This document shows positions 1 through 64,000 of a stretch of DNA of 64,000 nt, piece by piece. Numbering within the stretch: position 1 is the stretch's first letter; each line of letters starts with the position of its first letter. The stretch is from Alcaligenes faecalis (lineage in GTDB: Bacteria; Pseudomonadota; Gammaproteobacteria; Burkholderiales; Burkholderiaceae_B), in the NCBI RefSeq assembly GCF_041521385.1, contig NZ_CP168006.1:558001-622000 (forward strand). Reading direction: 5' to 3'. Under the pieces are notes generated by a model, which saw only the letters and a list, made by a program, of their open reading frames with translations, ran no database searches and was not told the DNA's origin. The position numbers and the translations under genes are program-made.

Positions 1-18
1 TAGTAGTACAGCAAAGTC

Positions 19-930
19 ATGACTGACATTTTAAAAAAATACCTGTTCGCCGACCAAAGCACACGCGCCCAGATTGTTCATCTTGAGCAGGCCTGGCAAA
101 TGGGCCTGGAGCACCAGCACTACCCAGCCTGCATCCGCGACTTGCTGGGCGAGCTGGTGGCCGCTTCGGTGCTCCTGGCGGGCAACCTCAAGTTTGACGG
201 TTCCTTGATTTTGCAAATCCAGGGCGATGGCCCGATTGCCTTGCTGGTGGTGGAGTGCACCTCGGACATGGACATACGTGCCACGGTTTCACTGCGTGAA
301 CACCATCCCGTGCCTCAAACCGGCACCCTGCAAACCTTATTGAACCCGCAAGGCCAAGGTCGCTTCACCGTGGTGCTGGCCCCACGTCAAAGCAGCAAGG
401 ATTTCCGTCCCTATCAAGGCGTTGTGCCCCTGGAAGGCGAGACCGTTGCCGAGGTTCTGCAAACCTATATGCGCACCTCCGAACAACTGGATACTCACTT
501 GTGGCTGGCTGCCGATGAGAACCGTTGTGCGGGCCTGTTGCTGCAACGTATTCCCCCCCAAGGGGGACACAACCTGGCACAGAACCTGGACACCTGGGAA
601 CGCGCTCTGGCGCTGGGTTCTACCGTCCAGACTCAAGAGTTGCTGCAGCTCGATAGCGACACCCTGATTCACCGCCTGTTTTGGGAAGAAGATCTGCAAG
701 TCTTCGAACCCCAGTCCGTACGCTGGCATTGCCCTTGTTCCCGTCAACGCGTCAGCAATATGCTGCGTATGCTGGGCCAGGCAGAGATCGAGCAAATGCT
801 GGCAGAACAAGACACCATCAATGTGTCCTGCAACTTCTGCGGTAAACCCTATCAGTACGATGCAATCGATTGTGCATCCCTGTTTGTCGACAAGGGCGAC
901 ACGCAGCCGGGTGATGACACCCTGCACTAG
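19..930 (+). CDS. hslO: Hsp33 redox-regulated chaperonin HslO
   Basis: Cytoplasmic holdase chaperone activated by oxidation. The 303-aa protein has the Hsp33 fold region followed by the C-terminal zinc centre, visible as HCPC and CNFC (CxC plus CxxC, four Cys spaced as in the family). Length is normal for Hsp33. ATG at 19 lies only 18 nt from the window edge, so its promoter and upstream neighbour are outside. The downstream gene is 79 nt away on the same strand and unrelated. Identification is firm from length and the Cys centre. Confidence 0.96.
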   Translation: MTDILKKYLFADQSTRAQIVHLEQAWQMGLEHQHYPACIRDLLGELVAASVLLAGNLKFDGSLILQIQGDGPIALLVVECTSDMDIRATVSLREHHPVPQTGTLQTLLNPQGQGRFTVVLAPRQSSKDFRPYQGVVPLEGETVAEVLQTYMRTSEQLDTHLWLAADENRCAGLLLQRIPPQGGHNLAQNLDTWERALALGSTVQTQELLQLDSDTLIHRLFWEEDLQVFEPQSVRWHCPCSRQRVSNMLRMLGQAEIEQMLAEQDTINVSCNFCGKPYQYDAIDCASLFVDKGDTQPGDDTLH

Positions 931-935
931 GCCGA

Positions 936-950
936 TGTCTCTACGAGACA
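936..950. other. Short hairpin after hslO
   Basis: TGTCTC, a 3-nt loop, then GAGACA form a perfect 6-bp hairpin 6 nt after the hslO stop. There is no T-run, so a factor-independent terminator is not supported; it may only protect the 3' end of the message. Confidence 0.35.
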
Positions 951-1009
951 CTACGCCCGCACAAGTCCCTCTATCGGGCTAGAAGACAGTCAGCCATGAT
1001 GGCAACATC

Positions 1010-1837
1010 ATGGCTGATTCTTTTTCTTCACCCCATCCTCAATCCGGTTTGGCGGGCTCTCACATCGTGGGAGCCCTGCTTGCCATCATCCTGCTGAGCT
1101 GGCTGGTGCTGGACGTGCTGACGCTGTACTCCTTGCGCGTACGCCTGCAGCACGGCCTGTTGCAGGCAGCTCGTCAGGCCAGCGTGCAGCATGCCCGGCC
1201 TGAAAGCATTGCCCTGGCATTCAGCCAAACACTGGCTGCTGCCAACGTGCCACTGCATGATCAATGGCAAATCCAGATTCTGTCGCCCTCACCACAGGCT
1301 TTTATGCTGCATGGCAGACCTTCCCGGCTGCATGAGGGGCGAACAAGCATTACCCAAGGCTGGCAGGCACAGCAAGCGGAACAAACCAGCCACAGCGGCA
1401 CCAGCATCTACCAGGCCAACACACTGCATTTGTATCTGCTCTACGCCCATAAGCCAGGGCCTCTTTCCTTGCTTCGCCTGCTACCCAAGCTTGCCGCCAG
1501 TACGCCCAGCCCTTCGGGTTCGGCAGCGGTCTGGCTGCGCCTGGAAATCAGGCACCCCATGCAGTCCGATGCCGTGCAGTGGGATAACTTGGCTGACGGT
1601 CGAGTCATCTATGCCCAGCCGACCGAAAACACGCTTGCCTTGCCAGTGTCCCAAACAGGCTGGTCCACAGACCTGGAGCCAGCAGAACCGCCATCAACGG
1701 ACGGGAATGGCCGTCTGCCATCATGGGATGGCCCTGCTCAAGGATCAGGTGATGCTTCCCCTTCTCCAGGGCCTGCCGCCCCCACCCCAGACTCAGGAAG
1801 GGTTGACTCCGTACCCCCAAACCCCGCTTGCTACTAA
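1010..1837 (+). CDS. Hypothetical membrane-anchored protein, TadE-like N-terminus
   Basis: 275 aa of unknown function. Residues about 17-42 form one hydrophobic segment (HIVGALLAIILLSWLVLDVL) followed by an amphipathic stretch with a basic, Gln-rich helix. This arrangement resembles TadE/TadG pseudopilin-like proteins. The last 60 residues are low-complexity Pro/Ser/Gly-rich and end in PACY. No tad, pil or secretion genes are nearby, so the TadE resemblance is structural only. The ATG at 1010 has a weak ribosome site. Codon use resembles the neighbours. It could be an envelope protein with an exposed disordered tail. Confidence 0.6.
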   Translation: MADSFSSPHPQSGLAGSHIVGALLAIILLSWLVLDVLTLYSLRVRLQHGLLQAARQASVQHARPESIALAFSQTLAAANVPLHDQWQIQILSPSPQAFMLHGRPSRLHEGRTSITQGWQAQQAEQTSHSGTSIYQANTLHLYLLYAHKPGPLSLLRLLPKLAASTPSPSGSAAVWLRLEIRHPMQSDAVQWDNLADGRVIYAQPTENTLALPVSQTGWSTDLEPAEPPSTDGNGRLPSWDGPAQGSGDASPSPGPAAPTPDSGRVDSVPPNPACY

Positions 1838-2210
1838 ATACGTGCCATCCAGTGCAGATTTCTAGTGTAGGCCGTCGTGTCAGCAGCATAGGATGCTATC
1901 AACACTCTGCTGGCTAAACCAGAATGGAACATTACGGTCACCGTAATAAGCAGTTTGTGGTCGCACAATAAAAAACCAGGAGAAAGAACAGATAGGTCAG
2001 TCACACTACCTGCACAGCTAAGGGGCTGCATAGCCAGTCAAGCACGGACGCTAACCCTGGAATGGCTACTACTGAAACCAAGTCCCACTCAAGCTCAAAT
2101 ACAAGGCGCGCAACAAAACCTGGATCAACGATCCAAATACACTAAGCAGAGGAATTATCAGAAATGAACTGGCTGAATAGCCGTTCCAGCAGCGCCTTGC
2201 GCGCTACTTC
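1838..2210. other. Intergenic region with one palindrome
   Basis: 373 nt without a convincing gene. The only frame of note (1955-2167, 70 aa) begins with TTG, has no ribosome site and resembles nothing I know. The distinct element is a perfect palindrome at 1931-1947, listed separately. Confidence 0.5.
1931..1947. promoter_or_regulatory. Perfect 8-1-8 palindrome, operator-like
   Basis: ATTACGGT, one C, then ACCGTAAT: a perfect 17-bp inverted repeat with the size of a dimeric-regulator operator. It lies about 100 nt after the TadE-like gene stop and far from any start codon, so the controlled gene is unclear. No regulator gene is adjacent. Confidence 0.4.
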
Positions 2211-2516
2211 CTAACGTGGGCTGCTTGTCGTGGTAGCCGAACCACCAGGAGGCACGATCTGCACAAAGATCTCGCCTTCACGCATCATGCCAAACTCGCT
2301 ACGGGCGCGCTCTTCAACCGCGTGGGTACCCGAGCGTAAATCCTGAACCTCGGCCAGCAAGGCGTTGTTACGCGCTGTCAGGGCTTCATTGGTTTCTTTT
2401 TGCGCGACCAGCTTGGTCTGCATTTGCCGTACATCCAGCCAACCGCCTTTGCCCCACCATAAAGCGTAATGGGTTACCAGGGTCAAGCACAGCAGGAGCA
2501 GGACAATAAGGCGCAT
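2211..2516 (-). CDS. ftsB: Cell division protein FtsB
   Basis: Small bitopic divisome protein that pairs with FtsL and FtsQ. The 101 aa begin MRLIVLLLLCLTLVTHYALW, a short cytoplasmic start and one membrane segment. A periplasmic coiled coil follows (about residues 25-70), then a Ser/Gly-rich tail. I chose the internal ATG at 2516 because the longer frame would run back over the eno/ftsB hairpin and add 13 residues absent from the family. It follows eno in the same direction, the usual beta- and gammaproteobacterial arrangement. Confidence 0.92.
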   Translation of the reverse strand: MRLIVLLLLCLTLVTHYALWWGKGGWLDVRQMQTKLVAQKETNEALTARNNALLAEVQDLRSGTHAVEERARSEFGMMREGEIFVQIVPPGGSATTTSSPR

Positions 2517-2526
2517 GGTGATATAA

Positions 2527-2550
2527 GAACCGGGTCTAGCGACCCGGTTC
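2527..2550 (-). terminator. Hairpin between eno and ftsB (partial terminator)
   Basis: GAACCGGGTC, loop TAGC, GACCCGGTTC: a perfect 10-bp GC-rich stem 12 nt after the eno stop. On the minus strand it is followed by TCTTATAT, a weak U-tract. It probably lowers read-through from strongly expressed eno into ftsB rather than stopping it. Confidence 0.6.
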
Positions 2551-2561
2551 ATCAAACAGAA

Positions 2562-4200
<1,639 letters not shown>

Positions 4201-4647
4201 TCAAAGTAAATCTTTGTCGGCTGCTTTCAACAAGGCGCTTTCCCAGTTGCCCAGCAAGGTAATTAATTGATTCAAGTCCTGATCGGAAAAATCTTGCAGC
4301 ATGGCTTCCACCAGACGGCGACGCCGGGGCAAGGTAGCTTCCACCAGTTCGCGGCCAGTGGGGCTTAGACGCACATTGGTCAGCCGGTTGTCCTGCTCAT
4401 CCGTGAAACGTTCAACCAGCCCCAAGGCCTCCATGCTTTTAAGCTGTCGTGTCACGGCAGCCGGATCGATGCGCAGCATGCGTACCAATTGCTTTTGAGA
4501 CAGACAGCCACCCTCTTGATACAGACCAATCAGGATACGCCAGCGTGGCAAGGGCATGCCCAATTGCTGGTCAAACGCTGCCATCAGACTACGATAGGTG
4601 CGCCCCAACTGCTGAGCCGCTTGAAGTTGCGGAAATTCATTCATCAT
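4201..4647 (-). CDS. MarR-family transcriptional regulator
   Basis: 148-aa winged-helix regulator. The helix-turn-helix region (LSQKQLVRMLRIDPAAVTRQ) and the basic wing (TDEQDNRLTNVRLSPTGREL) match the MarR pattern. The longer frame begins with TTG at 4653; ATG at 4647 (next ATG 4644) is more likely and lies 2 nt after the MFS stop, so the two genes are co-transcribed. The likely role is ligand-responsive repression of its own operon through the palindrome at 6238-6251. The ligand is unknown. Confidence 0.9.
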   Translation of the reverse strand: MMNEFPQLQAAQQLGRTYRSLMAAFDQQLGMPLPRWRILIGLYQEGGCLSQKQLVRMLRIDPAAVTRQLKSMEALGLVERFTDEQDNRLTNVRLSPTGRELVEATLPRRRRLVEAMLQDFSDQDLNQLITLLGNWESALLKAADKDLL

Positions 4648-4649
4648 GT

Positions 4650-6224
4650 TCAAGACTGTTCTTGACGATTAAATCGTATCGGTGGCACTTTGCGTACCCA
4701 ATAGAAACACCAGACGATCAGCAGCAAGGTCACGGCCATACCCATATTGACGGCATGTGCCAAGGCATCCCGGGCCAAGCCCAGATACATCTGCCCGTCC
4801 TGCCCCGCCAGCCCCAGAAACTGTGTCTGCTGGCTCACACTCATCAAGACCTGCGGATCTTGCAGCGCGCTGACGACGCTTGCGGGCAAAGCGGCCAATT
4901 GCGTGCGGATGGCTTCACCATATTGGTAATTGATCAGGGCACCGACAACAGCAGTTCCCAACATGCCACCCACCATGCGCATGGACTGTAGCATGGCTGT
5001 GGCAATTCCCAGCATGGAACGCTCTACAATTTCCTGTGCAAACACGGTCAAATTCGGCATGATGCAGCCCACCCCGGTTCCGGCAATCGTGGCGTACAAG
5101 ACAAAATGCCAGTGTGGATCGGTTTTCTTGATGAACACCATGCCCAGACAGGCAATCGTCAACAGCACCAGCCCCAGGTACAACATCAAGGCAGGACGAC
5201 GCAAGCGAGTAATCATACGGCCATTAATAATACTACCCACCGTAATGAACACGACCAAGGGTGTGACCAATAAACCGGCTGTTTGCGGACGTAGACCATA
5301 TCCTCCCTGCAGCAATAAAGGCGCGTAGAACAAAAGGCCGAACAGAATAAAGCCCAAACCCGCTGACAGAACCAGCAAGGAGAACTGAGCAGGACTACTG
5401 AACAGAACCAAAGGCAGCAGGGGTTCTGCAACCCGTCGCTCCCAAGTTACCAGCAAGGAAAAAGCAGCCACACTGCACAGCCCCAACAAAACCATCACAT
5501 AACTGCCGCCATAGAGAGGCAGCAACTCTACCAACAACTGAATACAGGCCAAGCCGAGCATCAATAAAAGCGCGCCCAAATAATCCATACGGACTTGGGT
5601 TTGACGGAAGTGGCGAATCTGCGGCAAGTAGCGATAGACAAAATACAGGCTGAGCAAACCGACAGGCAGGTTTACATAAAAAACAGAACGCCAACCGTAG
5701 TGCTCCGTCAGAATTCCCCCCAGAAAGGGCCCTATCCCGTTCGCAATCCCAAAGGACGCGCTCAGCATCACTTGCCAGCGCAAACGGATACGAGGGTCGG
5801 GAAAAAGATCTGGCACACAGGCAAAGGCAGTCCCGACCAGCATGCCCCCGGCGATGCCCTGTAAGGCCCGCGCAAGCACCAACTGCAACATGCTTTGCGC
5901 CATGCCACAGAACACGGAGGCCAAGGTGAAAAGAACAATGGACACCAAGACAAAACGGCGGCGTCCATAAAAATCCCCCAGGCGGCCAAAGATAGGCACG
6001 GTAATCACCGAAGTCAGCAAATACGCGGTTGCTACCCAGGCATACAATTCAAAACCATGCAGCTCGGACACGATGGTGGGCAAGGCTGTCCCGACCACGG
6101 TCTGATCAATGGCCACCAACATCACCACAAAGCACAAACCCATCATCGCCAGTATGGATTCTGTGACTGATAAAACACGCCCTGGGGTCTTTTGGGCCGC
6201 TTCCGATACGTTTACCATTTTCAT
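4650..6224 (-). CDS. DHA2-family MFS drug efflux transporter (EmrB-like)
   Basis: Inner-membrane proton-coupled exporter of 524 aa with about 14 hydrophobic segments, the DHA2 size. Motif A is seen as GRLGDFYGRRRFV after helix 2, and motif C-like glycines occur in helix 5 (GIANGIGPFLGGILTEHYGW). No EmrA-type membrane fusion partner is next to it, so it probably works alone across the inner membrane. First gene of an operon with marR, a layout typical of substrate-induced efflux. ATG at 6224, alternative at 6218; the ribosome site is weak. The substrate cannot be told from sequence. Confidence 0.93.
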   Translation of the reverse strand: MKMVNVSEAAQKTPGRVLSVTESILAMMGLCFVVMLVAIDQTVVGTALPTIVSELHGFELYAWVATAYLLTSVITVPIFGRLGDFYGRRRFVLVSIVLFTLASVFCGMAQSMLQLVLARALQGIAGGMLVGTAFACVPDLFPDPRIRLRWQVMLSASFGIANGIGPFLGGILTEHYGWRSVFYVNLPVGLLSLYFVYRYLPQIRHFRQTQVRMDYLGALLLMLGLACIQLLVELLPLYGGSYVMVLLGLCSVAAFSLLVTWERRVAEPLLPLVLFSSPAQFSLLVLSAGLGFILFGLLFYAPLLLQGGYGLRPQTAGLLVTPLVVFITVGSIINGRMITRLRRPALMLYLGLVLLTIACLGMVFIKKTDPHWHFVLYATIAGTGVGCIMPNLTVFAQEIVERSMLGIATAMLQSMRMVGGMLGTAVVGALINYQYGEAIRTQLAALPASVVSALQDPQVLMSVSQQTQFLGLAGQDGQMYLGLARDALAHAVNMGMAVTLLLIVWCFYWVRKVPPIRFNRQEQS

Positions 6225-6237
6225 TGACCACGCAATT

Positions 6238-6251
6238 ATTGCCTAGTCAAT
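6238..6251. promoter_or_regulatory. Probable MarR operator
   Basis: ATTGCCTAGTCAAT reads as ATTGnCTAGnCAAT, symmetric at 12 of 14 positions. It lies immediately downstream of the -10 element and 14-27 nt before the MFS start codon, so a bound dimer would cover the transcription start. The assignment to the co-transcribed MarR is inferred from position. Confidence 0.6.
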
Positions 6252-6252
6252 T

Positions 6253-6281
6253 ATTTTACGGGGGAGTGAAAAACCTGACAA
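6253..6281 (-). promoter_or_regulatory. Promoter of MFS-marR operon
   Basis: On the minus strand: TTGTCA (-35, 6281-6276), 17-nt spacer, TAAAAT (-10, 6258-6253). Both hexamers match sigma-70 at 5 of 6 positions with ideal spacing. Transcription would start inside the palindrome at 6238-6251. Confidence 0.65.
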
Positions 6282-6381
6282 GCACTGACTGACTCAAGCC
6301 CTGCCCCTCCATCCTGGTGCACAATGGCACTCATTCGGAGAGTCATGCTTTCCACCCAAGTCTGTTCCATAGGAAAACAGT

Positions 6382-7107
6382 ATGAATATCATGATTGTGG
6401 GCGCCAGCATGGGTCTGGGACGCGCCTTGATGGACGGTTTGGCCCAAGATGGCAACACGCTGTATGGCGTGGCTAGACGGCCGCCCAGCTCCTTGACCAG
6501 CGCCCTGCAGCCAGACCCCAGCCACCGCCAACATTGGATCAGCGCCGACTTGTCCCAGCCTGACGCTGCCAGCCACTTGGCAGCCGCCTGCCCAGACTCG
6601 CTGGATGTGCTGATCTATAACCTGGGAATCTGGGAAGACACAGCATTCAGCCCAGAATACGATTTCATGTCGCAGTCCGATCAAGCTCTGCGCCGCCTGG
6701 TTGATGTAAATCTGACCGGCGCCTTATTGGCAATCCGCCATTTGCTGCCCAATTTGCTGCGCAGCAGCCAGCCCCGCTTGATTCTGACTGGCTCCACCTC
6801 AGGCCTGCGCCAAAACGGCCGTCCGGAAGTTGCTTTCGGGGCGACGAAATTTGCCTTGAATGGTTTAGCGGATAGCTTGCGCGAAGGCTATAGGAATCAA
6901 GGTCTGGCCGTCACTTGTCTACAACTGGGCTACCTCAATACGGAAGATGGCCTGGATGTTCCGCTGTCCACCGCCGCTGAGCGGGACCAGGGCGAGACTA
7001 TTCCAGTGCATGACGTGCTCACCATTGTGCGCAGCCTGCTGCAACTGTCTCCCGCCAGCTTCATACGCGAACTGACCCTACCCGCCCTGCGCGACCCGCG
7101 TTTTTAA
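6382..7107 (+). CDS. SDR-family protein lacking the catalytic tyrosine
   Basis: 241-aa Rossmann-fold protein of the short-chain dehydrogenase/reductase superfamily. The nucleotide-binding motif GASMGLG (residues 7-13), YNLG in place of NNAG (79-82) and a Ser cluster at 138-140 are present. The usual YxxxK reads F152-GAT-K156, so the catalytic Tyr is Phe. It may be non-catalytic, like NmrA-type sensors, or use another residue. ATG at 6382 has AGGA 7 nt upstream. It is divergent from the MFS-marR operon and could share its regulation; that is inference. Confidence 0.85.
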   Translation: MNIMIVGASMGLGRALMDGLAQDGNTLYGVARRPPSSLTSALQPDPSHRQHWISADLSQPDAASHLAAACPDSLDVLIYNLGIWEDTAFSPEYDFMSQSDQALRRLVDVNLTGALLAIRHLLPNLLRSSQPRLILTGSTSGLRQNGRPEVAFGATKFALNGLADSLREGYRNQGLAVTCLQLGYLNTEDGLDVPLSTAAERDQGETIPVHDVLTIVRSLLQLSPASFIRELTLPALRDPRF

Positions 7108-7326
7108 ACCGCAAGCGTCGCCACGTATTCACAAGGGGCATGGGACAATAAGGAAAAGAAAAAGCACTCTCTGCGGCTGATAGCGCATCTGGTGAGGCTG
7201 AAAAATCCGCCCGCCCGCACCTGCCTTCAAGCACAAAGACATTCGTTATTCGGCATTCGAGAGCATCAAGACAAGAGCAACGCCTTCAGGCCACAATGGT
7301 CGAGCAGGTCTATGCCTGCAAGCATA

Positions 7327-7356
7327 AAAAAGGGAGTGTTTTCGCACTCCCTTTTT
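7327..7356. terminator. Bidirectional terminator between SDR gene and DUF1330 gene
   Basis: GGGAGTG (7332-7338), loop TTTTCG, CACTCCC (7345-7351), flanked by five A on the left and five T on the right. It works in both directions and sits between two convergent genes. Confidence 0.9.
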
Positions 7357-7384
7357 CTGCCTGTCTAGATGGAATAGCCTGTTT

Positions 7385-7669
7385 TTACAGACCTTGCACC
7401 ACGTACATGGTCATATTAGCCGCGCCTTCACGTGCTTTACGGGCACGACGGTATTCCTCGGAATCGTGGAAAGCCTGGGCCTGCTCCAGCGTGTCAAACT
7501 CCATAACCACGGTACGCAAAGGCGCATTGCCTTCTAAAGCGACTGTTTCACCGCCACGCACCAACACTTTCACGTTGTGAGTTTTCATGGCGATGCTGGA
7601 AAACTCCTGGTACTGCTTGTACTGCTCCGGGTTGCTTACTTCGACATTAGCAATCAAATATGCGGGCAT
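7385..7669 (-). CDS. DUF1330 family protein
   Basis: 94-aa protein of the small ferredoxin-like dimeric alpha-beta-barrel fold. The family signature is visible: MPAYLIANVEVSNPEQYKQY at the N-terminus and VVMEFDTLEQAQAF followed by SEEYRRARKAR. Biochemical role unknown. ATG at 7669 has GGAGA 5 nt upstream. It follows kdsA by 18 nt on the same strand and ends at a strong terminator, so it is probably the last gene of a kdsA transcript. Confidence 0.88.
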   Translation of the reverse strand: MPAYLIANVEVSNPEQYKQYQEFSSIAMKTHNVKVLVRGGETVALEGNAPLRTVVMEFDTLEQAQAFHDSEEYRRARKAREGAANMTMYVVQGL

Positions 7670-7687
7670 ACTGTCTCCAAACTACTT

Positions 7688-8539
7688 TTAATAGCCGTGC
7701 TGCAAGGCACCGCTGTTTTTAACAATCGAATCGATCTGTTGCAGTGTCCGCAGCAAATCTGTCATCTGCGACAAGGGGACGGCATTGGGGCCATCAGACA
7801 AGGCCTTGTCCGGATTGGGGTGTGTTTCCATAAACACGCCAGCCACCCCTGCTGCAACCGCAGCACGCGCCAGCACGGGCACAAATTCACGTTGTCCGCC
7901 CGAAGAGGTTCCCTGCCCGCCCGGCAATTGAACCGAGTGTGTGGCATCAAAGACAACCGGGCAGTCCGTGGCGCGCATGATCGCCAAAGAGCGCATATCG
8001 GACACGAGATTGTTGTAGCCAAAGGAAGCGCCACGTTCACAGACCATGATGGTGGAGCCATCACCGCCCATTTCCATTGCCGCGGCACGTGCTTTTGCCA
8101 CCACCTGCACCATATCCTGAGGGGCCAGGAACTGACCCTTCTTGATATTCACGGGTTTCAGGGTAGCGGCACAGGCTTGAATAAAATCGGTCTGGCGGCA
8201 CAGGAAAGCCGGTGTTTGCAACACATCCACGACGGCCGCCACATCATCAACCTGGTCTTTATCGTGTACATCGGTCAAGACTGGCACTTTGTAGTGCGAG
8301 CGCACATCCGCCAGAATCTGCAGACCTTCCGCCATGCCAGGTCCACGATAAGACTTGCCCGAACTCCGGTTGGCCTTGTCAAACGAGCTTTTGTAGATAA
8401 AGGGGATACCCAGAGCCGAGGTAATTTCGGCAAGCTGACCTGCTGTATCAAACGCCATTTGACGCGATTCAATCACACAAGGGCCAGCGATCAGAAAAAA
8501 GGGCCGATCCAAGCCAACGTCGTAACCGCATAAATCCAT
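7688..8539 (-). CDS. kdsA: 3-deoxy-8-phosphooctulonate synthase (KDO8P synthase)
   Basis: Condenses phosphoenolpyruvate with arabinose 5-phosphate to give KDO 8-phosphate for LPS inner core. 283 aa from ATG 8539, which has GAGGT 7 nt upstream; the frame extends 12 codons further without support. [10 protein letters not shown] (residues 18-27), [23 protein letters not shown] and DATHSVQ are the family landmarks. Cytoplasmic. Grouped with pyrG and a VOC gene on the same strand, as in other Alcaligenaceae. Confidence 0.97.
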
Positions 8540-8615
8540 AATAGACCTCGTTTCAGTATTGCTGCATTCTCCCACATTCCTGACAGTGATGCTGCACCGT
8601 CGTGCAGCATCACTG

Positions 8616-8996
8616 TCAGCCCAATCGTTCGGCGATTTCGATCAGGTTCAAGTCCGGGTCGCGCACATAGATAGAGCGAATCGGGCCAGTAGCACCCGTA
8701 CGCTGTACAGGCCCTTCAATAATGGGCCAAGCGTGTGACTGTAGATGCTCGATCACCTGCTCCAGAGGAATGCTGGCGATAAAACACAGGTCCAGCGCCC
8801 CCGGCACTGGTAAATGCGCCTTGGGCTCGAACTCCTGCCCGCGCACATGCAAATTGATCTTTTGTGAGCCAAAGCTGAAAGCAATGCGTTCCTGTCCAAA
8901 AACCTCCTGCCTCATACCCAGAACTTGGGTATAAAAATGGATGGTGGCTTGCGGGTCCGTACAGGTCAGCACCCAATGATCCAATTGTTCGATCAT
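8616..8996 (-). CDS. VOC-superfamily (glyoxalase-like) protein
   Basis: 126-aa single-domain vicinal-oxygen-chelate protein. The two babab repeats start at [20 protein letters not shown] and [19 protein letters not shown] and close with [14 protein letters not shown]. His in LDHW and the last Glu are candidate metal ligands. The substrate cannot be assigned; such proteins include lyases, dioxygenases and resistance proteins. I chose ATG 8996 because GGGAG lies 7 nt upstream; the longer frame adds MLPAFLGVI. It follows pyrG downstream of a terminator. Confidence 0.88.
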
Positions 8997-9041
8997 GATT
9001 ACTCCCAGGAAAGCGGGCAACACACTTTGTCACCCCGAATG

Positions 9042-9068
9042 AAAAAGCCCGCATCGCGCGGGCCTTTT
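9042..9068 (-). terminator. pyrG terminator
   Basis: GCCCGC (9047-9052) pairs with GCGGGC (9058-9063), with A-tracts and T-tracts outside the stem. On the minus strand the stem is followed by TTTTTC. It starts 17 nt after the pyrG stop. Confidence 0.88.
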
Positions 9069-9084
9069 CAGTCATACCAAATTA

Positions 9085-10749
<1,665 letters not shown>

Positions 10750-10810
10750 TCAAATCAGGCGATAGCGGGAAATTTGGATTATAACGGCAAGCGTCCATGC
10801 TTGGCGACCC

Positions 10811-10846
10811 GACAAGTGGCATTTCACAGCGGAAATACCACTTGTC
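10811..10846. repeat. Long imperfect palindrome upstream of pyrG
   Basis: GACAAGTGG (10811-10819), one mismatch, ATTTC, 6-nt loop ACAGCG, GAAAT, one mismatch, CCACTTGTC (10838-10846). The stem is 15 nt per arm with one mismatch. No T-run follows on either strand, so it is not an ordinary terminator. It sits about 80 nt before the pyrG start and 34 nt after the aminopeptidase stop. Confidence 0.7.
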
Positions 10847-10879
10847 CTTGCAACTATTGACAAGAGCAGACGGTGGCGA

Positions 10880-12658
10880 TCAGATCGCCTGCGTCCTTTG
10901 CTCAAGCCACTTGCGTGCATCCCCCTGAACACGCGGCAAGAGACGTTCGCGCACCTGCTGATGATATTCATTGAGCCACTGGCGCTCGGCAGCCGTCAGT
11001 AGTGCGGCATCTATACAACGTGTATCAATGGGGCACAAGGTCAAGGTTTCAAAACGCAGAAACTGCCCGTACTCGCTGTGCATGGCCGGTACCGCCGCCA
11101 CCAGATTCTCAATACGAATGCCCCACTGACCGGGACGATACAAGCCAGGCTCGTTGGACGTAATCATGCCGGCACGCATGGCCGAATGAGGTCCGATACG
11201 ACCACGCCAGGAAATGGATTGCGGGCCTTCATGCACATTCATGAAGTAACCCACGCCATGGCCAGTGCCATGACCAAAGTCCAGGCCCTGCTCCCACAAA
11301 GGCTGACGGGCCAGTACATCAATTTGTTGACCGGCAATGCCTTCGGGAAACACCAGCATGGACAAGGACACCATGCCTTTCAGAACCAGCGTAAAATCAC
11401 GCATCTGCTCGGCAGACACCTGACCTACCGGCACGACACGGGTAATGTCCGTGGTCCCACCCTGATACTGCCCGCCCGAATCGATCAGCAGCAAACCATT
11501 GCCAGCAATACGGGCGTGGGACTGCTGGGTAGCCTGATAGTGCGGCATGGCACCATTGGCGTTATAGGCGGCAATCGTGCCAAAGCTAGGACTGACAAAA
11601 CCTTCCTGACGAGCACGGGCGGCGCAGATACGTTCATCCACATCCAGCTCATTGATATCGCTTTGCTGTTCAAACCAGGCGAAGAACTCGCACAAGGCAG
11701 CGCCGTCTTTTTCCATGGTTTCACGCACATGATCCAACTCGGCATCGGTCTTGCAAGACTTAAGCAATTGAGCTGGGTTGATATATTCGACCACCTTCAA
11801 ATGCGCCGCCAATTGAGCGGCCCAGGCCGTGGTTCGTGCCATATCCAGCAAGATGGGCATGGATGCTGGCAAGGCGCGCATGAAGGAGGACAGCTCGGTA
11901 TAGCCTTGTACTTGCACACCATCCACAGCCAGCGTGTCCTGTATGCCTGCCGACAGCTTGTTGCTATCCACAAACAGGAACGCCTGATCCGGGCCAATCA
12001 GCAAGTACGACAGGAACACCGGGTTATAGGACACATCACTGCCACGCAGATTCAGGGTCCAGGCAATATCATCCAGCGCACTGAGCAAATGCCAATGGGC
12101 GCCCTGCTCCTGCATGGCGGCTCGGGTGCTGCTCAAGTTTTCCTGACGAGTACGGCAGGCAAAAGGAGGCAGATGCTCCACCACCTGGCCAACAGGCGCA
12201 GCAGGCCGATCCGTCCAAATCGGGCTTAGCAAGTCGGCTTCCAGAACCCACTCCAGCTCCGGCGTGGCTTTTTGCCAGGCCAGCAGACTTTGTGCCGACA
12301 CCGACTGGCTATCCAATGCCACCCGCGATTGAACCGGCAGATGCTCGGCCAGCCAGTTGGCCGGCTCCGGCACCCCGGCCTCGCCCGCACGTTGCAATTG
12401 AATACCGCTGCCTTCCAGCTCCTTGGCGGCCTGTTCCCAATAACGACTATCGGTCCACAAACCGGCCCAATCAGCCGTCACCACCAACAGTCCGGCCGAC
12501 CCGACAAATCCGCTGAGCCACTGACGGCTCTTCCAGCGATCAGGCAGATATTCAGACAGATGCGGGTCGGATGTAGGCCAGATGCTTGCCTGCACGGACT
12601 GAAATTGCATTTGTTCGCGCAGCGCCTGCAAGCGTGCGGCAACGGGGGGATGGGCCAT
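10880..12658 (-). CDS. Xaa-Pro aminopeptidase, M24B family
   Basis: 592-aa metallopeptidase that removes N-terminal residues preceding proline. The size and three-domain layout (two creatinase-like N-terminal domains, then the pita-bread domain) match the long APP1 type rather than short E. coli PepP. Metal ligands are visible in DSGGQYQGGTTDITRV (two Asp), HGTGHGVGYFMNVHEGP (His) and the Glu of NEPGLY and RIEN. ATG 12658 has AAGGAAG 5 nt upstream; the longer frame is unsupported. No signal peptide, so cytoplasmic. Confidence 0.93.
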   Translation of the reverse strand: MAHPPVAARLQALREQMQFQSVQASIWPTSDPHLSEYLPDRWKSRQWLSGFVGSAGLLVVTADWAGLWTDSRYWEQAAKELEGSGIQLQRAGEAGVPEPANWLAEHLPVQSRVALDSQSVSAQSLLAWQKATPELEWVLEADLLSPIWTDRPAAPVGQVVEHLPPFACRTRQENLSSTRAAMQEQGAHWHLLSALDDIAWTLNLRGSDVSYNPVFLSYLLIGPDQAFLFVDSNKLSAGIQDTLAVDGVQVQGYTELSSFMRALPASMPILLDMARTTAWAAQLAAHLKVVEYINPAQLLKSCKTDAELDHVRETMEKDGAALCEFFAWFEQQSDINELDVDERICAARARQEGFVSPSFGTIAAYNANGAMPHYQATQQSHARIAGNGLLLIDSGGQYQGGTTDITRVVPVGQVSAEQMRDFTLVLKGMVSLSMLVFPEGIAGQQIDVLARQPLWEQGLDFGHGTGHGVGYFMNVHEGPQSISWRGRIGPHSAMRAGMITSNEPGLYRPGQWGIRIENLVAAVPAMHSEYGQFLRFETLTLCPIDTRCIDAALLTAAERQWLNEYHQQVRERLLPRVQGDARKWLEQRTQAI

Positions 12659-12703
12659 GCCAACTTCCTTTACATAAACAGCGTTCACGCACCGATCAAG
12701 CAT

Positions 12704-12735
12704 AAAAAAAGCTCCGACTCGCGCCGAAGCTTTTT
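12704..12735 (-). terminator. Terminator of the scoAB operon
   Basis: AAAAAGCT (12706-12713) pairs with AGCTTTTT (12728-12735), with further partial pairing inside and loop TCGC. The minus strand reads into a run of T. It lies 17 nt past the scoB stop, directly upstream of the aminopeptidase gene. Confidence 0.85.
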
Positions 12736-12751
12736 AAGCCAGAGAAACCGA

Positions 12752-13405
12752 TCAGGCCAACGCACTGACGTCCAGCGGGACGCCTGTCTTGGACTGAATG
12801 TACTCAAGGCTGACTTCTGGTGCCAACTCAAGCAACTTTAAACCATTTTCCGTCACTTCCATCACCCCCAGATCGGTAATGATGAGATCGACCACACCCA
12901 CGCCCGTCAGGGGCAAGGTGCAAGAAGGCAGAATTTTCAGGTCTTCCGTGCCGTCTTTCTTGGTGGCCACGTGTTCCATCAGAACCACGACGCGGCCAAC
13001 GCCAGCGACCAGGTCCATGGCGCCGCCCATGCCCTTGATCATCTTGCCGGGGATCATCCAGTTGGCCAGATCACCCTTTTCCGACACCTGCATGGCACCC
13101 AGAATCGCGATATTGATCTTGCCGCCACGAATCATGGCAAACGAGTCTGCCGAGGAAAAAATGGATGAGCCGGGCAAGGTCGTGATGGTTTGCTTGCCCG
13201 CGTTGATCAGGTCCGCATCAATCTTGTCTTCGGTCGGAAAGGGGCCAATGCCCAGCAAACCGTTTTCCGATTGCAGCCAGACTTCAATGCCCTCGGGCAC
13301 GTGGTTGGCAACCAGCGTAGGCAAACCAATACCCAGGTTGACGTAAAAGCCGTCCTGAAGCTCCAGGGCGGCACGTGCCGCCATTTGATCTCTATTCCAA
13401 GCCAT
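12752..13405 (-). CDS. scoB: 3-oxoacid CoA-transferase subunit B
   Basis: Beta subunit of the succinyl-CoA/acetoacetyl-CoA transferase type. 217 aa with the catalytic Glu in [11 protein letters not shown] (E47) and the following [20 protein letters not shown] segment. Works with subunit A encoded just upstream (19-nt gap) in use of acetoacetate or related 3-oxoacids. The exact acid is not proven by sequence. Confidence 0.95.
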
Positions 13406-13424
13406 TATTATCTTGCCTCGCTAA

Positions 13425-14123
13425 TCAGGAAGAACGAACGGTACGCTGTTCAATGCGCTTTTCGGGCTGGGCATTGAGCACGATACGGTGCACGTAAATG
13501 CCAGGCAAATGCACATCGTCCGGGTCCAGGCTGCCGGTCTCGACAATTTCCTCGACCTCGACAAGGGTAATTTTCCCCGCCATAGCCACGTTCGGGTTGA
13601 AGTTACGTGCCGTCTTGCGAAACACCAGGTTACCGCTGCGGTCGGCCTTGTAGGCTTTGACCAGCGACACATCGGGCACCAGGGCCTCTTCCATCACGTA
13701 TTGCTGACCGTTGAACTCGCGGATTTCCTTGCCGTCAGCCACAATGGTGCCCACACCGGTTGCGGTAAAGAAAGCAGGAATGCCTGCGCCACCGGCACGC
13801 AACTTTTCAGCCAGTGTGCCTTGGGGAGTGAACTCCAGCTCCAGCTCGCCGGCCAGATACTGGCGCTCGAACTCCTTGTTTTCACCCACGTAGGAGGAAA
13901 TCATCTTGCGGATCTGGCGTGTTTCCAGCAACTGGCCCAGACCAAAGCCATCCACCCCGGCATTATTGCTAATGCAGGTCAGGTTTTTGACTTCGCTATC
14001 GCGCAGTGCAGCAATCAGCGCCTCGGGAATTCCGCACAAGCCGAACCCACCTACCGCGACTGTCTGTCCATCAGCAACGACCCCCTGCAACGCCTCCTTG
14101 GCGCTTGGATAGACTTTATTCAA
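13425..14123 (-). CDS. scoA: 3-oxoacid CoA-transferase subunit A
   Basis: Alpha subunit, 232 aa, with [16 protein letters not shown] near the N-terminus and [22 protein letters not shown] in the middle. The longest frame begins at 14192, but homologues start at [11 protein letters not shown]. The codon there is TTG at 14123, preceded by GGAGAG 4 nt upstream, so I place the start at this TTG. First gene of the scoAB operon. Confidence 0.93.
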
Positions 14124-14245
14124 TTGACTCTCCAATAACTCTTTAATTGGCCTAAACAGCAAACTTTGTCCAATAATGCCGCTATGCACCATCAGGCGCT
14201 ATCAGGCATTTTACGACTTGACTATGCTTTCCGTATACGTAAAGC

Positions 14246-14668
14246 TTAACCCTGAAAAACCGAGTGTATCTGTTTACGCTCATCTTCGGTCCAAGGCTGT
14301 GAACCGCCTTGGGGGTTAATGGACACTAGCACACAGCGGCCACGAGCATAAATGACATCGGCTTGATTTGCGTCACCTACAAGGACTTCCAACTCAATGC
14401 TGCTGCCACCGACTTTCAGCAATTTGTGCACAATCCGCACAGTGGCCGGATACAGGACCGAACGCAGGAAATCCAGGCTGGCGTGCGCCAGCACCCCGGT
14501 ACGTGGAGAAGGTGGCACCATGCCCAGCTTCATCATTAACTGGACACGGGCTTCCTCGATGTAGCGAAAGTAGACCGTATTGTTAACATGATTCATGGCA
14601 TCCAGATCGCCCCAACGCACGGCAATATCAAAAGTGGCTCCTGCACCAGAATCTACGACTTGAGTCAT
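14246..14668 (-). CDS. 4HBT-family acyl-CoA thioesterase
   Basis: 140-aa single hotdog domain. RWGDLDAMNHVNNTVYFRYI carries the catalytic Asp and the HVNN signature of the YbgC/FadM type. It hydrolyses acyl-CoA, with chain length unknown. ATG 14668 has AAGGAG 8 nt upstream. It is divergent from the ETF-ubiquinone oxidoreductase gene across 175 nt, which fits a shared acyl-CoA theme. Confidence 0.92.
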   Translation of the reverse strand: MTQVVDSGAGATFDIAVRWGDLDAMNHVNNTVYFRYIEEARVQLMMKLGMVPPSPRTGVLAHASLDFLRSVLYPATVRIVHKLLKVGGSSIELEVLVGDANQADVIYARGRCVLVSINPQGGSQPWTEDERKQIHSVFQG

Positions 14669-14843
14669 TACATGCTCTCCTTACTGATGGTTACTGATGA
14701 ACCCAGAGGCCACCAAACACCGCCTCTGAACTCAAAACGGGATTGCTCAGACTACAATACAATCGACCGTACACACAGTACACGAATTTCACCCGCCAAC
14801 AATCAAGAACAAAGCGCTAAGCCGTAATAGGAGATCAGCAGCA

Positions 14844-16490
14844 ATGTCTGAACGTGAATCGATGGAATATGACGTTATTATCGTTGGCGCTGGCCCTGCT
14901 GGTCTGGCCACCGCGATACGTCTGAAACAGCTCGCCCAAGAAAAAGAACAAGAAATCAGCGTCTGTATCCTGGAAAAAGGCGCTGAAGTGGGGGCCCATA
15001 TCCTGTCCGGTGCCGTCATGGATACGCGCGCCCTGGACGAACTGCTACCGGACTGGAAGGCGCAAGGCGCCCCCATCTCGGTCGAAGTGACCGAAGACAA
15101 ATTCCTGTTCCTGACCGAAAAAGGCGCCCGCAGCACCCCCATGTGGCTGCTGCCCGACTGCTTCAAAAACCATGGCAATTACATTGTCCGCCTGGGCAAT
15201 GTCGTGCAATGGATGGGGGAGCAGGCCGAGGCCCTGGGCGTGGATATTTTCCCCGGCTTTGCTGCTGCCCACATTCTGTACGACGACAATGGCGCGGTCC
15301 GTGGCGTGTTAACCGGCGATATGGGCGTAGCCCGTGACGGCACCCACACCTCCCACTACCAGCCTGGCATGGAATTGTTGGCGTCCTACACGATTTTTGC
15401 CGAAGGCTCGCGTGGCCACCTGGGCCGTGAGCTGACCGAACGATTCAAGCTGGACGAATCCCGCAATGCACAAAGCTACGGCATCGGCATTAAAGAACTG
15501 TGGGAAGTAGATCCTTCCCAGTCCCAGCCCGGTCTGGTGATCCACACCGCTGGTTGGCCTCTGGATTCGGACACCTATGGCGGCTCCTTCCTGTACCACC
15601 TGGATAACAACCTGGTCATGGTTGGGATGGTGGTGGGTCTGGATTATGCCAACCCTTGGCTGTCTCCCTTTGAGGAGTTCCAGCGTTACAAAACCCACCC
15701 TGCCCTGCGCGCCACTTTTGAAGGCGGCAAGCGTATTGCTTACGGGGCCCGCTCCCTGACGGCGGGTGGTTTGCTGGCGCTGCCCAAGCTCAGCTTCCCC
15801 GGCGGCGCTCTGGTCGGTTGTGATGCTGGTTTCCTGAATGCCTCACGCATCAAGGGTAGCCATGCCGCGATCAAATCCGGTTCCCTGGCTGCAGAAGCCG
15901 CTTTTGAAGCTTTGCAAGCCGGGCGCAAACAAGACGAACTGTCGCAATACGCCGAAAAGTTCAAACAATCCTGGCTGCATGAGGAACTGAACAAGGCCCG
16001 TAATTTCAAGCAGTGGTTCAAGAAAGGTCGATCAATTGCGTCCGTCATGACCTTTGTGGAGCAAGGTCTGCTCAAAGGCAAAATGCCTTGGACGCTGCGT
16101 AACAACAAGCCTGATCACGCCTGTTTGCAGCCGGCAGCCGAATGCGCCCGTATCGACTATCCCAAACCTGATGGCAAAATCACCTTCGACCGTCTCAGTT
16201 CCGTGTTTATTTCAAACACCAACCACGAAGAAGACGAACCTGTCCATCTGACGCTGAAAGACCCGTCCGTGCCTGTGGCCGTGAACCTGGCTCGCTACGG
16301 TGGTCCCGAAGCCCGCTTCTGTCCGGCTGGCGTGTACGAGTTCATCAAGACCGAAACCGGCGACGACAAATTGCAGATCAACGCACAGAACTGCGTACAC
16401 TGCAAAACCTGTGACATTAAAGACCCCACCCAGAATATCGTCTGGGTGCCCCCGCAAGGGGGCGAAGGTCCAGTGTACAACGGCATGTAA
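14844..16490 (+). CDS. Electron-transfer flavoprotein-ubiquinone oxidoreductase
   Basis: 548-aa membrane-associated flavo-iron-sulfur enzyme that passes electrons from acyl-CoA dehydrogenases via ETF to ubiquinone. GAGPAG at residues 15-20 binds FAD. The C-terminus holds the 4Fe-4S ligands, seen as CPAGVYEF and CVHCKTCDIKDP. Length matches the family. The etfAB genes are not in this window. AGGAGA lies about 10 nt before ATG 14844. It ends at a clear terminator. Confidence 0.96.
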   Translation: MSERESMEYDVIIVGAGPAGLATAIRLKQLAQEKEQEISVCILEKGAEVGAHILSGAVMDTRALDELLPDWKAQGAPISVEVTEDKFLFLTEKGARSTPMWLLPDCFKNHGNYIVRLGNVVQWMGEQAEALGVDIFPGFAAAHILYDDNGAVRGVLTGDMGVARDGTHTSHYQPGMELLASYTIFAEGSRGHLGRELTERFKLDESRNAQSYGIGIKELWEVDPSQSQPGLVIHTAGWPLDSDTYGGSFLYHLDNNLVMVGMVVGLDYANPWLSPFEEFQRYKTHPALRATFEGGKRIAYGARSLTAGGLLALPKLSFPGGALVGCDAGFLNASRIKGSHAAIKSGSLAAEAAFEALQAGRKQDELSQYAEKFKQSWLHEELNKARNFKQWFKKGRSIASVMTFVEQGLLKGKMPWTLRNNKPDHACLQPAAECARIDYPKPDGKITFDRLSSVFISNTNHEEDEPVHLTLKDPSVPVAVNLARYGGPEARFCPAGVYEFIKTETGDDKLQINAQNCVHCKTCDIKDPTQNIVWVPPQGGEGPVYNGM

Positions 16491-16494
16491 CAAT

Positions 16495-16530
16495 AATTCT
16501 GGCCTTGGTGCTATCGCCAAGGTCAGAATT
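16495..16530 (+). terminator. Terminator of the ETF-QO gene
   Basis: AATTCTGGCCTTGG (16495-16508), 8-nt loop, CCAAGGTCAGAATT (16517-16530): a 14-bp stem with one G-T wobble, then GTTTAT. The U-run is short but the stem is strong and starts 4 nt after the stop. Confidence 0.8.
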
Positions 16531-16668
16531 GTTTATCCTGGGGAAAACCATCCCGATAAACCGCCCCATCAATTGGACGGTCAGAAACTCAACCCAAAGA
16601 CCAGCCCTTCCCCAAAAAGGTCAGACTACTATCCAACTTTTGGGGCCCGTTCACAATGGGTAACTTTT

Positions 16669-17565
16669 TTAGGTTCTTTGTGTCTTGCGGGATCGGCTGG
16701 GCCAATTCACTACGAACAGCCCCAATAGAATCAGGCCTGTCCCCATCAATTCCAGTTGAGTGGGCCATTCGTTCAGCAGCAACCAGGCCAGCAAGACAGT
16801 CAGCGCAGGCACACCCAGGCTGGACATTCCAGCCAAGGTCGCGCTGACGCGACTGACTACCGCCATCCACAGCAGCCAACCCACCCCTGTTGCAATGACG
16901 CCCAAGTACAGTACGCCACTGAACATCTGCCATTCCATCACAATAGGGCGCTGGGGAATCAGGAAACTCAAGGGCAGAACAATCGCAATCCCCAGAAGGC
17001 ACTGCCAGACCGTGGCATTGAGCAGCTCGACTCGATGGCGCTCAAATAGCTGTTTGGAGAAAACCGCCCCCAAGGCCCAGCTCACGCCACTCAAGGTCGC
17101 CAGAACGGAACCCAGTATGCCGCCCACTCCCTTCCAGGGTGCGATCAGGAGCATCAAGCCCAAAATTGCAGGCACCATACCCATGACATGGCGCTTTTGG
17201 GGACGTTGCCCCAACATGGGCCAGGACAGCAACAAAATCCAGATTGGCATGGTATAGGCCAGAGCCACCATTTTGCCTGCCCCGCCTGCTTGTAAGGAAA
17301 ACTGGCTAAGCAACTGAAATCCAGTGGTCTGGAAAAGAGCAACGCCCAGACTCAGCTTCCATGGCGTAGGCCGTAAATGCCCGCCTTTAAGACGCAACAC
17401 CAACCATAAAAAAACAAATGCTACCGCATAGCGTGCTGCAATCAGATCAACCGGCCCGATGTAGATAGTCATCGCCTTCATCACGACCCAGCTCATGCCC
17501 CAGGTCAGCACCACCAAGCCCATCAGTGCCAAAGCGCCCCTGTCTGCCTGCTGTTCCCCGCTCAA
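16669..17565 (-). CDS. EamA/DMT-family transporter
   Basis: About 298 aa with ten predicted membrane segments in two EamA repeats, the first opening at LVVLTWGMSWVVMKAM. A drug/metabolite transporter, probably a metabolite exporter; substrate unknown. The longest frame uses GTG at 17610, but TTG at 17565 has a strong AAGGGGAAAGG just upstream and starts closer to the first helix, so I prefer it. It stands alone and is unrelated in function to its neighbours. Confidence 0.88.
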   Translation of the reverse strand: MSGEQQADRGALALMGLVVLTWGMSWVVMKAMTIYIGPVDLIAARYAVAFVFLWLVLRLKGGHLRPTPWKLSLGVALFQTTGFQLLSQFSLQAGGAGKMVALAYTMPIWILLLSWPMLGQRPQKRHVMGMVPAILGLMLLIAPWKGVGGILGSVLATLSGVSWALGAVFSKQLFERHRVELLNATVWQCLLGIAIVLPLSFLIPQRPIVMEWQMFSGVLYLGVIATGVGWLLWMAVVSRVSATLAGMSSLGVPALTVLLAWLLLNEWPTQLELMGTGLILLGLFVVNWPSRSRKTQRT

Positions 17566-17674
17566 ACCTTTCCCCTTTTTATTGAATTCATGGACCGATA
17601 TGTTGACCACAGACTCAATGCTAGGCTACTTCCATACCAAGCAGGTTCTCAAAGACAAAATAATCAGGAGCAAT

Positions 17675-17707
17675 AAAAAAACCCTGGCTCTGAAAAGCAA
17701 CCAGGGT
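17675..17707 (-). terminator. acs terminator
   Basis: ACCCTGG (17681-17687) pairs with CCAGGGT (17701-17707), with a secondary GCT/AGC pairing in the loop. On the minus strand it is followed by a run of seven T. It starts 23 nt after the acs stop. Confidence 0.88.
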
Positions 17708-17729
17708 CAAACAGGAACTACTCAAAAAT

Positions 17730-19715
17730 TTAGTGTGCTTCGGACAGTTGATCCAGAATGGCTGGATTTTCCAGCGTGGAGACGTCTTGGGTGATCGGTT
17801 CGTTATTGGCAACAAAGCGCAACAAACGACGCATGATCTTGCCCGAACGTGTCTTGGGCAGGTTCTCGCCGAAGCGGATCTCACGAGGTTTGGCGATAGG
17901 ACCAATTTCTTTGCCTACCCAGTTGCGCAGCTCAGCGGCGACCTTGTCGGCTTCTTCGCCCGAGGGCAGATCGCCATTGAGCACCACAAAGGCCACAATG
18001 GCTTCGCCCGTCGTTGGGTCAGGCTTGCCCACAACAGCAGCTTCAGCCACCAGTGGGTGTGCCACCAGCGCCGACTCCACTTCCATCGTGCCCAAACGGT
18101 GGCCCGAGACATTCAACACGTCGTCAATACGACCCATGACCCAGAAGTAGCCGTCGGTATCACGCTGTGCGCCGTCGCCGGCCAGGTAATAGCCTTTCAG
18201 CTCGGGGGGGAAATAGCTTTTCACGAAACGGTCCGGATCACCCCAGATGGTACGGATCATATTGGGCCAAGGCTTGCGAATGACCAGAAAGCCACCATTG
18301 CCGCGTTCAGCCTCCTCACCGACTTCGTCCACAATCGCCACGTCCATGCCGGGGAATGGCAGACCGCAGGAACCAGGTTTCAGTGGAGTGGCACCGGGCA
18401 AGGGAGTAATGACGTGACCGCCCGTTTCCGTCTGCCACCAGGTATCCACAATGGGGCAACGCTCGCGGCCCACATTCTTGAAGTACCACATCCAGGCTTC
18501 AGGGTTGATGGGCTCACCCACCGAACCGATGATGCGCAGGGTATCCAGATTGTATTGTTTGGGATGGATGGCCTCGTCCGCTTCGGCGGCCTTGGTCAGA
18601 GAACGAATGGCAGTCGGGGCGGTGTAGAACACCGTCACGCCGTGGCGCTCAATCATGTTCCAGAAACGGCCGGCATCCGGGTAAGTAGGCACGCCTTCAA
18701 ACACAACTTGCGTCACACCCGCGGCCAGAGGGCCATAGGTAATAAAGGTGTGTCCTGTTACCCAACCAATGTCGGCAGTACACCAGAACACGTCGCTGTC
18801 TTTGGCATCGAAGGTCCACTGCACGCTCAGCATGGCACCCAGCAGATAACCCGCCGAGGAATGCTGAACGCCTTTAGGCTTGCCTGTAGAGCCGGAGGTG
18901 TACAGCACAAACAAAGGGTGCTCGGCATTCACGGACACAGCCGGACAATCGCTGCCTTGACCTTTGACGACATCTTCCCACCCCAGGTCACGACCTTCGT
19001 GCCAAGCAACGGGACCGCCTGTGCGCTTGTACACAATGACGTGACGCACAGCGTCGCAGTCGCCGCCGCTCAGGGCTTCATCAACGGCATTTTTCAGGGG
19101 GATGGCACGGCCACCGCGACGCTGTTCGTCAGCAGTAATGACCAGAGAGGCGCCCACGTCCACGGCACGCTCGTGCAGGCTCTTGGCCGAGAAACCACCA
19201 AATACGACGGAATGGGTAATACCCAAACGAGCGCATGCCTGCATGGCCACAATGGCTTGTACCGACATAGGCATGTAGATCAAGGCACATTCGCCCGTCT
19301 TGTAACCCAGCGCCTTCAAACCATTGGCAAATTGGCAAACCTGTTCATACAGTTCGCGGAAAGTCACTTTGGTGACTTCGCCACCGTCCGCTTCAAAGAT
19401 CAGCGCAGTTTTGTTTTCGGTGGGCGTGCCCAGATGCTTGTCCAGACAGTTGGCCGAGACGTTCAGCTCGCCATCATGGAACCACTTGTAAAACGGAGGC
19501 TTGCTGTCGTCCAGAACCTGGGTGAAAGGCTTGGTCCAGACCAAACGATCACGGGCCAAGTCCGCCCAATAGCCGGGATAATCCTGCTCAGCCTTCTGGC
19601 AAAGCTCCTGGTAGGCCGCCATGCCAGCGATGCGAGCATCGCGTTCCAGGTCCGGGAACACGGGAAACACCCGACTTTCCGACAGGACGGATTCAATAGA
19701 CGTAGGACCGCTCAT
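17730..19715 (-). CDS. acs: Acetyl-CoA synthetase
   Basis: Activates acetate to acetyl-CoA through acetyl-AMP. 661 aa, full length. The ATP-binding P-loop is [10 protein letters not shown], the adenylation motif region is WWQTETGG, and the C-terminal domain carries K626 in [11 protein letters not shown], the lysine acetylated by Pat-type enzymes in known homologues. ATG 19715 has AAAGGAG 7 nt upstream. Monocistronic with its own terminator. Confidence 0.98.
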
Positions 19716-19813
19716 AGTTTGGCTCCTTTATTTTCCAGATTTGGTGTTTTTTATGGGCTGCACACAAGGGCAGTCCAGCTTAATTTTATATAAACGTAAC
19801 GTGCCTTACTTAC

Positions 19814-21130
19814 TCAATCCTGACAACTGAGATCGGCTTGATTCTTGGCCAAAATGCCTCGCTGAAAATTCAAACGCGACAAGATCAACAGGCCCGCCAG
19901 AAAGAATAATCCCGTACACGCCAGAGCCAAACGGTGGTTCCCGCCACTGAGCCAAGTCACCAGACCATAGGACAAGGGACCGCATACAGCGGCCAGTTGA
20001 ATGGCAAAGGTCCACAAGGCGAAAAATTCGGCCAGACGGCTCTTGGGTGCCAGCAAACCAACCATGGCCCGACCCGCACTTTGACTGCTTCCTATACACA
20101 GCCCGGCGACGGCTGCTGCGGCCCAAAACCCGGCCAGGGAACGCGTACTGACCGCTATCCCAACCATGACCAGCCAAGCGCACAGCGTTAATGACAACGC
20201 ACGCCGATGGCCGATTCGATCCTGCACATGACCAAACAGTAACGCCCCCACCGCTGCCGCGATATTGACGGTAAAAATCAAGGCCATGGTTTGTGCCATC
20301 GTAAAGCCCATGGCCTCAGTGGCATACACCGCGGACAAAGTAATAATGACGGCAATCCCGGCCTGATAGGCAGCACCGCACAATAACAAGGTACGGAAAT
20401 CAGGAAAATGCTGATGCACATCGCGCGCCGATGCGATCAAACGCGACAGCATGCCTTGCTGCTCCGCGCCGCTAGGCGCACTGCGCTCACGCAGAAACAG
20501 AAAGGAAGGCAGGGCTGACAGAGCAAACAAGGTAGCCGTAATCAGAGCAATGCCCGGTACATACTCCTGAGCCGTCCAGCCCTGCGACGTTGCCCAAGTC
20601 AAGAAACCGAGAGACAGCCCCAAGGCCAGCATGCCACCAAAATAGCCAAAACCCCAGCCCCAACCAGAGACTCGTCCCAAGGCGTCAGGTCGGGCAATTT
20701 CCGGCAAGAAAGCGCCGATGATGGACTCGCCTATGCAGTAGCAATAATTGGATAAGGCAATGAAAACCAGTGCCCAGACAATGTCATTGGGACCGGCCCA
20801 ATACAGCATCACGGTTGCCAGCACACAACCTATGGTGCTGCTGAACAAAAGTCGTCTTTTGCCTTGACGGGCATCGGCTTTTGCCCCAAGCCCAGGCATA
20901 GTCAACATGATGCTTAAATATGAAGCGGACAAGGCCAGGGTCCAGGCCAAGGTCGCCCAACTGCGGCCTTCAGCGATAACACCTACAAAGTACGCACTGT
21001 AAACACTGGTCAAAATCACGGTGGTGTAGCCAGAGTTTGCAAAATCGTACATAGCCCAAGCCCACAACTCACGCAGCCGCACTCCTTCATTTAAGGCTTT
21101 CCCCAGGGCTTGTCCCATAAATCGCATCAT
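19814..21130 (-). CDS. UMF1/Atg22-type MFS transporter
   Basis: 438-aa membrane protein with about 12 helices. The hallmark WAWAMYDFANSGYTTVILTSVY near the N-terminus (around residues 23-44) and GRVSGWGWGFGYFGGMLAL identify the UMF1 family, related to vacuolar Atg22. Bacterial substrates are not established; the yeast homologue effluxes amino acids from the vacuole. ATG 21130 or 21127, with AGGGA just upstream. It is 98 nt upstream of acs on the same strand. Confidence 0.9.
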   Translation of the reverse strand: MMRFMGQALGKALNEGVRLRELWAWAMYDFANSGYTTVILTSVYSAYFVGVIAEGRSWATLAWTLALSASYLSIMLTMPGLGAKADARQGKRRLLFSSTIGCVLATVMLYWAGPNDIVWALVFIALSNYCYCIGESIIGAFLPEIARPDALGRVSGWGWGFGYFGGMLALGLSLGFLTWATSQGWTAQEYVPGIALITATLFALSALPSFLFLRERSAPSGAEQQGMLSRLIASARDVHQHFPDFRTLLLCGAAYQAGIAVIITLSAVYATEAMGFTMAQTMALIFTVNIAAAVGALLFGHVQDRIGHRRALSLTLCAWLVMVGIAVSTRSLAGFWAAAAVAGLCIGSSQSAGRAMVGLLAPKSRLAEFFALWTFAIQLAAVCGPLSYGLVTWLSGGNHRLALACTGLFFLAGLLILSRLNFQRGILAKNQADLSCQD

Positions 21131-21464
21131 TCAATCCCTATAAACAATAAAACTTCGCTCTATTTCGGCTAATTTTCACCAAGCTGGCCAAAAGAACACT
21201 GGACCCATGAACAGGGCTTGAAAACCGCTGTCCGCCCCACATTGCAACTGTATGATTCAATCGAAAAATACACCCCCACAATGCTTTACGGTGCAATTGT
21301 CATCCGGTACACTGCTTAGCACCCGACGCTCAGCAACGTTCGGTAAGGTATGGTGCTTTTAGCCATACTTACAGCCCTGATACCCATCAATTGCTGCTAA
21401 TTTCAGCAAAAATAGGCATCAAGGTTGTGCTGCTGCCCACCCAGTCCTTAAAAAAGCCCTGGTC
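21131..21464. other. Divergent intergenic region
   Basis: 334 nt between the UMF1 gene (minus) and the NlpC/P60 gene (plus). It contains a bulged hairpin at 21344-21371 (TAAG-g-TATGG, loop, CCATACTTA) about 95 nt before the NlpC/P60 start. No recognised riboswitch and no convincing promoter pair were found. Confidence 0.4.
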
Positions 21465-22184
21465 ATGCCGCCACATTACCTGAATCCACCCGCACTTTTG
21501 CACATTACTTATCGCAGCGCCAAGTATCTTTTGTTAGCCGGTGCGCTAGCGTTAACCGGATGTGCCACCACTGGAACTCAACAGTCCAGCCAAAACAAAG
21601 ATCGTGCAGAACTGGATCACGCTTACTACGCCGATTACGAATTTCAGACCGAGTCCGATCCGCTGGGTACCTATCTGGCCAATCGCGCTCGTAACGATAT
21701 TAATATTGCGTACAGCAGCGATCGTCGCCAAGGACGCGCCGAAAGCCGCAGCAGCCAAAACGCTTCCTCTAGCCATGGCTTGGCCACCACTGCCCTTAAC
21801 TTTCTGGGCGTGAAGTACCGTTTTGGTGGCGACGCTCCCAGCACGGGGTTTGATTGCAGTGGCCTGGTGTCTTATGTCGCTGAACAATCCCTGGGACTGA
21901 AACTGCCCCGCCAATCCAAAGATATTGCCAAAGAAGGCATTTCGGTTAACCGTAGCGAACTGCGCAAAGGCGATCTGGTCTTCTTCAATACCCGTGGCGC
22001 TCGTTTCTCTCACGTCGGCATTTACCTGGGCGATGACAAGTTTGTTCACGCGCCTCGCACGGGTGCAGTTGTTCGCGTTGAAAGCATGCAAGTGGGTTAC
22101 TGGAAAAAACGGTATAACGGTGCACGTCGTTTGGCCGCTGCCGATACGCAGCACTCTGAAACCCGTCTGCGTAGCGTCAAGTAA
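21465..22184 (+). CDS. NlpC/P60 (C40) cell-wall hydrolase lipoprotein
   Basis: 239-aa outer-membrane-type lipoprotein: signal segment YLLLAGALALTGC with lipidated C33. A Ser/Gln-rich linker follows, then a C-terminal NlpC/P60 domain with catalytic C131 (FDCSGL), H183 (FSHVGIYLG) and H195 (FVHAP). These cut peptidoglycan stem peptides, in the manner of MepS-type endopeptidases. The linker of about 65 residues is long enough to reach the wall. It stands alone, ending at a bidirectional terminator. Confidence 0.94.
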   Translation: MPPHYLNPPALLHITYRSAKYLLLAGALALTGCATTGTQQSSQNKDRAELDHAYYADYEFQTESDPLGTYLANRARNDINIAYSSDRRQGRAESRSSQNASSSHGLATTALNFLGVKYRFGGDAPSTGFDCSGLVSYVAEQSLGLKLPRQSKDIAKEGISVNRSELRKGDLVFFNTRGARFSHVGIYLGDDKFVHAPRTGAVVRVESMQVGYWKKRYNGARRLAAADTQHSETRLRSVK

Positions 22185-22215
22185 AGAGTGCTCTGCTGCT
22201 CATCCAGCAAACCAC

Positions 22216-22249
22216 AAAAAAGCCACTGTTTCATAACAGTGGCTTTTTT
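22216..22249. terminator. Bidirectional terminator between C40 and DUF2325 genes
   Basis: A perfect 15-bp stem: AAAAAAGCCACTGTT (22216-22230), loop TCAT, AACAGTGGCTTTTTT (22235-22249). A-tract and T-tract make it work on both strands between convergent genes. Confidence 0.95.
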
Positions 22250-22296
22250 TAATCTCTAACGAGTCCTTCTTTGTCCCAGTAAGTCATGCCGCCAAT

Positions 22297-22644
22297 CTAG
22301 TGGCTCTTGGACTTACCGAGCGGACAAGATTCACAATAGCCGCATTGGGTTAGGGCTTGCTTCATGCTACAAACCGAGCGTCGGCAGGCGACCACTCGAA
22401 TACCGGACTTCGAGGCAGCCGCCCGAAAGGTTTTCATGACATTGTGACCCAAAAAGTCAGTCAGCAAAATCAACAAATCGGTGCCAGAAGGCAATTGCAA
22501 GGTTTTTTTCTGGTGTGCAGGATCACGCCCGCTAATATGATGTTTGATCGAGATATTGTGGATCTTGAGCAGGTCGGGAATGTTCCCCAGACGGTCTGCT
22601 CCAACCACGACTGCACTGACGTATTGAGACACAGGAAGCTCCAT
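22297..22644 (-). CDS. DUF2325 protein under Fur control
   Basis: 115 aa of the DUF2325 family; function not established. An N-terminal Rossmann-like half (AVVVGADRLGNIPDLL) is followed by a Cys-rich C-terminus with C87, C92, C101, C104 and C107 (CRRSVC and CGYCESC), which could bind a metal or iron-sulfur cluster. It is transcribed alone from a promoter overlapped by a near-consensus Fur box at 22660-22678. The predicted transcript starts about 12 nt before ATG 22644 and there is no Shine-Dalgarno, so it may be nearly leaderless. Confidence 0.88.
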   Translation of the reverse strand: MELPVSQYVSAVVVGADRLGNIPDLLKIHNISIKHHISGRDPAHQKKTLQLPSGTDLLILLTDFLGHNVMKTFRAAASKSGIRVVACRRSVCSMKQALTQCGYCESCPLGKSKSH

Positions 22645-22659
22645 TGGCTAAGAAAGTGA

Positions 22660-22678
22660 GATAATGATAATCATTCTT
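22660..22678. promoter_or_regulatory. Fur box
   Basis: GATAATGATAATCATTCTT matches the 19-bp E. coli Fur consensus at 17 positions. A second overlapping symmetry, TGATAAT (22665-22671) and ATTATCA (22679-22685), extends the site rightwards. It covers the -10 and spacer of the DUF2325 promoter. Confidence 0.88.
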
Positions 22679-22692
22679 ATTATCATAGTCAA
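22664..22692 (-). promoter_or_regulatory. DUF2325 gene promoter
   Basis: Minus strand TTGACT (22692-22687), 17-nt spacer, TATCAT (22669-22664). Good sigma-70 hexamers with ideal spacing; the Fur box overlaps the -10. Confidence 0.65.
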
Positions 22693-22784
22693 TTGAGTCG
22701 ATAGCTTGTTTCAATTTTTACTTATAGCCTTTAACCATAAACCCTCACCGCCCCTGCAAAACCACGTCCACAGCATCAACAAGA

Positions 22785-22812
22785 AGGGCCAGCGTGTGAT
22801 CACGATGGCCCT
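22785..22812 (-). terminator. cysB terminator
   Basis: AGGGCCA (22785-22791), inner CGTG, loop TGAT, CACG, TGGCCCT (22806-22812). The stem is strong; the minus-strand U-tract is weak (TTCTTG). It is 27 nt past the cysB stop. Confidence 0.65.
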
Positions 22813-22838
22813 GGTTCTTAACTCAGCAGCAGCTAGCT

Positions 22839-23789
22839 CTACAACGGACCACCCGCCTGTTTTTCATCCAGCGCACTCAGCACCACATCGCGAGTCAATT
22901 CCGGTGCCAGCATCTCCAGCAGTTCAAAAATATAGTCGCGCAGAAATGCCCCTGCTTTCACCGCCACCTTGGTATGGTGTGCCCCAAACAAATGCCCTGC
23001 AGGCAGACCCACCAGGCCCTTGTCACGACGAGGGTCGAAAGCAATGCCCGCAATAATACCGATACCCAGACCGACATCGACATAGGTCTTGATCACGTCA
23101 GCATCAATAGCCTCCAGCACAATGTCCGGAGTGATGCCATGCTTGGCAAAAGCCTCGTCAATCGAACCTCGACCCGAGAAGGCATGGTCGTAAGTCACGA
23201 TGGGGTACTGCGCCAAGGTTTCGATGGACAGTTGCTTGTTGGCAGGCAGATCAGCCAACGGGTGATCCGGCTTCACAACTACCGTATGCTCCCAGGTATA
23301 GACCGGCAAAGCGACCAGGCCCGGCGTCAAGGCCAGCGTTTCGGTGGCGATGGCCACGTCAGCCTGCTCGTGTATTACCATCTGGGCCAACACGGGCGGG
23401 CTGCCTTCGGCCAAGGACATATGGACCTTGGGAAAGCGACGACGGAATTCAGGAATGACCTTGGGCAGCAAATATCGTGCCTGGGCATGGGTACAAGCAA
23501 TGACCAAAGTGCCTTCATCGCGGCGGGCGAAGTCGTCGCTGACACGCTTGAGGTTGTCGATCTCACGCATGATGCGATCAATCACCTCGGCGACGGCTTC
23601 TCCCGGTCGGGTCAAGCCCTTAATGCGTTTCCCATGACGTTCAAAAATCTTGATGCCCAGCTCATCTTCGAACTCGATGATCGCCTTGGACACCCCCGGC
23701 TGGGAGGTGTAAAGCGAACGCGCGGCTTCAGTCAGGTTGAAGTTACGTCGGATGGTCTCACGGACAAAACGGAATTGTTGAATATTCAT
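22839..23789 (-). CDS. cysB: CysB-type LysR regulator
   Basis: 316-aa LysR regulator of sulfur assimilation. It starts MNIQQFRFVRETIRRNFNLT, the CysB/Cbl N-terminus, with the helix-turn-helix at about 18-40 (LTEAARSLYTSQPGVSKAI). The effector domain includes THAQARYLLP and YDHAFSGRGSID. The DNA site and ligand (acetylserine in enteric CysB) are family knowledge; distinction from Cbl is by resemblance. cys biosynthesis genes are not adjacent, though cysE lies 14 kb away. Confidence 0.92.
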   Translation of the reverse strand: MNIQQFRFVRETIRRNFNLTEAARSLYTSQPGVSKAIIEFEDELGIKIFERHGKRIKGLTRPGEAVAEVIDRIMREIDNLKRVSDDFARRDEGTLVIACTHAQARYLLPKVIPEFRRRFPKVHMSLAEGSPPVLAQMVIHEQADVAIATETLALTPGLVALPVYTWEHTVVVKPDHPLADLPANKQLSIETLAQYPIVTYDHAFSGRGSIDEAFAKHGITPDIVLEAIDADVIKTYVDVGLGIGIIAGIAFDPRRDKGLVGLPAGHLFGAHHTKVAVKAGAFLRDYIFELLEMLAPELTRDVVLSALDEKQAGGPL

Positions 23790-23875
23790 ATGTTAATAGC
23801 CCCAGGTACAGGACCATTATATGTAATAAGGAACAGCCCGTTTATTGCATTAAGTTATATATATAGATGCAACCA

Positions 23876-25369
23876 TTACGTCATGCTGATGGTTGTATTC
23901 ATCGTATTGGCGTGAGCCTGCCAACGAGCCGTCACGGTTTTGGTCTGAGTCCAGAACTGAACAGCCTGTTTGCCATTCGGACCCAGGTCACCCAGTTTGG
24001 ATGCACGCGAGCCAGTGAAACTAAACCAGGCCACAGGCACAGGAATAGGGATATTGATACCGATCTGGCCCACGTCGATACGGTTCTGGAAATAGCGTGC
24101 ATGGCCACCGTCCTGAGTGAAGATGGACACGCCATTACCATTGGGGTTGCGGTTAATGAACTGTACCGCCTCTTCCAGTGTGTTGACGCGCACAATGCAC
24201 AGCACAGGACCGAAGATTTCTTCTTCGTAAATGCGCATATCGGCTTTCACGTCATTGAAAATGGTTGGGCCCACAAAGTTGCCGCTTTCATAACCGGGCA
24301 CCTTCACGCCACGCCCATCCAGCAAGAGGCTGGCGCCTTCCTGCACACCGGCTTCAATCAGGGATTCCACACGCTGACGAGCGCGTGGCGAAACCAGCGG
24401 CCCCAGGTCGGCCTGACGGTCTGTACCGACATTGACCTTCATGGTGGCCGCACGCTTGACCAACTCATCGACCCACTCGCCGGTTTCACCGACCATCACG
24501 GCCACCGAGATCGCCATGCAACGCTGACCTGCCGCACCAAAAGCCGCCCCCAGCAACTGGTTGATCGCTACATCACGATCCGCATCAGGCATTACGATGC
24601 AATGGTTTTTAGCGCCCATCATGGCTTGCGAACGCTTGCCCGCTTCGGTTGCTCGGCGGTGAATCTCGGTACCAACAGCCGTCGAACCAATAAAGGATAC
24701 GGCTTTGACTTCAGGGTGAGTGACCAAAGCATTGGCAATATCGGCACCGCCGTGAACCACGTTCAGTACGCCCGGCGGCAGACCGGCTTCCAGAGCCAGC
24801 TCAGCCAGCATCAGACTGGCGCTAGGATCCTGCTCGGAAGGTTTTAAAACGAAGGTATTACCGCAAGCAACCGCCAGCGGGAACATGAAGCACGGCAGCA
24901 TCACCGGGAAGTTGAACGCGGTCACGCCTGCACACACGCCCAAGGGTTGGATCAAGGTGTAGACGTCAATACCGCCTGCAGCATTTTCTGCGTATTCGCC
25001 CAATTGCATCGAGGCAATGGAACACGCGTATTCGATCACTTCCAGGCCACGACCTACTTCGCCTTCAGCGTCAGGCATGGTCTTGCCGTGTTCGCGCGAA
25101 ATCGCTTCAGCCAGCTTGGCACTGTTTTCACGCACCAGACGCTGCAGATTCAGCATGACGCGCATGCGAGCGCCCTGGCTGGAATGACGCCAGCTCTCAT
25201 AGGCCTTGGCTGAGCTGGCAATAATGGTTTCCAGCTCTTCCATCGTAGCGTAAGGCACTTGGGCCACGACTTCCTGGGTGGCTGGATTGAGCACATCGTC
25301 CCAACGGGTGCTCTTGGATTGAACATGTTGTCCATCGATCAACAAAGGTACGCGAACCACTTCCGTCAT
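23876..25369 (-). CDS. mmsA: Methylmalonate-semialdehyde dehydrogenase (acylating)
   Basis: CoA-dependent aldehyde dehydrogenase turning methylmalonate semialdehyde into propionyl-CoA in valine and inositol breakdown. 497 aa with catalytic C284 in GQRCMAISVA, the NAD-site FIGSTAVGTEIHRRA, and the MmsA-typical MGAKNH. ATG 25369 has GGAGA 6 nt upstream. No mmsB or other valine genes are nearby. A LysR gene is divergent, 165 nt away, and is the likely regulator. Confidence 0.95.
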   Translation of the reverse strand: MTEVVRVPLLIDGQHVQSKSTRWDDVLNPATQEVVAQVPYATMEELETIIASSAKAYESWRHSSQGARMRVMLNLQRLVRENSAKLAEAISREHGKTMPDAEGEVGRGLEVIEYACSIASMQLGEYAENAAGGIDVYTLIQPLGVCAGVTAFNFPVMLPCFMFPLAVACGNTFVLKPSEQDPSASLMLAELALEAGLPPGVLNVVHGGADIANALVTHPEVKAVSFIGSTAVGTEIHRRATEAGKRSQAMMGAKNHCIVMPDADRDVAINQLLGAAFGAAGQRCMAISVAVMVGETGEWVDELVKRAATMKVNVGTDRQADLGPLVSPRARQRVESLIEAGVQEGASLLLDGRGVKVPGYESGNFVGPTIFNDVKADMRIYEEEIFGPVLCIVRVNTLEEAVQFINRNPNGNGVSIFTQDGGHARYFQNRIDVGQIGINIPIPVPVAWFSFTGSRASKLGDLGPNGKQAVQFWTQTKTVTARWQAHANTMNTTISMT

Positions 25370-25534
25370 AGCATGTCTCCAATGAATTGCTCAGGCGGCT
25401 AAGCCTTATTTGTTATCCCACGTGTATGAGGGTTCTCATCGAGTGTAGAAGCCTCAAGAACCGTTTACCATGATGAAAAATGCACAGGAGCTGGGCATTT
25501 ATGCACAAGTCTTTTTCAAGGCGGGCTCATCAGG

Positions 25535-26428
25535 ATGGACTGGGATAATCTGCGTTACTTTCTGGAAGTGGCCCGCTGCCAACGGATTAGCGTTGCCGCC
25601 CAGCGGCTGGGGGTACAACACAGCACCGTGGCTCGCCGTATCCAGGCCCTGGAACAAGAACTGGGCTTGCGCCTGTTTCACAAGTCCACCGTCAGCGGCT
25701 ATAGCCTGACCAGTGAAGGGCTGAATCTGCAGCAACGCATGGAGCCAGTAGAAAACCGCTTGCTGGCGGCACGAGATGCGATTACCGGCAAAGCCAGACC
25801 CTTGACGGGCAAGCTGCGACTGGGCTGCACCGAGGCCTTTGGCAGCTATGTGCTGACGCCCTTGCTCAGCATTTTTCAGTCTCAGTATCCGGAGCTGACG
25901 CTGGAACTGTTGCCCGTCCCCCGGCCTATCAGCCTGTCACGTCGGGATGCCGATTTGGCCATTGCACTGGAGCGCCCGCAACGCGGTCCTTACTGGTGTA
26001 CGCGCCTGGCGGACTACAGTTTGCGGCTCTATGCTCATCAGGACTATTTGCATAGCCACCCGCCCATAGACAGCGTGCAGGATCTGTCCCAGCATCGCTT
26101 TATTGCCTATGTGGATGATCTGGTGTTCAGCGACAGCCTGCGCTATCTGGAAGAAATCGTCCGGTCCGCCGCCGTACGCTTTCGTAGCACCAGCGTGATT
26201 GCGCAGTACCAGGCCACCTTGCAGGGGCAAGGAATTGCCGTTCTGCCCTGCTTTCTGGCGAAAACCGATCCGCGCCTGCGTTGCGTTCTACCCGACCAAG
26301 TGGAATTGCGTCGACGCTTCTGGATGTTTTGCCATGAAGAACAACGCCAGAATCCCAGCCTGACCCGGCTATGGCACTTTTTGAAGCAATCAGTGGAAGA
26401 GCGGCAAGACCTGCTGGATGGGGCATAA
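25535..26428 (+). CDS. LysR-family regulator (divergent from mmsA)
   Basis: 297 aa with an N-terminal helix-turn-helix (RISVAAQRLGVQHSTVARRI, about residues 17-36) and a LysR substrate domain. The HSTVARRI variant is typical of LysR proteins next to dehydrogenase genes. Divergence from mmsA suggests it controls mmsA and itself; this rests on position only. It ends at a good terminator. Confidence 0.92.
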   Translation: MDWDNLRYFLEVARCQRISVAAQRLGVQHSTVARRIQALEQELGLRLFHKSTVSGYSLTSEGLNLQQRMEPVENRLLAARDAITGKARPLTGKLRLGCTEAFGSYVLTPLLSIFQSQYPELTLELLPVPRPISLSRRDADLAIALERPQRGPYWCTRLADYSLRLYAHQDYLHSHPPIDSVQDLSQHRFIAYVDDLVFSDSLRYLEEIVRSAAVRFRSTSVIAQYQATLQGQGIAVLPCFLAKTDPRLRCVLPDQVELRRRFWMFCHEEQRQNPSLTRLWHFLKQSVEERQDLLDGA

Positions 26429-26464
26429 AAACAAACCTCCTTCTATACATCTCAAGACATAGAG

Positions 26465-26491
26465 AAAGACCGAACCTGCGTCGGTCTTTTT
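26465..26491 (+). terminator. Terminator after the LysR gene
   Basis: AAAGACCGA (26465-26473), loop ACCTGCG, TCGGTCTTT (26481-26489), then TT. A 9-bp perfect stem 36 nt after the stop. Confidence 0.88.
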
Positions 26492-26604
26492 ACGTTTACG
26501 CCCCCCTACCTCCTGCTTGCCTCGCCTCAGACATCACGTCCCATCTGTAGCCTCATTCCTGAACACTTAATTCCCTTCTTCAGAATTCTGTTCAATTTTT
26601 GGGG

Positions 26605-26623
26605 AATGCGAATTATTTACATT
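26605..26623. promoter_or_regulatory. Fur-like box at the receptor promoter
   Basis: AATGCGAATTATTTACATT is symmetric at 14 of 19 positions and agrees with the 7-1-7 Fur core (TGATAAT-N-ATTATCA) at 10 of 14 positions. It ends inside the -35 hexamer. The match is weaker than the box at 22660, so Fur binding is likely but not certain. Confidence 0.55.
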
Positions 26624-26650
26624 GACCGACGGTCGGTCGATAATTACAAT
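26622..26650 (+). promoter_or_regulatory. Promoter of the chelate-uptake operon
   Basis: TTGACC (26622-26627), 17-nt spacer, TACAAT (26645-26650): 5 of 6 matches in each hexamer and ideal spacing. Transcription would start near 26657, about 44 nt before the receptor ATG. Confidence 0.75.
26624..26638. promoter_or_regulatory. TetR-type operator in the promoter spacer
   Basis: GACCGAC, one G, GTCGGTC: a perfect 15-bp palindrome lying over the end of the -35 and into the spacer. ACCGAC-N-GTCGGT is a common TetR-family operator shape. The TetR gene at 33285-33896, at the other end of the operon, is the obvious candidate ligand sensor; this is inference. Confidence 0.7.
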
Positions 26651-26700
26651 CACCTCCGCTTGACTCTCTAATCTCTCCTACTCCTTAAGAAACTGCTGTT

Positions 26701-28929
26701 ATGAACCTCCCCTTGTTTTCCAGAAACCGCCCCTTAAAAACGAGCAGGTCGGTTTCACCTCGTTTGCGCTACACCACACTGGCCACGGCCTTGATGCTGA
26801 TTCATGCTCCTTCTACACAGGCACAAGACAGCAGCGATGTCACCATCCTGCCCTCGGTCACGGTCACCTCAGGTGGTGGCTCGGATACGGAAAACGGTCC
26901 GGTACAAGGCTATGTGGCAGAAAAATCCCGCATCGGCACCAAGACCAGCACCTCCATTCTGGAAACCCCCCAATCGGTTTCCGTCGTCACTCGCGAACAA
27001 ATGGATTTGCAGCAAGCCTCCAGCAGCAGTGCCGCCTTGCGTTATGCCGCTGGTGCGACCAGCGAACGCTATGGCGGCTTTGGCAGCTATCTGGACATGA
27101 CCCGTATTCGCGGCGTAGACGCGGACTACTACCTGGATGGGCTGCGTGTTATTGGCAACCCCGGTAGCTGGCTGCCACAAGTAGATGCCTATTCGCTGGA
27201 ACGGATTGAAGTGCTGCGCGGGCCAGCCGCCGCCATTTACGGTCAAGGCACAGGCGGCGGCATCGTGAATCAAGTCAGCCGCAAGCCACAGGACGTCGCC
27301 GCCCATGAGCTGAATATTCAGTATGGCCGTTTCAACCGCAAACAACTGGGCTTTGACAGCACCGGCCCTATCAATCAGGACGGCACCTTGCTGTACCGAG
27401 TTACAGCCAGCGGGCTGGACAGCGAAGGGCAAATTGAAGACACACGCCACAAACGCGTCTACCTCGCCCCTGCCATTACCTGGCGTCCCAACACACAAAC
27501 GTCATGGACGATTCTGGCAACCCATTCGCGTGAGCCCGAGCTCCCCAACTACAACAGCCTGCCCGCTGCCGTGCTGGGCCTGGAAGGCGGAGCCTATCCC
27601 GAAGTGGATCGCCATCGCAATTTCACGGACAGCAACTTCGCCCACTCCTCCCGCAAGCAAAACTCCATCAGCTCCTTGTTCGAGCACGAGTTCGACAACG
27701 GCTGGAGCTTTGTCAGCAACGCTCGCTATATGTATGTGCAATCCAATATTCAGCGCGGTGTGGTGTACGGCTATCAGGACGTCAATGGCCTGCCACAACT
27801 GAAAGGCTCGTATGAACTGACGCCTGCCAAAGTCAACACTTTCTCGATGGACAACTATCTGCGCGGCGATCTGAAGCTAGGAGCGACGACTCACACAATT
27901 CTGGCTGGCGTGGACTATTCCAAGGGCACACTCAGAAACGAGCTGTATAGCGTCGGTCCCATCCTGTTTGACCCGTATGACGACATTCATCATCCAAATA
28001 TCTACCCGGATTTCACCGCCAGCTACGCTGCGCCCTGGAAAGTCCAGCAAGACTTCACCCGCGTCGGCGTGTATCTGCAAGACCAGATTGCTTACGGGCG
28101 CTGGCGTCTAACCTTGAGTGGCCGACACGACTGGTCCAAAACCGACGATCAGACCCATAGCTACGCTTCCACTGCGCGCGACACCCATCAAAACGACAAG
28201 AAATGGAGTGGCCGTGCCGGCTTAAGCTACCAGTTCGATATGGGCCTGGCTCCCTACATCAGCTACGCCACTTCCTTCGATCCGATCCTGGGCACCAATT
28301 ACAAAGGCGAGGCCTTTGTGCCTATCGAGACCAAGCAGACCGAGCTGGGCATCAAGTACCACCCGGCGGGATCGAAAACCCTGCTTAGCGCCGCCATCTT
28401 CCAGCTTGAACAAAGCAATGTGAAAACAGCGGATGCGAATCACCTGGGCTTCAATACGCAAGCCGGAAAAGTGCGTAGCCGCGGCCTGGACCTGCAAGCC
28501 ACCACGGAACTGGCACGAGACCTGAACCTGATTGCCAGCTATACCTATTTGGACAACGAGCTGGTTCAGGACGCCAACTATCAGGGCAAAAGCCTGACGC
28601 AAACGCCTAAACACAGCGCCTCACTCTGGATGGACTACGCCTTCAGACAAGGCCCGCTCAATGGCCTGCAAGTGGGGGCCGGTGTGCGCTATCTGGGCAA
28701 GACCTATGGTGATCCCACCAACAAGCTGGAAGTCCCCTCGGCCACCCTGGTGGACCTGGGTCTGAACTACAACCTGGGCATGCTTTCCCCGGACCTGAGT
28801 GGCGCCACCGTCAGCCTGAATGTGAACAATCTGACAAACAAGCAATACATCGCCAGTTGCACCTCCCGCCTGTATTGCTTCGTTGGCCAGGACCGAACCA
28901 TTACAGCCAGCCTGAACTACCGCTGGTGA
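26701..28929 (+). CDS. TonB-dependent siderophore/chelate receptor
   Basis: 742-aa outer-membrane receptor. A signal peptide of about 41 residues ends STQA-QD, followed by a TonB-box-like LPSVTVTS, a plug domain (ILETPQSVSVVTREQM to about residue 190) and a 22-strand barrel. The C-terminus has the Cys pair CTSRLYC and ends ASLNYRW, as in hydroxamate-type (FhuA/FoxA-like) receptors. There is no N-terminal signalling domain, so it is not a FecA-type transducer. The stop overlaps the next ATG by 1 nt (TGATG). Confidence 0.93.
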   Translation: MNLPLFSRNRPLKTSRSVSPRLRYTTLATALMLIHAPSTQAQDSSDVTILPSVTVTSGGGSDTENGPVQGYVAEKSRIGTKTSTSILETPQSVSVVTREQMDLQQASSSSAALRYAAGATSERYGGFGSYLDMTRIRGVDADYYLDGLRVIGNPGSWLPQVDAYSLERIEVLRGPAAAIYGQGTGGGIVNQVSRKPQDVAAHELNIQYGRFNRKQLGFDSTGPINQDGTLLYRVTASGLDSEGQIEDTRHKRVYLAPAITWRPNTQTSWTILATHSREPELPNYNSLPAAVLGLEGGAYPEVDRHRNFTDSNFAHSSRKQNSISSLFEHEFDNGWSFVSNARYMYVQSNIQRGVVYGYQDVNGLPQLKGSYELTPAKVNTFSMDNYLRGDLKLGATTHTILAGVDYSKGTLRNELYSVGPILFDPYDDIHHPNIYPDFTASYAAPWKVQQDFTRVGVYLQDQIAYGRWRLTLSGRHDWSKTDDQTHSYASTARDTHQNDKKWSGRAGLSYQFDMGLAPYISYATSFDPILGTNYKGEAFVPIETKQTELGIKYHPAGSKTLLSAAIFQLEQSNVKTADANHLGFNTQAGKVRSRGLDLQATTELARDLNLIASYTYLDNELVQDANYQGKSLTQTPKHSASLWMDYAFRQGPLNGLQVGAGVRYLGKTYGDPTNKLEVPSATLVDLGLNYNLGMLSPDLSGATVSLNVNNLTNKQYIASCTSRLYCFVGQDRTITASLNYRW

Positions 28930-30086
28930 TGCCCTTGTCCGTTCAACGCTATACCCGACGCGATGTCCTGACCCGCCTGCTGGCGGGCGGGGCCTTGCTC
29001 GCCAGCCCGGCTTTGCGGGCTGGCACTGCCAACGTCATCGAGGATATTGCCGGACGGCGCGTCTCCTTGCGCCAGCCCATCAAACGGCTCCTGCTGGGGG
29101 ATGGCCCCTTGGCCTATGTGATGGCCCTGCTCAAACCGGAAGATCCCTTTGGGGACATCGTGGGCTGGGGCGACAACTTCCGCGCGGCGGACCTGGATGG
29201 TTATCAAGCGTATTTGCACCGCTTTCCGAGCATAGACCATATTCCTACCTTCTCCAGCCGGACCGTGGACTCTATCGGCACTGAACTCGCCATTTCATTG
29301 GAGCCCGATGTTCTCATCATGAACCTAAGCTCCAAGCCTGCCGCCGAGTCCTCGGGTTTGATGACGCGTCTGGCGCAGGCGAGGGTGCCCGTAGTATTTG
29401 TGGACTTTCGCACACGCATGTTTGGCAATACGGCCCGCAGCATCCAGATTCTGGGGGAACTGCTGGGACGCCAGGCACAGGCGCAGGCTTTTCTGAACTT
29501 TCGACAAACGCAGATTGATCGGGTCAGCACAGCCCTGCAGTCCCTTCAGCACCGGCCCACGATCATGATTGAACGCGCCGCCGGGCTGTATGACGACTGC
29601 TGCCTGAGCTATGGCGATGGCAACTTTGGCGAGTTGGTTGCCGCAGCCGGGGGCGACAATCTGGGCACCCGCTTTCTGCATGGCACGTTTGGCACTCTCC
29701 ATCCCGAACAGGTAATTGAATCCGACCCGGATATCGTGCTGGTCACCGGCGCGAACTGGGCCTTGTATTCACCAGCGGGCGATTGGGTCAATCTGGGACC
29801 AGGAGCCAATCCCGAACAAGGCCAGGCACGCCTGCGACGCTTGATGAGCCGGCCCGCCTACCGTTCCCTGTCCGCCGTACAGGAAGGTCGGGTTCACGCC
29901 ATCTGGCACCCCTTCTACGACAACCCCTACTACTTTATTGCGCTACAACGTATCGCCAAGTGGCTGCATCCCGAACGGTTCCGCACCCTGGACCCGGACG
30001 CGACGTTTGAAGAGCTGCATCGGCGCTTTCTTCCCGTTTCTTATCAGCCAGGCTATTGGCTTAGCCTGAGCGGAGCTTCCTCATGA
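28929..30086 (+). CDS. Tat-exported ABC substrate-binding protein (FecB/FhuD/BtuF type)
   Basis: 385-aa periplasmic binding protein for a chelate. Start ATG 28929 overlaps the receptor stop; the longer frame inside the receptor is spurious. The N-terminus has a twin-arginine signal (YTRRDVLTRLLAGGALLASP, RR at 10-11, cut near ALRA). The class III fold is marked by GRRVSLRQPIKRLLL and the central helix joining two lobes. Tat rather than Sec export implies folding before transport. It delivers ligand to the FecCD permease encoded next. Confidence 0.9.
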   Translation: MPLSVQRYTRRDVLTRLLAGGALLASPALRAGTANVIEDIAGRRVSLRQPIKRLLLGDGPLAYVMALLKPEDPFGDIVGWGDNFRAADLDGYQAYLHRFPSIDHIPTFSSRTVDSIGTELAISLEPDVLIMNLSSKPAAESSGLMTRLAQARVPVVFVDFRTRMFGNTARSIQILGELLGRQAQAQAFLNFRQTQIDRVSTALQSLQHRPTIMIERAAGLYDDCCLSYGDGNFGELVAAAGGDNLGTRFLHGTFGTLHPEQVIESDPDIVLVTGANWALYSPAGDWVNLGPGANPEQGQARLRRLMSRPAYRSLSAVQEGRVHAIWHPFYDNPYYFIALQRIAKWLHPERFRTLDPDATFEELHRRFLPVSYQPGYWLSLSGASS

Positions 30087-31144
30087 GTACCCCCCTTGTA
30101 TCGGGATCAGCCCCATCAGGCCAGCAGTTTTACACCCGTCTGATTCATCGCAGACGGCTATTGCTGCTGGCGATCAGCATTCTGACCCTGCTCTGTTTTC
30201 TGGCCGACCTGTCCTTGGGACAAGCGCATTACCGCCCGACCCAGGTACTGGCCGCCTTATGGGATAGCCAGGCCCCCCTCTCCGTCCAGGTGATTCTGTG
30301 GGATATACGCCTGCCAGTGGCGTTAACGGCCTTGGTCGTTGGCGCCAGCCTGTCCGTAGCAGGTGTACAAATGCAAACCGTACTGGGCAATCCCTTGGCC
30401 AGTCCCTTCACCCTGGGCCTGTCTGCGGCAGCCAGTTTTGGGGCGGCGCTGGGCTTGATTCTGGGTATCAGTATCTTGCCAGCATCCGCCGTCTCATTTG
30501 CCATTCCCGCCAATGCCTTTCTGGTCTCCATGCTGGCGGCCTTGTTCATTTACCGGCTAAGCCAAAAACGGGGTATCACCACCGAGATGATTGTGCTGCT
30601 GGGCACCACCCTGGTCTTTACCTTCACCGCCTTGCTGGAAGCCTTGCAATACGTCGCCCCCGATCAGGCCCTGTCTGCCGTGGTGTTCTGGACCATGGGC
30701 AGTTTGTCGCGCAGCAACTGGCTCAAACTGGCCATCATGAGCGGCGTCTTGCTGACGGTTTCCCTTATTTTTGCCCGCAACGCCTGGGCCTTGACGGCTC
30801 TGCGGCTGGGCGAGGCCCGTGCCAGCAGTCTGGGGATTCCGGTGGCTCACCTGCGCCTGAAAGGTATTTTGCTGGGAAGCCTGCTGGCCTCTGTCTGCGT
30901 CTCTTTTGTAGGCACGATCGGTTTTGTGGGGCTGGTCGGCCCCCATATTGCCCGTCTGCTTGTTGGTGAAGATCAACGCTTTCTGCTGCCCGCCTCTGCA
31001 CTGTGTGGCGCCTGCATGCTGTCGGCCGCCTCAGTATTGAGCAAAACCCTGGTGCAAGGACAAGCCTTGCCCATTGGCATTGTGACTTCATTGGTTGGGG
31101 TGCCTTTGTTCTTCATCCTGATTTTGCGCACAAGGAAAGGCTAA
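30083..31144 (+). CDS. FecCD-family ABC permease
   Basis: 353 aa with about ten membrane helices, a homodimer-forming BtuC/FhuB-type permease. Landmarks are the N-terminal RLPVALTALVVGASLSVAGV, the GNPLASPFTLGLSAAASFGA loop and the coupling-region GTIGFVGLVGPHIARLL. ATG 30083 overlaps the previous stop (ATGA) and has GGAG 8 nt upstream. Confidence 0.95.
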   Translation: MSTPLVSGSAPSGQQFYTRLIHRRRLLLLAISILTLLCFLADLSLGQAHYRPTQVLAALWDSQAPLSVQVILWDIRLPVALTALVVGASLSVAGVQMQTVLGNPLASPFTLGLSAAASFGAALGLILGISILPASAVSFAIPANAFLVSMLAALFIYRLSQKRGITTEMIVLLGTTLVFTFTALLEALQYVAPDQALSAVVFWTMGSLSRSNWLKLAIMSGVLLTVSLIFARNAWALTALRLGEARASSLGIPVAHLRLKGILLGSLLASVCVSFVGTIGFVGLVGPHIARLLVGEDQRFLLPASALCGACMLSAASVLSKTLVQGQALPIGIVTSLVGVPLFFILILRTRKG

Positions 31145-31950
31145 TGGATTTGCTCAACGTCACCGATCTGTCCGTCTCCTTTGCCTCACGCCAGATTCTG
31201 CACAAGCTCAACTTTGGTCCCTTGAAGGCAGGCTCCGTCACCGCCCTGCTGGGCTCCAATGCCGCCGGAAAATCGACACTGCTCAAGCGTCTCGCTGGGG
31301 AGCTAGGCGGAACAGGACACGTAGAGGTGCTGGGCCAGCCGCTGGAGTCCTGGCCCCCTTTTCACCCCCATCGCCCGGCCCATGTCCCACAAGATATTTC
31401 CATGAGTTCGTCCCTGCGTGTCTTTGAGGCCGTCCTGCTGGCCTGCAAGCAAGGTGGTCGCTGGGGCGTCGAGGATCAAGAGCTGGATAAAGTCAGCCAG
31501 ATGCTGAAAACCCTGCAAATCGAGGCTTTGGCAGACCGGGAGCTGGCCGCCCTTAGCGGTGGGCAACGACAGTTGGTCTCTATCGCCCAAGCATTGATTC
31601 GCCAACCCCGCGTGCTGTTGCTCGATGAGCCGAGCAGCGCACTGGATCTGCAAAACCAGTATGAAGTTTTTGACTTGCTGCGCCGTGTGGCCCAAGAACA
31701 AGCCATGTGCATTGTCATGGCCATCCATGACTTGAACCACGCCCTGCACTTTAGCGATTGGGTTGTGGTCCTGCATCAAGGCCAGGTTGAAGCCATGGGA
31801 TCGCCTTTAGACACGCTGACCCCGGAGCTGCTTGAAAAGGTCTATGGCGTACAAGCCCGCCTGGAGATGTGTTCACAAGGCCGTCCCTTCCTGCTGGTGG
31901 ATCGCTCCGTACGCAAACAATGGCGCTCTCAAACACAGGTAGCCCCATGA
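31144..31950 (+). CDS. ABC transporter ATPase (FecE/BtuD type)
   Basis: 268-aa ATPase powering the FecCD permease. Walker A GSNAAGKST (37-45), signature LSGGQRQ (137-143), Walker B RVLLLDEP (156-163) and the switch His in AIHDLNHAL are intact. ATG 31144 overlaps the permease stop (TAATG) and has AAGGAAAGG upstream; an extension of the frame into fecCD is spurious. Confidence 0.96.
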   Translation: MDLLNVTDLSVSFASRQILHKLNFGPLKAGSVTALLGSNAAGKSTLLKRLAGELGGTGHVEVLGQPLESWPPFHPHRPAHVPQDISMSSSLRVFEAVLLACKQGGRWGVEDQELDKVSQMLKTLQIEALADRELAALSGGQRQLVSIAQALIRQPRVLLLDEPSSALDLQNQYEVFDLLRRVAQEQAMCIVMAIHDLNHALHFSDWVVVLHQGQVEAMGSPLDTLTPELLEKVYGVQARLEMCSQGRPFLLVDRSVRKQWRSQTQVAP

Positions 31951-33260
31951 ACACGCCCCCCTTGATTCTCTTAGCCATGCCCAGCATTCATTCAGGCGCC
32001 TGGCGCTACCCAGGAGCGCATCCGGGTTTCCAGACCGATTTTGAGCAAATGAAATGGTTTGCCCAAACCTTGGAACGCGCCTGCTTTGATGGCCTGTTCC
32101 TGCCCGATACGCTAGCCATCCGGGCCGCCCCCATGGAAGCACTGATGCGGGGGCACAGCACGGTGACGCTGGACCCGCTAACCGTGCTGCCAGCCCTGGC
32201 TGCCGTCACCGAGCATCTGGGCCTGATCGCCACGGCCAGCACGACCTATAACGAACCCTACATGCTGGCCCGCCGCCTGGCCTCTTTGGACCGCATCAGC
32301 GCAGGCCGCGCGGGATGGAATCTGGTGACATCCAGCAATCCCAATGAAGCGGCCAACTTTGGCCAAGAAGAGCATATGGAGCACAGCAACCGCTATCATC
32401 GCGCTCGTGAGTTCTGCACTGTCATGGATGGCTTGTGGGAAAGCTGGGAAGAAGACGCCTTTTGTCGGGACGCCCAGACCGGCCAGTACTTCCAGCCCGC
32501 CAAGATGCAGGTTCTGAATCATCAGGGCGAACATTTCTCGGTACGCGGCCCCTTGAATGTCGAAAGACCTGTCCAAACCCGTCCCGTCATCGTGCAAGCA
32601 GGAGCGTCAGAGGCGGGGCGCCAGGTTGCTGCCGAAACCGCCGAAGTGATCTTTACCTATCAAACAGACTTGTCTTCAGCCCAGGATTTTTATGCCGATA
32701 TGCAAGCCCGAGCCAAGGCTGCTGGGCGGGAACAAGCCCTGAAAATCATCCCGGCGGTTTTTGTAGTCTTGGGAGACAGCCTGGAGCAAGCTCAGGCCAA
32801 ACGACGCCGATTAGATGAGCTGGTTGACCAAGCCAGTTGTCTGGCTACCCTGTCCATTGCTCTGGGACACGATATTTCCGGCTATGACCGTAACGGCCCC
32901 CTACCTGAAATACCGGACAGCAATGCCAGTAAAAGCGGCCGTGAACGTGTGGTGCGGCTGGCAAAAACCGAAAACCTGAGCATTCTGGAGCTGGCCAGGC
33001 GGATTTGTGGTTATCAGGGTTTGGAGATGGTGGGGACCGCCAGCATGGTGGTCGACCAGATGCAGCATTGGCTGGAGCAATCGGCGGCAGATGGCTTCAA
33101 CATCATGTTTTCCCATCTACCTGGCGGTGTCAGCGAGTTTGCCGAACAGGTCGTGCCGGAGCTTCAAAGACGGGCTTTGCTGCGAACCCGCTATGAGGGC
33201 CGCAGCTTTCGGGAACATCTGGGCTTGCTGAAACCGGCGCAAGGCTACTCGCGCCGCTAA
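31947..33260 (+). CDS. LLM-class flavin-dependent monooxygenase (NtaA/SnaA/DszA family)
   Basis: 437-aa TIM-barrel monooxygenase of the two-component kind that uses reduced FMN supplied by a separate reductase. Family landmarks are WRYPGAHPGF, FDGLFLPD, the ITAS-like LIATASTTYNEPY, SAGRAGWNLVTSSNPNEAANFG and QAGASEAGRQVAAETAEVIF. Known relatives attack nitrilotriacetate, EDTA, dibenzothiophene sulfone and streptogramin. ATG 31947 overlaps the ATPase stop (ATGA). No flavin reductase is encoded here, so one must act in trans. Its place at the end of a chelate-uptake operon suggests it degrades the imported ligand. Confidence 0.92.
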   Translation: MNTPPLILLAMPSIHSGAWRYPGAHPGFQTDFEQMKWFAQTLERACFDGLFLPDTLAIRAAPMEALMRGHSTVTLDPLTVLPALAAVTEHLGLIATASTTYNEPYMLARRLASLDRISAGRAGWNLVTSSNPNEAANFGQEEHMEHSNRYHRAREFCTVMDGLWESWEEDAFCRDAQTGQYFQPAKMQVLNHQGEHFSVRGPLNVERPVQTRPVIVQAGASEAGRQVAAETAEVIFTYQTDLSSAQDFYADMQARAKAAGREQALKIIPAVFVVLGDSLEQAQAKRRRLDELVDQASCLATLSIALGHDISGYDRNGPLPEIPDSNASKSGRERVVRLAKTENLSILELARRICGYQGLEMVGTASMVVDQMQHWLEQSAADGFNIMFSHLPGGVSEFAEQVVPELQRRALLRTRYEGRSFREHLGLLKPAQGYSRR

Positions 33261-33284
33261 GTCTTGCGGGCCCGGCCCTGGTTC

Positions 33285-33896
33285 TTAACAGCCGGGGCTA
33301 GGTAACAGGCGCATACAGGCATCGGCCACTGCCTGCGCAAAAGGCAAGCTATCGCTGGCTTGCGCCGCAATAATGTCATCCGTCGCTCCATGAACGCCCG
33401 AATACATCAGCAAACCCACAATTCTGGGGTTTGCCGGTGCCCACAAGCCAACGTCCATGCCGCCTTCAATAATGGCCAGCAGTTGATCCAGAATCGCGTT
33501 TTTGGCCTGGTTGCTGCGGTCATGATGGTGATGCTTGATGTAGACCACGTCGTGAACCTTGTAGGTCTCCACATAGACCGTGACGCTGGTACAAATCCAG
33601 GCACGCAGCTTCTGGGCCCAGTCATCCGCCGGGCAAGCGTCTACGGCTTGTTCCAGACGCTCCAGAAAAGAGTCGGTATAGCGTTTGGCCAGGGCATCCA
33701 GCATTTCATTTTTGGACGCGAAGTAGTGATAGAAGGTACCTTTGCCAACCTGTGCCTGCGCCACGATGTCATTGATCGTGGTGGCCTCAAAACCCTGCTC
33801 AAGAAACAGGGTCTGGGCCGCATTCATCAACTCATCAAGACGCACCTGCGCCGGCTTGGTGCGGGGAGGCTTCGTATCGGCAGTCTTCAAGGTCAT
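33285..33896 (-). CDS. TetR-family regulator
   Basis: 203 aa. The N-terminal helix-turn-helix is clear (ATTINDIVAQAQVGKGTFYHYF, about residues 38-59) and the C-terminal ligand domain includes an HHHH run. The longest frame begins with TTG at 33911; ATG 33896 is preferred. It converges on the uptake operon with a 24-nt gap and no clear terminator between them. Probable repressor of the operon via 26624-26638. I found no copy of that palindrome before its own start. Confidence 0.9.
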   Translation of the reverse strand: MTLKTADTKPPRTKPAQVRLDELMNAAQTLFLEQGFEATTINDIVAQAQVGKGTFYHYFASKNEMLDALAKRYTDSFLERLEQAVDACPADDWAQKLRAWICTSVTVYVETYKVHDVVYIKHHHHDRSNQAKNAILDQLLAIIEGGMDVGLWAPANPRIVGLLMYSGVHGATDDIIAAQASDSLPFAQAVADACMRLLPSPGC

Positions 33897-33917
33897 GGTT
33901 CGGATTCTCAACGACGT

Positions 33918-33942
33918 AAAAAAGGGGCTGCTCGCCCCTTTT
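33918..33942 (-). terminator. lptF terminator
   Basis: AAAAGGGGC, loop TGCTC, GCCCCTTTT (33920-33942). On the minus strand it runs into TTTTTTAC. It begins 14 nt past the lptF stop and separates lptF from the TetR gene. Confidence 0.9.
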
Positions 33943-33955
33943 GTTTCTGCATAGT

Positions 33956-35062
33956 TTAACTGGCTGGCGGTTTAGGTGCCTTGATGCGCAACTTGCGCCA
34001 CATCATAAAGAGCATGATCAGCAAGAAGATGGCGTGGACCAGCCACAGACCAATCTCAAAGCCTAGCTGCTCATTGCGTATCCAGCCACGTGACAGGTTG
34101 ATCAGATTCATATACAACAGACCAACCAGACCCGCCACCAGAATATTGCCTGACCGACCCATACGAGGATTCACCGCTCCCAAGGGAATGGCCAGCAAAG
34201 CCAGATTCAAGGCAGCCAAAGGCAAGGCCAAACGCCACATGATCTGCGAGCGCGACTCGGCATTGTCATCACTGAATAACAAGGTGGTTTGACGGGCCTT
34301 GATCTGCTGCTCGGCCCGGGCGCGGATAGTCTCAGCCGTATTGCCCGCGTCACGGCTTTCCAGGCGCATGCCATAACTTTCAAAGTCCACCATACGGAAC
34401 TCGGCCTGACCGGGTTTCAAGTCGTAGCGATGGCCTTCGCTCAAGACCAGAAAGCGGTCGCCATTGGGCTGCTCTTCTATGCGCGCGCTTTGCGCAGTGA
34501 CAATGCTGAGCCACTGCGGGTCAATAACACGGGCAATCACATTGCCCAGCTCATCCCCTTCTTTTTCAGGGGAATCCGCATAAAACACACGGGCGCCATC
34601 GTCAGACTCAATAAACTGCCCGGCGGTGACTTTGCTCAGGTCCGAACGCTGCTCGAAACGCTGGCGGTACTCGGCAATCTGGCGATAGGCCCAGGGCGAA
34701 GCCTGCAGGGTCAATACCGCAATCAGGATCGCAACCGGCACTGCACACTGCAAAACGGGCGTCACCCAGTTCTTCAAGGACAGACCGCTGGCGAACCAGA
34801 CCACCATTTCGGATTCCCGAAAGCTGCGAGTCACGGTGGTGAGCACAGCAATGAACAGGGAAACAGCCAGAATAATCGGTAAGGCGGTAATACTGGAAAA
34901 GGCGGCCAGACCCAGCACCACGTCAGGGCCAATCGTGCCGTTGGCCGCTTCGCCTAACAAACGCACCAGAAGTACACTAAGCCACACAATCAGCAAAGTG
35001 GACAGTACAACGCCACTGTGACTTAAGATTTCGGATACCGCAGAGCGTTTAAATAGAGACAT
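33956..35062 (-). CDS. lptF: LPS export ABC permease LptF
   Basis: 368-aa inner-membrane subunit of the LptB2FG transporter that extracts LPS. Three N-terminal helices, a periplasmic jellyroll domain (about residues 120-250) and three C-terminal helices give the usual layout and length. It is divergent from pepA by 56 nt, the normal arrangement. Normally lptG follows directly; here a terminator and the TetR gene follow and no lptG is in the window. Confidence 0.95.
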   Translation of the reverse strand: MSLFKRSAVSEILSHSGVVLSTLLIVWLSVLLVRLLGEAANGTIGPDVVLGLAAFSSITALPIILAVSLFIAVLTTVTRSFRESEMVVWFASGLSLKNWVTPVLQCAVPVAILIAVLTLQASPWAYRQIAEYRQRFEQRSDLSKVTAGQFIESDDGARVFYADSPEKEGDELGNVIARVIDPQWLSIVTAQSARIEEQPNGDRFLVLSEGHRYDLKPGQAEFRMVDFESYGMRLESRDAGNTAETIRARAEQQIKARQTTLLFSDDNAESRSQIMWRLALPLAALNLALLAIPLGAVNPRMGRSGNILVAGLVGLLYMNLINLSRGWIRNEQLGFEIGLWLVHAIFLLIMLFMMWRKLRIKAPKPPAS

Positions 35063-35118
35063 AAGAGAATTTGCGAGATAATCGCAGGTACGATTTGCGA
35101 CACACTGAGGATAGTTGA

Positions 35119-36612
35119 ATGGAATTTAGCACACAGACATCCGCTTCTTTGCACCAAATTAAGACGGCCGCACTCGGCGTTGGCGTCTTTGCCGAGGGCA
35201 TTCTAAGCCCCGCAGCAGAACTTATCGACCGCGCCAGCAACGGAGCGGTGATCGCTGCTGTCAAAGCCGAGTTCAAAGGCAAGCCCAATACCCACCTGGT
35301 GCTGCGCAATCTGCCTGGCGTTAAGGCCGAACGCGTTATTTTAGTCGGCTTAGGCGCTCAAGAGGAATACAAAGCAGCAACTCATACGCAAGCCCAGGCC
35401 TGCCTGGCTTCTTACTGCCTGAAAGCGGACCTGAAAGAAGCCGTTTCAGCCCTGGCCAGCATCGATTGCAAAGGCACTACCTTACGCAGCCGTGCCCAGG
35501 ATGCCGCTGTGGCAGTATGCCGCGCCAGCTACCGCTACACCGCCACACTCAGCAAGCCAGAACCTGCTCCCCAACTGAGCCAGTTCCTGCTGTGGACAGC
35601 CCGCACCCAAGCCAGCGAAGCCAAGGCCGGTCTGGAACAGGGCCAGGCCATTGGTAACGGTGTGAACCTGACCCGCCTGCTGGCTGACCTGCCCGGCAAT
35701 GTCTGCACCCCCACTTACCTGGGCAAAACCGCCAAACAGTTGGCCAAGGAATTCAAGACGCTGAAAGCCGACGTGCTGGAACGCAAGCAGATTGAAGCCT
35801 TGAAGATGGGCTCGTTCCTGTCGGTGGCCAAAGGCTCGGATGAACCGCCTGCGTTCATCGTGCTACGCCACACCCCCAACACCAAGACCAAACACGAGGA
35901 CGGCCCCATCGTTCTGGTGGGTAAAGGCCTGACCTTCGACTCGGGCGGTATCTCCATCAAGCCAGCCGGCAATATGGACGAGATGAAATACGACATGGGT
36001 GGTGCTGCCAGTGTTCTGGGCACCATGCGCGCCATTGCCGAGCTGAACATCGACCGCGAAGTCATCGCTGTCGTGGCTTCTTGCGAAAACATGCCTAGCG
36101 GCCGCGCCAACAAGCCCGGCGACGTTGTAACCAGCATGTCCGGCCAGACCATCGAAATCCTGAACACGGATGCCGAAGGCCGCCTGGTTCTGTGCGATGC
36201 CCTGACCTACGTCGAACGCTTCAAACCCGCTGCCGTCATCGACATGGCTACCCTGACCGGCGCGTGCGTGGTCGCTCTGGGCCACGTCAACACGGGTCTG
36301 TTCTCCACCGACGACGACCTGGCCGATGAGCTGATGCAAGCGGGCAAGCAAACAGGCGACACGGCATGGCGCATGCCCATGGACGACGCCTACCAGGAGC
36401 AACTGCGCTCGAACTTCGCCGACATGGCCAATATCGGTGGCCCACCCGCCGGTTCGGTGACTGCCGCCTGCTTCCTGTCCCGCTTCACGAAAGCGTACCG
36501 CTGGGCTCACCTGGACATCGCTGGCACCGCCTGGCGCAGTGGCAAGGACAAGGGCGCCACCGGCCGTCCCGTACCTTTGCTGGTTCAGTACTTGCTTAAT
36601 CAGTGTCGCTAA
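35119..36612 (+). CDS. pepA: Leucyl aminopeptidase
   Basis: 497-aa M17 metallopeptidase, a hexamer in the family, sometimes also a DNA-binding protein. The metal-site motifs [10 protein letters not shown] and [14 protein letters not shown] are intact, as is the GGAASVLG segment. ATG 35119 has GAGG 8 nt upstream. It is followed 2 nt later by holC, so the two are translationally coupled, as in many proteobacteria. Confidence 0.97.
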
Positions 36613-36614
36613 GC

Positions 36615-37037
36615 ATGAGTCGCGTCGATTTTGCTTTCGGCGCACCAGATCGTTTGCGTACGGCCTGCGAGGTCGTACGCAAGCACTACGAGGCGGGCCG
36701 TCAGGTGGTGGTGTATCTGTCCGATGCCCGCCAACTGGCCCGTTTTGACCGGCTGCTCTGGGGTTTTGAATCCACGGCCTTTGTGCCGCACGTGGGAGTG
36801 GAAGACCCCCTGGCAGCCACTACCCCGGTTTTGTTGACCAGTGTGGCCCCCGTGCCCGCTGGTGAACAAAGCTGGCTCGTGAATCTGGATGCCCAATGCC
36901 CACCCGGTTTTGAACAATTTCCACGTATTTTGGAAATCGTGTCCGAACGGGAAGCCGACCGTACCCAGGCTCGGGAACGCTGGCGTGTATACCAGGCACA
37001 GGGCTGCCAAGTGCATGCTCATAAACTGGGGGCTTGA
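36615..37037 (+). CDS. holC: DNA polymerase III chi subunit
   Basis: 140-aa clamp-loader accessory protein that links the polymerase to SSB. MSRVDFAFGAPDRLRTACEV, VVVYLSDARQLARFDRLLW and the LLTSVAP segment match HolC. ATG 36615 was chosen because it begins 2 nt after the pepA stop. The stop codon lies inside a 30-bp palindrome. Confidence 0.93.
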   Translation: MSRVDFAFGAPDRLRTACEVVRKHYEAGRQVVVYLSDARQLARFDRLLWGFESTAFVPHVGVEDPLAATTPVLLTSVAPVPAGEQSWLVNLDAQCPPGFEQFPRILEIVSEREADRTQARERWRVYQAQGCQVHAHKLGA

Positions 37038-37064
37038 ATAATAAAGAAGCTTCTTGATTATTCA
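37035..37064. repeat. 30-bp near-perfect palindrome over the holC stop
   Basis: TGAATAAT, A, AAGAAGCTTCTT, G, ATTATTCA. Only one base pair of the 15 is mismatched. The holC stop TGA is its first triplet. No T-run follows, so it is either a weak terminator or a protein site; the start of the BI-1 family gene is 55 nt away. Confidence 0.65.
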
Positions 37065-37118
37065 GGTAATTGTCAGTTATTCTTGACCACTGATCTCTCT
37101 GTATTCTAAGGACTCATC

Positions 37119-37829
37119 ATGAGCGAATTTCGTCAATCAAGCTTGCCTGAGCATAACGGCACCCTGGGCGCCCAGTCGCTGATTGCTCGCAATCGCGTCC
37201 TGCGCAACACTTACTGGCTGCTGGCCCTGTCCATGATTCCCACTGTGCTGGGAGCCTTGCTGGGCCTGTCGTCGGGCATTAACCGGGTTATGGGCGCCAG
37301 CCCAGGCCTGAGCGCCATTGTTTTCCTGGTCGGTGCCTTTGGCCTGATGTTCTTGGTCGAAAAGAACAAGAACAACTCGATGGGTGTTGTCCTACTGATG
37401 GCCTTCACCTTCTTCATGGGCATCATGCTGTCGCGTCTGCTGGGCTTTGTCCTGGGCATGGGTAATGGCGCACAACTGATCATGTTGGCCTTTGGCGGTA
37501 CCGCCGCCGTCTTTGGCACCATGGCAACCATTGCCAGCACCACCAAGCGTGATTTCTCCGGTATGCAGAAGTTCCTGTTTGTCGGTGCCGTCATTTTGCT
37601 GGTTGCGGCTCTGGCCAATATCTTCCTGCAACTGCCTGCGCTGATGCTGACCATCTCCGTGATGGCTATCGGTATCTTCTCGGCCTTCTTGCTGGTTGAT
37701 CTGCAGCGCGTCATCAATGGCGGTGAAACCAACTACGTGTCGGCCACCCTGGCAATCTATCTGGATGTCTACAATATTTTCAGCAACCTGCTGATGCTCT
37801 TGGGCATACTGGGCGGTGACCGCGAATAA
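37119..37829 (+). CDS. Bax inhibitor-1 (BI-1/YccA-like) membrane protein
   Basis: 236 aa with seven hydrophobic segments. The family pattern is seen in NRVLRNTYWLLALSMIPTVL, GGTAAVFGTMATIASTTKRDFS and the Asp-containing last helices SAFLLVDLQRVINGG and LAIYLDVYNIF. In E. coli, YccA interacts with FtsH; other BI-1 proteins leak calcium. AAGGA lies upstream of ATG 37119. Monocistronic with a strong terminator. Confidence 0.93.
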   Translation: MSEFRQSSLPEHNGTLGAQSLIARNRVLRNTYWLLALSMIPTVLGALLGLSSGINRVMGASPGLSAIVFLVGAFGLMFLVEKNKNNSMGVVLLMAFTFFMGIMLSRLLGFVLGMGNGAQLIMLAFGGTAAVFGTMATIASTTKRDFSGMQKFLFVGAVILLVAALANIFLQLPALMLTISVMAIGIFSAFLLVDLQRVINGGETNYVSATLAIYLDVYNIFSNLLMLLGILGGDRE

Positions 37830-37851
37830 GATCGCGAACTCCGCACTCCCC

Positions 37852-37878
37852 AAGCCCCCTTCTCGAAGGGGGCTTTTT
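37852..37878 (+). terminator. Terminator of the BI-1 family gene
   Basis: AAGCCCCCTT (37852-37861), loop CTCG, AAGGGGGCTT (37866-37875), then TTTAT. A perfect 10-bp stem with U-tract. Confidence 0.95.
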
Positions 37879-38084
37879 ATTACGCGCTGCTTAAAGCGCC
37901 TTAACTTGAAAATCCACGTGTCCCCCCTCATCTGCCTGGTCTTAGCCTAAGCGTGACGCCCTACCCTCAGCCCTGATTAAGCGTCAAACGAATCACCCTG
38001 ATGAAGCGCCCTGTTTTTCGTGTCCTGGATCAGACGCGCGGGTATAGTAAACCTTGTAAAAAATTTCCCCTCTGGAGAACACTG

Positions 38085-39014
38085 GTGGCAGTCTTTGAAA
38101 CTCAACACATCGTCGACAATCTGCGTGGGGCCCGCGAAGAGTGGCGACAGGCGCATCAACGCTTGAACGAGCTTGAAGGCCAAGAATTTCCATCCGTCCA
38201 GGCATTGATTCAAGTCACCGAGCAGCTCAAAGGCATTTTGTTCCCCATGCGTCTGGGTAGCCCGGAACTGCGTCGCGAGTACGAAGACCACTTTGTCGGC
38301 CATCACTTGGGCCAGGCGCTCAATACCCTGCTGCAACAAGCCCGTATCGAGCTACAACGCGCTGCTCTGCTGCGCGGCGACAAGCACGACCGTGAAACCA
38401 TTGAAGAGCAGGCCCACAAAGCCATCCAGGCCTTTGCCAACAAGCTGCCAGACTTGCGCCGCACGCTGGATCTGGACGTGGTTGCTGCCTATCAAGGCGA
38501 CCCGGCTGCCCGCAACGTCGATGAAGTGCTCTTGTGCTATCCCGGCCTGCTGGCCATGATTCACCACCGCATCGCCCACGCCCTGACCAATTTGGGCCTG
38601 CCCCTGACCGCCCGCATTATTGCCGAACTGGCCCATAGCCAGACCGGTATTGATATTCACCCCGGCGCACAAATTGATCACTCCTGCTTCATCGACCACG
38701 GCACCGGCGTTGTTATTGGCGAGACCGCCATCATCGGCAAGCGAGTTCGCATTTATCAGGCTGTGACGCTGGGCGCCAAGCGTTTCAGCAAGGACGAGAA
38801 AGGCTTGCTGCTCAAGGGCCAGCCCCGTCACCCGATTGTGGAAGACGATGTGGTCATTTACGCTGGCGCGACGATTCTGGGTCGCGTCACGCTGGGGGCA
38901 GGCTCCACGATTGGTGGGAATGTCTGGATTACGGAGGACGTACCGGCTGGTTGTTCGGTCACCCAGGCAAATCTGTTGCGCAATCAACCTGACTGTCCCG
39001 AGACACTGCGCTAA
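38085..39014 (+). CDS. cysE: Serine O-acetyltransferase (EpsC/SAT type)
   Basis: Makes O-acetylserine, the carbon skeleton for cysteine. 309 aa with an N-terminal helical domain and a C-terminal left-handed beta-helix (DIHPGAQIDHSCFIDHGTGV onward) that has the catalytic His region GVVIGETAIIGKRV. The longest frame from 38001 runs through a TATAGT element; GTG 38085 with GGAGAA 5 nt upstream is the better start. Product may act as CysB coinducer precursor, linking it to cysB in this window. Confidence 0.92.
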   Translation: MAVFETQHIVDNLRGAREEWRQAHQRLNELEGQEFPSVQALIQVTEQLKGILFPMRLGSPELRREYEDHFVGHHLGQALNTLLQQARIELQRAALLRGDKHDRETIEEQAHKAIQAFANKLPDLRRTLDLDVVAAYQGDPAARNVDEVLLCYPGLLAMIHHRIAHALTNLGLPLTARIIAELAHSQTGIDIHPGAQIDHSCFIDHGTGVVIGETAIIGKRVRIYQAVTLGAKRFSKDEKGLLLKGQPRHPIVEDDVVIYAGATILGRVTLGAGSTIGGNVWITEDVPAGCSVTQANLLRNQPDCPETLR

Positions 39015-39087
39015 GCGGCATATTTGTGCCGCACAGGACAAGATCCGGTGCCTCCCGGACGATCTCCCCAAGAAGATTTCCATAGTC

Positions 39088-39173
39088 AAAAAACGACTCC
39101 CGATATGAACTTCCCTTTGAAAACCGGATAGCAATCCGAGTTCTTCGGGGGTTATGACAGGAGTCGTTTTTTT
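39088..39173. terminator. Long-loop inverted-repeat element between cysE and rarD
   Basis: A perfect 13-bp outer stem, AAAAAACGACTCC (39088-39100) with GGAGTCGTTTTTT (39160-39172), encloses 59 nt. The loop has its own hairpin, AAC-CGGAT, AGCA, ATCCG-a-GTT (39122-39142). T-runs exist on both strands, so it can end cysE and rarD transcripts. The long structured loop is unusual for a plain terminator. Confidence 0.65.
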
Positions 39174-39263
39174 AAGAGTCCGCCACACTCAAAAGAAGCC
39201 CTCAAAACGTCTTGATCGACGCAGGTGGCCTCGTGCACTGGCAAAGTGCCAGGCAAGCAGGAT

Positions 39264-40169
39264 TCACGCCTTGGGAGGCGGTACAGGCGGCCCGGGCCGC
39301 CACATCTTGATGAGCCCTTCCAACGCCATCAAACCGATGGCAATCCAGATCGGAATATACGTCCACCACTGACTGGGACTCATGGGTTCATCCAGCAGCA
39401 AATACGCCACCCAGAACAAGAGCACTGGCTCCACATAGCCCAGGATGCCAAACAAAGCCAAAGGCAACTGACGGCTGGCAGATAGATAGCTGACCAGCGC
39501 AACCGAGCTGATCAGGCCCAGGGCAGGCACTTGCCAGAACAGACGCGGCTCCCCCGCAAACAAACCCCACATTTGCGCATCTTGAACAAAAAGCAGCCAG
39601 CAAGCAGGCAGGAACAAGAAACTCAGATCAAACCAGAGTGAAGCCAGCGACCCCAGACGCAGGTAACGGCGCAACATGAAATAAGGCGGATAGCCTAGGA
39701 CCACCACTGCTGTCGCCCAGGACACACTCCCTACGCGGAACAGCTCGTGCAGCACGCCTAAGCCAGCAAGCACAACCGCCATCCACTGGATAGTACTCAA
39801 TCTGTCTTTGTAGATGACCCGTCCTACCAGCACCATCACCAACGGCAGCAGAAAGTACCCCAGGGACACGTCCAGCGCCATCTGATGCAAAGGAGCCCAC
39901 ACAAAAATCCAAAGCTGCACCCCGACCAACACAGCCGCCAGCAAAAGCAGCGCAAAATAACGCCAGTTACCGGGCCAATGGCGCAGAACCCAACGCACTT
40001 CCCGCCAGCGGCGTGCGCGGGTAATCACCAAAGCCAAGGCAGGCAAGCCCAGCACAATGCGCCAGGCAAAAATCTGCTCACCACTGAGCGGGTGCAAGAC
40101 GGTGGCGTAGTAGTACAGGCAAGCGAATAACGCTGAGGCCAGAACCGACAGCAAAACACCTTGCTTCAT
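39264..40169 (-). CDS. rarD: RarD-type EamA transporter
   Basis: 301-aa permease with ten helices. It opens MKQGVLLSVLASALFACLYY and has GEQIFAWRIVLGLPAL, the RarD signature region, and SLGYFLLPLVMVLVGR. Substrate is unknown; the name comes from a chloramphenicol-sensitivity phenotype in relatives. ATG 40169 overlaps the PIN gene stop (ATGA), so it is the last gene of the recO-PIN-rarD string. The C-terminus is Pro-rich. Confidence 0.88.
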   Translation of the reverse strand: MKQGVLLSVLASALFACLYYYATVLHPLSGEQIFAWRIVLGLPALALVITRARRWREVRWVLRHWPGNWRYFALLLLAAVLVGVQLWIFVWAPLHQMALDVSLGYFLLPLVMVLVGRVIYKDRLSTIQWMAVVLAGLGVLHELFRVGSVSWATAVVVLGYPPYFMLRRYLRLGSLASLWFDLSFLFLPACWLLFVQDAQMWGLFAGEPRLFWQVPALGLISSVALVSYLSASRQLPLALFGILGYVEPVLLFWVAYLLLDEPMSPSQWWTYIPIWIAIGLMALEGLIKMWRPGPPVPPPKA

Positions 40170-40771
40170 GAGTGCGCCTCGTCCATTTTCTGACGCCGCA
40201 AATAAGCCTGCCCCACACTGAACAGACGATCACGCTTTAACAAGGTATGCGTATCCAGTGCCTGCGCTTCGGGCGTCAGCATCAAAGCAGGCAAACTATC
40301 CAGCAAACGCTGCATCAAGTCCGGATGCGCGACCATATACAAGGCTAAAAGCTGATCCGGCTCCCACAGGCTGATCCCCAATCGTCGCATCTCAGAACGA
40401 TTAAAGTCTTTCAGATTACGGGTCAGAATACCAACCGGCTGCTCAGGGTAACGCTGCTGCGCCAAACGGGCAGTGGCGATTACATGCCAATCCTTGGCAT
40501 CGGAATAGCGCAAATTCTTCTTGAACTCGCTGCTATCACCTAAATCAGCTTCGGGGTAACGCTGCTGCAGCTCTTCCCACTGCTCCTCGATAGAGGTCGG
40601 CATGACCTTCCACAACCTGCCCGCATTACGCCGCCATTCATCCCCAATGACGGGGCTCCAGACAGGCTTGAACAACTGCTCGTCAGCCAGGGCCAGGAGC
40701 AAGCGGCGCAGAACGTTGGAGATCAGGACGCAGGTATCCAGGACCAGCACGGAAGGAAGAGAGACGGCCAT
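40166..40771 (-). CDS. PIN-domain protein without visible antitoxin
   Basis: 201-aa protein with a PIN nuclease fold. Acidic residues expected at the active site are D12 (LVLDTCVLIS), E45 (IGDEWRR), D91 and D94 (SDAKDWHVIATA), and a late segment GILTRNLKDF. About 60 C-terminal residues go beyond a typical VapC toxin. It sits 1 nt after recO and overlaps rarD by 4 nt. No small antitoxin gene is adjacent, so a housekeeping RNA-processing role is as likely as toxicity. Confidence 0.82.
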   Translation of the reverse strand: MAVSLPSVLVLDTCVLISNVLRRLLLALADEQLFKPVWSPVIGDEWRRNAGRLWKVMPTSIEEQWEELQQRYPEADLGDSSEFKKNLRYSDAKDWHVIATARLAQQRYPEQPVGILTRNLKDFNRSEMRRLGISLWEPDQLLALYMVAHPDLMQRLLDSLPALMLTPEAQALDTHTLLKRDRLFSVGQAYLRRQKMDEAHS

Positions 40772-40772
40772 A

Positions 40773-41363
40773 TCAATAGCGTTGCAGTTGCATAAGAACG
40801 GAGCGGGTATGCAAGGGGCGGCCCAGCAGGCTGTTCAGCCGTTCACGCAAGCGTATGCGCAACTCCGGCTCACCGACAGGATCGTTGAAATCAGGTGTGG
40901 CCTCGTCAAAACCATAACCTGTTTCGGTCAGCAACACCCACTCAAAGCGCCGCAAAGCCCCGGCTACGGGTGGACGAGGAATCTGTGCCAAATGTACCAA
41001 GGCCTCTTCGTAGGCATCAAACAAAACAGGGTGTGGGTCTTCACGCGGCAGTAAACGAATCAATAATTCGTTCATGTACCAGGCCGACATCAAAGCCCGA
41101 CCTTTCAAGGGGCGAATCCCGGCACAATCGGCCCGCGTCAGTGTTTTGACTTCATTCTTGCCTGACCAGGCCAGTAATAAAGGCTGAAACACAGACAAAG
41201 CAGGCCGCAAAATAGAATGCGGCCTTTTGGCGCCTTTCGCGACCAGCGGCACCAGCCCATGGTTACGCGTAAAGGCATGACAGATCAGAGACGTTTCACG
41301 CCAGGCACTGGTATGCAGTATGTAGCCCGCTTCGTCCTGAAAGCGATGACGGGGATTACTCAT
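40773..41363 (-). CDS. recO: DNA repair protein RecO (short form)
   Basis: Mediator that loads RecA with RecR. 196 aa from ATG 41363, which overlaps era by 8 nt. The OB-fold part (GYILHTSAWRETSLICHAFT, LVAKGAKRP, KNEVKTLTRA) and ALRRFEWVLLTETGYG are normal. After that the protein passes almost directly to the final LGRPLHTRSVLMQLQRY, so about 45-50 residues present in E. coli RecO (242 aa) are missing. The zinc-type Cys set is absent. Whether this is family-wide in Alcaligenaceae is not known to me. Confidence 0.88.
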   Translation of the reverse strand: MSNPRHRFQDEAGYILHTSAWRETSLICHAFTRNHGLVPLVAKGAKRPHSILRPALSVFQPLLLAWSGKNEVKTLTRADCAGIRPLKGRALMSAWYMNELLIRLLPREDPHPVLFDAYEEALVHLAQIPRPPVAGALRRFEWVLLTETGYGFDEATPDFNDPVGEPELRIRLRERLNSLLGRPLHTRSVLMQLQRY

Positions 41364-42246
41364 ACCCCAGGTCGCGCAGGACCGCTTCACGATCGGACCA
41401 GCCCTTGCGTACCTTGATGTACACATCCAGGAACACAGGCTTGTCGATCAGCTTGGCAATATCTTGGCGAGCCTCAGTCGCAATGCGCTTCATGTGCATG
41501 CCACCCGCGCCCAACAGAATTGGACGGTGGCTTTCACGCTCTACGACCACACAGGCCGAAATACGCGCGCCCTGCTCGTTTTCATCCCACTGCTCGATGA
41601 CCACGGTACAACCGTAAGGCAGTTCATCACCTACCAGCCGGAAGATCTTCTCGCGCAGCAGCTCCGAGGTAATGAAGCGCACCGAGCGGTCGGTAATGGT
41701 GTCCGCATCGAACATGGCCTCGCCTTCAGGCAGACGCGACGCAATCTCGTCCAGCAAGGGGTCCAGTTGCAGGCGCTTGACAGCACTGATTGGAATGACA
41801 GCCCCGTACTCGAACTCCTGGGACAAACGGGCGATATAAGGCAGCAAGTCATTCTTGCTCTTGAGTGCGTCAACCTTGTTGATGACCAGAATGGTTTTGC
41901 CGCCTTTAGGCAGCATGGGCAGCAGCTCGGCATCCGAAGCGGACCACTTGCCGGCCTCGACCACGTGCACCACCACGTCCACATCGGCCAGCGCCTGGGT
42001 AACAACACGATTCATCATGCGGTTCATGGCCCCGCCGTGCTTGGTCTGAAAGCCGGGAGTATCCACAAACACCATTTGATCGTGGTCGCGCGTCAACACG
42101 CTGTTGATGCGGTGACGCGTGGTCTGCGCCTTGCGCGACACGATCGAAATCTTGCTGCCGATCAGAGCGTTGGCCAATGTGGACTTGCCAACGTTCGGTC
42201 GTCCGACAATAGCCACGAAGCCGCAGCGAAAAGGGGTCTCTGTCAT
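41356..42246 (-). CDS. era: GTPase Era
   Basis: 296-aa ribosome-assembly GTPase binding 16S rRNA. G1 GRPNVGKST near residue 15, G3 DTPG, G4 NKVD and G5 SAVK, then a C-terminal KH domain ([30 protein letters not shown]). It overlaps rnc by 4 nt upstream and recO downstream, the conserved rnc-era-recO unit. Confidence 0.98.
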
Positions 42247-43001
42247 TCTGTTTCCTGCGACACGGCCACGGGCAGTGTCAATTGTGAGGGGCGACGATGG
42301 CGACTGGCGCGCGTCGTCTTGGCCGGAAATTCAGCTTCTAAAATAGCAATGGCCTGCGTTGCGGCGGCTTGCTCAGCCGTGCGACGACTGCTGCCACTGG
42401 CACGGACATGGATGTTGAGCTTGGCGATCGTGCATTCAATATCGAAGAGCTGATCGTGGGCTGCGCCATGCGTGGCCACCACGGTATACACCGGCAAATC
42501 CAGCTTGCGCCCTTGCAACAGCTCCTGCAACAAGGTTTTGGGATCTTTCCCCAGCGTCTTGGGGTCCACATCCACCAACATGGGTTCGTACAACTGGGTG
42601 ATGACGGTTTGAGCTTGTGTGAAGCCCGCGTCCAGGAAAACGGCGCCAAAAATCGCTTCCAGCGCATCCGCCAGAATGGACGGGCGACGGAAACCACCGC
42701 TTTTCAGTTCCCCTTCTCCCAGACGCAAATAATCCGACAAACCCAGGCGGGTTGCAATTTCGGCCAGAGCGGCCTGTTTGACCAGATTCGCTCGCAGGCG
42801 CGACAAATCGCCTTCATCAATGCGCTGAAAACGGTCAAACAGCAAAGCCGCAACCGTGAAATTCAGGACCGAATCACCCAGGAACTCCAGCCGCTCGTTA
42901 TGACGAGCACTGTGGCTACGATGGGTCAAGGCCTGCTGGAGCAGGCCTGTGTCTTTGAAAGAGTAGCCAATAGCGGCTTCGAGCAGAGCAAGACGTTTCA
43001 T
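42243..43001 (-). CDS. rnc: Ribonuclease III
   Basis: 252-aa double-strand RNA endonuclease. The signature [14 protein letters not shown] holds the catalytic acids, repeated at [15 protein letters not shown]; a C-terminal dsRNA-binding domain follows ([20 protein letters not shown]). It overlaps lepB by 1 nt and era by 4 nt. RNase III often trims its own operon leader in relatives. Confidence 0.97.
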
Positions 43002-43885
43002 TAATGGAAGCGACCTATACGGCTAAGTTCGCGGAAATTCATCCAGATAAAGAAGGCGCGTCCCACGATATTCTCATCGGGCACAAAGCCCCAATAACGA
43101 CTGTCCAGACTATTGTCGCGATTATCTCCCATGACGAAGTAATTACCTTCAGGCACCACGCACGAGATGCCATTGGAGAAATACTCACAAGAGTCACGAT
43201 GAGGGAAGGCCACGATGGGCATCAAACCCTGAGGCGCAGTTTTATTCAGCAAGATGTTGTGCTGCACTTTGCCCAGCTCTTCCAGATACCGTCCAATGTA
43301 AGCGGAGCGATCCGGTTCGTAGTAGTCGCCACTACGCACTTGGGTGATGACTTGACCGTTTACGGACAGCACCTTGTCCCGGTACTCCACACGGTCACCG
43401 GGCATACCGACTACACGCTTGATATAGTCCACGGACGTATCCACGGGGTAACGAAACACAATTACATCACCACGCTCAGGGTGGCCCAAAGGCACAATCT
43501 TGGTGCCGCTAACAGGCAAACGAATACCGTACTCGTATTTGTTCACCAGAATCAGGTCGCCATTTTTCAGCGTCGGCAGCATGGAGCCCGACGGAATGCG
43601 AAATGGTTCGATGATGAACGAGCGCAAGACGAACACAAACAAAATGACTGGGAAAAAACTGACGCCATACTCAATCCACCAGGGCATGCGGTTGGCCTGG
43701 TCATACGCTTCCTGGCGCAGTTGCTGCAAATGCTCGGGGTCTTGAGCCGCCGTTTCCGGTACTGCCTGCATCGCGGCCTGTGCACGCGCCAAACGGCGCG
43801 AGCGCAGGGAGAATCGATCCAAACACCAGATTACGCCGGTCAGTATTAGCAGTACAAACAAAATCAGAGCGAAATCCCAGCTCAT
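43001..43885 (-). CDS. lepB: Signal peptidase I
   Basis: 294-aa inner-membrane protease cutting Sec and Tat signal peptides. Two N-terminal helices ([19 protein letters not shown] and [17 protein letters not shown]) flank a cytoplasmic loop. The Ser-Lys dyad is S101 ([10 protein letters not shown]) and K156 (DYIKRVVG). Gene order lepA-lepB-rnc is conserved. Confidence 0.97.
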
Positions 43886-43949
43886 CGGTTTCCTTTAAAG
43901 AAATTAACGCAGTCCTGGCTGTGGTCGGCTTGGGCCGCCGACCAGAGCA

Positions 43950-45743
43950 TTACTTATCTTCGACCTGCAAAATTGCCAAAAAGGCTTCCTGCGGAATTTC
44001 GACGTTCCCAACTTGCTTCATCCGCTTCTTACCGGCTTTTTGCTTCTCAAGCAGCTTCTTCTTGCGAGAGATGTCACCACCGTAACACTTGGCCAGCACG
44101 TTTTTACGCAGTGCCTTGACGTTCTCGCGAGCAATGACTTCGGCACCAATAGCGGCCTGAATCGCAATATCAAACATCTGGCGCGGGATCAAGGAACGCA
44201 TCTTGGCAACCACCTCGCGCCCACGATAACGGGCATTGCTACGGTGCACAATCATGGACAGAGCATCAACGCGGTCGCCGTTGATCAGGATATCCACCTT
44301 GACCACATCGGCTGAACGGTATTCCTTGAACTCGTAGTCCATGGAAGCGTAGCCACGCGATACCGACTTGAGCCGATCAAAGAAATCCAGCACGATCTCG
44401 GCCAGGGGCATTTCATAGACCAGATTCACCTGACGGCCATGATAGGTCATATTTAACTGCAAACCACGTTTGACTGTACACAGGGTCATGACCGGGCCCA
44501 CGTATTCCTGCGGCATTAGCAGCGAAACCACAACAATAGGCTCTCGTACATCTTCGATATGAGCCACTTCCGGCATGCGGGAGGGGCTTTCAATCATCAG
44601 CACCTCACCATCACGACGCTCGACCTCGTACACCACCGACGGCGCGGTGGTGATGATGTCCATGTCAAATTCACGCTCCAGACGTTCCTGGACGATTTCC
44701 ATGTGAAGCAGGCCCAGAAAGCCGCAACGGAAACCAAAACCCAGCGCCTGAGACACTTCGGGCTCGAACATCAGGGAGGAATCGTTCAGCTTGAGCTTTT
44801 CCAGAGAGTCGCGCAACTGGTCGTACTCGCTGCTTTCCACCGGGTACAAACCGGCAAACACCTGGGGTTTCACTTCCTTAAAGCCGGGCAAGGCTTTTTC
44901 AGCCGGTTTGCCAGCCAGAGTGATGGTGTCACCCACCTTGGCGTGTTCCAGCTCTTTAATGCCGGCAATAATGAAACCCACCTCGCCCGCAGACAAATGA
45001 GGACGGTTTTGCGATTTGGGGGTGAACACACCAATATGCTCGACCAGGTGCGTGGCGCGGGTGGCCATCAGCAGAATTTTTTCCTTGGGCTTGAGCACAC
45101 CATTGACGATGCGCACCAGCATAACCACGCCCACGTAGTTATCAAACCAGGAGTCGATAATCAGAGCTTGCAATGGAGCGGTAGGATCACCCACTGGCGG
45201 GGGAACACGGGCCACGATGGTTTCCAGGATCTCGTCGATACCCAGACCCGTTTTGGCACTGGCTGCAATCGCATCACTGGCATCAATACCGATAACGTCT
45301 TCCACTTCCTGGCGAGCCGAATCCGGATCAGCCGACGGCAAATCCATTTTATTGAGCACGGGAATCACTTCCACGCCTTGGTCCAAAGCGGTGTAGCAGT
45401 TGGCCACCGTTTGCGCTTCCACACCTTGGGAGGCATCGACAACCAGCAAGGCACCTTCACACGCGGACAAAGAACGGCTGACCTCGTAGGAGAAGTCAAC
45501 GTGGCCGGGGGTATCGATCAGGTTCAGGTTGTATACCTTGCCATCCTGAGCCTTGTAGTGCAAAGCAGCGGTCTGGGCCTTAATCGTAATGCCACGCTCT
45601 TTCTCGATGTCCATCGAATCCAGAACCTGGGTCGACATCTCGCGGTCGGCCAGGCCACCACAGCGTTGGATCAGGCGGTCAGCCAAGGTCGATTTGCCAT
45701 GATCGATGTGGGCAATGATAGAGAAATTGCGGATGTGATCCAT
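43950..45743 (-). CDS. lepA: Elongation factor 4 (LepA)
   Basis: 597-aa ribosomal back-translocase GTPase. Starts [20 protein letters not shown] with the P-loop, followed by [19 protein letters not shown], and the LepA-specific C-terminal domain ([18 protein letters not shown]). ATG 45743 is chosen; the longer frame runs through a hairpin and adds 47 unrelated residues. lepB follows after 64 nt. Confidence 0.98.
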
Positions 45744-45800
45744 AAACCCGTTAATAAGCAAAGAAAATGTTGAGGCGTAACGCCAGAGAGACGGCACAAG

Positions 45801-45825
45801 AAAGGGGCGCCCATGACGCCCCTTT
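45801..45825. other. Hairpin in the lepA leader
   Basis: AAAGGGGCG (45801-45809), 7-nt loop, CGCCCCTTT (45817-45825), 58 nt before the lepA ATG. U-tracts are short on both strands. It may attenuate or process the lepA transcript. Confidence 0.5.
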
Positions 45826-45920
45826 TCAGTCCACGCGCCGAAAACGCAAGACCCGTCCTGACAGACGGGCGCACGTGGAACCATAATCTATTCGGGGCAA
45901 ACTGCCCCCGCAAATAGTGG

Positions 45921-45949
45921 CGAAAAAACTCCGGCCCCTGGCCGGAGTT
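45921..45949 (-). terminator. mucD terminator
   Basis: AACTCCGGCC (45927-45936), loop CCT, GGCCGGAGTT (45940-45949), with TTTTTT on the minus strand after the stem. It separates the sigma-E module from lepA. Confidence 0.92.
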
Positions 45950-45986
45950 CATCAATGGCTACCATTTTAGCCGTTTTACAGAATTT

Positions 45987-47492
45987 TTATTTCGATGGCG
46001 TAATCAAAACCCATTGCGACTGGCCTGCACGTAAAACCAGCAAGGCCGCCGCTTTGGATTTATCCAAGGATGCCACCATTTTAGCGTATTGATCCGGGGT
46101 TCCTACGTCTTTATCGTTGACACGCAAAATAAGATCACCGGGCTGCAGGCCAGCCTCGCTGGCAGGAGCGGTCGCATCCACAACCTGAACAGCACTCTCG
46201 ACACCCAAACGCTTCAAATCAGCCTCAGAAACAGCCGTCACTTTCAAGCCGAAGGCATCTGCCGTGCTGGCAGCAGGCGCATCCTTCTGACTCTTGCTGG
46301 CGGCACTGGGGCTGCTGGAAGGCATTTCTTCGACATCAATCTTGATGGTCTGCAACTTGCCCTTGCGCCAGATTTCCAACGTGGAGCTTTGACCTGGTTT
46401 GGTGCCACCCACAATACGAGGCAGGTCTGTCATTTGATCAATGCTGCGACCGTTGAACTTCAGGATCACGTCACCGGACTGAATACCGGCCTTGGCAGCA
46501 GGACCACCCTCTTCCACGCTACTGACCAAGGCACCCTTGCTGTCTTTCAAACCCAATGCTGTCGCCACATCATCGGCCACCGGGGTGATCTGCACACCAA
46601 TACGGCCACGAGTCACCTTGCCGTCAGACTTGAGCTGCTCGACGACATTCATGGCTTCATCGATAGGAATGGCCAGGGAAATACCCATGAAACCACCACT
46701 GCGCGAAATGATCTGGGAGTTCACGCCCACCACTTCGCCATTCAAATTGATCAAGGGGCCGCCAGAGTTACCGGGGTTTACCGCCACGTCAGTCTGAATG
46801 AAAGGCAGGTAGTCGCCGGTTTCACGGTTGATGGCACTGACGATCCCGGAGGTCACGGTGGACTCCAAGCCGAACGGCGAACCAATCGCCAGAACCCACT
46901 GCCCTTTTTTGAGTGTCTTGGAGTCCCCAATGACCATAGGCTTCAGGTCTTTGGCTTCAATCTTGATCAGCGCCACGTCAGTGCGTTCGTCTGTACCGAT
47001 GATCTTGGCTGGATATTCCTTGCCATTGCTCAGGGTGACGAAAATGCCGTTGGAGTCGGCCACCACATGATTATTGGTCAGGATGTAGCCGTCGGCCGAG
47101 ATAATAAAGCCCGAGCCCACGCCACGCGGAACGGTGCGCTCCTGAGGCTGCTGCCCGTTATTACCTCCGTGCGGCCGTTGGGGCGCCATGCCTGGCGGCA
47201 TGAAATCGGGGCCAAAAAACCAACGGAACATATCGTAAGGGTCCGAGCCAGGGCCCATGGCAGGTGAGCGTACTCGCACCGCCTCTGTGGTGCGAATATT
47301 GACCACCCCATCTTCGGTCTTGGCCACAACCCCCGTAAAATCGGGCAGACCCAAGGTCGTGCTTTGAACCTGCTCGCTGGTCGTGACAGGCTGAGCCTGC
47401 GCATAGGCCATAGACGCACCCGTTGCCAATACCACGGCAGCCGTCAAAGCCGAGAGAACAGGAATACGCATTTTATGACTCGATTTTTCCAT
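45987..47492 (-). CDS. mucD: Periplasmic serine protease, DegP/MucD family
   Basis: 501-aa HtrA protease and chaperone of the periplasm. A signal peptide ends near AYAQA. The catalytic triad is seen in LTNNHVV (His), TDVALIKI (Asp) and NPGNSGGPL (Ser), with two PDZ domains after it (about residues 285-380 and 415-500). A His/Gly/Pro/Gln-rich loop precedes the protease core. AGGAG lies 7 nt before ATG 47492. Last gene of the rpoE-rseA-rseB-mucD group. Confidence 0.95.
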   Translation of the reverse strand: MEKSSHKMRIPVLSALTAAVVLATGASMAYAQAQPVTTSEQVQSTTLGLPDFTGVVAKTEDGVVNIRTTEAVRVRSPAMGPGSDPYDMFRWFFGPDFMPPGMAPQRPHGGNNGQQPQERTVPRGVGSGFIISADGYILTNNHVVADSNGIFVTLSNGKEYPAKIIGTDERTDVALIKIEAKDLKPMVIGDSKTLKKGQWVLAIGSPFGLESTVTSGIVSAINRETGDYLPFIQTDVAVNPGNSGGPLINLNGEVVGVNSQIISRSGGFMGISLAIPIDEAMNVVEQLKSDGKVTRGRIGVQITPVADDVATALGLKDSKGALVSSVEEGGPAAKAGIQSGDVILKFNGRSIDQMTDLPRIVGGTKPGQSSTLEIWRKGKLQTIKIDVEEMPSSSPSAASKSQKDAPAASTADAFGLKVTAVSEADLKRLGVESAVQVVDATAPASEAGLQPGDLILRVNDKDVGTPDQYAKMVASLDKSKAAALLVLRAGQSQWVLITPSK

Positions 47493-47516
47493 TCAAATAC
47501 TCCTGGTGGACGATAG

Positions 47517-48542
47517 TCAATGTGTCCGGGATGGTGGGGTGAACTGTGTGCCTTCAAGCAAAGCGCGCAGAGTCTGTACAGGAACAGCCCCCGTACTGGT
47601 TAAAACATAATCGTTGATGCGACTGCGGTACATATTCATGGAGCCGCGGTGAAAGGCACCCAAGCTATTTTCTTCGGCTTCGGGAGCCCCTACTTTTTCC
47701 AAAAACACGGAGATAGCGGCCAGACCATCGGACATCATCAGATGCGTTACCTGACGACCGGCCCGCATGGGCCGAAGCATTTCGGAGCGCAAGGTAAAAC
47801 CAGCTGGCATGGCCAAATGCCACCCCAACTCGCTTACATCAATTTTCTGCACTTCGGGCTCAACCACATCCCACTTGCTGGGGTTCCAACTGCTACGCAA
47901 TTGTTGCAAATCCACCTGCTCTCCCAAAGCGACTGATGCAAAAGCAATCTGGTCCACTACCGCTTGTTGTGGGTCCAAAGTCTGCATTTTCAACAGCAAA
48001 TGATGCTCGGTATCAGCACACACTCGGTAGCCATAACGCTGATCATCTTTGGGGACCAATTCAATCAGATCGCAGGGGCGGCCAGCCACACGCTCACGCG
48101 ATGGCAAACGACGCATATCGTAAAAATTGGGTAATTGACTGACATCACCGACCAGAAAACTGGGAAATCGCTCGTTTTCACGACGTTCGATCACCACCAT
48201 TTTCTTTTCGGGAATCAGGCATTGGGTGACTTCGTTTTGGCGCAGAAACTCCCGTGGTTCGCCATCCAGAATTTCCAGACGCTCGCGCTCGCCGGTGCCG
48301 TCAATAATGTGGACCAGTTTCATGGACTGGCTGGCCTGATCCTGGGTGTAAATAATGACCCCGGAGTAATCCAGGTCGCGCGCCGCTTTGTGAACTTTTT
48401 GCAACCAGGGCAGATCCAGAGGCTCAAGCCCGTCAGTTCCCTGGGCTAGCACAGGTGTACACAGCACCACCAGCGAAAAGGCAAGCAAACCCTTATAGAA
48501 ACGCGCCAAGCCCACCTGCGACGGCATACGTACAGACCTCAT
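47517..48542 (-). CDS. rseB: Sigma-E regulatory protein RseB/MucB
   Basis: 341-aa periplasmic protein that binds RseA and senses lipoprotein or LPS signals. Signal peptide LLAFSLVVLCTPVLAQ, then the large LolA-like domain (AARDLDYSGVIIYTQ) and the small C-terminal domain (LSELGWHLAMPAGFTLR-like region). ATG overlaps the rseA stop (ATGA). rseC is not present. Confidence 0.93.
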   Translation of the reverse strand: MRSVRMPSQVGLARFYKGLLAFSLVVLCTPVLAQGTDGLEPLDLPWLQKVHKAARDLDYSGVIIYTQDQASQSMKLVHIIDGTGERERLEILDGEPREFLRQNEVTQCLIPEKKMVVIERRENERFPSFLVGDVSQLPNFYDMRRLPSRERVAGRPCDLIELVPKDDQRYGYRVCADTEHHLLLKMQTLDPQQAVVDQIAFASVALGEQVDLQQLRSSWNPSKWDVVEPEVQKIDVSELGWHLAMPAGFTLRSEMLRPMRAGRQVTHLMMSDGLAAISVFLEKVGAPEAEENSLGAFHRGSMNMYRSRINDYVLTSTGAVPVQTLRALLEGTQFTPPSRTH

Positions 48543-49036
48543 TGACCCAGAGCTCCGCTTTCAAAGGAAACATGGCGTACTGGGCCAGTACCCACAAAGT
48601 CGCGATGTAAATCCGCGTAATCATTCCAGAGCTGCTCGTCCTGAGCACTGGCCACCAAGGTACCCGGCACGGAGTTCACGCCCATGTAGGGCAATCCCAC
48701 CCACAAGGCTGCCGCTACCGCAGCCACCACGGCCAGGCCGCCAACCCCGTAGCGTTGCACCAAAGGGCGCTTCATGGCGCTTGGGGCAAGCACAGTAGGC
48801 TCTTCATCGATCGCCTTGGACAGACGTGCATAAAAACGATCCGACGTTCGGATAGCCAGTGCGTCGGTACGCATGACGTCACCAATCAAGTGATAGGTAT
48901 CCCAGACTTGACGCCCATAAGGGGAGTCCAGTTCCTCGGGCCGTATTTCAGCCTCACCATCCACCCAGGAAGACACGGCGGCCTCCCAGGCATTGAGTTG
49001 ATCTTCATCGGAATGGGATTTCAGGGCTTGCATCAT
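48539..49036 (-). CDS. rseA: Anti-sigma factor RseA/MucA
   Basis: 165-aa bitopic inner-membrane anti-sigma-E factor. The cytoplasmic N-terminal part (ERLNAW-like EDQLNAWEAAVSSWVDGEA) binds sigma, one helix (GVGGLAVVAAVAAALWVGL) crosses the membrane and a short periplasmic tail follows. The frame extends to a TTG; ATG 49036 (or 49033) is preferred. It starts 6 nt after the rpoE stop. Confidence 0.9.
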   Translation of the reverse strand: MMQALKSHSDEDQLNAWEAAVSSWVDGEAEIRPEELDSPYGRQVWDTYHLIGDVMRTDALAIRTSDRFYARLSKAIDEEPTVLAPSAMKRPLVQRYGVGGLAVVAAVAAALWVGLPYMGVNSVPGTLVASAQDEQLWNDYADLHRDFVGTGPVRHVSFESGALGQ

Positions 49037-49042
49037 CAATCC

Positions 49043-49645
49043 TTACCACCGTCGTTCACTATCTTCACCATCGAGTATGGGACGCAATTGCGCGGCAATG
49101 GCATCGCGGGCTCGAAAGATGCGTGAGCGTACAGTTCCTATAGGGCAGTCCATGGTCTGAGCAATGTCTTCGTAGCTCATACCTTCTATTTCACGTAGCA
49201 CGATAGCCGTCCGCAACTCTTCGGGCAGCGCCTGTATTGCTGTATTTACTGTTTCAGCAATCTGGCGGCTGACCATCATGGATTCCGGCGTGCTTATATC
49301 GCTTAGGTTGTCGATTCGGTCAAAAGTTTCACCTTCTTCAGTTTCGACGTTCTGCAAGGTATTGGGACGTCGTGCGGCCGAGGCCTGCCAATTACGGGCC
49401 GTATTGATCGCAATGCGGTACAGCCAGGTGTAAAAAGCACTCTCGCCCCGGAACTGGGGAAGAGCTCGGTACGCTTTGATGAAGGTTTCCTGAGCCACGT
49501 CCTCAACTTCAGACGGGTCACGTACCATACGGCTGAGCAGACGCATGATTTTGCGCTGGTACTTCAGTACCAGCAGATCAAAGGCTCGCTTATCCCCACG
49601 CTGAACACGTGCAACTAGTTCGGCATCGGTATCGCGTTCACTCAT
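49043..49645 (-). CDS. rpoE: Envelope-stress sigma factor RpoE (AlgU-like)
   Basis: 200-aa ECF sigma factor. Region 2 (FDLLVLKYQRKIMRLLSRM, VEDVAQETFIKAYRALPQF) and region 4 (LPEELRTAIVLREIEGMSYE) are complete. Co-transcribed with rseA, rseB and mucD. No clear sigma-E autoregulatory promoter was found in the short space before it, because the unknown gene upstream overlaps its start by 1 nt. Confidence 0.97.
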   Translation of the reverse strand: MSERDTDAELVARVQRGDKRAFDLLVLKYQRKIMRLLSRMVRDPSEVEDVAQETFIKAYRALPQFRGESAFYTWLYRIAINTARNWQASAARRPNTLQNVETEEGETFDRIDNLSDISTPESMMVSRQIAETVNTAIQALPEELRTAIVLREIEGMSYEDIAQTMDCPIGTVRSRIFRARDAIAAQLRPILDGEDSERRW

Positions 49646-50151
49646 TAAGAATCCTTATTCTGAGCACGGACCTGATGGGACAGCCGGTTAGCACATAGAC
49701 ACAAGGCCCACCAGGCCTGCGACGGCTGAGTACGGCGCCATACAGTGATCGTACGGCAAGTCATACCGGCGGAATCAAAACGCACGCGCAAGGTCATGAA
49801 CCAAGCGCACCGCCAGATCTGCTCTATTTGCACGGACGCCTTTGCTGCACCCTCGCACTGCAAGAAGTATAGTCCTGCCCGATGCGCTAGTGTAGCGCGC
49901 TCACCCCATACCCGACGACTGCGAGCATACAAAAAATTAGCCCACAAAGCACCTGTGAATAGACAAACAGCCCAGGGCCATTGCCAGCTATACATCGTCC
50001 AGGCCAGGCCTGACGCAAGCAAGGCACAGACAACAACGCCCAGTCGGCGCACCGGAGCCGGAGCTCCGATCGACCAGGACTGGGCGTCAAGAGTGGGGCA
50101 GTCTAGCTTAGCGAAGACGACGAACCACCATCGAACCGTTCGTGCCGCCAA
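49645..50151 (-). CDS. Unknown two-helix membrane protein between fabF and rpoE
   Basis: About 168 aa, no recognised family. Two adjacent hydrophobic segments (LGVVVCALLASGLAWTMYSW and PWAVCLFTGALWANFLYARS) are followed by a Cys- and Trp-rich soluble part (CAWFMTLRVRFDSAGMTC, WWALCLCANRL). The start is uncertain: no ATG precedes residue 63 of the frame, TTG 50151 and TTG 50181 both lie inside fabF, and no ribosome site is visible. It overlaps rpoE by 1 nt (TAATG), so its translation may be coupled to fabF and to rpoE. Confidence 0.65.
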   Translation of the reverse strand: MAARTVRWWFVVFAKLDCPTLDAQSWSIGAPAPVRRLGVVVCALLASGLAWTMYSWQWPWAVCLFTGALWANFLYARSRRVWGERATLAHRAGLYFLQCEGAAKASVQIEQIWRCAWFMTLRVRFDSAGMTCRTITVWRRTQPSQAWWALCLCANRLSHQVRAQNKDS

Positions 50152-51340
50152 ACCCGAAGGAATTGGACAAGGCCACGTCAATCTTCATATCACGCGCCTG
50201 GTTAGCGCAGTAATCCAGGTCACAAGCAGGATCCTGATTGAAAATATTGATCGTTGGAGGCGAGATCTGGTTATACACCGCCAAGGTGGTGAACACCGCT
50301 TCAATACCACCGGCAGCCCCCAGCAGGTGCCCCGTCATGGACTTGGTGGAATTGACCACCAGCTTGTAAGCGTGATCACCAAAAGCCAGTTTCAATGCTT
50401 CGGACTCGTTCACGTCGCCCAGCGGCGTGGACGTACCGTGGGCGTTGACGTACTGAACTTCGTCGGGGTTGATGCCACCGTTGCGCAAGGCATTCATCAC
50501 GCCACGACGCGGACCGTCACGGTCGGGCGACGTGATGTGGTGAGCGTCAGAGCTCATACCATAACCGGCGAACTCGCCATAAATGCGTGCGCCACGTTTT
50601 TTGGCGTGTTCGTACTCTTCCAGCACCAGTACACCAGCGCCCTCACCCAGTACGAAGCCGTCACGATCCATATCCCAGGGACGCGATGCCGTTTCAGGAT
50701 CGTCGTTACGCGTGGATAAAGCCCGCATGGCCGCAAAACCGCCAATGCCCAGAGGGGACACGGTGGATTCAGCACCGCCGGCAATCATCACATCAGCGTC
50801 GCCATACTCGATCAGACGAGCAGCATCACCAATGGAATGCAAACCAGTTGTACATGCCGACACAACTGCGTAGCTTGGACCTTTCAGGCCCAGGCCGATG
50901 GACAGTTGACCTGAGACCAAGTTGACCAGGGAACCGGGCACAAAGAACGGGGAAATCCGGCGTGGCCCCCGTTCCAGATAATCTTTTTGGGTTTCTTCAA
51001 TGCGGGGCAAACCACCAATCCCCGAACCTACGATAACGCCCACACGCTCAGCATCGATGCTGTTGATGTCCAGACCGCAATCCTGCCAGGCTTGCATACC
51101 TGCCACCACACCATAATGGATAAAGGTATCCATCTGCTTGGCTTCTTTGGACGAAATGTATGGTGCTAAATCAAAATCCTTGACCTCACCCGCTATCTGG
51201 GCGCTCAGGGCCGAAGGATCGAAACGGGTAATACGCCCGATGCCCGAACGCCCATTGACGATGTTATCCCACGCGGTAGGAATATCGTTGCCGACCGGGG
51301 AAACAATACCCAGCCCGGTAATCACGACACGTCGTTTCAC
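50108..51340 (-). CDS. fabF: 3-oxoacyl-ACP synthase II
   Basis: 410-aa elongating condensing enzyme of fatty-acid synthesis. Catalytic C163 in SACTTGLHSIGDAA, His in NAHGTSTPLGD, and Lys/His in KSMTGHLLGAAG. The start is GTG 51340 with AGGAG 6 nt upstream, since homologues begin KRRVVITGLG. It follows acpP after a partial terminator. Confidence 0.97.
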   Translation of the reverse strand: MKRRVVITGLGIVSPVGNDIPTAWDNIVNGRSGIGRITRFDPSALSAQIAGEVKDFDLAPYISSKEAKQMDTFIHYGVVAGMQAWQDCGLDINSIDAERVGVIVGSGIGGLPRIEETQKDYLERGPRRISPFFVPGSLVNLVSGQLSIGLGLKGPSYAVVSACTTGLHSIGDAARLIEYGDADVMIAGGAESTVSPLGIGGFAAMRALSTRNDDPETASRPWDMDRDGFVLGEGAGVLVLEEYEHAKKRGARIYGEFAGYGMSSDAHHITSPDRDGPRRGVMNALRNGGINPDEVQYVNAHGTSTPLGDVNESEALKLAFGDHAYKLVVNSTKSMTGHLLGAAGGIEAVFTTLAVYNQISPPTINIFNQDPACDLDYCANQARDMKIDVALSNSFGFGGTNGSMVVRRLR

Positions 51341-51363
51341 GGATGACTCCTAAACACAAAAAA

Positions 51364-51435
51364 AGCGGTTTAAAGGGAATAACTGCGTCTTGCAAGCTAA
51401 AGCCGCCGGGCACAAGCTACTCTCTGGAAACCGCT
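51364..51435 (-). terminator. Partial terminator between acpP and fabF
   Basis: On the minus strand AGCGGTTT (51435-51428) pairs with AAACCGCT (51371-51364) around a 56-nt loop and is followed by a run of seven T. The loop is GC-rich and can fold further. It ends about 10 nt before the fabF ribosome site, so it could limit fabF relative to acpP. Confidence 0.6.
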
Positions 51436-51480
51436 CTGGAGCGAGGGCGCGCACAATGCCGCCCACTCTCTTAATTGAAC

Positions 51481-51720
51481 TTACTGCTTGCTGTGAGAAT
51501 TGATGTAGTCCACAGCTTGCTGGACCGTCGTGATTTTCTCAGCTTCTTCGTCTGGTATTTCGGTTTCGAATTCGTCTTCGAGCGCCATCACGAGCTCGAC
51601 CATGTCGAGCGAGTCGGCACCGAGGTCGTCGAGAAAAGAAGATTCGTTTTTGATCTCGGCTTCGTTAACGCCAAGTTGTTCAGCGACGATCTTCTTGACG
51701 CGCTGTTCGATGCTTTCCAT
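51481..51720 (-). CDS. acpP: Acyl carrier protein
   Basis: 79-aa carrier of growing acyl chains. Phosphopantetheine is attached to S37 in [11 protein letters not shown]. The acidic helix-rich sequence is typical. ATG 51720 is used because homologues start [10 protein letters not shown]; the longer frame adds 11 residues without support. Lies between fabG and fabF. Confidence 0.98.
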
Positions 51721-51904
51721 GCAGATTCTCCAAGTTGGGAAAAATTCCCGCAAATTATAGCCAATCCATACTGCGAAGAGGGATGAGCTATGACAAAAAA
51801 CGGCGTTCTTGTATGAGGCCCAACGTTATTCGTACAACGCCGGCTCAAGCAATAGGCCCCAAATAATCCCGCAATTTTACCTCAGCCGGGCGCGATGCCA
51901 AGCC

Positions 51905-52648
51905 TTACATGTGCATACCACCATTCACATGGATGGTGCTGCCCGTAATATATTGCGCTTGCGACCCGGCCAGAAAGGCTACCGCGTTGGCGATATCTTC
52001 GGCTGCACCCAGTCGTCCCAGGGGAATTTGCGACAAAATTGCCGCCGACTGCTCAGGGGTCAAAGAGCGTGTCATGTCCGTATCAATAAAGCCCGGAGCA
52101 ACACAATTAACGGTAATGTTACGGCTACCGAGCTCACGCGCCAAGGCGCGGCTCATGCCAGCCACACCCGCTTTGGCAGCGGCATAGTTGGCTTGACCAG
52201 GGTTGCCGCTCTCCCCCACCACCGAGGTGATGCTGATGATACGACCCCAACGGGCTTTCATCATGGGGCGGATAACGGCACGCGACAAGCGAAACACGGC
52301 ACTTAGATTGGTCTGGATAACCGCATCCCAGTCTTCATCTTTCAAGCGCATGGCCAGGTTGTCACGCGTAATACCGGCATTATTGACCAGAATGTGCGGG
52401 CCGCCGTCTTCTTTGCTCAAGGCCGAAATCAACGCTTCGCAAGCAGCCGGGTCGTCCACGTTCAGTACATGGCCGTAGCTACCGTTCTGATCCAGCACGG
52501 CGGAAATCGCCTGCGCGCCGGACTCGGAAGTAGCGGTACCAATCACCTTGGCGCCACGTGCCATCAACTCTTTGGCAATCGCCTGACCAATGCCGCGCGA
52601 TGCGCCGGTTACCAGGGCGGTCTTGCCGCTTAGATCCAATTCTTGCAT
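51905..52648 (-). CDS. fabG: 3-oxoacyl-ACP reductase
   Basis: 247-aa NADPH-dependent SDR enzyme of fatty-acid synthesis. TGASRGIG (residues 14-21), NNAG (89-92), S142 and Y155-xxx-K159 (NYAAAKAG) form a complete catalytic set, in contrast to the SDR protein at 6382. It begins immediately after the fabD stop. A 184-nt gap follows before acpP. Confidence 0.98.
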   Translation of the reverse strand: MQELDLSGKTALVTGASRGIGQAIAKELMARGAKVIGTATSESGAQAISAVLDQNGSYGHVLNVDDPAACEALISALSKEDGGPHILVNNAGITRDNLAMRLKDEDWDAVIQTNLSAVFRLSRAVIRPMMKARWGRIISITSVVGESGNPGQANYAAAKAGVAGMSRALARELGSRNITVNCVAPGFIDTDMTRSLTPEQSAAILSQIPLGRLGAAEDIANAVAFLAGSQAQYITGSTIHVNGGMHM

Positions 52649-53587
52649 TTACGCTCCCTCCAGGGCTTCCAAAGTGGCCTGCAAAGACGCAGGGTCGCTG
52701 ATCGACAAGGCGACCAGATCACGATCAATACGCTTGACCAGACCCGTCAGCACTTTGCCTGGACCACACTCGACCACGTGGGTGACTCCTTGGGCCTTCA
52801 TGGCCTGGATGGTCTCAACCCAGCGCACGGGATGCCAGGCCTGACGGACCAGTGCATCTTTAATCTGTTCGGGATCGGTGGGCGCGGCTACGTCCACGTT
52901 ATTGATCACGGAAATAGCGGGCGTTTGCACTTGCACCGAGGTCAGGGCCTGGGCCAAGACCGCGGCTGCCGGCTCCAGCAGACTGGAGTGGAAAGGAGCC
53001 GATACAGGCAGTACCAAGGCGCGCTTGGCACCGGCTTCTTTGGCCAGGGCACATGCACGATCTACCGCTTCCACATTTCCGGCGATCACCACCTGGGCAG
53101 GGGCATTGTAGTTAACAGCCTGGACAATCTGCTGCCCCTCGGAGGCACGAGCACACACATCGCGCACTTGATCATCATCCAGACCCAGCACGGCAGCCAT
53201 GGTGCCCACACCCACAGGTACGGCTGCTTGCATGGCATCGGCACGGATGCGCACCAACGGAACAGCTTGTTCCAGGCTCAGAGCACCGGCAGCAGTCAGG
53301 GCCGAGTATTCACCCAGACTATGGCCTGCCATCACGGCAGGAACCGGACCACCAGCCTGAATCCAGGCCTGATACATGGCCACGGCGCTAGCCAGCATGA
53401 CAGGCTGAGTATTGGTAGTCAGGTTCAGAGCCTGCGCAGGCCCTTGTGCCATCAACTGGGCCAGATCCTGACCCAGCGCCTGGCTGGCTTGTGCAATGGC
53501 TTGCTGTACGACAGCAGACTCGGCCCAGGCATCGAGCATGCCCACGGACTGCGAGCCTTGTCCTGGAAAGACAAACGCAATTTTCAT
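52649..53587 (-). CDS. fabD: Malonyl-CoA-ACP transacylase
   Basis: 312 aa. FVFPGQGSQ at the N-terminus, the nucleophile S90 in MAGHSLGEYSAL and the His in VSAPFHSSLL are present. ATG 53587 is the family start; five extra residues in the longer frame are not supported. Transfers malonyl from CoA to ACP. Confidence 0.97.
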   Translation of the reverse strand: MKIAFVFPGQGSQSVGMLDAWAESAVVQQAIAQASQALGQDLAQLMAQGPAQALNLTTNTQPVMLASAVAMYQAWIQAGGPVPAVMAGHSLGEYSALTAAGALSLEQAVPLVRIRADAMQAAVPVGVGTMAAVLGLDDDQVRDVCARASEGQQIVQAVNYNAPAQVVIAGNVEAVDRACALAKEAGAKRALVLPVSAPFHSSLLEPAAAVLAQALTSVQVQTPAISVINNVDVAAPTDPEQIKDALVRQAWHPVRWVETIQAMKAQGVTHVVECGPGKVLTGLVKRIDRDLVALSISDPASLQATLEALEGA

Positions 53588-53633
53588 GGTAGAAAAACCC
53601 AAAGAGATGAGGCGGTAATCCGGATCGCGCTAC

Positions 53634-54611
53634 TTAGCAACGGACCAGCACCGAGCCCCAGGTAAAGCCGCCACCCACGCCTTGCAACAGCGCCAGATCA
53701 CCGGCGCGGATACGACCATCCCGGCGAGCGGCATTCAGGGCCAAAGGCACACTGGCTGCCGAGGTGTTGGCATGTTGATCAACCGTGATAACCACCTTCT
53801 CGGAGGGGATACCCAGCTTACGACCTAGAAAATTGATGATGCGAACGTTGGCCTGGTGCGGAACCAGCCAATTGACATCAGACAAGGAAACGCCAGCCTG
53901 TTCGCAGACTTGATTGGCCGAAGCGGCCAGAGAAGTAACAGCCAGCTTGAACACAGCCTGACCGTCCATGCGCAGGAAGGGATCACCCACAACCTGTCCG
54001 TGCGAGACATTGCCTGCCGCACACAAAATACCCATTTGACTGCCATCTGCATTGAGCTGAGCGGCCAAAATACCGGGTTCATCACTGGCTTGCAGAACCA
54101 CAGCGCCCGCACCGTCGCCAAACAGGACGCAGGTAGAACGGTCGTTCCAGTCCAGGATGCTGGAGAACACTTCGGCACCGATGACCAGCGCGTTGCGCGC
54201 ACGGCCGGCCTTGATCATGGCATCGGCGGTCGTCAGTGCATAGACAAAGCCGCTGCACACCGCTTGTACGTCGTACGCGGCAGCGCCCTTGTTGCCCAGC
54301 TCGGCTTGCACCAGACACGCCGTGCTGGGGAAAACGTAATCAGGCGTGGACGTAGCCACCACAATCAGATCCAGATCCTGAGCAGCAACGCCTGCATCCT
54401 CCAGCGCCTGGCGCGCAGCCTGTGTTGCCAAATGGCTGGTACGGACACCGGGATCGGCAAGATGACGCTGGTGAATACCGGTACGCTCGACAATCCACTG
54501 ATCGGAGGTTTCGATACCCTTTTGAGCCAGCTCGACCGCTAGATCATCGTTAGACACAATCCGAGGAGGCAGGTAGCCGCCTGTACCGATAATCTTGGCA
54601 AATATCGTCAT
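53634..54611 (-). CDS. fabH: 3-oxoacyl-ACP synthase III
   Basis: 325-aa initiating condensing enzyme using acetyl-CoA. Catalytic C119 in [10 protein letters not shown], His in [11 protein letters not shown] and Asn in [16 protein letters not shown] 54611 was chosen since homologues begin with the [11 protein letters not shown] region just after it. Confidence 0.97.
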
Positions 54612-54636
54612 TTTATGTTCCCGATCAAGCCCGTTC

Positions 54637-55725
54637 TTATGAGGACGAGGGCTCTGAAGTATGGCGTGTATCAGGTTCGCCGCTTTGCTCTTCATGCAAG
54701 CTCACACTTTGCATGATGCGCTCGACTGCCTGGCTGGTGCCGCTAAGCAGACCATTGAGCACCGCACCGCGGGCCCGCTGCAAAGCATAACCGAAAGCGT
54801 AGGCATCGGCAGAACCATGACTCTTGATAACAATACCGCGTAAACCCAAAAGGGCCGCACCGTTATGACGGCGATTATCCACCCTGTCGCGGAAACGATT
54901 CAAGACAGGACGAGCCAGCAAAGCAGACACTTTGCTCAAGGGGTCACGGGTAAATTCGTCGCGCAGCATACTGCCGACCATCTTGGCCAGGCCCTCAATG
55001 GACTTGAGGACCACATTGCCCACGAAACCGTCACACACGACCACGTTGACGGTACCTTTGCAGATATCGTCACCTTCTACGTTGCCGTAAAAATTCAGTC
55101 CGCTGGAGCGCAACAGTTCAGCCGCCTTTTTGACGACCTCGTTGCCTTTGATGACCTCTTCCCCAATATTGAGCAAGCCCACGGTGGGACGCTCATGGCG
55201 ATCCACGATACTGGCCAGGGCAGATCCCATAATGGCGAACTGCAACAGGTGTTCTGCGGAGCAATCCACATTGGCACCCAGGTCCAGCATGATCGTGGCC
55301 CCGCCCTTTTGGTTTGGGATGGACGTGGCAATGGCTGGGCGATCAATCCCATCCAGCGTTTTGAGTACGTAGCGCGAAATTGCCATCCAGGCGCCGGTAT
55401 TGCCCGCAGAAATGCAGGCATCCGCCATCCCGTCCTTGACGGACTGAGCAGCCACTCGCATGGAGGAATCTTTTTTGCGGCGCAGGGCCACCTCGACCGA
55501 ATCGGCCATGGTGACAACTTCGGATGCGGGAAGAATGTCGTACCAGGAAGTATCGACATTACCTTGCGCACGCAATGTTTGCTCGATGGCCGAAGGTTCG
55601 CCAACCAATAAGCAGTGCACATCCGGATGGCGCTTGGCAAAAAGCAGCGCCGCAGGGACAGTGACGGATAAACCGATATCGCCGCCCATGCAATCGATGG
55701 CAATACGTATTTTTTTGTTAGACAT
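54637..55725 (-). CDS. plsX: Phosphate acyltransferase PlsX
   Basis: 362-aa enzyme making acyl-phosphate from acyl-ACP, which links fatty-acid and phospholipid synthesis. [11 protein letters not shown] at the N-terminus and the [14 protein letters not shown] segment are typical. The first codon of the longest frame is TTG; ATG 55725 directly after is preferred. Acidic Ser-rich tail. Confidence 0.96.
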
Positions 55726-55765
55726 CAAGCATGCAACCTATGTTGCTTGCAACGACTAAGAGGTA

Positions 55766-55948
55766 TTACTCGTCGTTCTTTGTTTTCAGCACTTTACGGC
55801 CACGATAGATGCCGTTGGGGCTGATGTGGTGACGCAGGTGCAATTCACCAGTCGTAGGCTCGATAGCCGTCGAAGGACCAGTAAGCGCGTCGTGCGAACG
55901 ACGCATATTACGCCGGGACGGGCTCTTTTTATTCTGCTGAACAGCCAT
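55766..55948 (-). CDS. rpmF: Ribosomal protein L32
   Basis: 60 aa. [20 protein letters not shown] is the L32 N-terminus, followed by [20 protein letters not shown]. It lacks the Cys zinc set seen in some L32 proteins, as expected for proteobacteria. Between yceD and plsX as usual. Confidence 0.97.
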
Positions 55949-56021
55949 GATGACTCCTGTAGATGGACAACCCCGAATAAATGGGTGCAGCCCGAAAAAT
56001 TAACGAATTAGTAACAAACAA

Positions 56022-56543
56022 TCAAGACTTCTTGAGCGAACCCAGCGCAGCAAACGGAGATGGCCGCTCAAAGGCGGATTCATCCAGATCGTCTGACTTG
56101 GCTTGCATGGACAGCGACTGAGCGTCAGGACAAACCTCATGGCGCGGCACATAAGGCACGCTGAGAATCAGCTCATCCTCGACCAGCCCCAGGACATCCA
56201 ACTGGCCTTCACACAAGATGCGATCAGGACCTTCCGTATCGTCATCATCCAGCTCCAGCTCTTCCTCGCTTGCCACAATCTGTACTTCGTTAGAAATATC
56301 GATGGGCCACTCAAAAGGCTTCACACAACGCTGGCATTCTAAAATGACACTACCTTTGGCCTGCACATGCACAAAACGACGCCGGGCAGAATCCTCCCGA
56401 CCCGAAACACTCCAATCAATGCGTAAATCGCCTTGACCGGGCAAGTCGGACACAAGACGAGACAAATCTTTCACCAGCACCTGACCCGACATTTCCTGAG
56501 GGGCACGGGCTAGATTCAAGGTATCGATATACTGTGTCGTCAT
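56022..56543 (-). CDS. yceD: DUF177/YceD family protein
   Basis: 173 aa, implicated in 23S rRNA accumulation in bacteria and plants. LECQRCVKPFEWPI and an acidic EEELELDDDD run are typical, with one CxxC pair. ATG 56543 is preferred; the longer frame adds 50 basic residues that do not belong to the family. Heads the yceD-rpmF-plsX-fab operon. The 277-nt gap upstream should hold the promoter shared divergently with maf, but none is convincing. Confidence 0.93.
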   Translation of the reverse strand: MTTQYIDTLNLARAPQEMSGQVLVKDLSRLVSDLPGQGDLRIDWSVSGREDSARRRFVHVQAKGSVILECQRCVKPFEWPIDISNEVQIVASEEELELDDDDTEGPDRILCEGQLDVLGLVEDELILSVPYVPRHEVCPDAQSLSMQAKSDDLDESAFERPSPFAALGSLKKS

Positions 56544-56820
56544 AAGTATGCTTAGGGCATCAAACCGCAGTCTTGCCAGGATTTGGATACCGCTTGTTTG
56601 TTTTGCTTGCTGTTTACCTGTTTCACTGCCTTGGTATCGCTTGGGTTGCTCTACCATTTTTTCTGGTACTGCTTTTTTCCTGCCCCTCGGCATTGAAGCG
56701 TGTAAAACACAGCCGGCAAACTACCAAGCTAGCCCACAACCATTTCAATAACGAAGAAAACATTAGATAATACCGTGCTAAGCACAAGACAGTCAAACCA
56801 AAGCACAGCCAAAACACACC

Positions 56821-57417
56821 ATGCGTCTCATCCTTGCATCAAGCTCAGTCTATCGCCGCGCTATGTTAGCGCGTTTGGGCTTGCCTTTCACCTGTCAGTC
56901 GCCAGACATTGACGAAGCCCCCCTTCCCGGAGAGGCTCCGGCCATGCTCAGCCTGCGTCTGGCGCGCGAAAAAGCCACCCGCATCAGCCAGCTAAACCCA
57001 GGCGCACTCGTGATTGGCTCCGATCAGGTCGCCACATCTGGCCAGGACGCCATCGGCAAGCCCGGAGACCACGCCGGCGCACAGAAACAACTGCGTCGCC
57101 TGAGCGGTCAACACATCGATTTCCATAGTGCCTTATGTGTAACGGATGGCCAGAAGTTTCTGTGTAGCGACATTGTTACCCATTGCCGTTTTCGCGCCTT
57201 AAGCGATGAGGAAATCGAGCATTACCTGCAACAGGAAAAGCCGTATGACACCGCCGGCAGTGCCAAGGCCGAAAGTCTGGGCATTGCCCTGATGGAGTCC
57301 ATGCGCTCGGACGATCCGACCGCCATTATCGGCCTGCCCCTGATCGAGCTGTGTACCATGCTGCGGCACTTTGGCTTGAACCCCTTGCGCCCCAACCTTC
57401 TTACCCCTTCCGTTTAG
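56821..57417 (+). CDS. Maf-like nucleotide pyrophosphatase (YceF type)
   Basis: 198 aa. LILASSSVYRRAML is the Maf N-terminal loop, with GSDQVA and KPYDTAGSAKAESLG further on. YceF-subgroup proteins hydrolyse 7-methyl-GTP; the subgroup call rests on divergence from yceD and on sequence feel. The gene stops 12 nt before the methyltransferase gene, so they are probably co-transcribed with the amidase gene. Confidence 0.92.
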   Translation: MRLILASSSVYRRAMLARLGLPFTCQSPDIDEAPLPGEAPAMLSLRLAREKATRISQLNPGALVIGSDQVATSGQDAIGKPGDHAGAQKQLRRLSGQHIDFHSALCVTDGQKFLCSDIVTHCRFRALSDEEIEHYLQQEKPYDTAGSAKAESLGIALMESMRSDDPTAIIGLPLIELCTMLRHFGLNPLRPNLLTPSV

Positions 57418-57429
57418 GACCGATTCGCC

Positions 57430-58152
57430 ATGCCCCAAGCCGCCCCCCTGCACCTGATCCCCGTAGGCTTAAGCGAGAGCCCGATCAGCGGCTGGCTGCC
57501 CGCCGACATCAAGGCACTGACCCGCGAACTGACTGTTTTCATTGCCGAGAACGCCAAAACCGCCCGCGCCTTTCTAAAACTGGTGGAGCCCGTGGTGCCT
57601 TTGCAGGAAATTACCATTCATACCCTGGACAAGCGCGGCAACAAACCTGGCGAGATACGCGAGTGGCTGAAAGCCGCCCTGCAAGGCCAGTCGATTGGCC
57701 TGGTGTCAGAAGCCGGCTGCCCTGCGGTAGCCGACCCCGGCGCGCTGGTGGTGGCCATGGCCCACGAAATGAAGATTCCCGTACGCCCGCACGTGGGCCC
57801 CTCTTCTATTTTGCTGAGCCTGATGGCCAGCGGCCTGGACGGCCAGCAGTTTGTATTCCACGGCTATGCACCCGTCGATGGCGGCGCACGCGCCAAGCAA
57901 CTCAAGCAATGGGAAAACCAGTCCCAGACCTTAAAGCAAACTCAGATCCTGATCGAAACGCCTTACCGCAACCAGGCCATGTACAACACCCTGCTGCAAT
58001 CTTTAAAACCCACAACACGCTTGTGCCTGGCTCGTGACCTGACCGGCTCGCGCGAATTGATCCAAACTGCCACAATTGAGCAATGGCGCGAACGCCAGCC
58101 GCCTGCCTTGGACAAAACCCCCTGTATTTTCCTGTTTCTGGCAGGCCGTTAA
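57430..58152 (+). CDS. RsmI-type tetrapyrrole-methylase-fold SAM methyltransferase
   Basis: 240 aa. LVSEAGCPAVADPGALVVAM and GPSSILLSLMASGLDGQQFVFHGY correspond to RsmI, which 2'-O-methylates C1402 of 16S rRNA. The RsmI AEDTR motif is replaced by AENAK, and the start LHLIPVGLSESPIS replaces LYVVATPIGNLxD. It is therefore a divergent relative whose substrate may differ. Located between maf and the amidase gene, 1 nt from the latter. Confidence 0.86.
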   Translation: MPQAAPLHLIPVGLSESPISGWLPADIKALTRELTVFIAENAKTARAFLKLVEPVVPLQEITIHTLDKRGNKPGEIREWLKAALQGQSIGLVSEAGCPAVADPGALVVAMAHEMKIPVRPHVGPSSILLSLMASGLDGQQFVFHGYAPVDGGARAKQLKQWENQSQTLKQTQILIETPYRNQAMYNTLLQSLKPTTRLCLARDLTGSRELIQTATIEQWRERQPPALDKTPCIFLFLAGR

Positions 58153-58153
58153 G

Positions 58154-58963
58154 ATGAACCCCCTGTCTTCTCTTACGCCCACCTTGAAGCGCGGCTTTCA
58201 GATTGGCGTTCTCAGCCTGACAGCCCTGTTAGCCGCTTGTGGCAGTAGCGGCCCCTTCAAACTGGATGACAGCTACAGCGCACAGGGCCAAAACAGTCGC
58301 GTGCGCTATCTGGTCCTGCACTACACCGCAGGCGACCACGCCACGTCCCTAAAAGTGCTGACACAGCGCGATGTCAGCTCCCACTATCTGGTCAGTGACG
58401 AGCGCCGCCCCACCGTCTACCGTCTGGTTCCGGAGGAGCGCCGCGCCTGGCACGCTGGCTTGGGTTCCTGGTACGGTTTCACAGACCTGAACACGGGCTC
58501 TATTGGCATCGAAATCGTGAATATGGGGCGTTTGGCAGATGGCCGCTGGGCCCCGTATACATCCGGGCAGATTGAAGCAATCAAAGTACTGCTGAAAGAT
58601 CTGGCTCAGCGCCATGGCGTGTCTGCCCGCAATATTATTGGCCACAGCGATGTGGCCCCGCAGCGCAAGCTGGACCCCGGCCCCCATTTTCCCTGGAAGG
58701 AACTGGCTCAAGCGGGCATAGGCCGCTGGTACAAGGAATCACAAGCCCGCGCACTACAAGCGCAGTACGCCACGCGCCCCCTGCCCTCTGCCGCACAAAC
58801 CCAGGCTCTGCTGCGAAAGGCAGGCTACGAGACTCCGGACAGCGGGACGTTCGACAAGGCGACACAAAATGTGATCGCCGCCTTCCAGATGCACTACCGC
58901 CCCGCCCGCTATGACGGCATTCTGGATGCCGAAACAGCCGCCATTTTGCAAAGTCTGGATTGA
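58154..58963 (+). CDS. N-acetylmuramoyl-L-alanine amidase, AmiD-like lipoprotein
   Basis: 269-aa zinc amidase. Lipobox ALLAACGS gives a lipoprotein. The amidase_2 domain has the zinc ligands in VLHYTAGDH, HAGLGSW and IGHSDVAPQRKLDPGP; a C-terminal peptidoglycan-binding domain follows (LLRKAGYETPDSGTFDKATQ to end). ATG 58154 starts 1 nt after the upstream stop. It acts on muropeptides or wall fragments at the outer membrane. Confidence 0.93.
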   Translation: MNPLSSLTPTLKRGFQIGVLSLTALLAACGSSGPFKLDDSYSAQGQNSRVRYLVLHYTAGDHATSLKVLTQRDVSSHYLVSDERRPTVYRLVPEERRAWHAGLGSWYGFTDLNTGSIGIEIVNMGRLADGRWAPYTSGQIEAIKVLLKDLAQRHGVSARNIIGHSDVAPQRKLDPGPHFPWKELAQAGIGRWYKESQARALQAQYATRPLPSAAQTQALLRKAGYETPDSGTFDKATQNVIAAFQMHYRPARYDGILDAETAAILQSLD

Positions 58964-58970
58964 TAAAAAA

Positions 58971-59008
58971 ACAGGTAATGGGCTAGTGCGCATTACCTGT
59001 TCTTCTTA
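58971..59008. terminator. Bidirectional terminator between amidase gene and msrQ
   Basis: ACAGGTAATG (58971-58980), 10-nt loop, CATTACCTGT (58991-59000), then TTCTTCTT on the plus strand and a run of T on the minus strand. The genes converge here. Confidence 0.9.
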
Positions 59009-59614
59009 ATGCCCTGTCTTATTCAGGGCGGGCCAGCGACGCAGAATCAGCAGCCCCACCAGAACCAGACCATACACATAGACCTCCACCACATCATTCT
59101 TACCAGTCCGAATCAGATAAAAGTGCAGTATGGACAAGACTGCCGCCAGATACACCGTCTGATGCAAACGACTCCAGCCACGACCCAAACGCTTTTGCCA
59201 GCCATTCGTGGAGGTCAGTGTCAAGGCCAATAAAATCAGCACCGCCACCACACCAATAGCGATCAAGGGTCGCTGCACTACGTCCTGCCACATGGACAAC
59301 CAGTCTCCCGAACGATCCCACCAGGCCCAGGCCAGCGTATGCAGGGCTGCATAAAAGAAACTGAACAAACCCAACATACGCCGCCAACGCACCAAAGCGG
59401 GTTGCGCCAGCAAACGCCGCACGGGGCTCAAGGCCAGGGTCAGCAATAACAGCACCAAGGCCCAGACTCCGCTGGAGCGCGTCAAGAACTCGGCGGGATT
59501 CGCGCTCAGGCCATTATTGAAACCCAGCCACACCCAGCGCGCAAAGGGAAACAAGCCCAGTACAAATACCAGCGGCTTGAGCCTGTCTAACTGTGCAGCC
59601 TTCCAGGTACCCAT
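59006..59614 (-). CDS. msrQ: MsrQ, haem-b membrane subunit of MsrPQ
   Basis: 202-aa inner-membrane protein with six helices, YedZ family. It passes quinol electrons to MsrP for repair of periplasmic methionine sulfoxide. RRMLGLFSFFYAALHTLAW and RLHQTVYLAAVLSILHFYL carry the His residues that bind haem. ATG overlaps the msrP stop by 1 nt. Confidence 0.95.
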   Translation of the reverse strand: MGTWKAAQLDRLKPLVFVLGLFPFARWVWLGFNNGLSANPAEFLTRSSGVWALVLLLLTLALSPVRRLLAQPALVRWRRMLGLFSFFYAALHTLAWAWWDRSGDWLSMWQDVVQRPLIAIGVVAVLILLALTLTSTNGWQKRLGRGWSRLHQTVYLAAVLSILHFYLIRTGKNDVVEVYVYGLVLVGLLILRRWPALNKTGH

Positions 59615-60567
59615 TAGTAATAACGCCTTAAATCCATATCGGCATACAAACCAGCCACATCGTCCGCATAGCCATTAAAAGGTAAGGTCGGCTTCTTGGT
59701 TGCAAAGAAACCCGAGCCGATGACACGCTCAGTGGCTTGACTCCATCGTGGATGTGGCACCTCAGGGTTCACATTGGCGTAAAACCCGTACTCATGGGGA
59801 GCCACCCTCATCCAGCTAGACTCGGGCATGGTGTCCGTCAGGGTAATTCGCACTAAGGACTTGGCCGACTTGAAACCATATTTCCACGGCACGATCAGCC
59901 GCACAGGCGCGCCGTTCTGAACAGGCAGGCTTTTTCCGTACAAGCCGGTGGCCAGCAAAGTCAAAGGATGCATGGCCTCATCCAGCCGCAACGCTTCCAC
60001 GTAAGGCCAGTCCAAGATACGTGAGCGCAAACCCGGCATGGTTTCTGGATCTGCTGCCGTTTCAAACCGCACAAAACGTGCCGAGCCTTGGGGCGAGGCC
60101 TGTTTTAGCAGGGCCGACAAGGAATAGCCCACCCAAGGCACCACCATGGACCAGGCTTCCACACAACGCAGACGGTAGATACGCTCTTCCAAGGGGGCCA
60201 GCCTCAAGATCTGATCCATATCCAGCGTCAGCGGTTTGTTCACCAAACCATCGATCTGCAAAGTCCAGGGTTCCGTCTTGAACGTCCCCGAGTGACGAGC
60301 AGGATCTTCCTTACCCGTGCCAAATTCGTAGAAATTATTGTAGGTGGTGACATCGGACTCGCGGGTGGGCGTCTCGTCCAGCCTCCAACGCTGGGAAGGC
60401 GTAAACGACAAGGCTTGCCCCACCGCAATCGCCTGGGCCTGGCCCGGCAAGCTGGCCGCCAAGGCCAAAGCCCCCGGAGCCTGCAACAATAGGCGGCGGC
60501 GAGCCCGCCAGACCGACTCATCGGTAATTTCGGAGGGACGTATGGGCTGCGAGCGTGATTTGAACAT
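59614..60567 (-). CDS. msrP: MsrP, periplasmic methionine sulfoxide reductase
   Basis: 317-aa molybdopterin enzyme with a Tat-type signal ([19 protein letters not shown], cut near AQA). C135 in [17 protein letters not shown] ligates molybdenum. ATG 60567 was chosen because AAGGAG lies 6 nt upstream, while the ATG 6 nt earlier would touch that site. Forms the msrPQ operon. Confidence 0.95.
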
Positions 60568-60622
60568 TTCCATCTCCTTGAACCTACCTGGCAAGATGGC
60601 CGTCAAACCCGCTTGCCTTGTA

Positions 60623-61276
60623 CTAAATACGTGTCAATACCCAATCGCGCATTTGCGCCACATTATCAACCATGACCGTGGGTTCAGCCTTGGCCAGGGT
60701 TTGGGGATCATGTGCGCCATACGTGACAGCGACACTATCCATACCTGCATTGGCTGCCATATGAATATCATGCACGGTATCACCAACCATCAAGACCTGC
60801 TCGGGCTCCAGCATCAACTCAGCCAGCAATTGATGCAGCATTTCGGGATCCGGCTTACTGCGTGTTTCGTCCGCACAACGGGTGGCATCAAAAAACGTAC
60901 TGAGATTGACCTGATGCAACACTCTGTCCAGACCCTGACGACTTTTTCCCGTTGCTACACCTAAGGCAATCTGGCGACCGCGAAGTTCACCCATGAAAGG
61001 TAAAATTCCGTCAAAAAGCTTGATATGTGGGTCACGCTGCATGAAGTGATGGCGATATCGCTCCAGAAACAGGGGCATCTGCTCGGCAGTCAAATCCGGC
61101 ACAGCACGATACAAGGCGCTTTCCAGCGACAAACCAATCACCCAGCTGGCTTGCTGAATAGAAGGTACAGGCAATTCCAGATCCGCACTGGCCAACTGAA
61201 TAGAACTGGCAATTGAGTACGTTGAATCCATAACTGTGCCATCCCAATCAAACAGAACGGCGGCATAACGCGTCAT
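60623..61276 (-). CDS. HAD-family phosphatase (phosphoglycolate phosphatase-like)
   Basis: 217-aa HAD-IA hydrolase. Motif [10 protein letters not shown], motif II GVATGKS, motif III with K in SKPDPEML and motif [12 protein letters not shown] are complete. Overlaps rluC by 4 nt, an arrangement common in betaproteobacteria. The physiological phosphate ester is unknown. Confidence 0.92.
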
Positions 61277-62241
61277 AACGATTTCTCCAAACGCTCAAGA
61301 ACGGCCTGACAGGCCGCTGGCAAAGCCGCCTCCAGAACCAGGGGCTGTCCAGTGACAGGATGATTGAACTCCAGGCGCCCCGAATGCAGAAACATGCGCT
61401 TGAAGCCCTGGCGGGCGAATTGATCGCGAATGGCGTCGTCGCCATACTTGTCGTCGCCCACAATCGGAAAGCCCGAATGGGCCAAATGAACCCGGATCTG
61501 GTGGGTGCGACCGGTTTTCAGCTCCGCCTGTACCAAGGTAAAGCGACCAAAGCGACGCTGCATGGTGATGATGGTATGCGCAGGCTTGCCAGTCAGGTCA
61601 ACCTTGACGCGCCGCTCTCCACTGTCGGTCAGCCAGCGCAGCAAGGGGAAACGGATATGCTGACGATCGTTCACCCAATCGCCCTGCACCAGCGCCCAAT
61701 AAAACTTGCGGGCACGGATTTCGCGGAACATATCATGCAGGCCAACCAGCGCAGCCCGGCGCTTGGCAATAATCAGCAAGCCGGAGGTATCACGATCCAG
61801 ACGGTGAGCCAGCTCCAGGAAGGGTTCCTGGGGACGCGCGGCACGCAACTGCTCGATAACCCCAAAAGACACACCACTGCCACCATGCACGGCAACACCG
61901 GCGGGCTTGTCGATCACCATCATGTGCTCGTCCTCGAACACCACCGGAAAAACAGCGGCGGGAACATGACGAGGCTGCTCGGGCTCGGGCAGACGCAGGG
62001 GCGGAATCCGTACCATATCGCCGTCCTGCAAGCGGTAGTCACTGCTAATTCGACCTTTATTCACGCGCACCTGGCCGCCGCGGATCGCTTTGTAAATGTG
62101 GCTTTTTGGCACCCCTTTACATTCGCGTAACAAAAAATTATCTATACGCTGACCCGCCCGCGTTTCATCAATGCGTAATATTCGCACTTGAGGGGCTGAT
62201 CTTTGTGATTCATGAGGTTTGCACATAACAAAAAGGGGCAT
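61273..62241 (-). CDS. rluC: 23S rRNA pseudouridine synthase RluC
   Basis: 322 aa: an N-terminal S4 domain (RIDNFLLRECKGVPKSHIYK) and a pseudouridine synthase domain with the catalytic Asp in AHRLDRDTSGLL. Modifies helix 90/38-type sites of 23S rRNA in E. coli RluC. ATG 62241, with ATG 62226 possible; neither has a good ribosome site. Divergent from rne, as in E. coli. Confidence 0.94.
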   Translation of the reverse strand: MPLFVMCKPHESQRSAPQVRILRIDETRAGQRIDNFLLRECKGVPKSHIYKAIRGGQVRVNKGRISSDYRLQDGDMVRIPPLRLPEPEQPRHVPAAVFPVVFEDEHMMVIDKPAGVAVHGGSGVSFGVIEQLRAARPQEPFLELAHRLDRDTSGLLIIAKRRAALVGLHDMFREIRARKFYWALVQGDWVNDRQHIRFPLLRWLTDSGERRVKVDLTGKPAHTIITMQRRFGRFTLVQAELKTGRTHQIRVHLAHSGFPIVGDDKYGDDAIRDQFARQGFKRMFLHSGRLEFNHPVTGQPLVLEAALPAACQAVLERLEKSL

Positions 62242-62246
62242 ATAAT
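62218..62246 (+). promoter_or_regulatory. rne promoter
   Basis: TTTGCA (62218-62223), 17-nt spacer, TATAAT (62241-62246): a consensus -10 with ideal spacing. It overlaps the first codons of rluC on the other strand. Transcription would start near 62253. Confidence 0.8.
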
Positions 62247-62732
62247 CGCTTCAGCCTATAGAAGCTGAGACTGGGTCCAGCGTAGAGATGCAAAGGGTGC
62301 GTCTCCGTTGGATAAGCAAGGACTGATAATTGTATCCTTGAGTTCCAGCTTCCGGGTCATAAGGTCGCCGGGGTGAGTCCGAAATAGCGAAAGTCGTGTG
62401 GCAAGAAGGCCCGCTTTCCAAGAAATGCTTTCCTCCCGCGTGCGGCGCTGAATTCCTGCACAGATTGTCCCGTTCTTTTGCACCAGCCGCATGATTTATG
62501 CGACTGCCGTTCCCCCAGCAATTTTATATTCGTCAAACACACACCGTGACTCTGACCCCCCTGCTGATTGAACTTCGCGCTTTGGCGCGACTCGTGCCTC
62601 CCAGACTATAAGCCGGTAGGCCGATTTTGCCTGCCTGCACCAAACTGATGCAGCTATAGCGCCACACACTTGTGACCCGTGGTCGTGCGCCGAGAATATT
62701 TCGGTGCGCCATGACAACGGAGATCCACACTC
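62247..62732 (+). other. Long rne 5' leader
   Basis: About 480 nt between the predicted start site and the rne ATG, with no credible gene; small minus-strand frames here are out of context. GC-rich blocks and repeated short complementarity suggest a folded RNA. In E. coli the rne leader (361 nt) carries hairpins used by RNase E to control its own mRNA; a similar role is inferred. Confidence 0.6.
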
Positions 62733-64000
62733 ATGAAACGCATGTTGTTCAATGCGACGCATCAAGAAGAACTACGCGTCGCCATTGTCGACGGTCAAAA
62801 ACTCATTGACCTCGACATCGAAACAGCCGGACGCGAACAGCGCAAAGGCAATATCTACAAAGGGGTCATCACCCGCATTGAACCCGGCCTGGAAGCCTGC
62901 TTTGTCAGTTACGGCGAAGAGCGTCACGGCTTTCTGCCTTTCAAGGAAGTCGCTCGCAGCTACTTCAAGGAAGGGGTTGATGTACGTAGCGCCCGCATCC
63001 AGGACGCCCTGGTGGAAGGTCAGGAACTGATCATCCAGGTTGAAAAAGAAGAGCGTGGCAACAAGGGCGCTGCCCTGACCACCTTCATTTCCCTGGCAGG
63101 CCGCTATCTGGTTCTGATGCCCAACAACCCCCGTGGGGGTGGCGTATCGCGTCGCGTTGAAGGCGAAGACCGCCAGGAACTGCGCGAAGCCATGGACCAG
63201 TTGGACATCCCGCAGGGCATGAGCATCATCGCCCGCACCGCAGGCATCGGCCGCAGCGTCGAAGAACTGCAGTGGGACCTGAACTATCTGATGCAGTTGT
63301 GGACCGCCATTGACGGCGCTGCCCGCGACAATGCTGCCCCTATTCTGATTTATCTGGAATCCAGCCTGGTTATCCGGGCAATCCGCGATTACTTCTCGCC
63401 CGATATTGGCGAGATCCTGATCGACACGGATGAAATTCACGAGCAGGCCGCCGCTTTCATGAGCGTGGTCATGCCCGACAATCTGCATCGCGTGAAGATG
63501 TACCGCGATGACATCCCCTTGTTCTCGCGCTTTCAGATCGAACACCAGATTGAAACCGCCTACTCGCGTACGGTGCAATTGCCGTCGGGCGGTGCCGTCG
63601 TTATCGACCACACCGAGGCCTTGGTTGCCATTGACGTGAACTCGGCCCGCTCCACGCGTGGCGCCGACATTGAAGAAACCGCCTTGCGCACCAACCAGGA
63701 AGCCGCCGATGAAGTAGCCCGCCAGTTGCGTTTGCGTGACCTGGGTGGTCTGATTGTTATCGACTTTATCGATATGGAAGACAGCAAGAACCAGCGTGCT
63801 GTCGAACAACGCCTGCGTGATGCCCTGCATCTGGATCGCGCCCGCGTCCAGATGGGCAAGATCTCGCGCTTTGGCCTGATGGAACTGTCCCGTCAACGCC
63901 TGCGCCCGGCCCTGAACGAAGGCTCCCACATTACTTGCCCACGATGCACTGGCACTGGCGTGATTCGCGATGCCGAATCCAGCGCCCTGCACGTACTGCG
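62733..64000 (+). CDS. rne: Ribonuclease E (5' part, runs off the window)
   Basis: Partial gene, at least 422 codons. Starts [20 protein letters not shown] with GGAGA upstream. The S1 domain region ([19 protein letters not shown]), the 5'-sensor and the DNase I-like catalytic part ([31 protein letters not shown]) are present. The Zn-link CPRCTGTG lies near the window end. The long minus-strand frame opposite it is a shadow. Confidence 0.97.

Follow-up and report, generated by a model that had tools for sequence, protein, structure and literature searches.

An acquired cassette in Alcaligenes faecalis that probably joins import of an iron carrier to an oxygen-using flavin monooxygenase

We have analyzed a stretch of 64 kb of the Alcaligenes faecalis genome (the window) in which an insert (about 26425-33917, no strand assigned) lies between a lysR-type gene and a gene that we take to be lptG, on the side of the TetR gene described below. 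On the forward strand five genes, all intact and each starting with ATG, code for a TonB-dependent siderophore-type receptor of 742 amino acids (26701-28929; PF07715 and PF00593), a periplasmic binding protein of 385 amino acids with a twin-Arg leader (28929-30086; PF01497), a FecCD permease of 353 amino acids (30083-31144; PF01032, 269 bits), an ABC ATPase of 268 amino acids (31144-31950; PF00005) and an LLM-type FMN-dependent monooxygenase of 437 amino acids (31947-33260; PF00296). Consecutive genes overlap by 1, 4, 1 and 4 nt, which bears out the proposal of the initial annotation that the five genes are one coupled unit. A TetR-family regulator (33285-33896, reverse strand, ATG at 33896; PF00440) is convergent to them. 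Receptor, class III binding protein, FecCD permease and ATPase stand in a single unit, the composition of a TonB-FecCD uptake system, and the functional unit also takes in the promoter region at 26607-26652. An Rfam search of 26300-34100 gave no cobalamin riboswitch or other known RNA near the gathering score. The whole is a self-contained cassette of 7.5 kb, probably devoted to the import of an iron carrier that is then attacked by an oxygen-using flavin enzyme.

Upstream of the receptor gene there is a sigma-70-like promoter (26622-26650, forward strand) with the sequence TTGACC-17-TACAAT. Its geometry is common to two related loci (TTGACC-17-TATAAT in L070 and TTGACT-17-TAAAAT in L110), while promoter-like sites as such were not in excess (3 against a mean of 2.6 in shuffles). 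Within the 17-nt spacer lies a palindrome, GACCGACGGTCGGTC (26624-26638, forward strand), the candidate operator of the TetR protein. It is single copy in the window, the exact TTGACYGACSGTCRGTC site occurs once in the genome, and the palindrome is also found in L070, in L110 and in seven of the eight fetched loci of TetR relatives. Two Fur-like boxes flank it on the same strand, TGCGAATTATTTACA (26607-26621, 10 of 14 matches), immediately 5' of the -35 element, and CGATAATTACAATCA (26638-26652, 11 of 14), covering the -10 element. Taken singly these boxes are weak. When the three orthologous promoters were summed, the box by the -35 element reached 31 of 42 matches, a value attained by one of 2000 dinucleotide shuffles; as for the box at the -10 element, it is one of just two places in the window with at least 11 of 14 matches. 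The layout, a palindrome in the spacer with Fur-like boxes beside it, is common to both relatives found. Statistics or conservation support the predicted control of the promoter by Fur and the predicted binding of TetR to the spacer palindrome. The earlier claim that the operon has its own TetR held, with the palindrome placed inside the promoter spacer.

The regulator appears to descend from a pair formed by a TetR gene and an MFS exporter gene. It is 67% identical to a TetR of a Salmonella plasmid that adjoins a divergent MFS gene, and of 88 plasmid records the eight that were fetched gave 40-67% identity, seven of them with a palindrome of the GAC-GAC-N-GTC-GTC type. Divergent MFS genes, both of the DHA2 type, adjoin the TetR relatives of genome G031 and of Photobacterium ganghwense, and homologous MFS genes accompany TetR relatives in records of Salmonella, Burkholderia (two), Salinivibrio, P. 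aeruginosa, Proteus and Shinella, the palindrome being found in all of these but Salinivibrio. In L070 and L110 an MFS gene adjoins TetR. These divergent pairs have a homologous TetR and the same type of palindrome, but in the window it is the import operon whose promoter holds the palindrome, rather than TetR or an MFS gene, and the neighbor of TetR is lptG, with no divergent MFS gene beside it. A homologue of the MFS gene (54%) is found about 2.25 Mb away, with its own TetR and a site with one mismatch. The HHHH motif of the TetR protein was considered as a mark of chelate operons and rejected, since it also occurs in relatives beside MFS genes alone (Burkholderia, Salinivibrio, P. aeruginosa).

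The cassette was acquired, since the insertion site is empty in all nine other genomes of the genus, with the flanks 35-85 nt apart in eight and 468 nt apart in one. It was a clean insertion at a single site, carrying only these genes. A look for traces of a mobile element gave no tRNA in the window and no convincing repeat at the ends of the insert. No carriage by plasmids was apparent, the best plasmid matches being 59% for the enzyme and 41% for the receptor, and among 5,426 E. coli genomes none matched as much as 80% of the query in one place (the top matches covered 3%, a piece of the ATPase). In partly overlapping samples, with only the best few candidates scored per genome, the clade of the monooxygenase (see below) was represented by its own genome alone among 10 genomes of the genus, 369 of the class and 399 of the order (the last also with two 59% matches outside the clade), by its own genome and G031 among 268 of the family, and by P. 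ganghwense only among 296 of the family of that species. The scan of contigs used exact peptide patterns that, by eye, are apparently missing from the G031 enzyme, and can miss members. That the cassette is rare and its occurrence scattered suggests that the ligand is rare too.

The enzyme adjoins this receptor in all three genomes of its clade, and two of these have the complete gene set; this co-occurrence, in the three members known, supports the initial reading. G031 keeps the whole cassette plus TetR (identities of 68% for the receptor, 73% for the binding protein, 80% for the permease, 71% for the ATPase, 77% for the enzyme and 70% for TetR), and its genes overlap by 4, 1, 4 and 8 nt, so that coupling is kept. 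In P. ganghwense receptor and enzyme are intact, but of the transporter genes that separate them erosion has left a single fused fragment, and no intact binding protein was found in the 21-kb locus, a layout that speaks against strict coupling of transport and enzyme. The nearest enzyme relatives outside the clade are 55-59% identical, and no FecCD gene was found in the fetched flanks of the 18 nearest (8-10 kb per side in most; in L075, L076 and L149 one flank was shorter).

The monooxygenase scored 517.6 bits against TIGR03860, the 'NtaA/DmoA family' (cut-off 279.7), and retains seven of the eight residues named for FMN docked into NtfO2 (F51, T96, T128, H146, Y150, Q217 and F236; A58 is P53 here). 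By sequence its best solved relatives are NtfO2, a biosynthetic enzyme, and two that act on C-S bonds, YtnJ/CmoJ and BdsA/DszA; by fold, BdsA and NTA monooxygenase (3sdo) tie for first. For the solved neighbors 9hrj and 9ht5, the literature retrieved, for 9HRJ, was unrelated only. In the tree the enzyme falls in a three-member clade (support 100/100) within a group of 21 rows that contains none of the six solved enzymes included (NTA monooxygenase, YtnJ, DszA/BdsA, DmoA, LadA and NtfO2); EmoA, HcbA1 and RcaE were left out of the tree, and EmoA was among the weaker family members in comparisons with the window enzyme. Thus, score, fold and FMN-site residues are those of the characterized TIGR03860 enzymes (NTA monooxygenase, EmoA, DszA/BdsA, DmoA, YtnJ/CmoJ, HcbA1, RcaE, NtfO2), but the enzyme has a clade of its own, apart from the six solved ones in the tree. 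The kinship with enzymes attacking nitrilotriacetate and EDTA announced by the initial annotation stands at the level of the family and, through the tie of 3sdo, of the fold; the enzyme does not group with 3sdo in the tree, and an NTA/EDTA enzyme proper was rejected because tree and sequence scores give no support. Seven genes were typed between 25535 and 33899, and none of them codes for a partner flavin reductase.

Regarding the ligand, the receptor exceeds the cut-off of TIGR01783 (384.9 bits against 223.5), and its best solved relative is FetA (3qlb, 471 bits). Its four best-scoring models, FhuA (532.7 against a cut-off of 803), FoxA (436.7 against 1300), PRK14050 (479.7 against 884) and PRK14049, for ferrioxamine B (477.2 against 904), were nonetheless all below their cut-offs, FhuA and FoxA by far; for receptor and binding protein alike the best-scoring specific models are hydroxamate ones, so a hydroxamate ligand is conceivable. 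The pair of Cys at the C-terminus of the receptor, which had been taken to point to hydroxamates, was discarded as an argument, since FetA and chains named FoxA/CntO carry it too, and a hydroxamate class is not established by these comparisons. The best solved relative of the binding protein is YiuA of Yersinia pestis (6b2x, 285 bits). The twin-Arg leader is also present in G031 and in a Pseudoroseomonas relative and absent in the three others aligned. R64, one Arg of the basic triad of YiuA, is also Arg in the four other aligned relatives, but both the window and G031 have Pro at this place and the fragment of P. ganghwense has Ala, which suggests a changed ligand. The FetA (enantio-pyochelin) and YiuABC uptake systems are of the same protein families, but the insert of the window has no esterase, reductase or biosynthesis gene and ends in a flavin monooxygenase. 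The link with iron made at the outset is supported by the Fur-like boxes, the siderophore-type receptor and the YiuA-type binding protein.

The original proposal, that a ferric chelate is imported and its ligand then oxidized, stays the best reading, although unproven. The gene set, the overlaps, the insertion, the layout of promoter and palindrome and the family and FMN-site residues of the enzyme are seen directly, whereas the ligand, the action of the enzyme on it and the release of iron are parts that we only infer. The chelate would most likely be a siderophore from another organism. At low iron Fur would leave the promoter, and the chelate or its product inside the cell would make TetR leave the spacer; both releases would be needed, as in an AND gate. 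The intact chelate would reach the cytoplasm by way of the receptor, the Tat-exported binding protein and a homodimer of FecCD that works with the ATPase. There the monooxygenase, with O2 and FMNH2 from a general flavin reductase, would break the ligand oxidatively at a C-N, C-S or C-C bond. The cut ligand would grip iron less, and the cell may use or export the fragments. For an acquired, self-regulated cassette that takes up and processes a ferric chelate in this way we see about an even chance. The narrower version, a mobile cassette whose enzyme frees iron from an imported ferric siderophore by opening or dealkylating it, switched on only when low iron (through Fur) and ligand (through the exporter-derived TetR) coincide, is tentative and somewhat doubtful. 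In favor of the broader reading we count the coupled order, the conservation in G031, the co-occurrence with the receptor in the clade as against flanks without a FecCD match in the 18 nearest relatives, the Fur-like boxes, the clean insertion, the R64 change and the parallel of a FecCD system beside hydrolase-like genes (see below), and against it the erosion in P. ganghwense, the clade of only three members, the insert devoid of a flavin reductase and the weakness of the single Fur boxes.

The same genes could serve for food and not for iron, a metal-bound organosulfur or amine compound being cut for sulfur, nitrogen or carbon with iron release as a side effect. The solved relatives by sequence (NtfO2, YtnJ/CmoJ, BdsA/DszA), the tie of BdsA with NTA monooxygenase by fold and the flanks devoid of FecCD genes around the nearest enzyme relatives fit this idea, but iron is indicated by the Fur-like boxes and by a receptor, a binding protein and a FecCD permease of the siderophore type, and the insert has no further catabolic gene, so we consider it unlikely. 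Defence is rather less probable still: the enzyme would inactivate a siderophore-like toxic natural product entering here, sensed by the exporter-derived TetR and expelled in the relatives by the MFS pump. This would suit the MFS genes that adjoin the TetR relatives, mostly with the palindrome, but high-affinity uptake of the same ligand is needless for defence and the cassette of the window has no exporter. The least probable of these alternatives is that the enzyme gene, acting on an unrelated substrate, is merely the last of an iron-regulated operon, as the P. ganghwense cassette, with an enzyme and no intact transporter, might indicate. Against this, the gene overlaps that of the ATPase (by 4 nt here, by 8 nt in G031), and hosts from two families keep it together with this receptor, though the tree indicates horizontal transfer.

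In the current view, iron leaves an imported siderophore via reduction, hydrolysis or proton exchange. Carriers are usually handled by reduction or hydrolysis, and an oxygen-using attack would be a departure from this; an oxidative step in a transport operon, if true, would be a further, O2-dependent route of iron release, and the bacterium could destroy the siderophores of competitors while taking iron from them. Among the papers listed in a literature search, mostly outside subscription journals, none dealt with a siderophore uptake operon that contains an LLM monooxygenase. There is prior evidence of a similar arrangement in Caulobacter, where, in the accessible part of the source, the Fur-regulated hiuABC operon unites a xenosiderophore receptor gene with genes processing the imported siderophore, but is thought to act through a periplasmic PepSY-type reductase and has no ABC transporter genes and no oxygenase named (PMC12424826). 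A ligand-processing enzyme beside a FecCD transporter has a parallel in this very genome, since its nearest other FecCD system (49%) adjoins two small hydrolase-like genes, one of them with a match to the PF00756 esterase family.

We found that the cassette starts with a TonB-dependent receptor (742 aa) and continues head to tail with a binding protein carrying a twin-Arg leader (385 aa), a FecCD permease (353 aa), an ATPase (268 aa) and a flavin monooxygenase (437 aa), with successive overlaps of 1, 4, 1 and 4 nt, and that the TetR gene is oriented convergently to this run. The initial annotation had described the same arrangement of five overlapping genes with their own TetR gene, and its family assignments were also upheld by our family and model searches. 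The parts are of known kinds; what is new is their combination with an acquired, putatively double-locked promoter, which is not described in the titles and abstract openings of the best-ranked literature matches. Our best reading is a ferric-chelate uptake system with two locks: the import operon would open only if iron shortage and presence of the ligand coincide, the chelate would enter through the cassette transporter, and the ligand would be cut oxidatively in the cytoplasm.

The cassette is an acquired unit. The insert (ca. 26425–33917) contains the six genes and their promoter and nothing else, and the site is empty in each of the nine congeneric genomes searched, where the lysR-type gene and the following gene, which we take to be lptG, are nearly adjacent. 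The gap between the aligned flank ends was 35, 40, 36, 35, 36, 74, 85 and 67 nt in eight of them. The remaining, most distant genome had 468 nt here, and the alignment of its lysR-type gene stopped short of the gene end. No close relative of the monooxygenase turned up elsewhere in these nine (best matches 38–41%). The G+C of the six genes (0.556–0.604) was inconspicuous, and no repeat or tRNA marked either end of the insert. Only two other genomes yielded orthologs of the enzyme (77–81%), Photobacterium ganghwense and G031, a genome of the host's family that carries the whole cassette with its TetR and was the sole other source among the 268 genomes searched in this family. No additional ortholog came from samples of the class (369 genomes), the order (399) or the Photobacterium family (296). 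The three enzymes formed one clade (100/100) in a 90-row tree, and within it the window enzyme was sister to that of Photobacterium (100/97) and not to that of G031, a topology that points to spread by horizontal transfer.

This small clade is nested in one of 21 rows (100/100). All three members adjoin the cassette-type receptor, and no FecCD match appeared in the fetched flanks of the other 18 rows, which were mostly 8–10 kb a side (one side was shorter in the L075, L076 and L149 loci). One of the 18, L078, has an unrelated receptor (33%) about 4 kb away. Over the wider family sample, 40 fetched stretches covering 41 of the 51 listed matches outside the own genome, there was a FecCD gene in one (G031) and any receptor match in four. 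So the association with iron transport is a property of the three-member clade and not of the whole enzyme family.

In P. ganghwense (L110, 1057–11299) the cassette is present twice, each time partly eroded: TetR and an MFS gene belong to one copy and the monooxygenase to the other. In the enzyme-bearing copy, receptor (72%) and enzyme (81%) are retained, with nothing between them but a single frame that fuses the start of the binding protein to the end of the ATPase; thus the enzyme has outlived the neighbouring transporter genes, which counts against a strict coupling of the two. The upstream copy has permease (61%), ATPase (52%), TetR (53%) and the MFS gene, a mere remnant of the receptor and no enzyme. 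Three explanations suggest themselves: complementation between what is left of the two copies, a separate role for the enzyme, or ongoing decay of the locus. That the enzyme gene is a hitch-hiker in the operon seems to us improbable, the least likely of the readings weighed here; detoxification by the enzyme is rather unlikely, and use of the imported compound as a nutrient has a somewhat better, although still small, chance. The nearest FecCD system of the own genome (49% permease) is flanked by two small genes, one matching PF00756 (esterase) and the other, with no family match, hydrolase-like by eye only, which would fit our preferred reading of an extra gene beside such a transporter that processes the ligand. 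That locus (L127, 4459–9133, near 2.64 Mb), which also has a binding protein and an ATPase, is perhaps an esterase-type siderophore system. Among four fetched relatives of the transporter set, a small methyltransferase gene, of varying orientation, lies just before the binding protein, permease and ATPase genes in Pseudoroseomonas (L142), Sinorhizobium (L143) and Chelatococcus (L145), and is missing in Paracoccus (L144).

The import-operon promoter is TTGACC-17-TACAAT, and the palindrome GACCGACGGTCGGTC, the putative TetR operator, starts inside the -35 hexamer and occupies most of the 17-nt spacer. This layout recurs ahead of the receptor genes of G031 (TTGACC-17-TATAAT) and of P. ganghwense (TTGACT-17-TAAAAT), as well as ahead of the P. 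ganghwense MFS gene; no such palindrome precedes the convergent TetR gene itself in the window. The exact 17-mer TTGACYGACSGTCRGTC has one copy in the genome, and the pattern with up to two mismatches was not enriched genome-wide (7 matches vs 32 for the reversed control). The only other near-perfect site, about 2.25 Mb away, is flanked by a TetR gene and by the MFS gene that, within this genome, is most similar (54%) to the G031 one. TetR relatives on plasmids were found in 88 records, of which eight were fetched (40–67% identity). A divergent MFS gene adjoins TetR in seven (it is codirectional in the eighth, Tistrella), and a palindrome of the GAC.GAC.GTC.GTC type lies near the pair in seven, with none in Salinivibrio. 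Judging from these pairings, the cassette TetR is most likely an exporter regulator that was taken over. The ligand domain of this protein (33285–33896) contains an HHHH motif, which might bind a metal or the ligand; the motif is kept in relatives from Burkholderia, Salinivibrio, P. aeruginosa, G031 and P. ganghwense, changed to HHHQ in Salmonella and lost in more distant ones.

Regarding iron, the Fur core consensus is TGATAATNATTATCA. In the three orthologous promoters, the stretch of 50 nt preceding the palindrome matches it at 10, 10 and 11 of 14 positions. This summed score of 31 was attained in just 1 of 2000 dinucleotide shuffles, for a region chosen after inspection of the sequence. 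A second Fur-like box (11/14), over the -10 element in the window, was equalled at only one other place in the 64 kb. The 19-base consensus was weaker per promoter: the scores of 13, 12 and 13 out of 19 were equalled or exceeded in 4, 21 and 15 of 300 shuffles, respectively. Its best match in P. ganghwense lies elsewhere in the promoter than the 14-base one. These motifs make Fur control of the import operon likely. The TetR/MFS promoters gave a mixed picture, with a Fur-like box in the own genome (TGAGAATTATTATCG, 12/14, 0/300 shuffles), P. ganghwense (11, 11/300) and B. arboris (10, 7/300), and none in G031, P. aeruginosa and Salmonella (258, 66 and 300 of 300). The own-genome pair (L153, 10552–14298, near 2.83 Mb), a divergent TetR/DHA2-MFS pair with the same type of palindrome and an adjoining Ferric_reduct-domain gene, may be an iron-linked exporter. 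In the window, a strong Fur-box cluster, GATAATGATAATCATTCTTATTATC (22654–22690, up to 17/19), is located just upstream of a minus-strand ORF of 115 aa (22297–22644) that presumably resembles a DUF2325 protein.

As to the ligand, the Cys pair at the receptor C-terminus had been taken as a sign of hydroxamates, a reading that does not hold, as FetA and the chains named CntO and FoxA share the pair. FetA (enantio-pyochelin) is the top solved relative of the receptor (471 bits), ahead of the chains named CntO (pseudopaline) and FoxA (415) and of FhuA (396). The best four NCBIfam models of the receptor were FhuA, PRK14050, PRK14049 (ferrioxamine B receptor) and FoxA, all far below their cut-offs, and the best model of the binding protein was ferrichrome/ferrioxamine B (185 bits vs a cut-off of 374); hydroxamates may be a candidate class. 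YiuA (6b2x), the nearest solved relative of the binding protein, is described in PMC5683015 as having a basic triad (R64/R165/R223) together with H331 and Y334. In our alignment R165, H331 and Y334 are kept, an Arg stands one position ahead of R223, and R64 is replaced by Pro, as in G031, with Ala in the P. ganghwense fragment and Arg in four other aligned relatives. This altered position suggests that the cassette ligand differs in shape or charge.
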